This document shows positions 1 to 64,000 of a DNA stretch of 64,000 nucleotides, piece after piece. The stretch is from contig OX424555.1 in assembly GCA_949152475.1 (NCBI GenBank), positions 20,540,868 through 20,604,867 of the forward strand, in the 5' to 3' direction. A program made the position numbers and the translations under genes. Source of the DNA: Terebella lapidaria (taxonomy: Eukaryota; Annelida; Polychaeta; Terebellida; Terebellidae). Position 1 is the first letter of the stretch. Every line of letters begins with the position of its first letter. Below the pieces are notes generated by a model. The model did no database searches, was not told the DNA's origin, and worked only from the letters and a program-made list of their open reading frames with translations.

Positions 1-161
1 ATACACGTGTTTCTTAACTTTCCCGCCGTGTGATGCAGAGCAGACACAGAAACAGAATCACTCATGCACCGAACATGCTGAGAAACGCTTGTGAAAACAT
101 CCGTTTGAACTTGCCAAAAAAGACTGCTATGTGAGTATGTGTTTTATCACATACTATGAAC

Positions 162-1200
162 ATGAATGTAAGTATCAATCTATTACCACCAATACAATCA
201 GATTTTGATGATGCCAATAACAAACGTAAAATACAACATTTTGCAATAGAAACAAAGCCCGACCAAATAGTTTGTCCAAAGACACACTATCGTCGTCAGG
301 GGCAGAGAGTGTGTTAAATGTAGTTGTTTATACTGTACACCTGATGGAATTAGTATACAACTACCCAACAACCTATGAAAATAATATAGAAATCTGAAAC
401 AAGCCCCATGGAATAGATATATGACAAGTACATAGGTATCTAATCACATGCCAGAAGGCTACTGAGTTTATGCTATCCTCGGGTACAGATTTAACGTCCG
501 CCAGCAGTGACACTGACTCAGTGGTATGAATGTAAGTATCAATCTATTACCACCAATACAATCAGATTTTGATGATGCCAATAACAAACGTAAAATACAA
601 CATTTTGCAATAGAAACAAAGCCCGACCAAATAGTTTGTCCAAAGACACACTGGCGTCATCAGGGGCAGACAGTGTGTTAAATGTAGTTGTTTCTACTGT
701 ACACCTGATGAAATTAGTTTACAACTGCCCAACAACCTATGAAAATAATATAGGAATCTGAAACAACCCCCATGGAATAGATATATGGCAAGTACATAGG
801 TACCTAACCACAAGCCAGAAGGCTACTGAGTTGATGGTATCCTCGGGGACAGATTTAACGTCCACCAGCAGTGACACCGACTCAGTGGTATGAATGTCAG
901 TATCAATCTATTACCACCAATACAGTCAGATTTGATGATGCCAATAACACACGTAAAATACAACATTTTGCAATAGAAACAAAGCCCGACCAAATAGTTT
1001 GTTCAAAGACCCACTGGCGTCGTCAGGGGCAGACAGTGTGTTAAATATAGTTGTTTCTACTGTACACGTGATGGAATTAGTATACAACTGCCCAACAACC
1101 TATGAAACTAATTTAGAAATCTGAAACAAACCCAGTGGAATAGATATATGACAAGTACATAGGTACCTAATCACAAGTACATAGGTACCTAATTTCTGCT
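162..1200 (+). repeat. 364-bp tandem repeat, three units, of a dispersed family
   Basis: Three units begin with the same ATGAATGT(A/C)AGTATC at 162, 526 and 890, so the period is exactly 364 bp twice; the third unit is truncated near 1200. The unit is not unique to this place. Diverged copies lie near 22555-22940, 27745-28040 (inverted), 37715-37815 (inverted), 37870-38075, 42455-42670 (inverted) and 58975-59110 (inverted). The best-preserved reading is a small Cys-rich peptide (pattern CxCxCFYCTPDG) in the inverted copy at 27774-28040, and a Ser/Thr-rich tract before each unit start. In the tandem units this reading is interrupted, and 364 is not a multiple of three, so they do not code now. 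Family not recognised. Confidence 0.85.
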
Positions 1201-1346
1201 TCACATAGACGTGGAATCAATACCCAGTATTAAGTATTCCGAGCAAACAAAACAAGGTCCGTTATCCAATCTCATAGTCCGGGGACAGGAAGTCATATCA
1301 GACATACGAAGTGAGAGAAAACAAAAATTGCAGGGAAACTGATGAA

Positions 1347-1360
1347 CCCCCCCCCCCCCC
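1347..1360. repeat. poly(C) tract, 14 C
   Basis: An uninterrupted run of 14 C. It is one of five long C or G runs in the window, the others being near 31310, 47748, 49263 and 56469. Confidence 0.95.
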
Positions 1361-1449
1361 AAATGGCCAATAGGAGGTGAAATCAGGTGTTCCGGAAAGA
1401 GTGAGCATTTCCTGCCCCACAAGTGGTACCCGTCATGAATTCCCCAAAA

Positions 1450-1960
1450 TTAACATGAAAAAAGATGTAGTTGCATGGCAGACATGGATTTGGTGTATTT
1501 ATCAACCAGATCATGATGATGTCCATAGAATTTCTTAAACACAGCTATAAGTCTTGGTATAACATATCCTTGTCGCAGCTTGTCGCAGGCACCTCGATAG
1601 ACAAAGTCCTCATATTTGCAACTAGCTCTGGAATAGCGTATAAGTTGAGAAACAAACACACCATTATGCCGGTGACATAGGAATGTTGCTGCTAAGGAAA
1701 GGGAAATTGACTATGGAAAAATTGAAATCATCACGTCATATAATCTAGTTGACAGGTTAGAATCATTATCAATCTCCAACCTCAGGTCTAGATAGTTGGA
1801 AAAATTAGCGGAGTCTGTAGTATCTTTAATTTCAAGTTGGGATATATGATATCCAATTAATCACCAAACTTGGGATTATTTAGTGACAATACATCATCTA
1901 TGTATCGGAAAGTGAAATTAAAGTACAAGAGAAGTCAGAATCGATTGATTTTTTTTGTAT
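1450..1960 (-). mobile_element. Fossil reverse-transcriptase C-terminal fragment
   Basis: Read on the minus strand, this stretch shows the RT catalytic signature YIDDVLS, then a YLDLRLEID block, then the conserved tail around SQLIRYSRA and FKKFYGHHHDLVDKY that ends a widespread family of invertebrate retroelement RT proteins. Only the C-terminal third is present, and it is broken in several places. I recognise the RT family by its motifs but cannot place it in a clade; non-LTR or Penelope-like is most likely. No terminal repeats were seen. It lies just upstream of the THAP gene promoter. Confidence 0.7.
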
Positions 1961-2082
1961 ATATATGCAATCAACTGGTCTCATAGATGACGAATGTGGC
2001 AAAATTTGGGTCAATCACCACCTATCAATATATTTAATCGATAATAAAACCGGCCGTTTTGATGCAAAACTGCAAAGTCGCA

Positions 2083-2123
2083 CGGGGGCGCTGCGAGCGT
2101 TCTGTGACGTCACAACGAGAACC
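2083..2123 (+). promoter_or_regulatory. Core promoter module with CRE, THAP-Kolobok gene
   Basis: A GGGCGC box (2086-2091) is followed by the 19-mer TGACGTCACAACGAGAACC (2105-2123), which contains a perfect CRE octamer. It lies 142 bp before the THAP gene ATG. The same 19-mer occurs inverted at 16855-16873 in front of the P2X7-like gene, again with GGGCGC upstream. Promoter function is inferred from position and from the sharing. Confidence 0.6.
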
Positions 2124-2264
2124 CTTTCTCTCTCGCGGCCATTACCAGCTGTAAGAAACACTTCACTCGAGCGAACTTCCTTTTACACGTGAATTGTTGG
2201 TTTAGTTTACCCGTTCTACTTCATTTTTTATAAACAAGGAGCTCATATTTCATAGATTAGTACA

Positions 2265-5200
2265 ATGCCGAGGAGGTGTGTCGTAGCTGGATGCGACGGA
2301 GAGGCTGTGACGAAGGTGCGGAGTATTCATCTTTTTCCCACGGCCACGCCATCCACGCCCGGCAGCGCCAGCGTCAGGCAGCAGTGGGTGAAGTTCGTGC
2401 AGGTGTGGAGGGTGGGATGGCAGCCCACGGCCACATCGATGATCTGCTCTGACCACTTCACACCTGATGATTTCACCAACTGGCACCAGTTCACTGCAGG
2501 TAAATTTGTCCACATCCGTGTGAGCAATTCACTGCACAACTTGCCACACGAGATCACATTTTGAAGATTTGTCTGATACTAGACTCTAGAGTCTACTGCA
2601 ATGATTTTTTTCTCAAAAATCTGGTCGTAAATGCTTGTCATTGTCAATAAATATTATTCTCCTTTGGCACGTTTGGGCGATTCCATTTGGATACTTTGCA
2701 TAGGCCCTGATAGGGGTGAGGGTTAGGATTTGGGACCGCCCACACATGTAAACTGATTCGAAATGACTCGCTTGTGCAGGTACCTTGTCGACACCTGACA
2801 ACCCGATCCCCCCATTATGCCTAATTTGAACATGTCCACTTTGATTTCGTGATCAGAGGTCGAGAACCAAACAATATGTCGCCACCCACGGTTTTTTTTG
2901 AGAAACAGATAGCGTTCCTGAAGGCAGGTTTGTGTAAATTGATTGCCGTTTGTACCACAGACATACAATTTTGAATAGTTCGCTCGAAGTTACTGGACTG
3001 AAGGCAAAAAACGGTGTAAAGGAGTTAAAAAAGAGTATACCTAGTTATGAATGTCTGAAGCTAGCATTTTGAAGCCCCGCTGGCTGCCCTAAGTTGGTCT
3101 GGCTACTTGAGAGCCAAATACCCGATTTCCTGATCGCGTAAACCAAGCTTGCCACACATTCTTGCAACAAACTTGTGCTGGTGATTAGTTTTAACAAGCC
3201 GCCAAACTCTGTTAGTATGTTTGTTCACCAGATTGAATAGAATTAAAAACAGCTAGATACACATTTTGTCACACACACAATGTGAACCAAAACGACCCAC
3301 AACAGTACTATGGTTGAGATATATGCAACATCCTGTGAAAAAATTATAATGATCAGACGCACAGAGCTATACACTGTACAAAACGTGGATGTTACCAATT
3401 TGAGAGTTACATTTTGCGCATTTGTGGATTTACCGTATGTGCCAGAGCATAACGGGGATCCCCTCTAGGCACAGGGCTTATGATTGGAGACCAGAACAGG
3501 TTACCGTGTTGCATGTTCATGAAACTAGTGTTAGAAAGAGTAGGGATTTTTGTATCCAGGTACTCGTTGGGCCATAATCGAACCGTAACCGGGTACTCGT
3601 TTGCCAATTACATATTTACAAATTCATGATTATAAGGCCATAAAGTCGCCATATATGCATTGTCTGCACCATAACTGTGTGAGCCGGAGAAATTTCAATT
3701 TGTGCGCCAAAACCTGAACTGTTTTATTGAGTGGAGAGTTAATGTCACGAGTCAACCGGATAGTTTCAGTGATAAATCTGTTCATTTCACCCAGTGTGGG
3801 CGAACTACGGGCATATTTCTGTGTGTGATATGATTTCTGTGTGTGTTACGGGCAATCGGTTATTCATTTCGTAACTGGTTAATGGCAAACTGTAACCGGG
3901 GCGAGTCACCCGGTTACTCCTTCTAACACTAAAACCAACTTCCAAGGCCCTTGAGCTTAGCTGCTAATATTTGGGGATTATTAGGGTATTTCGGCACGAA
4001 AAATAGCTTTGTCAGAATTCTTTTTCCCTTCTTTCTTTTTATTTTTCCACTTTTTGATCTCCAGACGATAACTCGGGAACGCCTGGATGTATCTCCAAGA
4101 ATTTTTCACCAGTTATCACTCAGTCACATAGATGAACCCCATTGTTTTAGAGGCAGCTCCGAGCTCTGTTTGGTCTGTGAGGATGAATTTCTTGTCAATA
4201 GCTTCCGGATGATAATTTGAAATAATACTTCTGGAACTTGACACTCGCTATTGTGTAAGAGAGAAACCCTATTGATTATGGGGTGAATCAGTCGAATGAC
4301 CTTCGGCCAAGAGCTCAAAAGTTATTTTAGTGAGTCATCTTGAGGCCAACTACATATTTTATAGTGTCCAGACTCGTTTGAAATTGTTAAATTCTCCTAT
4401 ACATTTTAATGGGACACCTTTTGCCTAATATCTCACTTAATATTGACATTAGAGATCAGGAATCAATTGTGAACGTATCTAGGAAATGATATGTGCTGAA
4501 TATTCTCGTGACCTCTGAACTCATTTTCAAGGTCCGAGCACAAACTGGCTAATATCTCGCTTATCATGACTTCACAGCATAGGAATCAATGTGGACATAC
4601 TAGAAATGATAAATGCTGAATATTCTTGTGACCATGAATTGACCAATGATCTTATTTTCAAGGTCATGGGATGAAAGGCTAATATCTCAAATATGTTGTC
4701 CGGTAACCTGTCTCAGGGGTATCTTGGGTGAACTTGGCCCTGGACCAAATTTTTTTTTGCTGAGTCGGCGTTTTTCATTTTCGGCCATATCTCGGAAACG
4801 GTGCGTCATAGAGCAAAAAGTAGTGATATGCGGACTCGTGACACTAGGCCAACATGTCTTAGGTGTATCCTGGGTGAACTTGGCCCTGGGCCAAATTTTT
4901 TTTTGCTGAGTCGGCGTTTTTCATTTCCGGCCATATCTCGGAAACGATGCATCGTAGAGCAATACGGACGTTATTTTCAGACTCGTGAGTCGTGACGCTA
5001 GACAAACATGTCTTAGGGTATGTTGCATGAACTTGGCCCTGGGCCACATTTTTTTTGCTGAGTCTGCGTTTTTCATTATCGGCCATATCTCGGAAAAGGT
5101 GCGTCGTAGAGCGAAACGGACGTTTTCTTTGGGCTCATGGCACTTGACAAACATGTCTTAGTGGTGTCTTGGGTGAACTTGGCTCTGGGCCAAAATTTTT

Positions 5201-8200
5201 TTTGCTGACTTGACAGTTTTCATTTCTGGCCATATCTCGGAAACGATGTGTCGTAGAATGAAACAGATGTTATTTTTAGACTCTTGGTACTAGACAAACA
5301 TGTCTTAAGGTATGTTGGGTGAACTTGTCCCTGGACCAAATTTTTTTTCTGCTGAGTCGGCGTTTTTCATTTTCGGCCATATCTCAGAAACAGGGCATTT
5401 TAGAGCGAAACAGATGAATTTCAGTCGAAATGTCCCACGGCATCTTCAAGCCTTGACGTTTAGTTTTTCTTGAATTTGGTGATGTTGGGAATTGTCAGTA
5501 GTTAACACTTCATCTGTAATTGTATTGTGCATTGAAATGCCCCAAGGCCTCTAGGCTTTTATGTCTAGTTTATTCCAATGCCATCCCAGACCGCTGAAGG
5601 CCTAACATGGGTTCATATGATTTGTACATGAATAACAGTGGTTTACCAAAAGTCGGTATCCAATTTGCTTTCATATACAGGAATAATGTACCTAACACAT
5701 TTGTAATATCCAGATTCAATGTTTCTTACTGATCAGAATGTTCTTTCAGAATGTCATACACATAGATCATATTAGTGATATAATATGATGAGTTATGTCG
5801 CGTCACATTAGGTCTGGAAACAACAGTTTACTAGTATTAAAGTGGAATAATCTGTTTTTGGTTTTCCGGTTGAAAGTGATCAATAGCTTTTAGCTGTCCT
5901 AAGAGCAGCTGTACAGTGTAAAGGTTCCAAAAGTATATTTTATATACATGATTATAAATGAACTTGTCTCTCAAGTTTGGATGATTCCAATACACAGGCT
6001 TTGCAAGCAAGCTGTTGATGAAGGATGCAGCTGTGCCCTCAGTCCAGCCACCAAAGGAAAGAATACAAGCACGACAACTTCAGCAGCGTGGACTTAGTGA
6101 GCAAATTATTTCATTGCATGTATTTTTTGTGAAATCCTGGGGACCCGACGCTGATAACCAAATTATAACTGAGTTATGGTTCAATACCGGTAACCCGGGA
6201 GTAAACTTACAGCGGGACCAAGTTAGTTGTCATGCTCATTGATAGAAGGTACATTATTTCCAACAAAATTGTCATTTCAGCTGGTGAACAAAAGACTGGA
6301 AAACCGAAGGAGACTGTGGCAAGGCCAAGGAAAGCTGTGGCCAAGCTCGATATTGCTCGAGTGAGTTGAGAAAGTTTGGTCTAACTACTAGTATGTTAGC
6401 AGAATTTTTTCAAGAAAGATCCTGACATAAATAGTACACTGTGAAAATGTACATGTGTATACCTAATGTACTGTGGCAAGATGTAGAGTGGGATATGACA
6501 TTGTTGCCTGGGATAGGATTCAAGTTGCTTGGGATAGGAATCCAGTTGCCTAGGATAGGAAACTTGTATATATTGTAAGAGTTGTGTAAGTTGTGTAAGT
6601 GTTGATATGGAGTTGTATTTGTGCACTTTCAGAGCCTGGCATGCATGCCTCCACCTGGCCCAGTAGATCGAGAAGTCCCTGACACCGACATTCTGGAGGA
6701 GACTCTCTCTCCCATTGGTTTTGATGAGCCAACAGGGCACATCCAAGGTAACTACTTATTGATTGCCCAGCTATATAATGTAAATAAAAATACTCTGTAT
6801 GTATGATTCTGTTCAAAATCAATGAATGTCTTACATGAGCCTCTTGGCTTATATGTCCTTACGTGATTGAACAACAATAAATACTGGTATTATTTTTATT
6901 GAATTATGAACTTGGCTTCAACATTAGCGGTTGCTTGTTTGATTGTGAATTCATCCTCAATTTTTCTTCTAGAGGAGATTACAGGCGATGGAAGCTTTAC
7001 TGCTAGCACACAGTGTGATTTTAAGCCTTGGCTTCGAACACGAGGTTTGTACATTTCAGAATATGACACATGTATGTACTGTCTATCAGCTCTGCAGCAT
7101 ACAACTAATTTATGTTATTAGTTTGTGAAATATGTGTATACTATTTAGTCTTGTGAATTTTTGGTCAAAAGTATTTCCTGAGTGTTCTCGTATTTGTATA
7201 AAGAAATACAGGTTGATGTCAAGGTCAAGAAGATTGAGGTGGGCACACAGTGTTCATTGCTGGAGGCTCCTCCCCTGCAGCTGTTGTCCAACCAGGAACC
7301 AGTAGGCTACTGGAGAATTTATTCTCGTTCATATCTATGTATTTTCTGAAAACATTGACAGATTACATAGTACACTCAGTAATTGAACTTCAAATGTTAG
7401 GTTCCAATTGTTGTATCTGTGGACATTCTTCATTGTGTGTACATTCCAATACAGAAGGTGATCAATATCTCACAGGTGGTCGATGACGTCACAGAGCAAG
7501 AACCCATGGATATGGAGGATGACACCCGACTGGACCCAAACTGGGAGCCCACTTCTGATGACGAGGACGACGAAGACGACGAGGCTGTGCCAGAGTTCAC
7601 CTCGTGAGTGATTCTACTAATGAATTAAATCATAGCTAATAGACATTTACAGATTTCATGTAATCGTGGTTTGCATTAGTGCATTGGTGGGGAAAATAAA
7701 AATAATTACATGGAATTTATTTTTGTGGCAAGGATTTTTGCACCTGTCTTAGGACTTGCCAATCAGAAAAAAAATGAAAACGGACACCTCAAAGGCATGA
7801 AAGTAGTCACTCATATTCAGATATATATAATGTTTCAGAGTGGTTCATTTTTTCCCACATAGTTGTCCAGAACATCCAGAAACAGAGCACAAGTTCATTG
7901 TGTTCCATTCCAACCTTCTGGCCTTGTTTGACAAGTGTGAGAACTGTCGTGAGCCTACAGAAGCAGTCATCAAAAGTCGCATCGGCACATTCATCAGGGT
8001 GGAACAGGTATGAGATAAGTGGACTATTCAAGTTCATATTTAAGATTATGTGTTGACTTCAAGTTGTTTTGCATTCCAGATTTGTGTTCTCTATGTTGCC
8101 TTCTTCAAGTTCATGTTTTCCTGTTTTCATATCCATTTTCCCGATAAGGAGACCCCTTATTCGCCTGATGACCAGAATGTAAATGATTTGAATCAGTGAG

Positions 8201-10693
8201 AGGTAAATTTCACATAGTAACATTGTCATTTCTTGTATTCCTGTAGTTATCATTGAACTTCAACTTCAATCAAGAGTGTGTATGGTATTGAATGTCTTCA
8301 CATTTATAGTATTGAATGGTTTTATATGTACAAAACAATTTCCAATGCAAATGCAAATAAAAATTTTCAGCACTGCGTGGCCTGCTCCCATTCCCGGACT
8401 TGGGACAGTCAGCCGATGCTCCGTGGGAGGATGCCAGCCGGGAACCTCGCTCTGTCAGCCTCGATGTTGTTCTCCGGCAGCATGATCCAACAGTCCCTGA
8501 GGTTGCTGAGCATCATGAACGTGGCCTGCTTCTCAAGGAGAACTTATTTCCAACACCAGGTGAATAAACAGCACTGAACAAAACATGAAAAATGGTCTCC
8601 ATACTCCATCTAGCTATGGTAGCGATGCAAACCGATGGGATAGTGGACAAATGAGGCTGGAATCTGAAGGAGATCAGGAGGCAATGGGGTTTTGTTTTGT
8701 ACATCTCAATAATACTGTTAGCCAAGTACTGAGTGGGATGTTACAGTTAGTAAGGTAAAGTGTGCAGTTTTGTGAGTGGGCTTAAACAACTTCACATACT
8801 TTCAATACGCTATAGTAAATGTCTTTCTATGGCAGACAAACTTCCTGGAACCGGTTGTTCTACGAGAGTGGGAGGTACAGCAGCAAGCTGTGGTTCAGGA
8901 GTTGAGGGAGCTGGGCGGCGGCCTCCACTTATCTGGGGACGGGCGCTGCGACTCACCCGGATACTGTGCTAAGTTTGGCTGCTTCACTATCATCGACGGA
9001 AGAGTGAACAAAGTCGTGGACCTGGAATTGGTTCAAGTATGAAGAAAATTCTAAATATAGATGAAATATTGACAAAATATGCTGAAGATAACTTTTGAAT
9101 TTGTAACAGTCGGTACTATTGATTCCATTCATTTGTGAATACATACAGAGCACAGAGGTTCCAAACAGTGCATGGTGTGAGGTAGAAGGCTTCAAACGGG
9201 CGATGACTTTCGTACAGAACCAGGACTTAGAGGTGACCGAGCTGGTGACCGATCGTCACGTCAGCATCGCGAAGATCGTTCGGGAAGAGCACCCAAACGT
9301 CCGGCACTGGAACGATGTCTGGCATTCAGCAAAAGGTTGTTCCCCTTCTGATCTTGGCACACCACTACATGGTTGTGTGGTGACAATGAATTTGGACAAC
9401 TTTGTATGTCCTTTGAACATCTTTGGCCTGTTATTGTAATGTGTGTGATCACAAGTGAACCTTGAATATTGTTGTTACATTCAGGCTTGAGGAAAAAGCT
9501 GCAGGCACTGGCAAAATCCCACCCACTCGTCTCAGCATGGCTGCACTCGATCATCAACCACATGTATTGGGTTGCCGCCTCCACCAGTGACGGAGATGAA
9601 GTGTTGAAGGAAGGGAAGTGGTTGTCTCTGCTCGACCACATAGTCAATGACCATACCAACTGTTTCCATGATCCCTTGGAGAACGAGGACAGGAACAAGC
9701 AATGGTTTGACCCTGGTCAGTACTTTCTGACATGCTATACAAGCTGCGCCTGCATCTGTCAGTTTGTCATATAATCTATCCAGCCCTTTTCGGCTAAATA
9801 CATTGGCTCACACCATGAAGTGCATAGGGGTATTTTGGATGATTTTCATTCTGGCCCTGAAATTTTCTCATTGAAACAAAATCCAAATCATCTGTAGATT
9901 TATTGCATTGTTTTGTTGGCAGCGAGCATGGAATTCTTCAAGTTGGAGAAGCTCCTGTGTGACAAAAAGCTCCTTAAGGATGTCAGGAAACTGTCACCAA
10001 AACTTCAAACATCTCAGCTCGAAGCTTTCCACTCGCTGATGATTCGCTTCGCCCCGAAACACACGGCCTTCTCATATCTTGGGATGCTTTGTAGGTGAGA
10101 ACTTCATGATTATTTTGCCACCAAAGGATGATGAAGATGACACAATAAAACATGTAAGTAGTGATTTTATCTTTCCTCAATTTTCACTCTGAAACAGGCT
10201 CATCCTCTCTGCACTACACTACAATGAGAACAGCACCAAGCAGCAGGCATCGACTGCCAGTGGACAGATGAGGTGGGCCGTCAAATTTCGGAAAGCAAAC
10301 CAGGGAGAGGCCAGTCTGAGCAAGATCAGGAACACTGCAACGTTTGGTGGGTTAGCAATGAAGACGCCGGTTTTACATTACATGACAATTTTGAGGTCAG
10401 ATGACACAGATTGACCAAACTTTTTGAAGTCTTGCCAAAATACATCATAATGTGTAATCAAAAAGGCCTATAAATGTTTTTGATGTGAAATGTGTTTCAA
10501 ATTGACAGAGTACAGCAAGAAGCTGATGAGCCGGCTGTTCACCGAGTACGTTGCAGACCCAGCAGCCCTCACTGCTTCCATTGACGACATCAGAGGGAAA
10601 GTTCCCCAGCCACTGTCATCCAAGTACGGCCCAGTGGACAAAGCACATATGGTCCAGGATTATGAGAGTCGCTTCAGTGACCTAACTTTGTAG
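2265..10693 (+). CDS. THAP-domain, Kolobok-type DDE transposase-like gene, 15 exons, 761 aa
   Basis: Exons: 2265-2499, 5998-6096, 6281-6360, 6633-6747, 6973-7044, 7204-7301, 7476-7603, 7863-8007, 8371-8559, 8836-9036, 9149-9335, 9485-9715, 9923-10094, 10198-10346, 10509-10693. All junctions are GT-AG, the phases agree, and there is no stop before TAG. The exon 6 acceptor is weak and is the least certain junction. Residues 1-94 form a THAP zinc finger (C5, C10, C61, H64, and AVPSV as the AVPTIF box in exon 2). An acidic tract spans 234-276 and two CxxC pairs (DKCENC, HCVAC) form a probable zinc ribbon. The RNase-H-like core follows, with likely catalytic D422 ([10 protein letters not shown]), D489 (LVTDRH) and E627 (LEAFHS), and the usual DVWHSAKG and RFAPKH blocks. 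The family cuts DNA at TTAA sites. Fifteen exons with an unbroken frame suggest a host-conserved or recently active copy. It converges on the P2X7-like gene. Intron 1 (3.5 kb) carries repeat arrays. Confidence 0.9.
4395..4715 (+). repeat. AAGGTCA-type tandem array (about 2 units) in intron 1
   Basis: Two diverged units contain CTAATATCTC, AGGAATCAAT, GCTGAATATTCT and TTTTCAAGGTC in the same order as the long array at 46430-47560. The stretch ends with TTGTCCGGTAACCTGTCTCAG, which matches the right ends of the other arrays in the window. Confidence 0.8.
4716..5430 (+). repeat. ~146-bp tandem array (5 units) in intron 1
   Basis: The phrase CTTGG(C)CCTGG recurs at about 4733, 4879, 5032, 5178 and 5324. 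Each unit also holds a T-run, GCTGAGTCGGCG, GGCCATATCTCGGAAAC and GACAAACATGTCTTA. The same family lies in the opposite orientation at 44390-44950. No coding content. Confidence 0.85.
5830..5945 (+). repeat. Dispersed repeat, copy 1
   Basis: The block with TGGAATAATC, TTTTTGGTTTTCCGGTTGAA, GTGATCAATA and GCAGCTGTACAGTG matches 52945-53050 in inverted orientation. I see neither A/B boxes nor terminal repeats, so its class is unknown. It sits at the end of THAP gene intron 1. Confidence 0.65.
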
Positions 10694-10734
10694 CACAGTA
10701 TTCCTGACTGCCTCCAGAACTAAAGATCTTATGA

Positions 10735-10930
10735 CCTTCTGGCATGGCGTTGCGTCCGACTGTCCATCTAGCCGGGCAAACAACGATGGCTCAAGGGCTG
10801 CAAAATTTCTCCACGATATTGGCTTGACCTTGTACTCAGACATACCTGAAGGCTAAATCCCAAGGTCACATCTGACCTGGAATATATAAATTGGCCTTCA
10901 CAGACAAAATGCTTTTAGAAACAAGTTAAA
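10735..10930 (+). repeat. Remnant of an array-type element in the THAP gene 3' UTR
   Basis: It contains TGGCATGGCGTTGCGTCCG, as in the left end of the array element at 46080-46150. A segment with CTGACCTGGAATATATAAAT, TGGCCT and ACAGACAAAATGCTT follows, resembling the degenerate repeats at 31900-32460. It lies between the stop codon and the probable polyadenylation signal. Confidence 0.6.
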
Positions 10931-11207
10931 ATTTTTGTATTATCCTATGAAAGTAGGGAGTGATAAATGACTTGAGTAGTAAATCTCAAGTTCATCAAAA
11001 ATGGCCAATTTGGAACTTTTTTTCATGTTAACGGTATTTGTCTGGTAACCTATCTTTAAGATGGCCCTTAGGCTGATTTTTGTTATTGACCTACGGAGTG
11101 TCACGTTGTATATTGTGCAATGTTTTATTATGTCAACAGTGCGAGTACCTAAAAATGTCTTCATTGTTATTGTATTTGGTGAGTTGGAGAATGGACTGCT
11201 GATTCAA

Positions 11208-11213
11208 AATAAA
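11208..11213 (+). terminator. Candidate poly(A) signal, THAP-Kolobok gene
   Basis: AATAAA lies 515 bp after the stop codon and before the convergent gene's own signal, consistent with a normal 3' end. Inferred from sequence only. Confidence 0.5.
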
Positions 11214-11377
11214 ATGCTCTGAATACTTGGGAGCAGCATTGGTGAATGTACTTTGTGAATATTTTATGACATACCGCTGTATTGTTTCTAAATCAGAAGC
11301 TACTTCCGTGCCTGTCTATGACAGGTAAAGAATAAGACTTTATCGTATTGAATTGGCCATAAAGACGTTTGTACATG

Positions 11378-11383
11378 TTTATT
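11378..11383 (-). terminator. Candidate poly(A) signal, P2X7-like gene
   Basis: TTTATT on the plus strand (AATAAA on the minus) lies 166 bp beyond the minus-strand stop. The two convergent genes would end within about 170 bp of each other without overlapping. Confidence 0.5.
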
Positions 11384-11548
11384 GAGCAACAGATTGGATA
11401 CATGTTAGATATAATGTATACAGAGCTATTTATCATGTTTATGCATACAAGTCAATTCTGTGGCAACAAAATGAGAATCATGTGTGAATGAGACAAACAT
11501 GAAAATATGTAAAACATGATGTGCACAATGAATCCAATGTCAAAAAGT

Positions 11549-14500
11549 TCACTCTAGTGGAGGCCACTCGAAACCCTTGTATCGCTGTCCCTGGTCATTC
11601 GGGTAGGCTTGTCTCATGGCATTGACAGCACATGATGGCATGGGTAGACGGTTCCGTCTGCCGAGCATGCCCCAGCACATGCGCACAAGCTGTCGGTAGG
11701 CAGTGTACCTGTACCGTCTGTTGAAAGAAAAATATGCCTCAGTGAGGGTTGATAAAGGGATGTAAAGCAAAGGGATGTAAAGCAGAAGTATGATCGGTGA
11801 TAAATTCCAATGAAATATTCGTGAATAAGCCGTCGTTGGGGGATAATCCTATTGTTGCCCACCTTCTATTGTTAGAAAGTGGGCAACAATAGGTTTATCC
11901 CCCAGCGATGGCTTATTACCTAATTTCTATATACATGTATGCCAAAATTTGTTAGAATAGCTGGCTGTCTGCTGGTAATTTTGCTGGAGCAATGCTTTAT
12001 TCGAAGTGCTTTTTTTTCAATGACCCTTCGAATCTTGTACATGTTGTAAATTAACAACGTTTTATCTTTGCAACATTGTTTGTATATCTTCGTCTTGTAT
12101 GGATACTACAATACACTAAAGACATCATCTATATACTTAACAACACTTATCTGTTAAAAGATAGGTGTCAGGGGATCCCCAGGCCGAATAAATTCATTGT
12201 AATTTCTCATCGATCAGTACTTCTGCTTCACAGCCATTATAATGTGCAATCGTAACAGACCTTGTAATCATAATCAAATTTTTAATGTGCACCCACTGTC
12301 TTATACACCCATCAAATATTAGTGCATTGACTGCATTCTGTCAGAGTACATGGAATTTGCTGCTAGAAAAAACAATATGCTGGAAAAGTTCTCAATAATG
12401 TTGACCTGTGTAGTTCAGGGGGTACATCCGGATTGCTCCGGATGTTGTACTGGTGCCAGGCTGTGTGTAGGCTCCAGGGACTGAGGCACACGTCTGGGAA
12501 CCCGGGGTGCTGGGTGATGCATTTAACTTTGGGGTCTTGTTCCTCGATTGGACGCAGGAAGTTGAGGATCACCTCATACTCCCGGCAACAAACGGACTCC
12601 GTCTCCGTCTCCATGGCAACACATTGTCCACAACTGCACCTGAAATGTTGAAATTGCATTGTATAACAATCATGGTTTGGCCATGTGGTTTGTTACTTGG
12701 CGAAATCTTCGATTTTCGCCAAGTATGTTGGTCACTCGCGGATGTTTGTCTGTTTGTTTGTTTGTATGTATGTTTGTATGTCTGTGTGCGCTCTAGCGGC
12801 CACAGTTTTAACGCTAACTTCTCGAAACTTTTTCTATGGAAAGATATTCGCCCAAGGACGGAACCGCACGTTTTTGAAAAAAATCGGTCCATTGATGACG
12901 TCACCAAAAATCATTGAAAAATCGAAAAATCCCTATCTCTCATCATTGGCGAATTTTAAAAAATTCGCACAGCAGTCAAATTCGAACCGATTGTTCTGAA
13001 ATTTGGTACACTGATATATGTTCATATTATCCATCAAACAACAAAGTTATACGTAGATCGGTTGAACGTCAATGACGTCATGACGTAAAATGTCAATTTT
13101 TTAAATGGGACCATATATCGGAAAGTATTTGTCGTAGAGAGAAGCGGATTGCACCATTAAAAAGCTCGTTGAATTCTGGTTTAGGAGGGTACTGTCCGAT
13201 ACTTTTCCGTCATGATAAATTTTCCGCTATGACGTCATAAACGTAAGGCCTGTCATTCAAAACTTTGGACTTTTCAGCAAATATTCAAACATCCACAGTG
13301 CACTCAAATTTGAAGGTTTTGAATTGTAATTATGAGAACCCATGTGAAACATTGATATACAGCCACATACCAAGTTTCAACGCGCTACGTTCAACTTCAA
13401 TGACGTCATGACGTAAAACGTCAATTTTAAAAATGGAGCTATATCTCGGAAACTATTCGTCGTACAGAGAAGCGGATTGCACCACTGGAAAGCTCGTTGA
13501 ATTCTGGTTTAGGAGGGTACTGTCCGATACTTTTCCGTCATGATAGATTTTCCGCTATGACGTCATAAACGTAAGGCCTGTCATTCAAAACTTTGGACTT
13601 TTCAGCAAACATTCAAACATCCACAGTGCACTCAAATTTGAAGGTTTTGAATTGTAATTAATATGAGAACCCATGTGAAACATTAATATACAGCCAAATA
13701 CCAAGTTTCAACGCGCTACGTTCAACGTCAATGACGTCATGACGTAAAACGTCAATTTTAAAAATGGAGCTATATCTCGGAAACTAATCGTCGTACAGAC
13801 AAGTGGATTGCACCACTGGAAACCTCGTTGAATTCTGGTTTAGGAGGGTACTGTCCGATACTTTTCCGTCATGATAGATTTTCCGCTATGACGTCATAAA
13901 CGTAAGGCCTGTCATACAAAATTTTCGACTTTTCAGCAAACATTCAAACATCCACAATGCACTCAAATTTGAACGTTTTGAACTGTAATTATGAGAACCT
14001 ATGTGAAATATTATTATACAGCCCTATACCAAGTTTCAACGCGCTACGTTCAACGTCAATGACGTCATGACGTAAAACGTCAATTTTGAAAATGGGGCTA
14101 TAGCTCGGAAACTATTCGTCGTACAGAGAAGCGGATTGCACCACTGGAAAGCTCGTTGAATTCTGGTTTAAGAGCGTACTATCCGATACTTTGCCGCCGT
14201 GATAGATTTTCCGCTATGACGTCATAAAGGTAAGGCCTGTCATACAAAATTTTCGACTTTTTAGCAAACATTCAAACATCCACAGTGCACTCAAAGTTCA
14301 AGGTTTTGAACTGTAATTATGAGAACCTATGAGAAATATTATTATACAGCCATATACCAAGTTTCAACGCGTTACGTTCAACGTCAATGACGTCATGACG
14401 TAAAACGTCAATTTTGAAAATGGGGCTATATCTCGGAAACTATCCGTCATACAGAGAAGCGGATTGTACCACTGGACAGCTCATTGAATTCTGGTTTAAG

Positions 14501-16831
14501 AGGATACTATCTGATACTTTTGCCGCCCTGATAGATTTTCCGCTATGACGTCATAAACGTAAGGCCTGTCATACAAAATTTTCGACTTTTCAGCAAACAT
14601 TCAAACATCCACAGTGCACTCAAATTTGAAGGTTTTGAGCTGTAATTATGAGAACGTATGTGAAACATTGATATACAGCAACATACCAAGTTTCAACGCG
14701 CTACATTCAACGTCAATGACGTCATGACGTAAAACGTCAATTTTAAAAATGGAGCTATATCTCAGAAACTATTTGTCGTACAGAGAAGTGGATTGCACCA
14801 CTGGAAAGCTCGTTGAATTCTGGTTTAGAAGGGTACTGTCTGATACTTTTCCGCCATGATAGATTTTCCGCTATGACGTCATAAACGTAAGGCCTGTCAT
14901 ACAAAATTTTCGACTTTTCAGCAAACATTCAAACATCCACAGTGCACTCAAGTTTGAACGTTTTGAACTGTAATTATGAGAACCTATGTGGAATACTGAT
15001 ATACAGCCATATACCAAGTTTCAACGTGCTACGTTCAACGTCAATGACGTCATGACGTAAAACGTCAATTTAAAAAAGGGCTATATATCTGAAAGTATTT
15101 GTCGCACAGAGAAGCGGATGTGCACTCAAATTTGAAGTTATTAGACTGTACTTATGGGAACCTATGTCGTATATTATTACCCATCCATGTACCGAGTTTA
15201 AACACGTTACATTCAACAACAATGACGTCATGACGTCAAACGTCCATTTTCGAAATAGGATTGTATCTGGGTAAGTATTAATCCTTAATGAAATGGATTA
15301 CACCGTCGGAAACCTCATTCAATTATGCTTAAATTAGGCCACGCATGTAGAAAAAGATTTCGACAAGTTTGGCCTTTAGGCCAATGGTATCTCGTTTTTA
15401 ATTTTTTTGGTTGTATGAATGATTATGATTGTATGGGCGAACAGGTATGATTTCTTGAATTGATCTTTGTACCAACATATCTGCATGTGTTCAGAAAATA
15501 AATAAGAAGATAAATAATCTATGCATTCTACCTTGTATTTTTTTTATTGGGAGTTTTAACACAAGGTCTTGAAAATGAAAACAAATACATGTACACAATG
15601 TCATGTATGTTTTAGGGTCTCCTAAATGTCCTGTGTTAGGTTTATACATACATGTGGCAAGTGGTGACGAACGGTTTGGGGGAGAGACTTTACATGCAAA
15701 AATATTTTGAATGAAATTAGTGGAATACTACATATTACTTACAAGAAAAATGAGATTACACACCCTTGTGCATGGGGACTACATAACCGAAAACAAAATC
15801 ATTTACATGCAATCATTTTCATCAGACTTTACATGCAAAAATATTTTGAATGAAATTAGTGGAATACTACATATTACTTACAAGAAAAATGAGATTGCAC
15901 ACCCTTGTGCATGGGGACTACATAACCGAAAACAAAATCATTTACATGCAATCATTTTCATCAGACTTTACATGCAAAAATATTTTGAATGAAATTAGTG
16001 GAATACTACATATTACTTACGAGAAAAATGAGATTGCACACCTTTGTGCATTGGGACTACATAATCGAAAACAAAATCATTGATAATTCCGCTATATACA
16101 ACTCGTATACAGAGGTAATATTTTTGTCCTTATAGCATTATCCTTATAACCGTGTAAATTATGTAATATAGGCTAGACACCTCACACACGTTCCTAATAC
16201 TTCTATACTTCCATCCAGCACCATTATAGTGTTCAGACACAATATCGCCAGTAGCCCAATACTGCACATAATTTGTTGCACAGTGTAGACCTACAGTGCC
16301 AAGTACACATTGTAAACCCCTACTGGCTCGTCAGGTCACACTCGACATGCTCAAGGGCACTGATGTCTGCTTTTTGGTGTGGAGGCCTATAGATCTGTGT
16401 GGCACTGTGAGTGTCGAGGGGTGGGGCGCTGGTCCTGTGCTGAGTAATGTTTACTGTAGGCCCTAGATGATGGAAGATAATTCGTGATAAGTTTCAACAA
16501 TGAGAGACAACACCCTGTATACACCCGTGACCCTCCATAACTTCCATGCACCCACACCTCTCGATGTATTGTTGGTGCGGCCACAGCCTGAGCGACGCGG
16601 AGCTCAGACTGTGCTGTATACAGCCGTACTCTACTCAGACTGTGGCAAGCGCATGCACGAGAAACGGGCATAACCAACGAACTTCATGTGCAAATAAAAA
16701 TATAATTTCACGTACCAGTTGATGTTTCCTTTCCTTTCCCCTACTTCTGGTTCCTCTGGGTCCCCATCAAAAGAAACAGACGTAGAAACACTCGCAGTTG
16801 GTTCAAATCTGTACGGCCTTATGCTCGCCAT
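11549..16831 (-). CDS. Stand-alone P2X7 C-terminal (ballast) domain protein, 3 exons, 172 aa
   Basis: Exons on the minus strand: 16831-16716, 12639-12406, 11717-11549. Phases are 2 and 2, junctions are GT-AG, and the frame is open throughout. The N-terminus has the PYRFEP motif of the family. Exon 2 holds the zinc-coordinating part (C40, C42, C45, C56-C57, C79, C90) with CITQHPGFPDVCL and the W(S)LHTAW helix. Exon 3 has YRYTAYRQLVRMCWG, LGRRNRLPMPSCAV and YKGF before the stop. These are the conserved blocks of the cytoplasmic ballast domain of vertebrate P2X7 receptors. No transmembrane segment or channel domain is present, so it is not a receptor. Many invertebrates carry such free-standing proteins, often labelled P2X purinoceptor 7-like. 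Their role is unknown; a zinc-stabilised intracellular protein is the only safe statement. The 4.1-kb first intron is filled by tandem repeats. Confidence 0.88.
11823..11918. repeat. Long hairpin, ~40-nt arms, in P2X7-like intron 2
   Basis: The left arm (with GGGGGATAA and CCTATTGTTGCCCAC) pairs with the right arm (GTGGGCAACAATAGG and TTATCCCCC), with a loop of about 14 nt. Pairing extends outward through GAATAAGCC and GGCTTATTAC. It may be a minimal foldback MITE. If transcribed with the host intron it would fold into a nearly perfect RNA hairpin. Confidence 0.8.
12697..12724. repeat. Terminal hairpin at the left edge of the CRE-array element
   Basis: CTTGGCGAA pairs with TTTCGCCAAG across a short loop. 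A TGTTTGTTTG/TATG microsatellite (12745-12785) follows, then the unit array. The right edge has another hairpin, TTTGGCCTTTAGGCCAA, at about 15369-15385. This matches the layout of the other array elements (hairpin, short microsatellite, core repeats, hairpin, T-run). Confidence 0.65.
13040..15300. repeat. ~329-bp tandem array with CRE octamers in P2X7-like intron 1
   Basis: TGACGTCATGACGT recurs at 13072, 13401, 13732, 14060, 14388, 14717, 15045 and 15232, a period of 328-331 bp; the last unit is deleted internally. A second octamer per unit sits in CTATGACGTCATAAACG (six units). By eye there are 14 perfect TGACGTCA octamers in 2.2 kb, plus half sites, and one more at 12895. Other constant parts are ATATCTCGGAAACTATTCG, AAGCGGATTGCACCA and CAGCAAACATTCAAACATCC. 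No coding frame. Confidence 0.92.
15682..16083. repeat. 139-bp tandem repeat, 3 units, in P2X7-like intron 1
   Basis: GACTTTACATGCAAAAATAT starts units at about 15685, 15824 and 15963. The units differ by only a few bases, so the array is young compared with the CRE array. The apparent reading frames across it come from the repetition and are not taken as a gene. Confidence 0.9.
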
Positions 16832-16852
16832 GTCAGAAATGTCAACAAAACG

Positions 16853-16890
16853 AAGGTTCTCGTTGTGACGTCATCAAGATGGCGGCGCCC
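16853..16890 (-). promoter_or_regulatory. CRE/YY1 core promoter, P2X7-like gene
   Basis: On the minus strand a GGGCGC box (16885-16890) is followed by GCCGCCATCTT (a YY1-type site, 16876-16886) and then TGACGTCACAACGAGAACC (16855-16873), 24 bp before the ATG. The 19-mer is identical to that upstream of the THAP-Kolobok gene. The closeness to the ATG implies a very short 5' UTR, as is common for YY1-initiator promoters. Confidence 0.65.
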
Positions 16891-16894
16891 TCCA

Positions 16895-18220
16895 GACACG
16901 TGCAGGGTGTTATTGTTTGTTTATTTATTGATTATACTCGATACTGAGGCGTTTTTTTTTATCACTGTTCATCGGTGATGGCTTGCAAACATCTTTGGCT
17001 GCCAATTTATGATAACATACCCTGGGGATTTCTCTTGTCCTTTAAAATTACATGTTAGTTTATTAGAACATGTCACATATTCACATGCATTTGTCTTGAT
17101 GTGAAATAACAATGAAAGCACGAGTGTTCTATGACGTCACAATGACGCATCGCGCGATCCAGCTCTTGTAACCTATAACCATGCAAAAAACGTACAACCA
17201 CTGTGACGTTATAATACAAAGTACTTGACGACCGGGTGATTTGCATTGTTTATACTGTTTCCTAGCAACGCTCATGTTCACGCGGGTTTTCTACTCAGTA
17301 GAAGGGGTCCTTTGGTACAATGCTACAATTTCACATTATTTTACAGGTGTTGCCAACCTGTTGGGTTTTCAAATATTTCAGAATCATAAATTCATAGCAT
17401 GTGATAAAAACAAAACCTGTTTCGTGTGTTGTCCAGCACGCGGGAAAGATCTCGTTTGAACTGGCGGAAGAACATCAGAAAGCACTCGACCTTCGGTCTC
17501 GTGCTCTCTTGTATTATTCCGCCAATTCAAACTCTATTATTCCCGCATGCTAGAAAACAAACTCAACTAGTTTTGTCATCTTATCATGTGTGACATCAAT
17601 AGAAAACGAAGTTAAGCGATAACATTTCATTATGATAAGTCTGTAAAATATACACAAGCAGATTACAAAGATTGTGGTTTATTACAAAAATAAACCATAC
17701 ATAGGTAGGTCCAATATATCCAAGAAATCAATTGCTACCAATAGCTATATATTCAAAATATATTCTACTAGTATCTATTACTAATACTCCAAAGTTACAT
17801 TCATATTTACGCCTCCCCAACCATACAAAACGCTACAAGCGGTTGTCTTCAACATGTGCAGATGTGGCCATATCCGTTTGTTGTTGGCACTGCAAGTGAT
17901 GAAATCAAAAGGTGTGTCAACTACTTACATCACATGTTGAGAAGACATAGGATGCAACGACAAAAAGATTTACCGATTGTAACAAACGGAAACCACAAAG
18001 ATGGTATAAAGATAGCAGAAACAAAAGAACGTAAAGAAGCAAACAAGAGCTTACCAAAAAGTAAATTGACTCTAAATAAGGTGATCATTTCATTAATTAA
18101 AATAATCAAATAATAATAATTGGTATTGAAAAATGTAATTTATAAGGGTAACAGGAATAAAGGAAGTATATGATATGAAAGAAACGGAAAATACCTGTTC
18201 AGAAATATGCTCAGAATTCT
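16895..18220. other. Intergenic, no gene seen
   Basis: Between the P2X7-like promoter and the transposon. It contains a second TGACGTCACAA at 17131, near CGCATCGCGCG, and a foldback at 17440-17546. The 85-codon frame at 17856-18113 matches nothing I recognise. Confidence 0.6.
17440..17546. repeat. Inverted repeat (foldback), ~32-nt arms
   Basis: GCGGGAAAGATC and GTTTGAACTGGCGGAA on the left pair with TTCCGCCAATTCAAAC and TATTATTCCCGC on the right. The loop contains the near-palindrome GCACTCGACCTTCGGTCTCGTG. It looks like a minimal MITE or element terminus. Confidence 0.7.
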
Positions 18221-18224
18221 GTAT

Positions 18225-21200
18225 ATTCAGGATTAGTCCAATCCTTCAAGTGTCGATCGGGAAAAGAGGTGACCTTCGAAAGTCTACACGACTCACATAT
18301 CCATCTGGACTCTTTCCTCACTGATTCAACTGCTGCTTCCACATCAGCGCTATCAGTTTATATGGTAAAATATGAAATAAATAAATGATTAACTAATAAA
18401 TAAAGAAGAAATGAATATTGGGTAGAATAAAAAATATGTTAATAAATCATATTAATAATCACAGCAACAGAAAATGAAGAAAAGAAGGTAGAAGAGTAGG
18501 CAAACAAGAAGAAGAGACAATAAGACGAATGGAAATTTAATTTATTATAATTTAATAATTTAATTATAATTTAATATATACCCAGACGAACAATTCTTGT
18601 GAAAAACCGAGCATCGCAATTGTCGCATCCTTTCCAATCATCGGGCACTCCTTCCTCTCGACTGCACACATGGCAGCAGATACTGGCCAGCATGTTTTTT
18701 GGGGGCTCCCCATCCCAGATGTTCCTTCCCCCCAAGTCATTGTCTGCGTCGTCACTGTCACGGTCGTAGTCATGGTCGTCATCTGTGTCTACGTCGTCAC
18801 CTACAGTTACGAAAATGGGCTCTATCTCGTCAAATGTCTATCTATTTCCCACTTTTTATTTTCTTCTCCTATAATATGTCAAACCACCCCTGTGTTGAAT
18901 ATCTTTCGATTGCATGTTCTCTCCCCTGTCTGAAAGTCTACCCACCGATTCAAGTTTAGCGTCTTTGTTTTGCTTAGCAACGTAATCTTTGATGATTTCC
19001 CAGGCGAGTTCGATTGGATTGAAACGAAAATGATAAGGTGGTATGAGTATGATTCCAAACGAGTGGCAGCCAACTGGTCACATATGTATGTCGTTTTGGG
19101 TTTATTAGCCCTTGCCAGTATCATAAGCTCCGGTTTGAATGCTACAAGGATCATAAGCTCCGGTTTGAATGCAACAAGGATACACCTTTTTTCCGATTGG
19201 GAGGGAATGCAGAGAGAATACGATATCAACGTCAGTTTATTTAGAACAGTTTCCTCCTGGTAGTACGTTTATTTGATCATGTCATACAAATTTATATGGC
19301 CAAGTCTGATTTCTCAAATAAATTTAACATGAAAATGTAATAAAGACCGAACCGATCTTGAAAGTGTCTTGAATATTCAGTACTTTCCTTTTTCTGCTTT
19401 TGAGTTAATTTTTTACACCATAATAATAAACTAGTTTATGTATAAGGCTTAAAAAATTATTTTCTCTTCCTTGGGTTGGAAGTGACTTTTTATTTTTCAT
19501 TTTGTATTTTGCAAAAACTGCCGTTCTCACTTCATGAGATTATTGATTAGGGAGGTACTTGTTATTTTTTGGCGGGACAACATTTCACACGTATGAAAAA
19601 AATGGCGCAAAATGGCATTCAAGCCCAAATAAATCAAGTCTCTAGAATTCAAATCATGTTTAACGCACGATTTTAATTTTTTATTTCTAACAGCTTGATT
19701 TATTTCAGCTTGAAAGCCCTTGGGCGCCTTAATAATTGTCACCAATGGTTTGCCATCATCCTAGCAGTGAACACACACAGTATGAGTTTGATTACTACCA
19801 GTATTAAACCATCAATTCATTATATGTTTCATTGATGAGTAATTATGGTAAACCGTTCTAGTAAATCGATTAGTGATCATACTTTTATCATTACACACAT
19901 GTAACCAAACGGATAAATGTTTTTGAAAAGTGGTAACGTCTTTGCCTCATTTTGCGGCGATTGGAAAAAAGTTTAGTTAAAAGTTTAATATTTGCCTAAG
20001 TTGCATGCTGTAATATGGTGTTTCGATTCTACACTAGTTATCATCGGAATAGGAGCGGTATCAATCTTTATTCTGATCGATCTTTATTCGGGATCCCGAG
20101 TATCGCAATTTAAATTTTTTTTAATCCGGGAGCTGCTTTTGAACACAGGCGGTCGGGGACGAGAAACAGGAAATTACTTTCATGAGGCCTAACAAAAAAT
20201 ATCATAAATATACTAATAACCTTTCTCAGTGAGCCATGAGTACGGAATGATATGGCGCATTGTCCATGACAATTGGGGCACTGGGAGGGAGGTTTGGTAG
20301 AAGTTTTTCTTCGAACCTGAAAGAAAAAATGTCGCCAGGATGTTTAAATAGGCCTATCGAAATAGTTTCTGTATTATATATGTGTATTTGAATTATTGAA
20401 TGCTGCGTCATGTCATTTCTGAAATCTGGGACCATCCATATCGACATGGTAACTGTTTTTTTCCATTCGAACATGAGAGGTGCGCCCTCGATGAAGACTT
20501 CTTGCGTCCACGATTATGAATCGTTTCCCTTTGGAGGTGGTCCATGTCTTCGGGCTGTTTTGATATAACTTATTCAGGTAAATGGTGATCTTGCATATAA
20601 ACATTGTATTTCTGATGCAAACTGTTAATGGTTGTATTATCTTAATATCTATTTTGATCCGTGTTGAATGGTGACAGCACTCAAAATGTCGCCCATTGAA
20701 CATGTTGAAACCGTTCAACGTTATTCTTTGTACGTGTGTATATAAGAATTACACGTACCAGCAAGAACCGTCAGCAGCAACCCACTCTCGAGATACAGTA
20801 TGATTTATCCAAGTCTCGTCTGGGAAGAATAGTGTTATGCCTTCGTTCCTGGCATGTTGGATTTGTCACAGGTATCTAATAAATTGTTTATACCTGTGAG
20901 TTAATCGGTGAATTTACTGTACGGAGTCGTTCATGTCATTTGTTTCATCTCAATATGAGATAAAATATCAATGATCTTGAACGCCCGTTCCATGAGTTTA
21001 GTGCGCTCTGTTCTGTTTGCTTTCTGAGTATTTGAGAGTATAAAAATTTATTTGCAATAATTGCCAAATATGTATATGTCGCACTAAGCTCACGAAAAAA
21101 TTAAAATGATTATCAAACACTTCAATAAATTACCTTGAATCTGAACCCCATGGAGTGAACATGATTTTTGTTTTGGATATTTGGATGTGCAAGCTCGCTA

Positions 21201-22269
21201 GACTCTGCTGTAGTGCATTCGGAGTCACGTGTTGACTCTGTTACCACTTTAAAAGTGAAAAAATGTCATATTCTGAATTATGAAGTTATGTTCAAATTCC
21301 CCCAAAATATTGTAATATAAATTGAATATCTTTTAATTTCTGCCACATTCTGCTCATTTCTGCCACACTTGACAAGTATTATTTCGAATTTTATTCAAGA
21401 CGCGAAATCCGCTATATAAAATGGTAGCAAACACTAACAGGTTTACATTATCATTTTTATCTGTCTCAAGCGTTGTATGTGGATTAAATTTTGAAATTCC
21501 AATTTTGAAAATCATTTGATCAAATCCGAAATTATTTTTGACATAGGACTAGTTGGCGGAAACGAGCGATCGTCATCAGCTACTAAATAAATAACGTGAC
21601 GTGATTAATGAATATCGTCCGCAAATATTCATCTTTCAGTATTACATGTTGTAATAATGTTGGTGGTAATAGATTGATACTTACATTGAACAATAATTTA
21701 TGTATTTTTCTTAATGTATCTTTTTGCACCTGTATATAAATTTGTTCTCGTATAACATCAAGAGGGTCTTGAGCATGTTGAGCATCATGTCTGATGTTGA
21801 CCTGTGGGTCCTGTGTATTGTCTTTGTTTATCTCTTTTTGTTCAATCTGTAGTAGAATCGTTGTGGTACAAATTTGTTCTTTTAATTATTGGTAAGATTT
21901 TAGTCTACTAGTGGATTATTTTTCAGCAAAAAAAATCGGTTACCAATATACCATTTGTTTTTTCCGGAAGGTAGTGAACACCAATTTCATCAGGATACCG
22001 TAATTATTTCTCACTTGTTATGCATCATTGGAATTTTCAATTAACCCATATGAAACAACGAACAAAAATGCATTTTTTTTTCATAATGTTTGTTGCATGA
22101 ATGACAGCATCAAATGTATTGAAATTCTCTTTAATACTTACATATCTGGACACGGTTGTTTTGCTTATACCACACATCTAGAGCTAATTCTCAGTCCATT
22201 ATTTCTCTCATCTTCACAAAAGTTGAGGACATTTCTCACGATTTCGTCCATAGTGTTAGCCCGAGGCAT
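18225..22269 (-). pseudogene. IS630/Tc1-type DNA transposon gene, intron-rich, decayed, with PHD-like finger
   Basis: Pieces in order on the minus strand: a helix-turn-helix exon 22269-22142 (MPRANTMDEIV, then CGISKTTVSRY before a GTAAGT donor, one frameshift inside); an open 54-codon exon 21846-21685; exon 21237-21134 ending SMGFRFK; ERTKLMERAFKIIDIL near 20950-21010; LFFPDETWIN (first catalytic D) near 20800-20850; GKRFIIVDA and YHVDMDGPRF near 20420-20545; LLPNLPPSAPIVMDNAPYHS (second D) at 20316-20226; KPELMILARANKP, then PPYHFRFNPIELAW (catalytic E) at 18990-19180 with a frameshift and a 30-bp tandem duplication; and a C-terminal Cys finger (CCHVC, GCDNCDARF, WICESC) in 18225-18780. The core is the DDE_3/IS630 family that moves DNA by cut and paste. 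Several stops and frameshifts interrupt it, so it is inactive. Terminal inverted repeats were not found. Confidence 0.8.
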
Positions 22270-22289
22270 ATTGTGAAATGTTGAATGTA

Positions 22290-25200
22290 ATGAATTTGTA
22301 CTAAGCATATCATGTTGTAAACATCAGTGTTGACAAGGTTTATCATTTGTTCATCTTAGCAACGGATTGTCAGAATGTTTACCTCCTCGTACAACACAGC
22401 ACAGGCATCATCGTATTTGGCATCATGTATGACAGTGCTACACCACATGCGTACCGTGAAGTTTATTTCATAAGTATATTTTTGTGTGAATATCAGTGTA
22501 TATTCTTCTTCTTTTAAATTCATTGCCATTCCTTGTATTTAAAATCTAACCTTTTAAACATATATGTATGTATTAACCTATTACCGCTTATAGCAAGATT
22601 TTAATGAGGACAATAAAAACCTAACATGAACACTGGCGTCATCAGAAAATATGTAAGTATGGTTGTTTCTACTGTACACCTGGAATTAGTGCACAACTGC
22701 CCAAAAACTTGCTACAACAATTTAGAAATCCAGAACAAACCCCGTGATATAGGTGTATGACAAGTACATGTGTACCCAATCACAAGCCAAAAGGCTGCTG
22801 AGTTGATGGTATCCTCGGGGACAGATTCAACGTTCACCAGCAGTGATAACAGCTCCGTGGTAGAAATGTATGTATCAACATGTTACCGATTATAGCAAGA
22901 TTTTAATGATGACAAAAAAAAACCTAACTTGAAACACTTTTGAAATCGTGTTGTCATTTCATGATTATTATCTCATTAAGTATTCAAACGTACAATAAAA
23001 TGTTTAAATCTGCTTCATGATATGTATAATTTTGCAGTATTAGCTTTCAATTACATACAATATTCCATGAAGTTTGTAATTGAGAATCGCTAGCGTAATT
23101 ATTTTTATTAATTATAACGTGCCATTATTCATAAAAAGTAAACGTCAGATCACATGCGGTATTGAGAAGTGACGTTATTGCGCATGCGCAGTACTGGTTT
23201 CCAAGCCGTCTGCTACTGCTGCCAGATAGGAAAAATCCTCGCTTCGAAACGGCCAAATAATGGAAATAAGATACCATATCAATCAATGATACTTGACAGT
23301 AGAAACCTATATGTCAATAGACGCCGGAGTCATTCCTCATATTCATGATATTGAAGGTATGTTTTGTTGGATCGAACATATGATATTACTCGAGTAGGAA
23401 CAAAATAACGACTATACATGATCATTCCAACATATACACCAAAATACAGTTTCTTATTGAAAGTTTTCAGTGTGGCGAAAATAAATTTATAGGGCAGTGA
23501 AGTCGCGATCCATATGTGTCCAAATATAAGGTTTTTTATGACGTAAATTTGTACTCCCAGTGACAAGCCTTGCCACGTGATCACTTTTGCTGATTTTGTA
23601 TGATTACACATGTACGTCACGAGTTTTTGATATATTTTTTTTTCAATTCTCTCAGGAGTGTAATTTGAGTGTTCTGAATTATCGATCGACAAAATATCCG
23701 AAAATGGATATGCATTCTTCATATTGAAATTGCCCCTCATACAAGTCGTGTTTGAGAGTGCATTTCTGAGGCATATATTCGTTTATAACATTTATTTATC
23801 TGATGTTACACTTGAAATATGACCAAACGGGCGTCTCATCATATGAAGTTCCTCAAAATACGAAAAGACAAAGTACCGTTTTCGTCTTTTAAAATTATTG
23901 CCTCTCCTTTCCGTCAAGGTCATAACTTGAATGAACAGAAACATAGCTTATTCAATACCTCCAATCAGCAGGAAATATTTGTGCAAGAAGAAATCATCGA
24001 TCCATTAAGGGCTGGAATGTGGCAATAATTATGTCGTGAAATTCCTATGGCATTCTAATGATTTACATTTATGTCATGTGAAACCGAGAAAAAAAAGAGG
24101 AAATTTGGCGGGAAATTTGCTTGTCCCCAAAATGACGAAATGACGCAAAATAACGTGACCTTTTGCTTCTGTGCCCTAGTGACAGAATCCCCCAGACGCT
24201 TACATTATTTTACAAAATATATAATAACAATGCTTAACCGACGATTACAAATCATATGGAAAATATACTATAATTGTTAGACATATTTGTTAGAATGAGA
24301 CTTCACCTAAGTTCTGAACCATTATGATCCAGTAAACATCCAAGCGATAGACACAATTTGTGCTTGGATTGGATTCGTTATGACATGATGCTGTTTCATT
24401 TTAAAATAGTCATCCGAGGCCCTTATGACATAACTCCACAATTGCGGAGGAATACGACTCGTGGCTATAAATCGGCTAACTGAAAATAGGTCCGTGATTG
24501 TATGATGATATCTATCAGATAATGAATTGTTATCACATTAAAAATATATTCTAGTGTCTTTTGTAATGCGATGAACATATTTTGAACAAGAAAAGTTACA
24601 TTTTTACCATGATCGCGCTTTGTATTGTATCCATATTATTTTTTCCAATTCAGTTTTTCTCCAATTCATTGCAACGATATGTCTCAACTGCAAAAAGTCC
24701 GTGATTGACATAACAGTCAACTTACAAGCGTACATTAAATCCCATGTTTGAATCCCATGTCGATATTTGAGAGAACAAACAGTGATTGTTTGTTCAGATC
24801 AATTGAGGAATTCCGCCCGGCGTTTTCTTTGAAACTGCCTCCGGTGACGCACTAATGCACCTTGAATATTATGAGTTACCACTGGAATCGAGATTCGAAC
24901 TTACGATGATTCACACAGAATACCAACCGACTACTACCGGTAATTCTACATTTTCGACAAAATCTTTTGGTATGTAATATCAAGTGCATTCTGGATTATT
25001 CGAGACAGTTAACGATACATTTTGGCAGTACTTGGCATTGTTGTTCTCTCAATTATCTCTCGATCAGGGTAATATCAGAATGGTACAATAATGCAGTTTC
25101 AGTTGTGATTATACATTGAATACCGTTCCTAATGTCTCCCCTTCGGATGACTCTGATAGAGCGACAATGGACCATTTCGCAGGGACTCCCGCCAAATATT

Positions 25201-25950
25201 TCGGAAGTCTGAAAACGTAAACATTTTTGGACCAATCAGAAGCGAGGGGCTTTCAATCAAATTCAACCGTTTTGTGCATAACTTCAAACGATAAATATGC
25301 ACACATATACATCGCATTTACATATAGTAAGCCTTTGCCTCGACTCGTAGGACCTAAATATATTATACAAACACAAATGCATCAGCAAAACGTCACATTT
25401 GTTGGTATATGCCCATTCTTCCATTCTCAACGGTCTTTTTGCATATAACCATAGCGCGTGACTGCTTGAGCGTGCACGCGGCTAAGCGCACGGATGCTGC
25501 TTGAGACAACTTAGGAATCTCTTGTGTGGTTTTACGCTGCCATGGAAGCGCGTGTTCCGCCCTCAGTAGCCATTGGTCTGTTTGAACTACGGAAATTACC
25601 GAGTAATGCCAGATATTCATGAGGTCCGAGTGGGCTCTGTGAAATGGTCCATTGATATAACATAACTAGTCGCCACTCGCTGAACATTTTCGCATTGAAA
25701 ACATTTTCGCATTCTCGCACATTATCAACCAACAAAAGAATTATGCTCCTCCTTTGACAATCGACATTCAGCTGCAGCGAACAGGGGTACAATATAATAC
25801 GACTGTTCCTACGCAATTCATGTTGGAATTACCAAACAAAAAGTTATTACTTAGCTTACTGTCATCTGCATGATATATGAGACTTTTTGGCGAAGCCATA
25901 ATTATAATATTCTATCTCTCAATAGCTTAAAATCGGCATCCCCTGGATAC
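22290..25950. other. Repeat-derived and unassigned DNA, no gene
   Basis: The stretch 22555-22940 holds diverged copies of the 364-bp family, including GTATCCTCGGGGACAGATT. A 136-codon minus frame at 23330-23740 has no recognisable motif and is AT-rich. A perfect NRF1-type palindrome, TGCGCATGCGCA, lies at 23179-23190. Nothing else could be assigned. Confidence 0.6.
23179..23190. promoter_or_regulatory. NRF1-type palindrome
   Basis: TGCGCATGCGCA is the consensus NRF1 site, preceded by a GTGACGTTATTG half-CRE. No convincing gene starts next to it, so it is only a candidate regulatory site or a relic. Confidence 0.3.
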
Positions 25951-26475
25951 ACTATAAATGAACAATTCGTAGCTACACACAACATTCATGTCAAAATGTG
26001 AATAAATTTTAGATTGGCTAATGTGGTGCTCCATATGGTCCCACTGCACAATTTGACTTCTACGTATCCAAGTATCTCTTCTACGTATTTGAAGGGATAT
26101 ATATGTTCTCGGATTTGTCTTGACTATCGGTGCACATTCGATATTTCCACGACACAGCAATATTCATCGTATTACACATCAAACATGTCACATCCGACAT
26201 CTGGAAAATCGACAGTTCCCGTTATTCTACCCCATACTCTATCTGTAACGTTATTTTTAAAATGATACCTGCTGTCTGGGACAGTTTGTCAAAAACAAGT
26301 GCGGTATCAAGCGCGAGTAGGCGGATATTGAAGGTCACGCGATCAACTGAATCCATATATACTTGTTTTCATACCTAATATGCCTAATACATGCAAATAT
26401 ATTCACTGTTGTACGTGGGTGTCGGATAATGCGATGGAAGCATTTGCAATGTTTTATGGATATGAGGTCTGTATA

Positions 26476-26899
26476 CTGGGCGCGTTTCTTTATGCCAGTA
26501 GAACTTCTACCAGTGGAAATTCTACTAGAAGAACATTTTTGTGCGTTTATTTATGCCAGTAGAATATTTATTTCTACTAGTATAACTTTTTTTCTCTACT
26601 GATAGAACTTTTCTTTGGTGAATATCACCGACTCATTCATTGTTTCGTGCTATGATAATATGATTAAATCATTTGCCATGATTTTGACACCCAACTGAAA
26701 TGTTACATGTTAAATGAACTTCTACTGCTACGCTTCTTTATGTCAGCAGAATTTCTACTGGTAGAAGTTCTACCAACACGTTTTTGTATTTAATTTCCAG
26801 TAGAATTTGTACTAGTGGAATATTTGTTCCATTGGTAGAATCTCAAAAGTTACACTTTCTACTAGTAGAATTTCTACTGACATGAAGGAACGCGTCCTG
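26476..26899. mobile_element. 424-bp MITE with TA target duplication and internal TTCTAC/GTAGAA array
   Basis: The ends are imperfect inverted repeats: C(T/A)GG(G/A)CGCGTT(T)C, continuing through CTT(T/C)ATG(C/T)CAGTAGAA. TA flanks both sides (26474-26475 and 26900-26901). The corresponding site in duplication copy B (about 34760-34790) has no insert. The interior is a dense array of TTCTACTAGTAGAA-like palindromes, so the terminal motif appears to have multiplied inward. The TA duplication suggests mobilisation by a Tc1/mariner-type transposase. Confidence 0.75.
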
Positions 26900-27744
26900 T
26901 ATGTTTATGTGAGATTTTGTGTCGACAGAAACCCATATCTCTTTCTGCCCGTAAAGATACCTAAAGCAATATGTGTTCAAATACCTAGTACTTCAGACAA
27001 CAGAATAAATTTTCAGTTTGGAGGAATTATTTTATTCACGTTCCCTCGAGATCTTATTACCTTGTGCATTGCGTGCATACACATCCGGGACTTTCCTTAG
27101 CATTCAATACAGTACGCACGCACCGTTTATTGTGTAAGTTGATTACAGAAGTTATTCGTTAGTGATTTGGGGCCAAAAAGTTACCCCAGTTACAATGCTG
27201 CCCCATGCTGAATGATTTATACGTCAACACAGAAATCCACTGCAAATACACTACCAAAACTATTGCTGCCTTTCCCCATGAAATATTATACCAAATATAT
27301 TTCATTCATTTGATGTTATATAGACTCCATTGCATGTGGTTACAAGAGAAGGTTTACCTCATTTCGTTGAGAGACATAATTACCTTGGGGACTCCAAAAT
27401 TTATGTGTCAGTTCATTATGAATTCAAGGTAATAGGAATATGTGGTAAAAAATGATCGGATTGTCATTTGAGACGGTAATGGGTATATATGATGCGTATA
27501 ATCGCAGCTCTTTTTGAGTCCATATTATGCCTGAAGACACAAAATGTAATTGAATGATGTTCAAAAGTTTCAACCGCAATTTATCAACTTGCGTGGGTAA
27601 TTTTATATTGCGTGGGTGGGTGTGTGCACCATTATTTCCGGTACTTCCTGTACGTGATAGGGGGATAAGAACTTGCATAGAAATTATTTACCATATCGTG
27701 TTATATACACACCACCTTCGAGGATATGATCAACTCTAGCCTTT

Positions 27745-28040
27745 CGGCTTGTGATCAGGTTCTATTGTACTTGTCATATATCTATTCCATGGGGTTTGTT
27801 TCGGACTTCTAAATCATTTTCATAGGTTGTAGCGCAGTTTATACTAATTCCATCAGGTGTACAGTAAAAACAACTACATTTACCACACTGTCTGCTCCTG
27901 ATGACGCCAAAGTGTCTTTTGATAAGGTGGTCGGGCTTTGTTTCTATTGCAAATTGTTGTATTTTACGCTTGTTATTGGAATCATCAACATGATCAAAAT
28001 TTGGCTGTATTGGTGGTAATAGATTGATACTTACATTCAA
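27745..28040 (-). repeat. Inverted copy of the 364-bp family with an open 88-codon frame
   Basis: This copy keeps a frame of 88 codons (27774-28040) from MNVSINLLPP to RNKPHGIDI, including CGKCSCFYCTPDG. It is the best sample of whatever protein the family once carried. The Cys spacing could bind a metal. No family recognised. Confidence 0.6.
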
Positions 28041-28787
28041 ATCAAAATATTAATTTGGTGTGAGGAAGGTTGCTAAAAAGTAATAACTTTGGGTAGTTAT
28101 TTTTTTATCCTGACTACTTTCATCACTTCTGACTTTTATCACCGATTAATCAAATGATGATCCTGATTATTTCGATCACTTTAATCGGAGTCAGTTAAAT
28201 TAATTGCCTACCGGGAAAATATTGATGTGGCACGATAGGTTTCTGGCTATCGATTCAGAAAACAGACTCAAATTCCTACCAGCATCACTTTTATGAAATT
28301 CTCAGTCCAATGTTGATGAACTGGTAAGCAGTTTTATTCTTCATGTTCGTTCTTGTTGTATCGCTTGTTATGAACTTGTTATTTAAATAACTTGCGTAGA
28401 ATGTGGATTTATCAGGAAACAAACACAAGAACCGAGTTGTTGTGTCACATATGAGTTGGTTCATGCAGAATTTGAATGTACATAGCATGGATCATCCAGC
28501 TATATTCTACTATCACACCACCTGAATGCTGGTGAATATGAAAACGAGATATTAACTACTTAAAATTTATGCACATATATTGGTTTCACACAAAGTGCTA
28601 GCGTTAGCTGCTCAAGTTCCTCAACACATAAATTCTCTGCAAATATATTGTGCAAATTTACTACTGCTGCCTTCACCATCAAATATGACGTTTGCTATAA
28701 CGGAGAATATCAGCTTTCATCAATCACAACAATGATACTACCACTGCCAGACATATGAGCGAAGTTGCACTCGATCCCTTAACTAGT

Positions 28788-30015
28788 ACACCCTGCAGCT
28801 AGCCGCCGAACGTTAACTGACCCAATTATATTGTGTTGGAGTCAGGTCATGTTTATGTTAACGTTCTATTGCACCAGATATGAAGATATACGGGAACAAA
28901 ATATATTTTTCCTCATCATATTGTTGGACTTGTGCATCGACTACATGTAGATTCCATGTCCCGATTACCCTAGAATTGTATGTATTGCTCTGAGTCTTAA
29001 TTTTATAGCCCATTATTGAGAGAAGTGTCATGTAATGTTGACACTTTGCTCATTTCCACGAACATCGTTCACTATTCAATGTATTTTTGTACCTAATTTT
29101 AGTCCTTATACAATATTGCGAAATGTCACATGTAGCATTGAATGTACATATTGGATAGTATGTGAAAACAGGGCATGAATAGGTGTAATACACGAGTGAT
29201 AATTGTTTTGTTGTTGAAACGACGTTCTGCTACCGTGGTTAACGTTCTGTGGATCGAATTATAGTAAGGATTCAATATATGTGAGTGCTGTTCAGTTTCG
29301 TTCGTCCTATACAATGTACCGAACAATGAACCTAAAAGCTCGAGAATCTCAACCTGATAAATGTTGCTTCCATATGGCGAGAGTAGAAATCCATGATTAC
29401 ATTTCGAGCATCAACAGAACGTTTACCCGAGCCTCAGAACGTTAACATATCACGGATTAATTGACAACACAAAATATCGGACAGATACAACAATGTATTG
29501 TATATAAACTTCAAACTGAACAACCTTTGTACATGTATGCTAATTTTCTCTCAAAAATACTAATTTTTCATGCTCCAAATTGACCTATCGCTAAAGCCCC
29601 CAAAAGTTGTCCGAGTTTCACAAATTACGTCAGCAAACTTCTCTTTGGCCAATGATAACGTTTTGCAGAATGCGTCGTAAATGGCGTAAAAAGACTCGGA
29701 CAAATTGGTTCGGCGATAGGTCAATTGAGGGAAGTTTACATCCATCCCGGACTTTAGTGTTACATCGTCGCAGTGCAAGACACTTTTCATCCAAACTGTT
29801 AGTTCCAGTGTAGCAATCTTAATGCACAATTTACATAACATCCTCGGACATGTAATCGAATAGATTATAAAAGTGTACTTACTTGGAAATTTTTATTTTT
29901 CACCTGTTTACATCATGTGTCGGACTTTTGAAGACAACAGAACGTTAACATAAACATGACCTGACCCCAACACAAAAGAATTGGGTCAGATAACGTTCGG
30001 CGGCTAGCTGCAGGG
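28788..30015. mobile_element. 1.2-kb element with ~80-bp terminal inverted repeats (ACCCTGCAGC family)
   Basis: The left end runs ACCCTGCAGCTAGCCGCCG, AACGTTAACTGACCCAATT, TCAGGTCATGTTTATG, TTAACGTTCT; the right end is its reverse complement with few mismatches. A palindrome of about 145 bp lies inside (29582-29727, arms TTGACCTATCGC and TTGTCCGAGT). Duplication copy B has no insert at the matching place. No transposase frame, so it is non-autonomous. Superfamily not assigned. Confidence 0.75.
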
Positions 30016-30624
30016 TGAGTATCACGCAACATTGCATTCATTCGATAAATCATATTCGAGATACAATGGTATAAAAAATATATGACATATCCAGGATAGC
30101 ACAAGAAATTCAAAAGACCTATTTCCATTATGGTCCTGACGAAAAAAGTAAAAGAGGAAAAACAACATGGCAGAATAAGACACTCTATAGATGGTGGTAG
30201 AGATAAGAAATAAAATGTATAGGAAGAATAATGATGTACATGTATAGATCATGTAAACAGTGAGAAAACTGATTCACCCTCTGTAGGGATGAAATCAGAA
30301 GCTGCGGAAGCAGTCGTAATTCACCTTCCCCGATGTGGATCCTGCCATAAATATGGCAGCTTGTGGTTTGTTTCATATCTATATTTTTTATCATAATAAC
30401 AGCACATGTTGTTTAGGCGATTTCAGTAAAATATTTAAGCAGTATTGACCAATATCAATATTTACATCAAAATTTTCAACATGGATACGTTTATTGTGTT
30501 TTGTACGATCTTAGTCTAGTGAATTGTATTATATGGACGGTTTTAGCATGTTATTTAATATCAGACGACGATATATATCCGTTTGTAAGAATTAGTCGCA
30601 GGTATTGGTTACTGAACTCCGGAT

Positions 30625-30812
30625 AATAATAATGCTAATAATAATAATAACCACCACTCGCATGTATTATGCATTTTGTTTCAGCAGGGAAAACCTGAAT
30701 CTTAAATAACCGGGATGAAAACCCAGGTCGCGAACCCCAAACCTTCCACACTATGAGCTTCATTGCTTCGAGAGCCACCAGTCCGATCGGCCACACCGGT
30801 GGAATGCTATTT
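30625..30812 (-). mobile_element. tRNA-derived SINE
   Basis: On the minus strand a tRNA-like head contains GTGGCCGATCGG (A-box region) and GGTTCGCGACC (B box) about 50 nt apart, as in Ser/Leu-type tRNAs. The copy ends in an ATT-type simple repeat (the AATAATAATAATGC run at 30625-30652 on the plus strand). The head has changes unlike a working tRNA, so it is not called a tRNA gene. Confidence 0.55.
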
Positions 30813-31569
30813 CCAGGCCAGAATGTACAATATATCTACATTTTGAAATGATTTTTTAATAAATTTCATCATTATATCACTGTTGTCTGTTATATAGGAT
30901 GTATTTCGTAGTATGGAATACCAAAAACTGCAACGCAACGATTACTCTGCACTAGTATTTGGATGAGTATACACTATCCCATGGACGATAAGTACGTTGA
31001 CACGTCACGTAGAGACAAAATTGGAAATTAGTGCCACCATGGAGATTGATATCTGGTACTTACTGCGATTGCAACACAAGTCCTGTTTGGTGTGCTATGT
31101 CATTCTGTTCTTCAAAATTGTCTGCTACACGACGCTAGTTGACGAAAAGGGCAGGTGGACAATCGGATACTTGCCATTACACACGCACACACCATTCGTC
31201 TAGTCGTTTTCCAAACAGTCGTTGTAGTCGCAGCCACATATGTGCTACTGAAATGATCATTCATTAAAAAATACCAGCTGTAATTAGCGATCCACTAAAT
31301 TAACATTCTTACCCCTCCCCCCCCCCCCTCCAGATTTATGCCCGATGCATTTATATTACCAATAGATGGCTACCTGCTGGTACCAATATTGATTGTGTCA
31401 AATCATTTGAATACCCAGACTTATGGTTTGACCCTAATCTATGTTGAGACACCCATTTCAATAAATTATGCTCTGAAATATCCCAACGAATTGCTTTTCC
31501 TGAGAAAAATACAACCTTACATAAGAGTCGACTCATGTAAATTGCGGTGCTCTCAGTCATTGGATTCAA

Positions 31570-31905
31570 ATCTATTGTGTGATCCAACTATTCAAAGACT
31601 CCACTTACTAGTGTTCAACGATTACAAAATCGTGCAGCACGCATTATGCTAATATGTGTCACCGAAGAAGTCATGTTGCTGACATGTTGTCTCAAATAAA
31701 CTGGAAGAACATGTACCGATGGGTTCGAGTACCACAGATATATTATGGTGTACAAATGTCTCAAAAACATTGTTCTTATTTGTCTTGATAGCATGTTCGA
31801 ATCTCTAACTGATATACATCATCATAACACTAGGCAAAGTAGGTCTTCCAATTTATTCGTCAACTGCACCGGTAGTGTAAAAGCCAAACGTGAATAAGAA
31901 CGCCT
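31570..31905 (+). mobile_element. 3' end of a LINE (CR1/L2/Jockey-type RT C-terminus)
   Basis: The frame reads VQRLQNRAARIML, then SQINWKNMYRW, then after a frameshift YIMVYKCLKNI, HHHNTRQSRSSNL and AKRE. This is the standard C-terminal tail of LINE reverse transcriptases (LQNRAARI ... YKCLNG ... NTRS). A stop and at least one frameshift break it. The preceding 250 bp may belong to it but are too decayed to be sure. Confidence 0.7.
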
Positions 31906-32460
31906 GAAGATAGAGCTTAGATATTGACACTTTCAAATAGGAAGTCAAATATGACGATTCGTGTGGTGAAATTGAAATTTGACTTTCGATGACCTCGAAA
32001 GGTCAAAACATCCATTTTTAGGTAAACAAATGCCCAAGTTTGCCTTTACAGATAAAATGCTTGTCGATAGAGCTTAAGTTGATCTATTGTGCATTATGAG
32101 CATAATAGGAAGTCGTATTTGGAACAACTACTGATGACCGTGAGCTTGACCTCGGGTGCTTAATGTCTGACTTTAAATGTGTAAATTGGCCTCTGAGGCT
32201 TATACACTTGCACATACAGGGTAGGATTGCGTATTAGGTGTGACACTATTTTGATGAACTTGAACATTGAACATTTTTGATGACATTGGAAACGAACTCT
32301 CATAATCTCGCCTGACCTGAAATGTGTAAAATGACCTCTACAGACAAAATACTTGTTGATGGAGCTTATATGTTTGTATTATGGACATATATGAAGTCAT
32401 ATGCAGCATGGTAACATTGAAATTCACAAAGATGACCTTGCAGAGGAACCATAAACAATT
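31905..32460 (+). repeat. Degenerate GACCT-rich repeat units
   Basis: Phrases such as GATAGAGCTTA, ACAGATAAAATGCTTG, GACCTCGAAAGGTCA and AATAGGAAGTC recur 2-3 times. They resemble a segment in the THAP 3' UTR (10830-10920). Probably an old member of the array-element class. Confidence 0.5.
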
Positions 32461-34289
32461 CAGATTATGTATGAATATAATGCTAGTGGATATATATCAG
32501 TAACAGAGAAACCAAACAAAACACTGAAAATCCGTTTTTATGGCTACTATCATGATGAAGTTTTATTCTGTAGAAATTTTCCATTATTTTGTTCGTCAGG
32601 AATAAGTGTTTATTCATGCATAGTGATGTAACATGACTATTCGACCAGCTTCTCCATTCATGAAGAATCGTCTCAACACTTTCAACAATGGACAATGCCT
32701 ACGGTGTTAAGGTAGTCCTACGCAGATGTTGTGTGGTGATGATATTTGACCATGTTGTCTGCTTTCGCGATACCAGACAACAGGTAAATTGTTTCCACAG
32801 GTGTGGAAATTGTTCATCGTCAAAATGAGGAGGGATGGGTCGCGCCAATAAACAGTAATAAGAATAAAGCCGATTCACTTCAGATAAAAGTTGTTTATTC
32901 AGAACAGACTAAATACCGGCTTACAGTTTTAAAGGTTAAACTGAAACACGCCAATGCAGATACATGCGAACACAGGAAATTACATAAACATATTATATGG
33001 CGTCGGGACATGACACCGTACTGTGTTCAGAATTGTCACAGTAACAAAATGTTTTCAAGAGTGATATAATCTTGACACAGTGCAAATAGTACAATCATGG
33101 AGGTTCTATGACTCTCCCGTATGACAGCCAGCGAATTATCATTGATGGGACCAATAATTATTGTTACCAAGGATCATGACCTCCATTTTAGATTTTTTTC
33201 TTTGTGTTGAATTAATCATGAAAGATTTCAACTTGTAATTCTAGATACTAAAAAAGGAATATGAAATACTGACATACTCTTACTGTTACTGACATAATTC
33301 TTACTTGTTATCCTTGTTCAATCAACATGATCAAGGTAGGGTATGTATAAACCCATTATCGCTAGTAGACGAAAATTCTGATGATGTCAAACTTAAATTG
33401 GATTGTTCACGCCACATAAGATTGTGAAGTCTTGCAAGCGTTGATAAAGTTCTGAGTTGCGTGACTGGTTGGCTTGGACCTAGCAGTGTTAATGAGATGT
33501 CGGGAAATAATTGTCTTGTTTGTGTGTTGTCAAAGAGGCATTTCTTTCTCCGCGATAAACCCATCACGTGAATGTGTTCACTGGAGTGAATATGTTTTGC
33601 AGTGTCACATTCTACAACGAACATTTCTCTGGACACCCGTGCTCAAAACGTGTGTCTGTATTTTGCATAAGTTGATATGTGATATATTCCCGGCAGTAAT
33701 CATAATCATTAGAGAATATTATCACCAGACAAACTGATGTGAAGGCTGCAATTATTCTCGTCATTATTAGTGAACTAGAAATCAAGCTTGCCTAAATACA
33801 TTTAATACATGGAAAGACAATTCCGTTATTTCTTTAGGCATACGAAATTAGAATCCATGCCCATATCCGTCCATGTTTGATATCATCACAAACTGGTTGT
33901 TGTTGGGGTTCAATTGCAGCAGTAATTGTCTTTTTGGAGATTGTATCGAATGCTGTGTGAATGCTCCTTGAATATAGTCAGACCCCTCCCTCTGTGGCTA
34001 TCGAAAATGATTAAGTCTGAGTAATTAGGTTAGAACGTATTCTGACTTATTCGAAGCAATTTCTGGGACATTCTGACAGGACTTGAAACGCTCGTCTATT
34101 AATTAATTCTATTTTGAGTGTTTTGTTTTTCGAGTGGTACGAAATACAATAAACTATTTTTGAATACATTCGGAGTGCAGTTTTCCTTGAAAGCTGTAGA
34201 TATATCTTGATTCTAAATGGAAGTTTTGGGCATGAGAAAAATATTCAGGCTGTCCATAAGAATGAGTGTTTGTACTTGTCACATTGCGC

Positions 34290-37200
34290 AGTCATAACGA
34301 TATGAATATCAGGTTGCTGATTTGAGAATATGTTCCATTACACTACTTGATATCTACCTCTGCGTATCCCATCGAACAGGATGATAATATCAACGTTGTC
34401 TTGACAGCAAATGCATAATTTTCGATAGTCCCACCACACAACATGACTCATTGTATTACACATCATACACACCACAGCCGACATCTGGAAAAACGACAGT
34501 TACTGTTATCCTAACTCCTATCCCGGCGTAAGATTATTATTCAAATGAAACATGTTGTTTGGGACAGTTTGTCAAAAACAATTGTGGTATCAAGCACGCG
34601 TAGGCGGACATTGAAGGTCACGCGATGAACTGAATCCAGATAAACTCGTTTCTATATATAGCTAATAGGCTTAATACATGCACCTATTTATATATTCACA
34701 GTAGTACGTGGGTGTTCGATGATGCGATGTAAGCACATGTTATGTTTTTGGATATGGTGTCTGTATTGTATGTGTATGTAAGATTTGGTGTCGCCAAATA
34801 TACATCTGTGATATTGGTTTGCCGTAAAATTTGTATTCAAATACATGGTATTTCAAATAACTGTATGAATTCATTGAAATATCCACCAATGACTTGTGAA
34901 AGCATCTTCAAACTAGAAGCATAGATATATGGGCAAAATATGTGAAAATAATATTTGAATGATGTACCGCCGATAATATTGATGCGGAGTGATTTCAAAA
35001 TAAAAATGCACCTTGTGGTGATTTCAAAATAAGAAGAAAAATTCATATTGAGGCCAATTTTACAGTTACGTATAGTTTTGACTAAACGTCAAGGCCTAAC
35101 GATGCATTTCAGTAGGCTAAGAAACAAGGTGACTCAATAAAACACCATTAGATCTAGGGCTGAGGCAATCCTAAGACATGTCAGACAAAATTCCGTCTCA
35201 GAATAACAAATAGATTATTTTCGAGATTCACTCCCACACACCACTGAGACATGTTTGTCTATGACAAGTCTAAAAATTAAATGTAGGTGTGTGTACATGA
35301 ATAATGCAACTTTCGTTAATCACAACAACAACGGCACATTCGATCCCTTAACCAACATCGAGGTCCTATATCAGGTAACATTCATTTAACTCTTAACTCC
35401 TTGTAGATGTGAAATCAGGACCTGGTTCCAGTCCCACAAGTGACATCAGTCATGTGTTATGAACAGATTGTTGCGAATATTCATCAATGCGTTTGAAAGG
35501 TTTAGCCGATTCAGACGAAATAGTTGGCTGGGTATGACTGATCACAATATTTACATTAAAATTTTCAACAATCATGTTCAACATCGTAATATATCTATAA
35601 AGATGTATAAAATGTTACTACGATCTTAGTGCAGATTGTCAGAACATTCGTTTGGAAGAACGTCCATGTGAAATGTAGTGATATGGACAGTCGGATTTAG
35701 CATACATTTGTTATTTGATTTTGAGTGGTGTTTCCAGGCCAGGATGTACCAGGCCAATTTATATTTTGAAACGCTTTTTAATATTTTTTATAGACCTCAC
35801 ATCATTTCATCACTTTCGTATGTAATATAGAATAGTGTGAAATGAATATACCATAGACTTGAACAGTATCACTATTGTGTCAGGTATATGCATAACATAT
35901 TACTGCATGGTACTATTCTTGGACGACTATACACTATCCAATGGACGAGAGGAACTTTGATACGTGGATCAATAGAACATAAAGTGGAAGTTTAAATACT
36001 AAAAACTACGTTGATTCATACCCTAATTATGGAGAAGATTATCTATTTCTTGCTGCGATTGCAACGTAATTCCTGTTTGGCGTGTTATGTCATTCTGTTC
36101 TGTAAAGTTGTTCGCTACATGATCCTAGTTGACGGAGAGCGCCGGAAGACAATCGGTCGTTACGGATGAGTTTTGCAGCTTGATCTGTGGTAACTAAACC
36201 AATTTAGACCATGTATTTCAAAATTACTGTAGTCTTTTTTGATGGGAAGAAAAATACACCCTAACAATAATGGACTGCTTGCAATTCATGCAAACACACG
36301 TCATTCCTCTGGTGGTTTCCGAACAGTCGTTTTAGTCGTAACTACACCTGTGCTTTTACGTTGATTATGGATGGATGACCGAAAAATGATCATTCACTAT
36401 TAGGACCTACCGGCTACTGAAGTTACCATTCACAAAAAAATACTAACTGTAATTAGCGATCCACTGAAATTTACATTCTCCCCAATTCTCGCCACCCCCA
36501 GGATTATGCGAATGTGTATATACACTGGCGTCGGAATACAACTCTAAAACATTATATATAGTATACATTTCCAAAAGATTTCATTTAATTGAATGAAAAA
36601 TCACATTTCTCAGAAACCCATGGACTATGCGTAATGGATCTACTGAGAAAATCATTCCGGTTATTAAATCGCGGAAGATTTTCCAAACCTGACTCAACTA
36701 GCAACGATATAAACAACTGAAAAAAGAGTAGATCCTCGATTGGACTACTCTACGGTGAGGTGGTGAAGCAGGGGTGGCAGGAAAGGGGGTCAGGGGGCGC
36801 TATATAGGCCTACCCCCACATCCCCGTTGGGAAAATTGTACCCAAAAAAATGTAAATTCCATTGCTTAAAACTTTAGAAATATATGATTCTATCGTGAAC
36901 CCTGTCTGAATTTTCCAGAAATGTTTTCTGTTTAAGTATATTTCGTTTACCTGAAACCAAGAAGTAAGAATTCACACACAATTTGTGTAGAAGAAACCAA
37001 GCAAAATTAAACAAGATCGATATGGCCTTAGTCACTGAATGATCAAAATAAAGTCAAAAGAATATTTTTAAAAAGTTATGGAATCTGGAGAATGGAAACC
37101 AGGTCTGGAGAATGGAAACCAGGTCAAGAGCCAGGAGAAGTTCAGAATCAACCTCAGAACACCCGAAAGCTCTGGCTTCTTGGGGGCCTTACGGCACCCC

Positions 37201-40200
37201 CGTAACCCCCAGACCGGACATTTTGGGGCCCCCACACTTTTCAAATGCTTCCTATGCCACTGTGTATATATTAACAATAGATGTTCTGAGCATGAGCAAA
37301 ACATGGGGGCCGGCCATAACAATGGGCTTGTACACTGAGTTTGCCTTCAGGAACAGGTCCAAATTCTCAAGTATCCAGGAATATTAGGATAGTTGTCAGT
37401 TCAGCGGTATTCCAATTCTGATGTGATATGGCCTGATACAGTACAGTTCTTATGCAATTATATGCTGAAAATATCATAATTTTTATTAGCTTACTACACG
37501 GAGTAACGGACAAGCCTGTGATTATTGCCGTCAATTCTATCGGGGGTATCCCCTGTATATCAATACATTATTTGTACGCCCGCATATTGTGAATGTCCTA
37601 CTCACTAAGAAGTACATCATCAATTTGTGGATTTGAGAACATGTTGCAAAACCTAACATCTGGTTATATAATTCTGTGTCTCTTGCCCAAATATGAACTC
37701 TCTGCCCCCAGTGTGTTTGGGATTTTGGTTTCTATTGCAAAATGTTGTATTTTACGTTCGTTATTGGCATCATCAAAATCTGACTGTATTGGTGGTAATA
37801 GATTGATACTTACATAAACAAAAAATTGTATAATTTTGGTGAAAATGTATGTATTACTGTATCACCATGGATACCACAAGACTGTTGATGCCAATCAAAA
37901 CTCTAAACGAAAAATTTATCACACCGGCGTCATCAGGGGCAGACAGTGTGCGATGGTTGTTTCTGCTGTACACATGGTGGGATATATAGACAACTTTTCA
38001 AGAACTGAACAAATAATTTAGAAATACAAAACAAGCCCACAAAATATGTTTATGACTAGTGCATGAGTATTCAATCACAAGCCAATATAATTCTGCCGTG
38101 TCATCTTGAAAGGTAGTATGTGACCAAAAGGCAGTGACCGACTTATTGGTACCATTAGATTCCTAGTTCAATACTCTCAAAGAAATCACTCTCCCAGTCA
38201 ATATTACGCGGTTATCAAATGATTAAAAAGCAGTTAGTTCAAACGTCTCCATAAATATCAATTCATAAAGCGGTATCTGCTCATACTACAGTTTTATGCT
38301 GCCTGTCTCTGGAAAAGGCAACCAGTTACTGCCTTCTAATTTGTCACGTGTAGCAGGAAAGGACAGTTACTGCTTTTCTATTCGATACTATTTGAATGCA
38401 CAAATTGGCACAGAACAGGTTCACCTTTCTCTTCAGCTGATTTCTCCAAATAAAAGTACATAATGTGAAATAAGGTATACAATAGGCTAAACATTGTGAG
38501 AGTATACCTCAGGGACGACAGACACATGAATATGTGAGAGAGAAGTTTAAGGTTTTTTTTCCATATTAGTGAATGATAACTTAACCTTAAAGGCCATTGA
38601 CGATGTATCACTAAAAATTGCAACCCATTTCCTGCTATACCAGTTTTATCATTATGTTCGGTTACATGATGCTAGTTGACGGAATGCGCCGGAAGACAAT
38701 CGGATGTTAGGGATGAGTTTGTAGCTTGATACGTGGTAACTAAACTAATTTACGTCACGTATTTGAAAATCACTGGTGACTTTTTCGATGGAATGAAAAA
38801 TATACCCTGACAATAATGAACTGCTTGCCATTCATACAAACACAACTCTTCCTCTAATCGTTTAGAAGAGTCGCTATAGTCGTTTATGCTCCAGATATGC
38901 TTTTACGTAGATTGTGGATGGATGACCGATCCAGTAGCAGGACCTACTGGCTACTGAAGTTACCATTCACAAAGAGTTCACTAGTTGTAATTAGCGATAC
39001 ACTGCATTTATATTCTTTCCAATATTCCCTCAGGATTATGCCCAATGTAATTATATTAATAATAGATGTCTACAAATCAGTGCACCTGATGATGATTATT
39101 ATTAATGAATGTTGTCAGTATAGGCGTAGTAGCCTTGTTTAATTTAGCAGGTAATAAATGATTCAAAATTATATCTCTTGTGTCTCAAAACTGGCACTAA
39201 AGAGAGACAAAAGGCGACAAAGGTATACAATTGAATTAGATCGAAATGAATTGTGGGCCTGTGGGTATATATCTACATACAAGAAGTTCAGCAAGTTGCA
39301 AATTTTATGAGACACGCTACACTGTCATCGACCAGTAAGATGCTTTTAACAATACATGGGAAGCAATACTCCAGCTCAGGGCAACTATTCCAAAACATAA
39401 TGCAATGTATGTTACGCCAAAATGTTGTGCTGTCGTTGTAATTTTTTGGTCATATGATCCGATAACCAAGACATTCATGAGTAAACTAGCTGAATAAAAC
39501 CTAGAGAAATTATTGGCTACTTACTCTGAGCCTAGTGGTTTAGGCCAGACTTATGATGATGATCCCGATGTTGATCATAAATGATCGCGAGGGAACCTGT
39601 GGCAACTTAGATTACGTATTAAAATATTGTTAGGGGAAAATATTAACAGAGAAATGCACTGAAAATGTCCGTTTGCATTGCATATAATACCACTCTAATG
39701 TAATTTTAATCTGTAAAATTTACCATTATTTCGTTCATCTGGAATCAGTGCGTTCTACACTATCTGGTATTTGCATGTCTGGGTAGTTGTTGGACATGAC
39801 TATATGATCAGCTCATCTATGAAGATTCGACCAACATTTCCAACAATGGTCAATTCCTACCGTATTATGTACCAACGCAGTTGTTAATCATGCTTTTTTG
39901 CACATAATGTCTGGTTTCGTGATGGCAGACATGAGGTAATACCAACTCAGCAGTGTGGAAATTGTTCAATATGTTCAATACTCTAATTCTTTGCATGGAC
40001 AACAGAGCATAATCAAAATGATAACGAAGTGTCACTGCATATGTTGAATTGTTCACCGCACCTGAGATGTCTTGCCACCGTTTATTAAGGCGCGTAAAAG
40101 GTTGTCTTGGATCTATCAGTGTTAAAGTTAAAGTTATCACATTTGATATATCGCTCTTGTCGGCCGAACTTAATCCGCTTTCAAAGGCACTTTACACTTT

Positions 40201-40440
40201 AACCCCAGTCTGATTGAGTGTACTTGTAGCAGCCACACTCGAAGCGCTCTATACAACACCCATTATCAACTGGTACCCATTTCAACCCTTGGTGAAGATA
40301 GACACATTAGTGGTGAATTGGCCATGGCAATAGGCCATGGCTATAGGTTATCGGACCAAAGTTCCGGTAACCTAACATCAGTTGCAAAATGGTTCTCTGG
40401 ACACTAGTCTAAAATGACATCCGCTGAATATCCATTACTT
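34290..40440. repeat. Segmental duplication, copy B
   Basis: Same order as copy A. It lacks the TTCTAC MITE and the ACCCTGCAGC element found in A. It has the 31100-type block twice (36070-36150 and 38640-38700) and its own insertions, including a family-364 pair facing each other at 37715-38075. The stretch 36730-37400 is GC-richer and unassigned. No host gene. Confidence 0.65.
40344..40376. repeat. Isolated terminal hairpin of an array-type element
   Basis: AGGTTATCGGACC pairs with GGTAACCTA around a short loop. It is the same palindrome that begins the array element at 46070, standing alone here without repeats. Confidence 0.6.
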
Positions 40441-41067
40441 CATGACAATATACCAACATAACCTGATGAATGAGATCTTTATATGAGTCTAAAATTTAAC
40501 TATGTGTACAAAACTAACTTTGAACCTATATAAAACTAATTTTGTATTATCAGTCCTGTACGTGTAAACATTCGATGCAATTATTTTGTGTTAATCGACC
40601 AGTATGTTGAGAGTTCCAAAATGGCATATATCAGACGCAGGCACGGTTCGGAAAAACACTTTGTCAGATGAAAGCCACCGTATGTGACACACATTTTTGC
40701 CTGCATTTATCTGATAATAACTGTAACACTCTGAGCGTTGTTTGGTGCGCTTGGAGCAATTAACAACAAGTATATTTACCACTGGTATCTAGGGGGAGTT
40801 TGACGGGCTTAAACGTGAGTATAATCGATATTGTTTTCCTCACGTTCAATAATTTATTACGAGCGAGTCAAACACATTCAGACTGCAGTATGACGTGATG
40901 AGTAGCAATTTTTCGCTTCTCTTGAACGAGAATCATGGTTTTAATCATACCCGAGAAAAGGTTTACATCATAACGTCTCCTCGCGACGCGCGAGATAACC
41001 ATATTAATTATATCCCTTAATACAAAACACAACTTCCAGATAGATAGACACATTTGGTCATCACACG

Positions 41068-42135
41068 ATGTCTGGAGAGGAGACTGTGTTGGTAACAGGT
41101 GCTGCAGGCTTCATTGCCACCCATATAGTGCAGCAACTCCAGGAGAAGGGCTACAGAGTACGTGGATCTGTCCGCTCCTTGGATAATGAAGCCAAGACAA
41201 AGGCGATCAAGGAACTCTGTCCTGACGCTAAGTACCCAATCGAATTGTTTGAGGCTGACCTATCAAAGCCTACTGGATGGGAAGAGGCAGTCTCAGGATG
41301 CAAGTTTGTCATTCACACTGCGAGTCCATTGCCAGCCAAGAACCCGGGAAATGCAGACGAGGTCATTCGACCAGCAGTTGATGGCACACTGCACGTCTTG
41401 AAAGCTTGCCGTGCGACTGGTGGTGTTCGACGCGTGGTTCTCACAAGCTCAGTTGCAGCCATCTGTAATCAAACAGTAACTGGAACTTACAATGAGAAGG
41501 ATTGGACGGATGTTGACAAAACCGAAACGCCATATTATAAGAGCAAAACGCTTGCTGAGAAAGCGGCTTGGGATTTCATTGCAAAACTCCCAGAAGAAGA
41601 GAAGTTCGAGCTGGCTGTTGTGAATCCTGGTCTGGTCATTGGACCTGTCCTGTGCGGAGGTAACCCGACGGTCTTGGAGATTCCACGCAGAATCCTCCAG
41701 AAAGAGTTGCCAATAGTGGCACCACTCAACTTCTTTGTCATTGACGTCAGAGACACGGCAACAGCCCACATCAAGGCCATGACAGTCCCAGAAGCTGCCG
41801 GCAATCGCCACATTCTCGTCTCGAGCAACATATGGATGAAAGAGGTCTGTGCCATCTACGACAAAGAGTTTGGCCCACTTGGCTACAAAGTTCCAAAGAC
41901 AGAGGCTCCGAAATTCATCATGAAAATTGCCTCCTTCTTCGACAAAACTGTGAAGATGATCATGCCACTCATGGGCAAAGTTATAACGTGTGACAGCACA
42001 CGCATGCGTTCAATTTTAAACATTGAGCCTCGTGATATCAAGCAAAGTTTCATAGATATGGCATATAGTATGATCGAACGTGGTTTAGTTAAGAAAACGA
42101 AGAAATATATGGCAGTCAAACAGGTTTCAGAGTAA
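41068..42135 (+). CDS. Extended SDR reductase, DFR/cinnamoyl-CoA-reductase-like, 355 aa, single exon
   Basis: Starts at ATG 41068 and ends at TAA with no intron. The N-terminal Rossmann fold has VLVTGAAGFIA (residues 7-17), HTASP at 83-87 and an Arg at 36 that favours NADPH. The catalytic Ser lies in LTSS (125-128) and the YxxxK pair is Y156/K160 (YYKSK). The length and a variable C-terminal substrate half fit the dihydroflavonol reductase/cinnamoyl-CoA reductase-like group, whose animal members reduce aldehydes or ketones of unknown identity. It is probably cytosolic, since there is no signal peptide or membrane segment. The nearest genes are more than 9 kb away. Lack of introns among intron-rich neighbours could mean retrocopy or transfer, but intronless members of this group occur in invertebrates. 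Substrate not predictable. Confidence 0.9.
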   Translation: MSGEETVLVTGAAGFIATHIVQQLQEKGYRVRGSVRSLDNEAKTKAIKELCPDAKYPIELFEADLSKPTGWEEAVSGCKFVIHTASPLPAKNPGNADEVIRPAVDGTLHVLKACRATGGVRRVVLTSSVAAICNQTVTGTYNEKDWTDVDKTETPYYKSKTLAEKAAWDFIAKLPEEEKFELAVVNPGLVIGPVLCGGNPTVLEIPRRILQKELPIVAPLNFFVIDVRDTATAHIKAMTVPEAAGNRHILVSSNIWMKEVCAIYDKEFGPLGYKVPKTEAPKFIMKIASFFDKTVKMIMPLMGKVITCDSTRMRSILNIEPRDIKQSFIDMAYSMIERGLVKKTKKYMAVKQVSE

Positions 42136-42139
42136 ATAG

Positions 42140-44340
42140 TAGAACTAAATTATCTTACATGTACTTAAGTTTATACGTGAATAATTTTTAATATCAACAC
42201 AACTCTGTGATCACGCAAATGTGATTGAAATGGGCCATATGTGATATATGGGATTTACGAAAACTATTTGATTCGTCACCAGCTATTCTTGGACATTGAC
42301 AGTTATCTATGGTTGACAGCTGAATATACCAAACTGTGAAATGTACCAAAATGTAACACAACATGATAAATGGACGGTGCAAATGATAATGACTACACAC
42401 ATATTCAGGGGCCACCCGAATGGTTCAGTAGAACCGTTTACGCAGAAATATTTACATGTACTTGTCATACACCTATTTTGATGGGTTTGTTTCGGACTTT
42501 TAAGTTGCTTTAATGACTTGTACTAATTGCATCTGATGTACTACTGTAAAACAACTATTGACACACTGTCTGCCCCTAAGTGTGGCTTTCGACATAAATG
42601 TTTCGTCCAGCTGTGTTTGTTGTATTATAATCAGCAAAATCTTATACTAAACGGTGATAGGTTGCTATGTACATTCCTGAGAAGGTAGCTTCAGATGAGA
42701 TATTATGTTACATGTGAATAGCAACCAATTTTTAAACTGGATATAAAACTGTGCAAAAAATATAAATAAACATGATCAACACCAATATGAATACAAGTGG
42801 ACAATGATAAAATGTTATATTCCTGGTCAACATAGTGTTTAGGCGATAGTGCGTGTTCATTCAGTTCATTCACTTTAGAATACAGTTTGGGATAGCGTAT
42901 TTAATTTTGATTGCTTGAACCCTTTTATTGACAAAATTTAGTTGATGATATTAACCCTATTTCTCTGGAAGACAAACATTTTTCATATATATACTAGATC
43001 ATCAACATTGCCTTTCTGTCTGAGAATATACAATATAATTATTAATCACTCTATTCCCTTCACAGTTGCATCAAACTATATCTTACTTGTGATTATACTA
43101 ATATTTAGTTCTGAGTTTTTCTGACGACACTTGCATATGTGTCATCTAGATTTTGAAATTAAAACACGTTATTAACTTTGCATTAGCATTCAACCAATCG
43201 TGTTGTGCGGTTGAAGGCTTCAGTCAGAAATGATCCGAGGTGGAAAATTCGTTTGGAAATGTGTGCATGTTTTCAGCCACGAGCCTGATACACACACTTT
43301 GCAACCAGTCATGCATAATCCAACTGTCAGTCAACGCTTTGTTATTGCCTGTGGTGAGAATTACATTTTGACAGTGTGTTGATGACGCTAATTCTCCAAA
43401 GTCGAAACACAAATGCTTTTCAGGAGAATCCAAGCGGTGTGTGAGGGATGCATGAAGTACCACACGTGCTGAAAGTCTTGGATTGGCATACCATATAAAC
43501 GTTAAAAGCTTGGTGCTTATGTTAGCTGCCTATATCCATAACCAATGAGACACATATTTGGAACTGAAAGGTGTACAAATAATGCAACATTTGTCACACA
43601 TTTCAACCTTAGAACTATACCAATGTGTATGGTTCTTGTCTCTCACTACTAATTGGTTGATCGCTAATATACAACGTTTGTTACATACGGTGGCTCTTTT
43701 AGGACATTATTTTTCTTTTTTTAAAAGTTTGAACTGTTATTCCTCATTGTTGACCCAGAAAATACAAACATGATTAGATTCGGAGCAATGTACTTTTTGA
43801 ATTTTTACATTACCTATGTTAGTTGCTGTGTTTTGACTCTTTTGTATAATGATATTGATTTCCAATATTTTTGTAGAATTTGATAAATTTCTTTAAATAT
43901 TATAAAAAAAGTCATCCCAAAGAAATATTCACCCAAAAAAATTAATGAGTTCATGCTATTATTCAGTCCAGAATGACCGTGACAGACGTACAATCCACTG
44001 GTACGTCCGTCACGTACGTCCATCACGAAATTGCTTTTCAAGCAGTCACAGCATTTCAATCACACCAGATTGTCAGAATTATACTTTAGTATTCTCTAGC
44101 TCTAGTACTATCAAACAGTGCTACATGTAGCATGTGCACCCAATATACTATAAACATCCACATAGTACACAATATATCAAGTTCAAAATATGGATACCTA
44201 TTACCGGTAAACATTCCGCACTTTGTTTCTTCAGCAAAAACTTTACAAGTCAAAATTAGACGTCAAGGCCTAAAAAAAGGCATTTCGATTGGAATTTGTA
44301 TACATGTATATCTACCATTAGTGAGGTAAGAATGTTTGCC
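42140..44340. other. Intergenic, no gene; one 364-family copy
   Basis: The stretch 42455-42670 is an inverted, decayed copy of the 364-bp family (GGTTTGTTTCGGACTTTTAA, ACACTGTCTGCCCC). The rest is AT-rich and unassigned. Near 43980-44030 is a small inverted cluster of ACGTCCGTCACG. Confidence 0.55.
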
Positions 44341-44990
44341 TACGACGAAGAGTCCATTAACCTAACGCCGCACCACCTTCCAGATATTGGCGAAGATGGC
44401 GATTCAGCACAAACATTTTAGGCCGAAGTCTAAGTTCATCCACCATACCTCAGACATGTTTGTTTACGGCGACGAATCCGAAAATGATGTGCGTTTAGAT
44501 GAATGACGCATCGTTTCCGAGATATGCAGGCAGAAAAGTAAAAATTACTAACTGAGCAAAATAACCCAACGACGAAAATGAAAAATGCCAAAAAATGTTT
44601 AGGCCAAGGTCAAAATTAACTCAATATTAGTATGCCCAAAGATATATTTGTCCAGTGAAATGAGTCCTGATGTTTCACTCTACGATGCACGGTTTCCGAG
44701 ATATTGACGAGAATTAAAAATACCGACTTGACGGTCAGACTTCATCCAACATACAATATACCCCTCAGCCATTTTTATCTAGTGCAAAAAGTCTAAAAAT
44801 AACGTCCGTTTCACTCTATGACACTATTTCAAAGTTATCGTAAAAAATAAAAAAAAGCTGAGTTAGCATAAAAAAAACCCAACATATCCCCTAACACCGG
44901 TACATTTTTGTTTAGGGCGACGAAACCGAAAATAACGTCCGTTTCGCTCTACGACCCACTGCATTTGTTTCGGACAAATGCAGTGGGCCT
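44340..44990 (-). repeat. Inverted copy of the ~146-bp array with terminal hairpin
   Basis: CGTTTCCGAGATAT, ACATGTTTGT and CAAAAATG recur in the reverse orientation of the 4716-5430 array, with about four degenerate units. The 44955-44987 end is a perfect hairpin, CCCACTGCATTTGT paired with ACAAATGCAGTGGG around TTCGG, consistent with an element terminus. Confidence 0.7.
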
Positions 44991-45339
44991 TAAAGGATGA
45001 CTAAAAAATCCCTTTACAGCTCTGAATCAAATGTAATCAATAGGGTTCCTGTCAGACACCATATCAACCTATGTGTCAAGTCACAGAAGTGTAGCACAAC
45101 TTCACAAGTATTTTTTTAGTTGAATGTCAGGCACCAGAGTGCAAGTGACAAATGCTGGAAGTTGAGTCAGCTGGTGAAAAAAATAAATATTCTGCAAGAA
45201 ATCTGATATTTCCTCCGGTTTTCTACGGAAACCATGTTCAGTTCACATTTCCTGACATGTAAAAGTGTACATAATGTACATGGTATTTTGTTTTCAAAAC
45301 TATTTAGGAATCAGAATGAGCAATATTCGTACCCAATGT

Positions 45340-45610
45340 AAATGCATGTAGGATATAATTAGGCATCCCGAATATTCTCATGATCTTGCACTTGACCTTT
45401 GACCTCATTTTCAAGGTCAGATCACAAAATGGCTAATATCTCACTTTTCATTGACTTTACAGTTTAGGAATCAATTGTGGACACGCTGAATATTCTGGTG
45501 GCCTTGAATTGACCAATGACCTTATTTTCAAGGTCACGAGACAAAAGGCTAATTATATATCTAAAATATATATTGTCCGGTGACCTTTCTCAGCCCTTGG
45601 GCTAAATTTT
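45340..45610 (+). repeat. AAGGTCA-type array fragment
   Basis: About two units with CTCATTTTCAAGGTCAGA, ATGGCTAATATCTCAC and AGGAATCAATTGTGGACA. It ends in TTGTCCGGTGACCTTTCTCAG and GCCCTTGGGC, the right terminus of the class. Confidence 0.75.
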
Positions 45611-46068
45611 ATAATTAGTTTAATGAAACCTAACAAATTTCCACTTAATAACTCCCATAAAATAAATTGAACTGAATAGAATGAATAAAGGTAACATGAC
45701 TAATTTATATATAAAATTAATGTCGCTTCCGTTCATCACAAATATATGGATTGAGAAAATCACTGAACAAAATCACATGATGTAAGCCTAGACTCACAGA
45801 GAAGGTAATTGCTCTTGTTTAGAGTATTTGCATTTGTTATTTTTTTAAACTTATATTTACCCACACGAAAACATTTTCGTAACTGTTAGGTGAACCCTTT
45901 CAGGGCATACTATTACATGGAGATCATACATGGAGATCATTTAATCATACAAACAAATTAGCCGTAGACCCCATTTGTTGTCTAGTTACGGGCCTGTGCT
46001 CGTAATTATTATTATTATATTATTATTTATTATAATCTGTTTTTATAAACCTGGTTTACATCGTTTTT

Positions 46069-47560
46069 TAGGTTACCGGACCTATGGTCCGATAACCTAT
46101 TGGCATGGCGTTGCGTCCGTCGCCCTCGTCCGTCGTCCGTCGTCGTCCGTCGTCGTCCACATTTTTATCTTTTTTGTTTACAGGTGAATTCTTCTGAAAT
46201 TTTGCACAAAAATACTTTAAAATAATTCAAGAAGGAGATATTTTTTAGTTTTTTTATTTTCGCATTTTTTTTTCAAAATGGCGGCCGTTTTTTTTATACA
46301 TAACATTCCTCATATGTACTCCTATGATGTCTATAAATTTTGTTGCGCTTGAATCGCTCGAAGTGGGCCATTTTGGCCCAAACTCGGCCCAAATGGGACT
46401 TTCCCATGTTAAATTCTCCTATGCTTTATATTGGGACACATTATGCCTAATATCTCACTTAATATTGAGATTAGAGACTAGGAATCAATTGTGGACATAT
46501 AGGAAATTATATATGCTGAATATTCTCGTGACCTTGAATTTGACCTCTGACCTCAATTTCAAGGTCAGAGCACAAAATGGCTGATATCTCGCTTATTATC
46601 GACTCTACAGCTTAGGAATCAATTGTGGACATATAGGGAATGATATAGGTTGAATATTCTGATGACCTTGAATTTGACCTTTGACCCTATTTTCAAGGTC
46701 ATAAGACAAAATGGCTAATATCTCGCTTGTTATCGACTTTACAGCTTATGAATCAGTTATGAACATATAGGAAATGATATATGCAGATTATTGTCATGAC
46801 CTTGAATTTGACCTTTGACCTCATTTTCAAGGTTACAGGACAAAATGGCTAATATCTCACTTATTATCGACTCTACAGCTTAGGAATCAATTGTGGACAT
46901 GTAGGAAATGATATATGCTGAATATTCTGATGACCTTGAATTTGACCTTTGACGGCATTTTCAAGGTCATAGGACAAAATGGCTAATATCTCGCTTGTTA
47001 TCGACTTTACAGCTTAGGAATCAGTTATGAACATACAGGAAATGATATATGCAGATTATTGTCATGACCTTGAATTTGACCTTTGACCTCATTTTCAAGG
47101 TCACAGGACAAAATGGCTAATATCTCACTTATTATCGATTTTACAGCTTAGGAATCAATTGTGGACATGTAGGAAATGATATATGCTGAATATTCTCGGA
47201 CCTTGAATTTGACCTCTGACCTCATTTTCAAGGTCCAAGGACAAACTGGCTCATACCTGGCTCCTCTATTGACTGTATGGCTTGGGAATCAATTGTGGAC
47301 ATGATATAGAAAATGATATACACTTAGTATTTTGATGACCTTGAATTTGCCCCTTCATTTTCAAGGCCACAGCACAAAATTGCTAATATCTCGCTGATTA
47401 TTGAATTTACAGCTTAGCAATCAACTGTGGACATGATATATGCTTGATGTTATATATGCTGAATATTCTCTTGACCTTGAATTCAACCAGTGACCTGGCT
47501 AACATCTAAAATATTAAACATTGTCCGTTAACATATCTTTGGCCCTTGGCCTAATTTTTT
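46069..47560 (+). mobile_element. Array element: hairpin, CGTC microsatellite, ~134-bp nuclear-receptor-site repeats, hairpin
   Basis: The left end is the palindrome AGGTTACCGGACC/GGTCCGATAACCT (46069-46099), followed by (CGTCCGT)n at 46115-46160. About eight core units of about 134 bp follow (ATGGCTAATATCTCGC at roughly 46574, 46711, 46843, 46977, 47111). The right end has GTCCGTTAACAT (a decayed inverted copy of the left end), then GGCCCTTGGCC and a T-run. Each core unit carries TGACCTTGA, a TGACCTTTGACC(T)-like direct repeat and TTTTCAAGGTCA. The layout resembles non-autonomous Helentron (HINE/DINE-like) elements. Class assignment is inference. Confidence 0.7.
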
Positions 47561-47782
47561 CTTATATTTCGCAATGTTGAATGTTATCAATCATAACTTA
47601 ACATACTCCACCTTGGAATCAAACGACAATTTTCTACCTAATTGTATCCCCGTCATTGAGATACAAGTCAATGTCAATGTGTCTCCTGATACACAATTAC
47701 AACAATATTCCAATTCTTTGTGCGTCTGGGTATGTGTGTGTGTGTCTGGGGGAGGGGGGGGGGGTGGCGGGGGGTTCGCTTT

Positions 47783-48170
47783 GGAAGGGCGTGGGGGCGT
47801 TTTGGAGGGGGTTTGTATGAAAACCTCGGAGCAGTTTGATGTATGTCCAAAGTACTTGGCTTTCAGCGTATTTATGGTTCCTTGGGGTTCGGCGATATTC
47901 TGCATTCGCACCACGATCTCATGGCTTCTATAGCTTCCCACATCGCATTCTAGGTCACCGCAGGAACGCAGTGGAAGGGCGTGGGGGGCGTTTTGGAGGG
48001 GGGTTTGTATGAAAACCTCGGAGCAGTTTGATGTATGTCCAAAGTACTTGGCTTTCAGCGTATTTATGGTTCCTTGGGGTTCGGCGATTTTCTGCATTCT
48101 CACCACGATCTCATGGCTTCTATAGCGTCCCACATCGCATTCTAGGTCACCGCAGGAACGCAGTGAGGAC
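47783..48170 (-). repeat. 188-bp tandem duplication with an exon-like minus-strand frame
   Basis: Two units of about 188 bp start at GAAGGGCGTGGGGG (47783 and 47971) and are nearly identical. On the minus strand both read CGDLECDVG, YRSHEIVVRMQ, IAEPQGTINTLKAKYFG and HTSNCSEVFIQTP in one frame of 180 codons (47591-48133). That frame begins beside a decayed upstream stretch and runs into a poly-proline artefact of the G-run at 47748-47775. It looks like a duplicated exon of a secreted or surface protein, but no splice partners or family were recognised. Confidence 0.45.
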
Positions 48171-48414
48171 GCAAGCTGGGTTTGACGGGGGTATAACAGA
48201 GCAATACCTCCGTCTTGGTATCACGTGTATTACTGTGGCGAGACTGGATTCCCTAACGATCGTTTGTGCATTCCGCAATAGTGGACAGTAAATATGGTCA
48301 GTTTGATTTTTAACCGTATTTTACCAAATAACAGGCCCCTTTGTGATAAATAAATATTTCGAAGGTAGCTTAGCGTTTTGGTCAAGCATACACGTAGTTA
48401 TTTCGAGCAGATCA

Positions 48415-48985
48415 CGCTTCTTGTTGTACGGATACTTTAGTATTCTCCTAGAGTATGATTTTGTCTAGTTATTTTTTTTCGAAATCCTGAGAAATATTAT
48501 CAAAATTTCGATTTCGTTTTTTCGACTTTTTGATTTTTCGAGTCTAATGGATTATAGGTGATCTGTGCAGGATTGTGAGCATAATCTGATTGTGACCATT
48601 AATTGAATCTTAGTAGGAAATATCGCAAATAACACAGACATTTCTTTGTCATAGCTAGGATACCCTATTGAAGGCTATCACATTTTCTTGGAAAAAGTAA
48701 AAAAAAACAAAAAGTCGAAAAAAACGAAAATTCAAAAAGCCGAAAAAATGAAAAGTCAAAAAGTCGAAATTTTGAAGATATTTCCTCAGGATTTCAGAAA
48801 AAAATTACTGGACAAAAACAAACTCTAAAAAAAATACTAAACGAAAATTCTAAAAACGAAAAGTAAAAAAAACCCCGAAAATTCGAAAAAACGAAAAGTC
48901 AAAAAGTCGAAATTTTGAAGATATTTCCTCAGGATTTCAGAAAAAAATTACTGGACAAAAACAAACTCTAAAAAAAATACTAGCT
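48415..48985. repeat. CGAAAA low-complexity region with a direct duplication
   Basis: A block with GTCAAAAAGTCGAAATTTTG, CCTCAGGATTTCAG and TACTGGACAAAAACAAACTC occurs at about 48750-48838 and again at 48888-48981. A partial inverted copy lies at 48470-48560. No gene. Confidence 0.75.
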
Positions 48986-49479
48986 GGCCGTTCCGGGCTT
49001 CCGTATTGTTGAGATATATGTTGAGGAAAAGATTTAGCGATGTGATTCCCTACGACAAAATTGAGCGCACCTAACGATATAGGTCTATACATGTATAATT
49101 TTAATAGATCCATATCATACACCATTGTAAATTCGTTTTTTTATGCGGCATACATTAGCGAACGTCACATTAACAAAAAAATGCAGCTAACTGCGGGAGA
49201 TGACATCAGAGCTCGAGCACATCATCAGCACCACGGCAGCTGGATGTATCTTACACAACGTACCCCCCCCCCCCTCCCCCCCCCCTCCGAAAAAAGGGGA
49301 ACTGCTACCATCCTGCCAACGTGATTCCAATTCATTCCCTTATATTATAAAGAAAAACATGGGCCTAATTCATTCATATTCCTAAACATTTATTAACTCA
49401 ATAAACAGATACGCCTGTTAAAATGATATTGAACCTCAATAATATATCCTTAAAAATTTTGGAAACTATGGAGAATATC

Positions 49480-50110
49480 TGCATCTGATATCATGATTTA
49501 GCCTTGTACATGCCTACTGCGCGAATTAAAAGACCAGTTTTGAGAAAAATGTCTTTTGCAACCCCAACGCGGAACACCTTGTCATGTGATAAAATACGTC
49601 AAATTAAGGTAAATGTAGCCGTGGCATCGCAGACGAATTGTTGTGTTTGCTTCATAACGCCACAGAAGGCCAAACGCAAGCTTACATGTATGAATGCAAG
49701 AATTGCTGCACGGAAAAGTGTTTGTTCCAAAGTACGCAAAATTGCGGTAAATTTGCTTTGCATTCCGGGAACGTTAATTTTCAACTGCTCCGCCATTTTA
49801 GACGTTTTCAGGAAACTTGAGAATTTTCCGTAATTTCCTCAAACATAACACATCGATTTATTCATTGTATACTGTGGAATATTCAAACTTTGCCATCAAT
49901 TCGAGAGTTTTATGTCAAGGACGAAGAAAATCCTCATTTGAGGTAGGTGCCTAACGTTTACATGCCAAAACGGGCGTCGATAGGTTGGCATAAAACCTCA
50001 ATAAAATGTCAGCACATAGACATGTAGAGAGTTGGGGGCTTTGCCCCAAAGCTCTAATGTTAAAAATCTGTACTAGATAAACAGACCTAGATGCACTTTT
50101 GTGTACCTAT
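49480..50110. repeat. Dispersed element with terminal hairpin
   Basis: The segment 49905-50060 (CATTTGAGGTAGGTGCC, AACGGGCGTCGATAGG, ACATGTAGAGAGTTGGGGGC) matches 59100-59260 in inverted orientation. It ends in the hairpin AGAGTTGGGGGC/GCCCCAAAGCTCT. Upstream, at 49504-49833, both strands have frames of 65-109 codons with no recognised motif. The minus one starts AAAATGGCGGAGC, which looks like a YY1/Kozak start. Confidence 0.5.
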
Positions 50111-51087
50111 TGTCTACCTATCGACTTGAAGCTTCGGCTTCAAGTGAGGTTAGAATAAATTTTATGATATGTATCAATAAATAATTCTCGCACTCCATCG
50201 TTTCCGTCCAATGTTGAGAGGAGTTCCAAGATATTTCGATCTGGCACTCAAGCGAGTAAAATATATAATTTGTTTGCCGTCACAGCTGTTTATTGGCATG
50301 TCGAGCGAGAAAATGCATATGACATTGTATCTGTATATCTATTTCATCACCATCCAGACCTCGCCTAAAGGCTTGGCCTAGATTTGGTGACTGCGTGCTA
50401 GATATGCATATAATCTAGCACTCAAAACAATGCCATATGTATATAATAATCACATACCTCACATACCTACGCACACTCAAACGCAATATATTATTCATAT
50501 CAGAAGATCATATTTGTACACATCAATACATGTCAATTGTCAATACAGAATTTCACATCTCAATACTTTATTTCATTTTTAACATATAAATAACGTGAAT
50601 GAATTAAGAATAGATAGGTGGGGTATCTTTACATGTTCTTTAGGGAATCTTTTATTTTACAAAATCAATCGTTCAGGAATTTTTCGGCGCTTTTTCAGAC
50701 GAGTTTTTCATGTTTAATCAAACATAAATCGCCATGTATTTGCGACGAGCGGTTACTGCATGCGCACAAAATTCAGCAGGTGTATGCGTGTATTTATCAC
50801 AATCGTATTAACGGGAGAAATAAGAAAATTCAAACATACAGTTCGATATAATTGTCGTATACCCTAAAGATCGTAATAGGGAATCCAGTCTCGCCACAGT
50901 GATGTATGCAATTGACTCGATCAAAGTTCATCAGTCCAGATATTTGATCAGTGTACTTGTAAGACTGTACATTGTATCGTAATGCACTTTGCATCATAGT
51001 CTGATGTAAAACTACAATTTCAGGTGTGTTATTTTGTGTGATATCATTTGACATGGGTTATAGTGAGGCTACACATATATTTTGATC

Positions 51088-51930
51088 ATGACACAAAAAT
51101 ACGCTACTAGATCATTTGACCGTCCGCACGTGCCTCACACTTTTAGTGAAGATATGATGGTAGAGCGTCATTTTCCTGGCTGGTCATTCGGGGCCTTGTC
51201 TCGAACAGGAAAACCTGGAATCTGGGATATCTACAAGATGTTTCAAATGGATGTACCACTAAAGCAAAGCGAAATTACTTTCATGGCCATGGTCAGGATA
51301 TCTTCTGGTCAGTTCTCTAGAGACTTGTACAGGACGGTTGCACTGAATTGTCCCATGGTCTTCACCCGTCGCTATGGATATATTGGTAACACATCTTACA
51401 GCCTCATTGTGGAATGTCGATCTAAAGAGACTGGAACATTTCTAGGTCGTTTTGAGCGACAAGTCGTACGGATTGATCCCCAAACTCGACGCCCTCTGGC
51501 TTTGCCGGAAGACTTTGCAAAGATTCGAGAAACAGGTCATTTCGCAGTAAAAGGAACATACCCAGACATCAGCGAACGTCCAGCCGACAGAACCAAATAT
51601 CATGTGTATGCAATAAATGTGGCGGCCAGTGATATGGATGTTTTATACCACGTGACTCAAAGCCTCTACCATAAGTTCTGCTCTGACGCTGCCTATGACG
51701 CGGCTGCAGCTGGCTTCCTGAAGAATTTCACCAAGGACATTTGTGAGTACGAGGTGGAGAGCAACATCTCTAAGCACGCAGGAGAATCACGGGCTGGGGA
51801 CCAGCTGGATGTCCTCGTGTGGGAAGATCAGCAGGACAGACTGACACTGCACTTTGAGATCTTGAACAAGGATAGAAGTATTTTTCACAGCACCGTGAAG
51901 TTCTACCCTTTGGTGGAGAGTCGCTTATAG
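51088..51930 (+). CDS. Tandem hotdog-fold protein, acyl-thioesterase-like, 280 aa, single exon
   Basis: The first in-frame ATG is at 51088; the upstream TTG is not needed. There is no intron. Residues about 20-150 form a first, degenerate hotdog domain (HFPGWSFGALSRTGKPGIWDIY ... FLGRFERQVV). Residues about 165-278 form a clearer second one with DMDVLYHVTQSLYHKF, DAAYDAAAAGF, ISKHAGESRAGDQLDV and WEDQQDRLTL, the helix-plus-strand order of acyl-CoA/acyl-ACP thioesterases and 4-HBT-like proteins. Two hotdogs in one chain let it fold as one functional unit. The usual Asp-Gly-His or Asn of active enzymes is only partly met (DMDVLYHV), so activity is uncertain. No targeting signal is obvious. The gene is isolated between repeats, and its substrate is unknown. 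Confidence 0.75.
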   Translation: MTQKYATRSFDRPHVPHTFSEDMMVERHFPGWSFGALSRTGKPGIWDIYKMFQMDVPLKQSEITFMAMVRISSGQFSRDLYRTVALNCPMVFTRRYGYIGNTSYSLIVECRSKETGTFLGRFERQVVRIDPQTRRPLALPEDFAKIRETGHFAVKGTYPDISERPADRTKYHVYAINVAASDMDVLYHVTQSLYHKFCSDAAYDAAAAGFLKNFTKDICEYEVESNISKHAGESRAGDQLDVLVWEDQQDRLTLHFEILNKDRSIFHSTVKFYPLVESRL

Positions 51931-52239
51931 ACTAATACGTTGTAGAAAATGAGATACATTTTCTATTGATCTGTCCAATGCTATCAGACAAACCTGTTAG
52001 AAAAAAAAATACCTCACAAGTGAGAAAAACTTTCACTATATAATGTCATTCGAAAAGTGTGTTAGAGACCTAGCAATGTATGTACATAATGCTATGTACA
52101 TAGATCATATCATAATGTATACATCATGATGTACCGAAATAACAGATATGTTCTTGTTTGCGGTTGGCACCACATCTATATCATCATGTATTGTTCTGTA
52201 TTATGGGCTGCTGGCCTTACATGAATGAAAGCTTCAATC

Positions 52240-52245
52240 AATAAA
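52240..52245 (+). terminator. Candidate poly(A) signal, hotdog gene
   Basis: AATAAA lies 310 bp after the stop codon, the first canonical hexamer on this strand. Confidence 0.45.
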
Positions 52246-52944
52246 CCAATTATAGATTCCGTCGGTCTAGTTTCCGAGTGTTTACTACTTTACGTGTGTG
52301 TTGGTCCATCCTGGAGCGATCGTTTATGGAGGTCCTGGCATGATGTATCGTATCAAAAATAGTTGTCAATATCGCTTCTGTGATTATGTTAAACATTTAT
52401 CGGCAAAGATTTCCCGCACGCGTGCTCGGAATGCTAGTGTTAGCTTAATGAGCATTCACTACTTCCCTTATTTTATAATAATTTTATATATAATAACATT
52501 TAGAACATATTGCTTAATTTTTGTGTTCAAAAATATTTACATTATTAAAGTGGGATAATAGGTTTAAGAAATTCGTTATCAATCAATTGGCTAGCATATA
52601 TTAGATGATACCGTTACAATCCCCGTTCGCCTGACCCTGCAGTGGAGTTGAACATTATCGTAAAAACGCACGATGTGAACGAATTGTTAACATCTGCGCT
52701 TACATAAACGAAGACATGGGTTTCCCTATATTATCGTTTTTCGCAACACAAAAGAATCAAACTGAATATCTACGGTTCCATCATTATAATACAGTATACC
52801 ATACATATACATGTTTCAAGTGATGGGGCTCTATATTTCTCTATATTTCCGGCTATTTTTGTTAATTCTGCATCACTGCATGGGAACCGTTCCGTGCGAA
52901 ACTATTTTTAAAATCCGATTTTCAATGTCACATTTACAGTGTAG

Positions 52945-53050
52945 CTAATTCGTGCGCACATTGGAACTTTTGCACTGTACAGCTGCTCTGGGGACAGAGT
53001 TATTGATCACTTTCAACCGGAAAACCAAAAACCGATTATTCCACTTTAAA
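52945..53050 (-). repeat. Dispersed repeat, copy 2
   Basis: Inverted match to 5830-5945 (CACTGTACAGCTGCTCT, TTGATCACTTTCAACCGGAA, CCGATTATTCCACTTTAA). Confidence 0.65.
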
Positions 53051-53119
53051 TGTGACCGGGTGTTAGTCCGTTGGACTAGGTCCGACTCACGAAGATGGGA
53101 TATAGCGTCAACTCCAGGA

Positions 53120-54930
53120 CGGAGTTTATTTGTAATTAGACATCTCTAGTGAAAAGGTCAAATTCAATGTCACCTTTGACCTAATTTTTCAAAATACCGG
53201 CCATTTTAAACGAAAAATGCCTGATTTTGGACTTTGGCGGCCATATTCTCAAAAGCTGTTCAGTAACTTGTTTTCCTATAGGGCGTGTAAGTGAGATTTG
53301 AAACGTCACGTTATTTTACGTGATTTGACCTTCCTGGTGACATTTGATTTTCCCGCCAAATTTTCGGGCCAATTCGCAAAATTCTACATATTCGAACTCT
53401 TGCAACTTACACGGAAATTATCGGAAAATTATCGCATGTTCGTACTTTGATCATGACCCGTTCTTACGATCGCTAACGATCTAAATATGCATTTTTCACA
53501 AGCATTTCATTCCATTTAAAAGGGATGAAAAACGTATGTTTTTATGTTCCAAGGTCATGACCTTGACGGGAGAAAAGAGCTCATTCTCTTGAAACTACGT
53601 GACTAGTATCCAAACCGTCGGTGGTGTTTGTGACTATATATGATGTGGCATATGTTCTGTGCACTTTCTGTTATAACATCACAAAAATAATCTTGTTATA
53701 TTGGAATATGGAGTCCAAAAACATGCTGTGAAACACAACATAGATCGGGGGCAAATTGACCATGAAAAAATATCCATTCATTATTATAAACAGTAGTATG
53801 TTGTAGTTCGGAGCAAGTGTAATAAAGTGAAAAAAGAATTGTAACAATATTCTTAATAATATTTTTGTATGGTACTCCCAAAGTCAAGCAAAATCAGCAA
53901 AAATGACCACGTGGCATTGTTTGTCACCACTACGTACCTAAATACGTCATTTTACGACATATATGAAACGAGACTTACAGGCCCTATTGATGCCCAAACT
54001 TGGGCCAAATCAGACCTTCCCATGTTAAATTCTCCTATGCTTCACAAAGGGACATATTATGCCTAATATCTCACTTGATATTGAGATTACAGACTAGGAA
54101 TTAATTGTGGACATATAGGAAATGATATATGCTGAATATTCTCGTGACCTTGAATTTGACCTATGAAATGATTTTTCAAAAAGGCGGCCACTTTTGACGA
54201 AAAATGCCTGGTTTGGGACTTTGGCCATACTCTCAAAAGCTGTTCAGTAACTTTTCTTATTGATGCATAACACTCCTCATTGTATCCCTGTGATGTTTAA
54301 AAGTTTCGTTGCCCTTGAATCGCTGGAAGTGGGCCACTTTGGCCCAAACTTCGACCAATGTGACTTTCGTATGTTAAATTATCTTATCCTTTATAATGAA
54401 ACACATTATGCCTACTATCTCACTCAATATTGAAATTAGAGATTAGGAATCAATTGTGGACATATAGGAAATGATATATATTTAATATTATCGTGACCTT
54501 GAATTTGACCTTGACTTTATTTTCAAAGTCAGAGCACAAACTAGAGAATACTTCGCTTATTATCGACTTTAGAGCTTAGGAATCAATTGTGTGTATATAT
54601 AGGAAATAATATATGTTGAACAAAGGCATGACATTGAATTTGACCTTGACCTCATTTTCAAGGTCAAAGCAAAAAATGGCAGATATCTTGCTCATTGTCG
54701 ATTTACAGCTTAGGAATCAATTGTGGTCATATAGGGAATGATATATGCTGAATATTCTTGTGACCTTGAAGTTGACTTATGACCTAATTTTTCAAAATGG
54801 CGGCCACTTTTGACGAAAAACGCCTGTTCGCCTGGCCTTATTCTCAAAAGCTGTTCAGTAACTTTTCTTATCGATGCATAACATTAATGCATAACGCTGA
54901 TATTCGACTATTTTTTTTCATTCATTCCTA
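53120..54930 (+). repeat. AAGGTCA-type array, third locus
   Basis: Units with GTGACCTTGAATTTGACC, CATTTTCAAGGTCA, AGGAATCAATTGTGGACAT and ATATGCTGAATATTCT recur between about 54000 and 54800. They alternate with AAATGGCGGCCAC, TTTTGACGAAAAACGCC and CAAAAGCTGTTCAGTAAC, which are also present at 53190-53270. More degenerate than the 46-kb array. Confidence 0.75.
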
Positions 54931-57900
54931 GTTTGCCTGGAATGAACTCTTCACTAGTATATGTCACTAGTATGCAACAAGACCTTTTTGCATGGTAATG
55001 TTATGGAGTTCATGTTTACATGCGGGCAGGAAATGCTCACTATTTCGGAACCCAGATGTGACATCCTCACGGCCATAGACGGGGGTTCATGAAGTTCCAT
55101 ACTATTTTCTCGAGTTTGCCTGACAATGAACTTTCTGATTGGTTAACCGACTCGGTTTTGTTCACTCGGAATAGTTTGTATTTGTGTATCTGGTCCATGT
55201 TATGGAAGTGAGGGTTTGGGATGGAACACTGACTGGTTTAACACAGAGAAGTTAATCGTAGTCAGAGCACAGGTTTTGATTTTTCCAAACTGAGCGCACA
55301 CTAAGCTGGCTGTCTGTCAGCATGGCTTGACATTAGTATCACTCGGATTTGGCCACTTACATTTATTTTGTGAAATTCCTCCATGGATTTGGCTTGGAAT
55401 ATGAATTTGCCTGTATGTCGGTATCCATTTCCATTTATATACCTCATGTTAATAATGGTAATATATAAATATTCTTTATGGCTAAATCATACGTAAAGAA
55501 ATGTCGTTAGTATATAATGAATAATTTGTACATTTGCGGTAGTGGAACAGTGAGTGGCCAGTAGCAACTAAAGCAAATAGTGACTGGTAGGACTGTAGCT
55601 CTTGGTAGACATGGTATACATACTCCCATACATCGACCAATTACAAGTCAGTTCGTATTTACCCAGCCATATTTGAGCCATCGCAGTGAACATGATACTT
55701 CAGACATTTAATAAAACTTTTTATGATATCATAAATGAGATCCTGCAAAAATCAAATCATATTAATTAATTAGGTGGATGCACCAAATAGCTTGTTTATC
55801 CATGTGTTATATCAAATTTCACATATGCCACAGCAATCAAGGTATATGTTTGATATGGGATATGTTAGCTTCAAAAATATGTGTTCCATTTTTAGTATTA
55901 GCTCAAGGGCTAGAGAGGATGCCAATGAAATTTATAGTGTTGATCCACAACTCATTTTTCTTTCATCATAATTTCCGTTTTGACCTTTCAAGGTCACTCA
56001 AATTCAAGTTCGCCACTGAAATCGCTATGTGTGACTGCCCAGTGGAATGTTTCAATATTTAAAGTAACTGCCTCCGATAACATGTAATATTTTAATGTTT
56101 AATATGAAAGTACATATCATATTACCTATAAGCAAAAACGAACTTGAAAATGTGATTGATGTGGACTTTGAGCTCTACATTGAAGTATTCTAGGAGTTTA
56201 ATCGGCCCAGCTCCTATTATGAAGAGAAAAACGGATGATTTTAAAATTCAAAATATTTTACAATGGAGAATTGTTTTTGAAATTATTCAAAACAGATAAT
56301 GAATTTATTACATGCTTGGAATGAGAACAGTGCTGCGCTGTTCGGTTTCGAGGCATTAAATACAGAATAGTAGTTTAGGCATCTAATAAAACAAATATCA
56401 ACCGCCGTGTCGGTGAATAGTAGTTATCTTCCCCTCCCGGAAAATTGCGACATATTGCGAGTTTGCTCGGGGGGGGGGGGGGGGGGAGATAACTACGTAT
56501 CCGTCTCCACAAAGGTCAATAATGCCCCTTCAAATATTTTTTTGTGAAAATTTTCAGAAAAAAATACATCCGTACAACCAATATTCGTGGTTATTTCCAT
56601 GTACTGCTGTCCTATGAGTTCCGCGTAATTATAACTACAAACTTCATCCTGATTCTAACCGATGACGGAAACCCACGGCGGTGCTAGCAGATCAGACATG
56701 TAATGCTCCGTCAAATCGTTTGACTGAACTAAAAGGCTTGAAGACGTAAACATAAACGAAAAATCCAAGTATAAGGCCATGGCTTCTCACTTTTTGTTGC
56801 ATTAACAATATCATTAGGTTTTATTACCGTGTCATTGTACAAGATGCAACACTGCATTCCATGTATCTGTGGAGCTACCTTTGTAGATAACCGGATGTCA
56901 TTTGTACATCTCGCAGCAAACCACGTCGGAACTAAATCAATTTACACCATGTATTTCGAACTCCCGTGTATTTGGAAATATTTAGGTTTGTCAACGCGGA
57001 AGATCTATTAAAAACAGAAATAAAACATTTCTCGCATCGAACGGGAAAATATATTGAATTTCAGTACCCCTATACACACATTTTGATCACTTTGTTAAAA
57101 GTTTAATAAAATGTTGTCTGATATGAACTGCTGTCTGATATAAAACTTTGTTAAAATGCTGTCCTATATGAGATGATTGGAAACAGGCTTGCATTACATC
57201 GTTGAGATGTTATGGAATGTGATGAAACATTTAGTAGGCCTACACATAGAGTGAAAATTTGATAGAGTGAAGATTTTTCAATACAGAAAAATGCCTGCAA
57301 TGTGATTACGCAGCATCGTGAACATGCAGTGGTAATAATAGCACAGAGAAACATGTGTTAGGTTACATGCTGGAGTTGGTCTATTGTTGGCGTACAGTAA
57401 CACTATAGGTCAGTAATATATTGATAGATACTATCGTGTTAACCCAAATTCAGTGAAAATGAGTGAATTATTCAATACTACAAGCATAAAACGGTTGAAA
57501 AATCTATCGAGAATGATTAGGTGTATTGAGAAGGATGTATGAATGATGAAGTATGATACTTTGCACGATAAGATAAGTGCTGAAAATGTGTGTTCAATCA
57601 CTATACTTGATATACACAGGTTGTGTGTGGCTCATTGTTTATTTTTGTATTTTATGTTCTCCCATACCCCTGTAAGGGGTCGCCATTTTGAGAAATAAAG
57701 ATTATACATAAAATTTTTACGAATTTGAGTTATAGCAACATTACAAAACTGAGTGAGAAAATCGAACAATTTATTAATTACCGCTTACATTTTGATATCA
57801 GTCCATGCAAAAAATAGCCTGAAACCGAAAACATACCGGACGCGTGCGCAATAAATGGAACTGTTTAAAAGTGTGTCCCAAAACACATTATCGCGAGCGT

Positions 57901-58950
57901 CATGCGCCTGTCATGACGTCACGCGTTTTGGATCGCTCCCTGCGCCACTTATTACGTTTGACGCGTACCATAGGCGCTTGAGAAATTCCAGTTGTATGAC
58001 GCCATCGCCCACACAGTAAACTTGGATGGGGTTTTCTGGAATTTGAATAGGGCACGTAAGTGAAAACATTACGTTCCCTAGAAAAGGCCTATTATCGTCC
58101 ACTTTTTGCCTACATTGTTTTCTACACAAATCAACAAACATTGCAAGGAAAACATATGCGATGAACATTATGTTCGAGGATGGACAATTCTCGAGCATAA
58201 TTTGCAACGATAGTCTCAGTAAAACTGGAACAAAGCACGGCAGATGTAGGGCCTACGGCTGTTATGACTCGACAGTTTCCTGCCGCTTAGAAAATAGAAT
58301 TAATAGTGCGGGCGTATTATACATCTTTGGTCTTATATGGTAGCAAATCATCAGTTTTTCATAACATGGTATGACACATAATTTGCTGATTGCACATCAC
58401 ATTAATTGTTAAATCAATAGTTATCACCCCATTATAAATGATAGGGCGATAGGACCAAAAGGCTTGCACAACGAATATTTTCATGCATAGCGAACGATAT
58501 TCGGAACTTACTTACGCTCCCTATGACCACATGGTTTCACCTGAGTCAATAAAAACAGATGTCATGCCGAAGAAAACAAAATCAAAGGGAAAAGCTTACT
58601 TGATCGATATCCATCAGTTGGGTTTAACATGGGAAATTACATTCAATGTATACTTCGACCCTTATGACTGAGTGTTTCGCTGAGTCAGAGGTTGACTGAC
58701 GCAGCCACATTTAGGAGAACGCGGAAGCACACTGTTCTATAAAACAACTTCATTTGAATAAGCGATTCAGCATTGTTAGATAATAGAAAGACATATAGTA
58801 TCATATAGTTTTCCGGGATGTTCTTATGTATTTCATGTCACCACATCATTTTCAAATCTAACCGGTATATGTGGTGGTGCTGCCAGCGCTAGCGACTTTT
58901 GGTGAAAGTTGGTACCGAGAATATAATGACTCGGTACTTACGTAGCCTAC
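54930..58950. other. Intergenic, no gene seen
   Basis: AT-rich, with short frames only and none with motifs. It includes the G-tract inverted repeat at 56421-56496. The segment 57640-57720 (CCCTGTAAGGGGTCGCCATT, then AATAAAGATT) resembles a retroposon 3' end but is too short to classify. Confidence 0.5.
56421..56496. repeat. 18-G run inside a short inverted repeat
   Basis: GTAGTTATCTTCCCCTCCCGG (56421 onward) faces CTCGGG, a run of 18 G (56469-56486) and AGATAACTAC. The G-run could form a quadruplex, and the flanks pair as a hairpin. Confidence 0.8.
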
Positions 58951-58974
58951 TTATCATACATTATGTACTAGACA

Positions 58975-59270
58975 TACTATTCCATCAGGTGTACAATAAC
59001 AACAATTACATTTTACACACTGTCCTTGATGGCGCCTGTATTCTGGATTAAAACGTTTGATCGGATTTTTTTCCATGCTAAGTGTTTGATTCTATGTTTT
59101 TGACATTAGAGCGTTCGGGGCGAAGCCCCCAACTCTCTACATGTCTAGGTACTAACTTTTTTACGGAGGTTTCATGCCAAACTATCGACGCCCGTTTTGG
59201 CATATAAACGTTTAAACACTGACTTCAAATGAGGATTTTCCCCGTCCTTGACATAAACACCCTGCAACAT
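58975..59270 (-). repeat. 364-family fragment joined to a hairpin-ended element
   Basis: 58975-59110 has ATTCCATCAGGTGTACAATA and ACACTGTC of the 364-bp family. 59100-59260 is the inverted copy of 49905-50060 with the GGGGCGAAGCCCCC hairpin. Confidence 0.6.
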
Positions 59271-59790
59271 ATCTTAAGTCGGTGACCGACCTATTTTTAT
59301 TGTCTAGGGGTCAGGTCATGTTATTGTCACCGACTTGAGGTCAGATATTTTGGACAAAACATCGACACTCCGTAAGAAAAATTCTATTTCTGCAATATAA
59401 GGCATACATAGAGTAACTGAGGGTAATGATACGATGTGCGACATACTACTGCTCATTTATGTACTCACAAATGTTAGTAGCAGTTGATATTCCCCAGAAA
59501 TAAGGTTTCTTCCGCCGATATTTACCCCAATTTTGACAAGGTGATCACATTCATCGTCATTTTCAAAAACTTCCCGACATTGTATTTCAATAATCGGGGT
59601 GAATATCGGCGGAAGAGACCTTATTTCTGGGGAATAGCAACATTTGTAAATTACATAATCGGGCAGTAGTATCTCGGACATCGTATCAACCCCGTCAGCT
59701 ACTCTATATATGCATCAAATTGCAGAAATTGAATTTTTGTCGATGTTCTCTCCAAAAATTCTGAGCTCAAGTCGGTGACAATAACACAGC
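59269..59790. mobile_element. Near-symmetrical ~470-bp palindrome (ACCCTGCA family, right end lost)
   Basis: The sequence from GTTATTGTCACCGACTTGAG (about 59321) to CTCAAGTCGGTGACAATAAC (about 59785) folds on itself along nearly its whole length, with the centre near 59567. The inner arms, CCCCAGAAATAAGG and TTCCGCCGATATT, are almost identical. Left of it are ACCCTGCAAC and GGTCAGGTCATGTT, as in the left end of the 28788-30015 element, but with AAGTCGGTGAC in place of AACGTTAAC. No coding sequence. Confidence 0.75.
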
Positions 59791-60540
59791 ATTTATTGTG
59801 GTTTGTGATTTGTGTGGTTTGTGATATTTTGAGCCTGTTTGGGGTTTGAATGAGGAACAAGACGGTGACTGATAACATCAAGAGTCCTTTAAGATCAGAT
59901 TTTCAAATATTTTCAAATTTGTCGCGTACTACACCATAAGAGAGGTCTTGAGTCCCATGTTTCGGATATTTCTAAATGCCACAACTTCGAAAATGCATGA
60001 AATCACTTGAAACTTTTTTACTTTTATGGGATGACCTGTCAAGTTCAAGTGTCAGGTAAAGGTCATGGAGAAGCTGAAGAAACACATCCTCAGAAATAAC
60101 TCCGTGTAATAGTTAGAGACCATAAGGAAGGGGATGATATCACACGTACATTTGAAAGCTCGAATAGCCATTTTCGTGGGTTTTTTTTATTTTTATTTTC
60201 GGTCAGTAACAAAAAGAAAAAGTCTATATCGAGCACTATCTAGTATAGTGACTAGATCAGACTAGTGTGGCAGGGTATGCAATCTCTGATTTTCTTTTTG
60301 GATATGCAATGGTGCAACAGAGATGAAACAAAACATGCTAGCATTAGGTTTAATAGGTGTGTGTGGCAAGAGTGAGAACATGTGTTTATCTTTCAACAGT
60401 GAAATTCCGCACAAAAACTGCAATTCCTAATAATTCACACAACTATGAGACAGCTCGGTCAGAGAGCTCGCTCTGAACAGCATAAATATATCTCAGTATT
60501 AGGTAAAACGCTCGGTTCCACCCGAGATCGCCAGTGTCGT

Positions 60541-62725
60541 TTAAGTCATTCTGGTGACGAGGTAGCCGCTAAAGGTGACATCACTGTATGAGTACACGGA
60601 CCCGCCGAAGAGGCCGCGCTCGGGTCGGATCTGGAGAGACACTTGGTCCCCGACAGCCAGCAGCAGGTTGACATGAGCCACGCCGACCGGAAACACACCG
60701 AACGAGGACTGCTCCCGGCGCCCCGTCATCGTAACGTCGTCCTGGTTCTTGAATAAAACTAGCGGCACTGCCCCGTTGCCATTTGCGACCACTGTCACAT
60801 GGAAGCTGTAGACGCCCGCAGTGGGTGCAGTGAAGCGCATCTGGTTGCCGTGGAAGCCTCCCGTGTTCACATCAGTGACAACGGAGGTGATGTCGATGTG
60901 CGCAAAGTCCCTGCTATCCTGTTCGATATCTTGAGCCGTGACCGTGAAGGCGACAGTGTCAGCCCCTTCACAGTCACATTCGCCTGTGAAATGACGATAT
61001 ATTTGTGCACAGTGACAAAATACGACATACCAAACACTTAAAAATCTCCATCCTCTCTCCCTAATCTTCACGAACATTACCTTGGTCTCCTTTTTGGCCT
61101 TTCACTCCAGGGAACCCTGGGAGTCCAGGATAACCTCTGTCGCCTTTCGGAAGATCATCTGCACGAGATCAAACATACCCATAAACTATCAAACATTTTG
61201 AGTAATGTTGATGTTTACTTCACATGCAATTAAGGACCTACTAGTTCATGAAGCATACTCTACCTGGGTCAATCCAGGCGGCGTCTCCTTTCGGTCCCCG
61301 TAGTCCAGGCAGGCCAGGGCGTCCTGGCTCCCCTTTGATGCCAAACCCCGGCTCACCCTTTGCTCCCGGTAGCCCGTCCAATCCCGGCATTCCGTCTACG
61401 CCTGCAGGCCCGACATTGCCCTTAACACCTGGCCAACCGGCGTGGCCCTTCGGCCCCTGGGGACCTGCGGGACCTGGGGGTCCAGGGGGGCCTTGGGGTC
61501 CGGGACGCCACGTGGGGACCACAGAGGTGGTCTCTGGTGCTGTCGTAGTTGTTGTCGTAGTTGGAGGCGGTAGTGTTACGGGGTTTAGAGCTGTGCAGAG
61601 GTATGTGTTGTAAAATCGTGATAGTCTATGTATGTTATATTAACAGAATGTCTAGGCTTTGTTAATAAGAAGTGCTATTCATAGTAATGGCTACGAAAAG
61701 AGGATAATAAAAGATCATTTTTGTAACAGTGAGCTACAGTTCTAGAGAAGCTTTTTTAATTACTTCAATGACTTCAATGACTTATGACTGACTGACTGCC
61801 TATATCTTACACAAAGCATTTCATACAATTTCACGAAGAGATAAAACCATAATACATTTGTGAACCTAGCCCTCACGTCGCAGGTTGATGTTGCACTCTG
61901 ACGTGACGCAGCAGTAGCGGCACGTGTTGCCGGTACACTGATACACGTTCGGATTCTCGCAGTCACGTGGCCGGATACAGCGTTTGGTGATTCTCGTGCG
62001 GGCGCCGTGTCCGTGACTATTGCCGCCGTACGTCCGCACCTCGACGTCACAAGCCTACACGGCCCCAAAGCCCGTATATATGTATACACGAGTATTCTTA
62101 CATAATTTAATTACTGAATGTCAATAGCCAATAGTTATATTGACAGTATATCTATTTATTTATATTTGAAAACTTGGTATTGGACATTTTTCTGAGTGAA
62201 CTTATGCGATCTCGAGAATTGCAGTGTGTTCTGGCCTCGCTAGTGGCCATCTCCAACCTAGAAATCGTGGAATGCGGTTCCGAACCGCTACATTTCCTGA
62301 GAACGCATAAGTTAGCTGCTTATGTGACTGCTGTGTAAAACCTGTACTAGCATCGATCTGTCCCACACTCTACCATTTTCGAGCTGTCGCACTCGTCCGG
62401 GTCCCAGTAGTTACAGGCGCCGTTAGACTGGGCATTCCGGCAGGTGTAACAGTTGAAATCTGAGCCGCCCCACCACCACCCATCCTCATCCATACCCGTC
62501 GAGTCGAACCCTGGATACAGGCAACAATATGAGGAACGGGATACTGCGTATCGGAATACATTGAGGTCGGTTTAGGAAGGGCGAACAAAGTTATATTGAT
62601 ACAATGTGATTGAGTAACTTTGCACACAGTCATAAATCCAAGAGAATTACGTCACAATTACCCATTGCCAGACCAACGGCTGAGAACAACAGCAACGCCA
62701 CCTGCCGGTAAAGACAGCGTTTCAT
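60541..62725 (-). CDS. Secreted Ly6/uPAR - collagen - C1q protein, 6 exons, 408 aa
   Basis: Exons on the minus strand: 62725-62662, 62510-62374, 62054-61877, 61590-61264, 61158-61081, 60983-60541. All junctions are GT-AG, the phases match (1,0,1,1,1), and TAA ends the frame. Residues 1-21 are a signal peptide. Residues 22-126 form a three-finger Ly6/uPAR domain: [15 protein letters not shown] opens it, TKRC sits in the middle, and [11 protein letters not shown] closes it, with 12 Cys in all. A Thr-rich linker (127-156) follows. Collagen Gly-X-Y runs from 157 to about 262, with breaks at GFGIK and at AWIDPDLPK where two exons meet. After ECDCEGAD comes a C1q domain ([13 protein letters not shown] ... 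TFSGYLV). It should trimerise through collagen and C1q and act outside the cell, plausibly as a recognition protein displaying three-finger heads. The collagen-C1q half is a common innate-immunity design; I know of no described protein with a Ly6 head on it. Confidence 0.9.
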
Positions 62726-62797
62726 GCATATCGACTATTAAATGCACATGGTTTTGGACAATGTACCCAAGGGAGGTTAGGAATTGGAATATATTCA

Positions 62798-62804
62798 CTT
62801 TATA
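62798..62804 (-). promoter_or_regulatory. Candidate TATA box, Ly6-collagen-C1q gene
   Basis: TATAAAG on the minus strand, 73 bp before the ATG, at a spacing that allows a short 5' UTR. Confidence 0.4.
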
Positions 62805-62809
62805 ATATA

Positions 62810-64000
62810 CAATCATTATCACTGAAGCGTTTTTTTATAAAGATAAAACATTGCCTAGACAAATTATTATTCAATCTCATTGAATTCTAAGACTCACCCA
62901 CAACTGCATGATGACGGCACCGGAATCCTCTCGCAAAAAACAATATGCACACAAATCGAGTGTATAAATCGGGCCTGGACACTGGAGACGGATGTTCGTG
63001 AAACTACCATGACATTTAGCTGGACTACATGAAAATAACACGTTTTTCTATTGGTTATAAAAATTAGACCTTTAATCAATAATATATGCCATGTATTTCG
63101 CCTGCCAAACAGAAAACAAATCTTCAAAGTTAATGGGTATTTCGGAGAAGTGAGTTGATATGGAATCGGTCTCGGACACAGCTCATAATCATGTTGGACA
63201 CTAGAGCATAGTGTGTTAATTACAGGCAATTATCACACAACTACATATATGTCCTATGTAAAACCACACAAACATGAAAATTGGTACAGCAAGCAATTTG
63301 AATCATACGACTGTACTCGTTTACATCGATATTTGCTAATATTTTCGCGATGCTAAATGGTATCGGATTAAAACTTGAGATACATCACAATCATGTGATC
63401 AAATGGTAATTTTCTACCAAATCTCAGAGCCCTATTGCAAAAACCGAAAAAAAAAAAGGGCAATCAAACCCAATGTCATACATTGAATTTCTGGGTCCGC
63501 ACACGACCAAATCGTTATGCAAACTAACGGAAATATTTTTAGTGATTGTTTCCATCTGGTAGTTGAGACCAATATTTTTAAAACATGTGCTGCGATAATA
63601 GCTGGACCGGACAAACACATCCACCCATGGGTCGTTTTTATCGTATTTGAATATGTCGCCTCCTGGTGGAGGCGACAAGGCCCTATAGATAGCACCCACT
63701 AGCAGTCGAACATGTACGGGGTCCCTTGCACTCCTCCCGCACGCCACGGGTCCTCCATAATATTCATTTTTTTCAGCTACCACTGAGCTAATGACTACTG
63801 GTTGACGCTGTCCCTCCCAGAACGACCCATTGATGGCGAGTTCTATCTCCTTGGTTTTGTCTAGTTACTCTGGAAACTGGATATGTCAAGACAATCATTT
63901 TCTCTCCATTATTTTCATGCTCAGTTTATTGCGTAATTGTCATCGAAATGTGCATATTCAAAATATATTCCAAACATTCCCAAGATGTACTTTCGACTAA
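62810..64000. other. Upstream flank, no gene; possible SINE-like segment
   Basis: The minus-strand frames at 62894-63229 and 63424-63783 have no family motif. The second includes a perfect hairpin, GTCGCCTCC/GGAGGCGAC (63656-63677). It also includes a tRNA-like pair, TAGCTCAGTGGTAG (about 63778-63791) and GTTCGACTGC (about 63701-63710), on the same strand. Confidence 0.4.

Follow-up and report, generated by a model that had tools for sequence, protein, structure and literature searches.

A Terebella lapidaria gene that appears to join a Ly6/uPAR domain to collagen and C1q, and its two paralogues

The locus described here raises the question of whether a Ly6/uPAR (LU) three-finger domain and a collagen-C1q region that share one strand of Terebella lapidaria DNA belong to a single secreted protein or to two adjacent genes, and what such a protein might do. 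LU domains are common. Collagen-containing C1q proteins have also been reported, as far back as annelids (PMC11312191). We examined the window, a stretch of 64,000 nucleotides, together with the assembly from which it derives.

Exon structure and domain content

Six exons on the minus strand (62725-60541) were joined from the sequence into a 408-aa frame whose lone stop lies at its end (Table 1). All five introns were of the GT-AG type; introns 1, 3, 4, and 5 were in phase 1, and intron 2, positioned inside the Ly6 domain just before Cys5, was in phase 0. The predicted product consists, in order, of a signal peptide, the LU domain, a Thr/Pro linker, interrupted collagen, a CDC motif, and the C1q domain that precedes the stop. 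The initial annotation had proposed this architecture, and the six exons were indeed found within the span it gave, on the minus strand and in consistent phases, with the two junctions it named (62054/62374 and 61877/61590) correct. When 62511-64000 was scanned heuristically for signal exons, exon 1 scored highest, level with a version of itself that uses another donor. Exon 3 was found to encode a short Gly/His run between Cys5 and Cys6 as well as an additional Cys pair ahead of the CC. A stop inside the Ly6 domain was considered and rejected: exon 2 meets a TAG if read beyond 62374, but the GTAGAG donor at 62374 removes this TAG, and both paralogues (see below) use the same junction.

Table 1. 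Features of the LU-collagen-C1q gene and its 3′ flank (positions in the window)
Feature	Position	Strand	Basis
Exon 1: translation start and signal peptide (21 codons plus 1 base), phase-1 donor	62662..62725	-	Best of six candidates in heuristic signal-exon scan
Exon 2: first Ly6/uPAR part, Cys1-Cys4	62374..62510	-	Pfam; paralogous exons at C13 and C11 loci
Exon 3: remaining Ly6/uPAR part, Cys5 to CCxxxxCN	61877..62054	-	Pfam; LU profile
Exon 4: Thr/Pro linker, then the bulk of the collagen (18 and 6 triplets, briefly interrupted at GFGIK)	61264..61590	-	Pfam; triplet count
Exon 5: further collagen beyond a 10-residue interruption, 8 triplets including the first triplet of exon 6	61081..61158	-	
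Exon 6: CDC motif, C1q domain, stop codon	60541..60983	-	Pfam; C1q comparisons; Foldseek
Two adjacent AATAAA-type poly(A)-signal-like motifs (60186 and 60192), about 350 bp past the stop	60186..60197	-	Motif match only

A Pfam search of the joined protein bore out the proposed domain order, with three-finger, Collagen, and C1q matches in succession. The Collagen (3.5e-15, 56 bits) and C1q (1.6e-10, 41.7 bits) matches were above their cut-offs of 27.2 and 23.7 bits, respectively. For the three-finger region, Toxin_TOLIP was matched at 4.9e-4 with 21.2 bits, a score equal to its cut-off of 21.2 as printed, and UPAR_LY6_2 (LYPD6) was matched at 3.4e-6 with a score below its cut-off of 31.5 bits. 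The collagen part amounted to 18, 6, and 8 Gly-X-Y triplets, followed by the C-terminal C1q domain. Among the solved structures closest to this C1q domain were those of adiponectin, cerebellin-1, C1q, and collagen VIII chains. A single-sequence structure model of exon 6 alone was of low confidence (mean pLDDT of 51.9); a Foldseek search with this model nevertheless gave the C1q domains of cerebellin, collagen VIII, and adiponectin high ranks, interspersed with a few beta proteins of no relation. The window protein thus resembles the C1q chains, adiponectin/CTRP, collagen VIII/X, and collagen-type C1qDC proteins in its signal peptide, interrupted Gly-X-Y region, and C-terminal C1q domain, and differs from them in the extra LU domain that precedes the collagen. 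Beside these proteins, it carries the CDC motif at the collagen/C1q border; this motif was compared among the window gene and its paralogues alone, and was present in all three.

Two paralogues and the choice between one gene and two

The same assembly as the window (761.6 Mb in 438 contigs) was searched, and two paralogues were found through their Ly6 exons and then modeled on other chromosomes, at C13:3.451-3.459 Mb and C11:39.388-39.391 Mb. In both, exons 2 to 6 had the order and junction phases (1, 0, 1, 1, 1) of the window gene, which backs the earlier proposal that Ly6, collagen, and C1q are fused in one protein. Collagen and C1q scored above the Pfam cut-off in both paralogues. Heuristic scans for the signal exons of the two paralogues gave nothing convincing, and thus the secretion of both and the 5′ ends of their genes are only putative. 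Identity to the window gene was 51 of 83 positions in the LU domain and 130 of 143 in C1q for C13, compared with 33 of 76 and 66 of 136, respectively, for C11; a second alignment of C1q with its own end points gave 90% for C13 and 48% for C11.

The paralogues were also compared at the codon level. Over the aligned codons, dN/dS was 0.29 between the window gene and C13, with domain averages of 0.23 (LU), 0.33 (collagen), and 0.12 (C1q). For the window gene and C11, the ratio was 0.25 overall, 0.55 in LU, 0.35 in C1q, and undefined in collagen, at a dS of about 2.1; the C11 ratios weigh less because synonymous sites are near saturation. The synonymous difference between the window gene and C13 varied along the gene, at 0.82, 0.54, 0.23, 0.66, and 0.30 for exons 2 to 6, and the difference between exons 2 + 3 and exons 4 + 6 reached a Fisher P-value of about 6e-7 when calculated from rounded Nei-Gojobori counts. 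A single block of gene conversion covering the 3′ half of the two genes was rejected, since exon 5 (0.66) interrupts it.

The C13 paralogue had features of its own. Leaving out the signal exon, its first 120 residues include 16 His, with HG runs located N-terminally and between Cys5 and Cys6; the corresponding region has 2 His in the window gene and 3 in C11. These Gly-His runs (L029 8286-8407 and 3343-3550) may reflect metal binding or simple-repeat growth. Most of its intron 2 consists of a minisatellite in which a 79-bp unit is repeated about 49 times (C13:3454975-3458842; L029 4475-8342). Each unit includes the end of exon 2 on the 3′ side and its splice donor, so that an exon edge has seeded this tandem array.

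A tandem duplication of 3.6 kb and about 96% identity was observed that extends beyond the end of the window (C1:20602779-20606397 and 20607658-20611336; L031 779-4397 and 5658-9336). The duplication copied the upstream region, exons 1 and 2, and part of exon 3, with none of the collagen-C1q part, and the copy is best described as a broken fragment because its exon 3 is truncated and frame-shifted.

This copying of the Ly6 end without collagen-C1q would be in keeping with two adjacent genes, one a small secreted Ly6 gene (exons 1 to 3) and the other a separate collagen-C1q gene (exons 4 to 6), as would the smaller synonymous difference of exons 4 and 6 relative to exons 2 and 3 between paralogues. 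Several observations argue the other way: (i) no in-frame stop follows the Ly6 domain before the matching phase-1 splice pair; (ii) reading backward from exon 4, an in-frame stop comes before any ATG; (iii) a heuristic scan of 61591-62373 found no signal-type exon in that interval; and (iv) the same linkage is present at three loci on three chromosomes. The two-gene reading is considered very unlikely because the two parts would have to lie side by side, with fitting phases, at each of the three loci. We thus take the six exons to form a single gene; the fusion is confirmed at the sequence level, and the unusual domain combination looks real. Chance joining of unrelated exons was rejected as very unlikely in view of the two paralogues with the same order and phases, and the low dN/dS values of all three regions, LU, collagen, and C1q (each well under 1, window versus C13), also stand against it.

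The LU head, its likely origin, and the size of the family

LU domains are defined as having about 60 to 90 residues, 10 conserved Cys, and an Asn after Cys10 (PMC6600238). All three paralogues had the 10 canonical Cys and the final CN, with LU domains of 80 to 96 residues as cut; the total Cys count was 12 in the window gene and C13, and the canonical 10 in C11. When the three LU heads were combined into a profile for comparison with solved structures, the matches were LYPD6B (6zso, 9.7e-7) and LYPD6 (6ib6, 1.6e-4; 6gbi, 2.1e-4), which spanned nearly the full LU domain; the sole other match was to complement receptor 1 (E = 1). With LYPD6 and LYPD6B the domain shares a start of the type FxCxTCxNAxxNxxCNxW and a C-x2-CC-x4-CN end. 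LYPD6 has an additional disulfide in loop 3 (PMC6600238), and the two extra Cys of the window gene and C13 resemble it in this respect, though their pairing is putative; C11 differs in having no extra pair. LYPD6 has been reported as a GPI-tethered LU-domain protein (PMC8494132, PMC5017906), whereas no GPI-like tail was found in the window gene, whose frame runs on into collagen and C1q. A further difference is that none of the three heads reached the Pfam LYPD6 cut-off, with 27.6 bits for the window gene, 31.4 for C13, and 18.3, a poor fit, for C11. By Toxin_TOLIP, C11 was above the cut-off (25.1 bits) and C13 below it (17.7 bits).

The window gene displays the LU-gene layout of a signal exon followed by two LU exons with phase-1 flanks. 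Its internal intron differs, being in phase 0 just before Cys5, while the intron described in the LU review lies at the tip of loop 2 (PMC6600238). Other LU genes of the assembly were also compared. On C15, six LYPD6-type domains were found, each within one open frame and scoring 71 to 80 bits. On C6, Ly6 genes were split over at least two exons, with the last piece bearing a hydrophobic GPI-like tail at five of the nine loci scanned, and no collagen was seen in the scanned gene pieces. A candidate read in part on C1 (C1:21575074-21576962; L023 1214-3102), about 1 Mb from the window gene, consisted of a two-exon LU module after which come EGF exons rather than collagen-C1q. The LU module of this candidate had the phase-0 internal intron before Cys5 and the phase-1 flanks of the window gene; the shared intron is the main link between the two because their sequence similarity is weak (E of 0.35 in one search and 0.76 in another). 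Three further loci matched the EGF-linked LU (C1:21.60, C1:21.61, and C7:4.77 Mb).

Exon shuffling is suggested by the phase-1 flanks of the LU module and by the occurrence of an LU with the same internal intron ahead of EGF exons. On this evidence, the architecture may have arisen when a phase 1-1 pair of LU exons was inserted upstream of collagen-C1q exons, prior to the divergence of the three paralogues, and the loci argue that the LU domain did move in this lineage. GPIHBP1, SP-10, and the TGF-beta-family receptors are not known to carry collagen or C1q. What these proteins have in common with the window protein is an LU domain set within a non-homologous protein environment (PMC6600238).

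A genome search that used the C1q domain of the window gene as query returned only this gene, C13, and C11 at E < 0.1, with the next match at E = 0.22, while the Pfam C1q model gave 55 domain matches; the LU-fused genes therefore look like a small, distinct group. No fourth LU-collagen-C1q member was detected when the genome was searched with the window Ly6, C11 Ly6, and window C1q sequences, a search that could miss a strongly diverged LU. In addition, 20 genomic stretches, of which 18 hold at least one C1q match and which together contain 23 of the 55 matches whole and 2 in part, were probed for Ly6 by tblastn with the window protein. Ly6 matches were obtained in three: C13, C11, and the stretch that holds the 5′ part of the window gene itself together with the broken copy. 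The check for Ly6 upstream of C1q thus covered the matches within these 20 stretches and the window's own. In a genome search with PF00021, the window, C13, and C11 loci were not among the matches listed. Separately, clusters of uninterrupted frames of about 400 to 450 aa, most with two or three C1q matches, were noted at C4:21.557-21.611 Mb and C4:25.66-25.67 Mb.

A protein with LU, collagen, and C1q domains was not found described in the open-access literature among the matches listed. The main text of a review on invertebrate C1qDC proteins makes no mention of Ly6 or three-finger domains (PMC10672478), nor does that of a mini-review on annelid immunity mention Ly6 (PMC9756803). Such a protein may well be present in databases without having drawn comment.

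Other features were recorded along the way. The plus strand of the window has (i) a 363-aa intronless open frame of the NAD-dependent epimerase/3-beta-HSD type (41044-42132); (ii) a THAP-domain frame (2256-2561); and (iii) a 287-aa open frame with no Pfam match at 0.001 (51067-51927). At a mitochondrial contig locus, cox1 contained 11 in-frame TGA codons, and its AGA codons fall at what we take to be Ser positions, as in the invertebrate code. Translations read by eye and ARAGORN tRNA calls gave the order nad3, a tRNA with anticodon TCT, nad2, cox1, Asn, cox2, Asp, a short stretch, Tyr, Gly, and cox3, all on one strand, with a Phe call at the locus end on the other; this order matches the annelid ground pattern and, together with the code, suggests an annelid. 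A second COX1-like gene was seen at C417:44633-46450 as a two-piece match in a 703-aa frame with in-frame TGA, perhaps from another organism or a second mitochondrial genome.

Possible roles of the fused protein

The signal peptide, collagen, and C1q domain, together with the lack of a GPI tail, make it reasonable that the product is probably soluble, trimeric or multimeric, and equipped with three-finger heads. Such an architecture is compatible with an immune opsonin, with a ligand that clusters receptors, and with a structural secretion. With moderate confidence, we favor a multivalent bridging ligand: a single-gene secreted trimer with three LYPD6-like LU heads, derived from an LU exon pair inserted before a collagen-C1q gene. 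This reading is ranked first because it needs the least beyond the architecture. In such a molecule, the C1q domain and collagen triplets would assemble three chains, which the CDC motif at the collagen/C1q border could cross-link. By the domain order, three LU heads would be displayed at the N-terminal end; these heads may bind one protein partner and the C1q trimer or the collagen rod a second one, which would cross-link cells or receptors with high avidity.

Other roles can be drawn from better known proteins. By analogy to C1q and MBL, the protein might serve in soluble innate-immune recognition, with the C1q domain and/or LU heads binding microbes and the collagen rod recruiting effector cells or MASP-like proteases. 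The short GFGIK break in the collagen, which we take to resemble the MBL kink, is consistent with this role, as are the reported annelid roots of collagen-containing C1q (PMC11312191), the abundance described for C1qDC proteins in many invertebrates (PMC10672478), and the recognition of microbial patterns described for bivalve C1qDC proteins (PMC6835236). However, the C1q search found only three genes and no large expansion, and dN/dS was below 1 in C1q and LU as domain averages; we hold the immune role to be possible, if tentatively so. A synaptic or Wnt organizer, in which a cerebellin/C1ql-like trimer would use LYPD6-like heads to cluster nicotinic-type receptors or an LRP-type co-receptor, is suggested by analogy to the nearest solved relatives of the two domains, LYPD6B and LYPD6 for LU and cerebellin-1 among those for C1q. 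LYPD6 itself is reported to act on nicotinic receptors and Wnt/LRP6 (PMC8494132, PMC5017906, PMC6600238). Likeness of an LU head does not transfer its binding partners, however, and the true LYPD6 roles may lie with the six C15 domains, because these match the LYPD6 profile far better; an organizer role is accordingly doubtful.

A structural protein of matrix, tube, or mucus was weighed as well, in which Cys-cross-linked collagen-C1q trimers would gain metal-dependent cohesion from LU heads and His-rich loops. The His content and HG runs of C13 fit this idea, and a Mytilus C1qDC protein is reported to stiffen the byssus (PMC10672478), but the scarcity of His in the window gene and C11, and the chance that the runs are simple-repeat growth, make such a role improbable.

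Beyond the favored bridging ligand, a bolder proposal, which we regard as on the unlikely side, would make the LU domain a truly mobile phase 1-1 module, rather than just a "proto-module," that was placed before both collagen-C1q and EGF; the collagen-C1q version would then represent a new class of secreted ligand, with three LYPD6-like heads on a collagen stalk that cluster a cell-surface receptor. The three LU-collagen-C1q paralogues and the LU-EGF candidate would be concrete counter-examples, and would make the mobility of LU testable across annelid genomes. If trimeric, the protein would also be a natural scaffold that presents three-finger heads in threes, which makes it interesting as a format for binders based on avidity.
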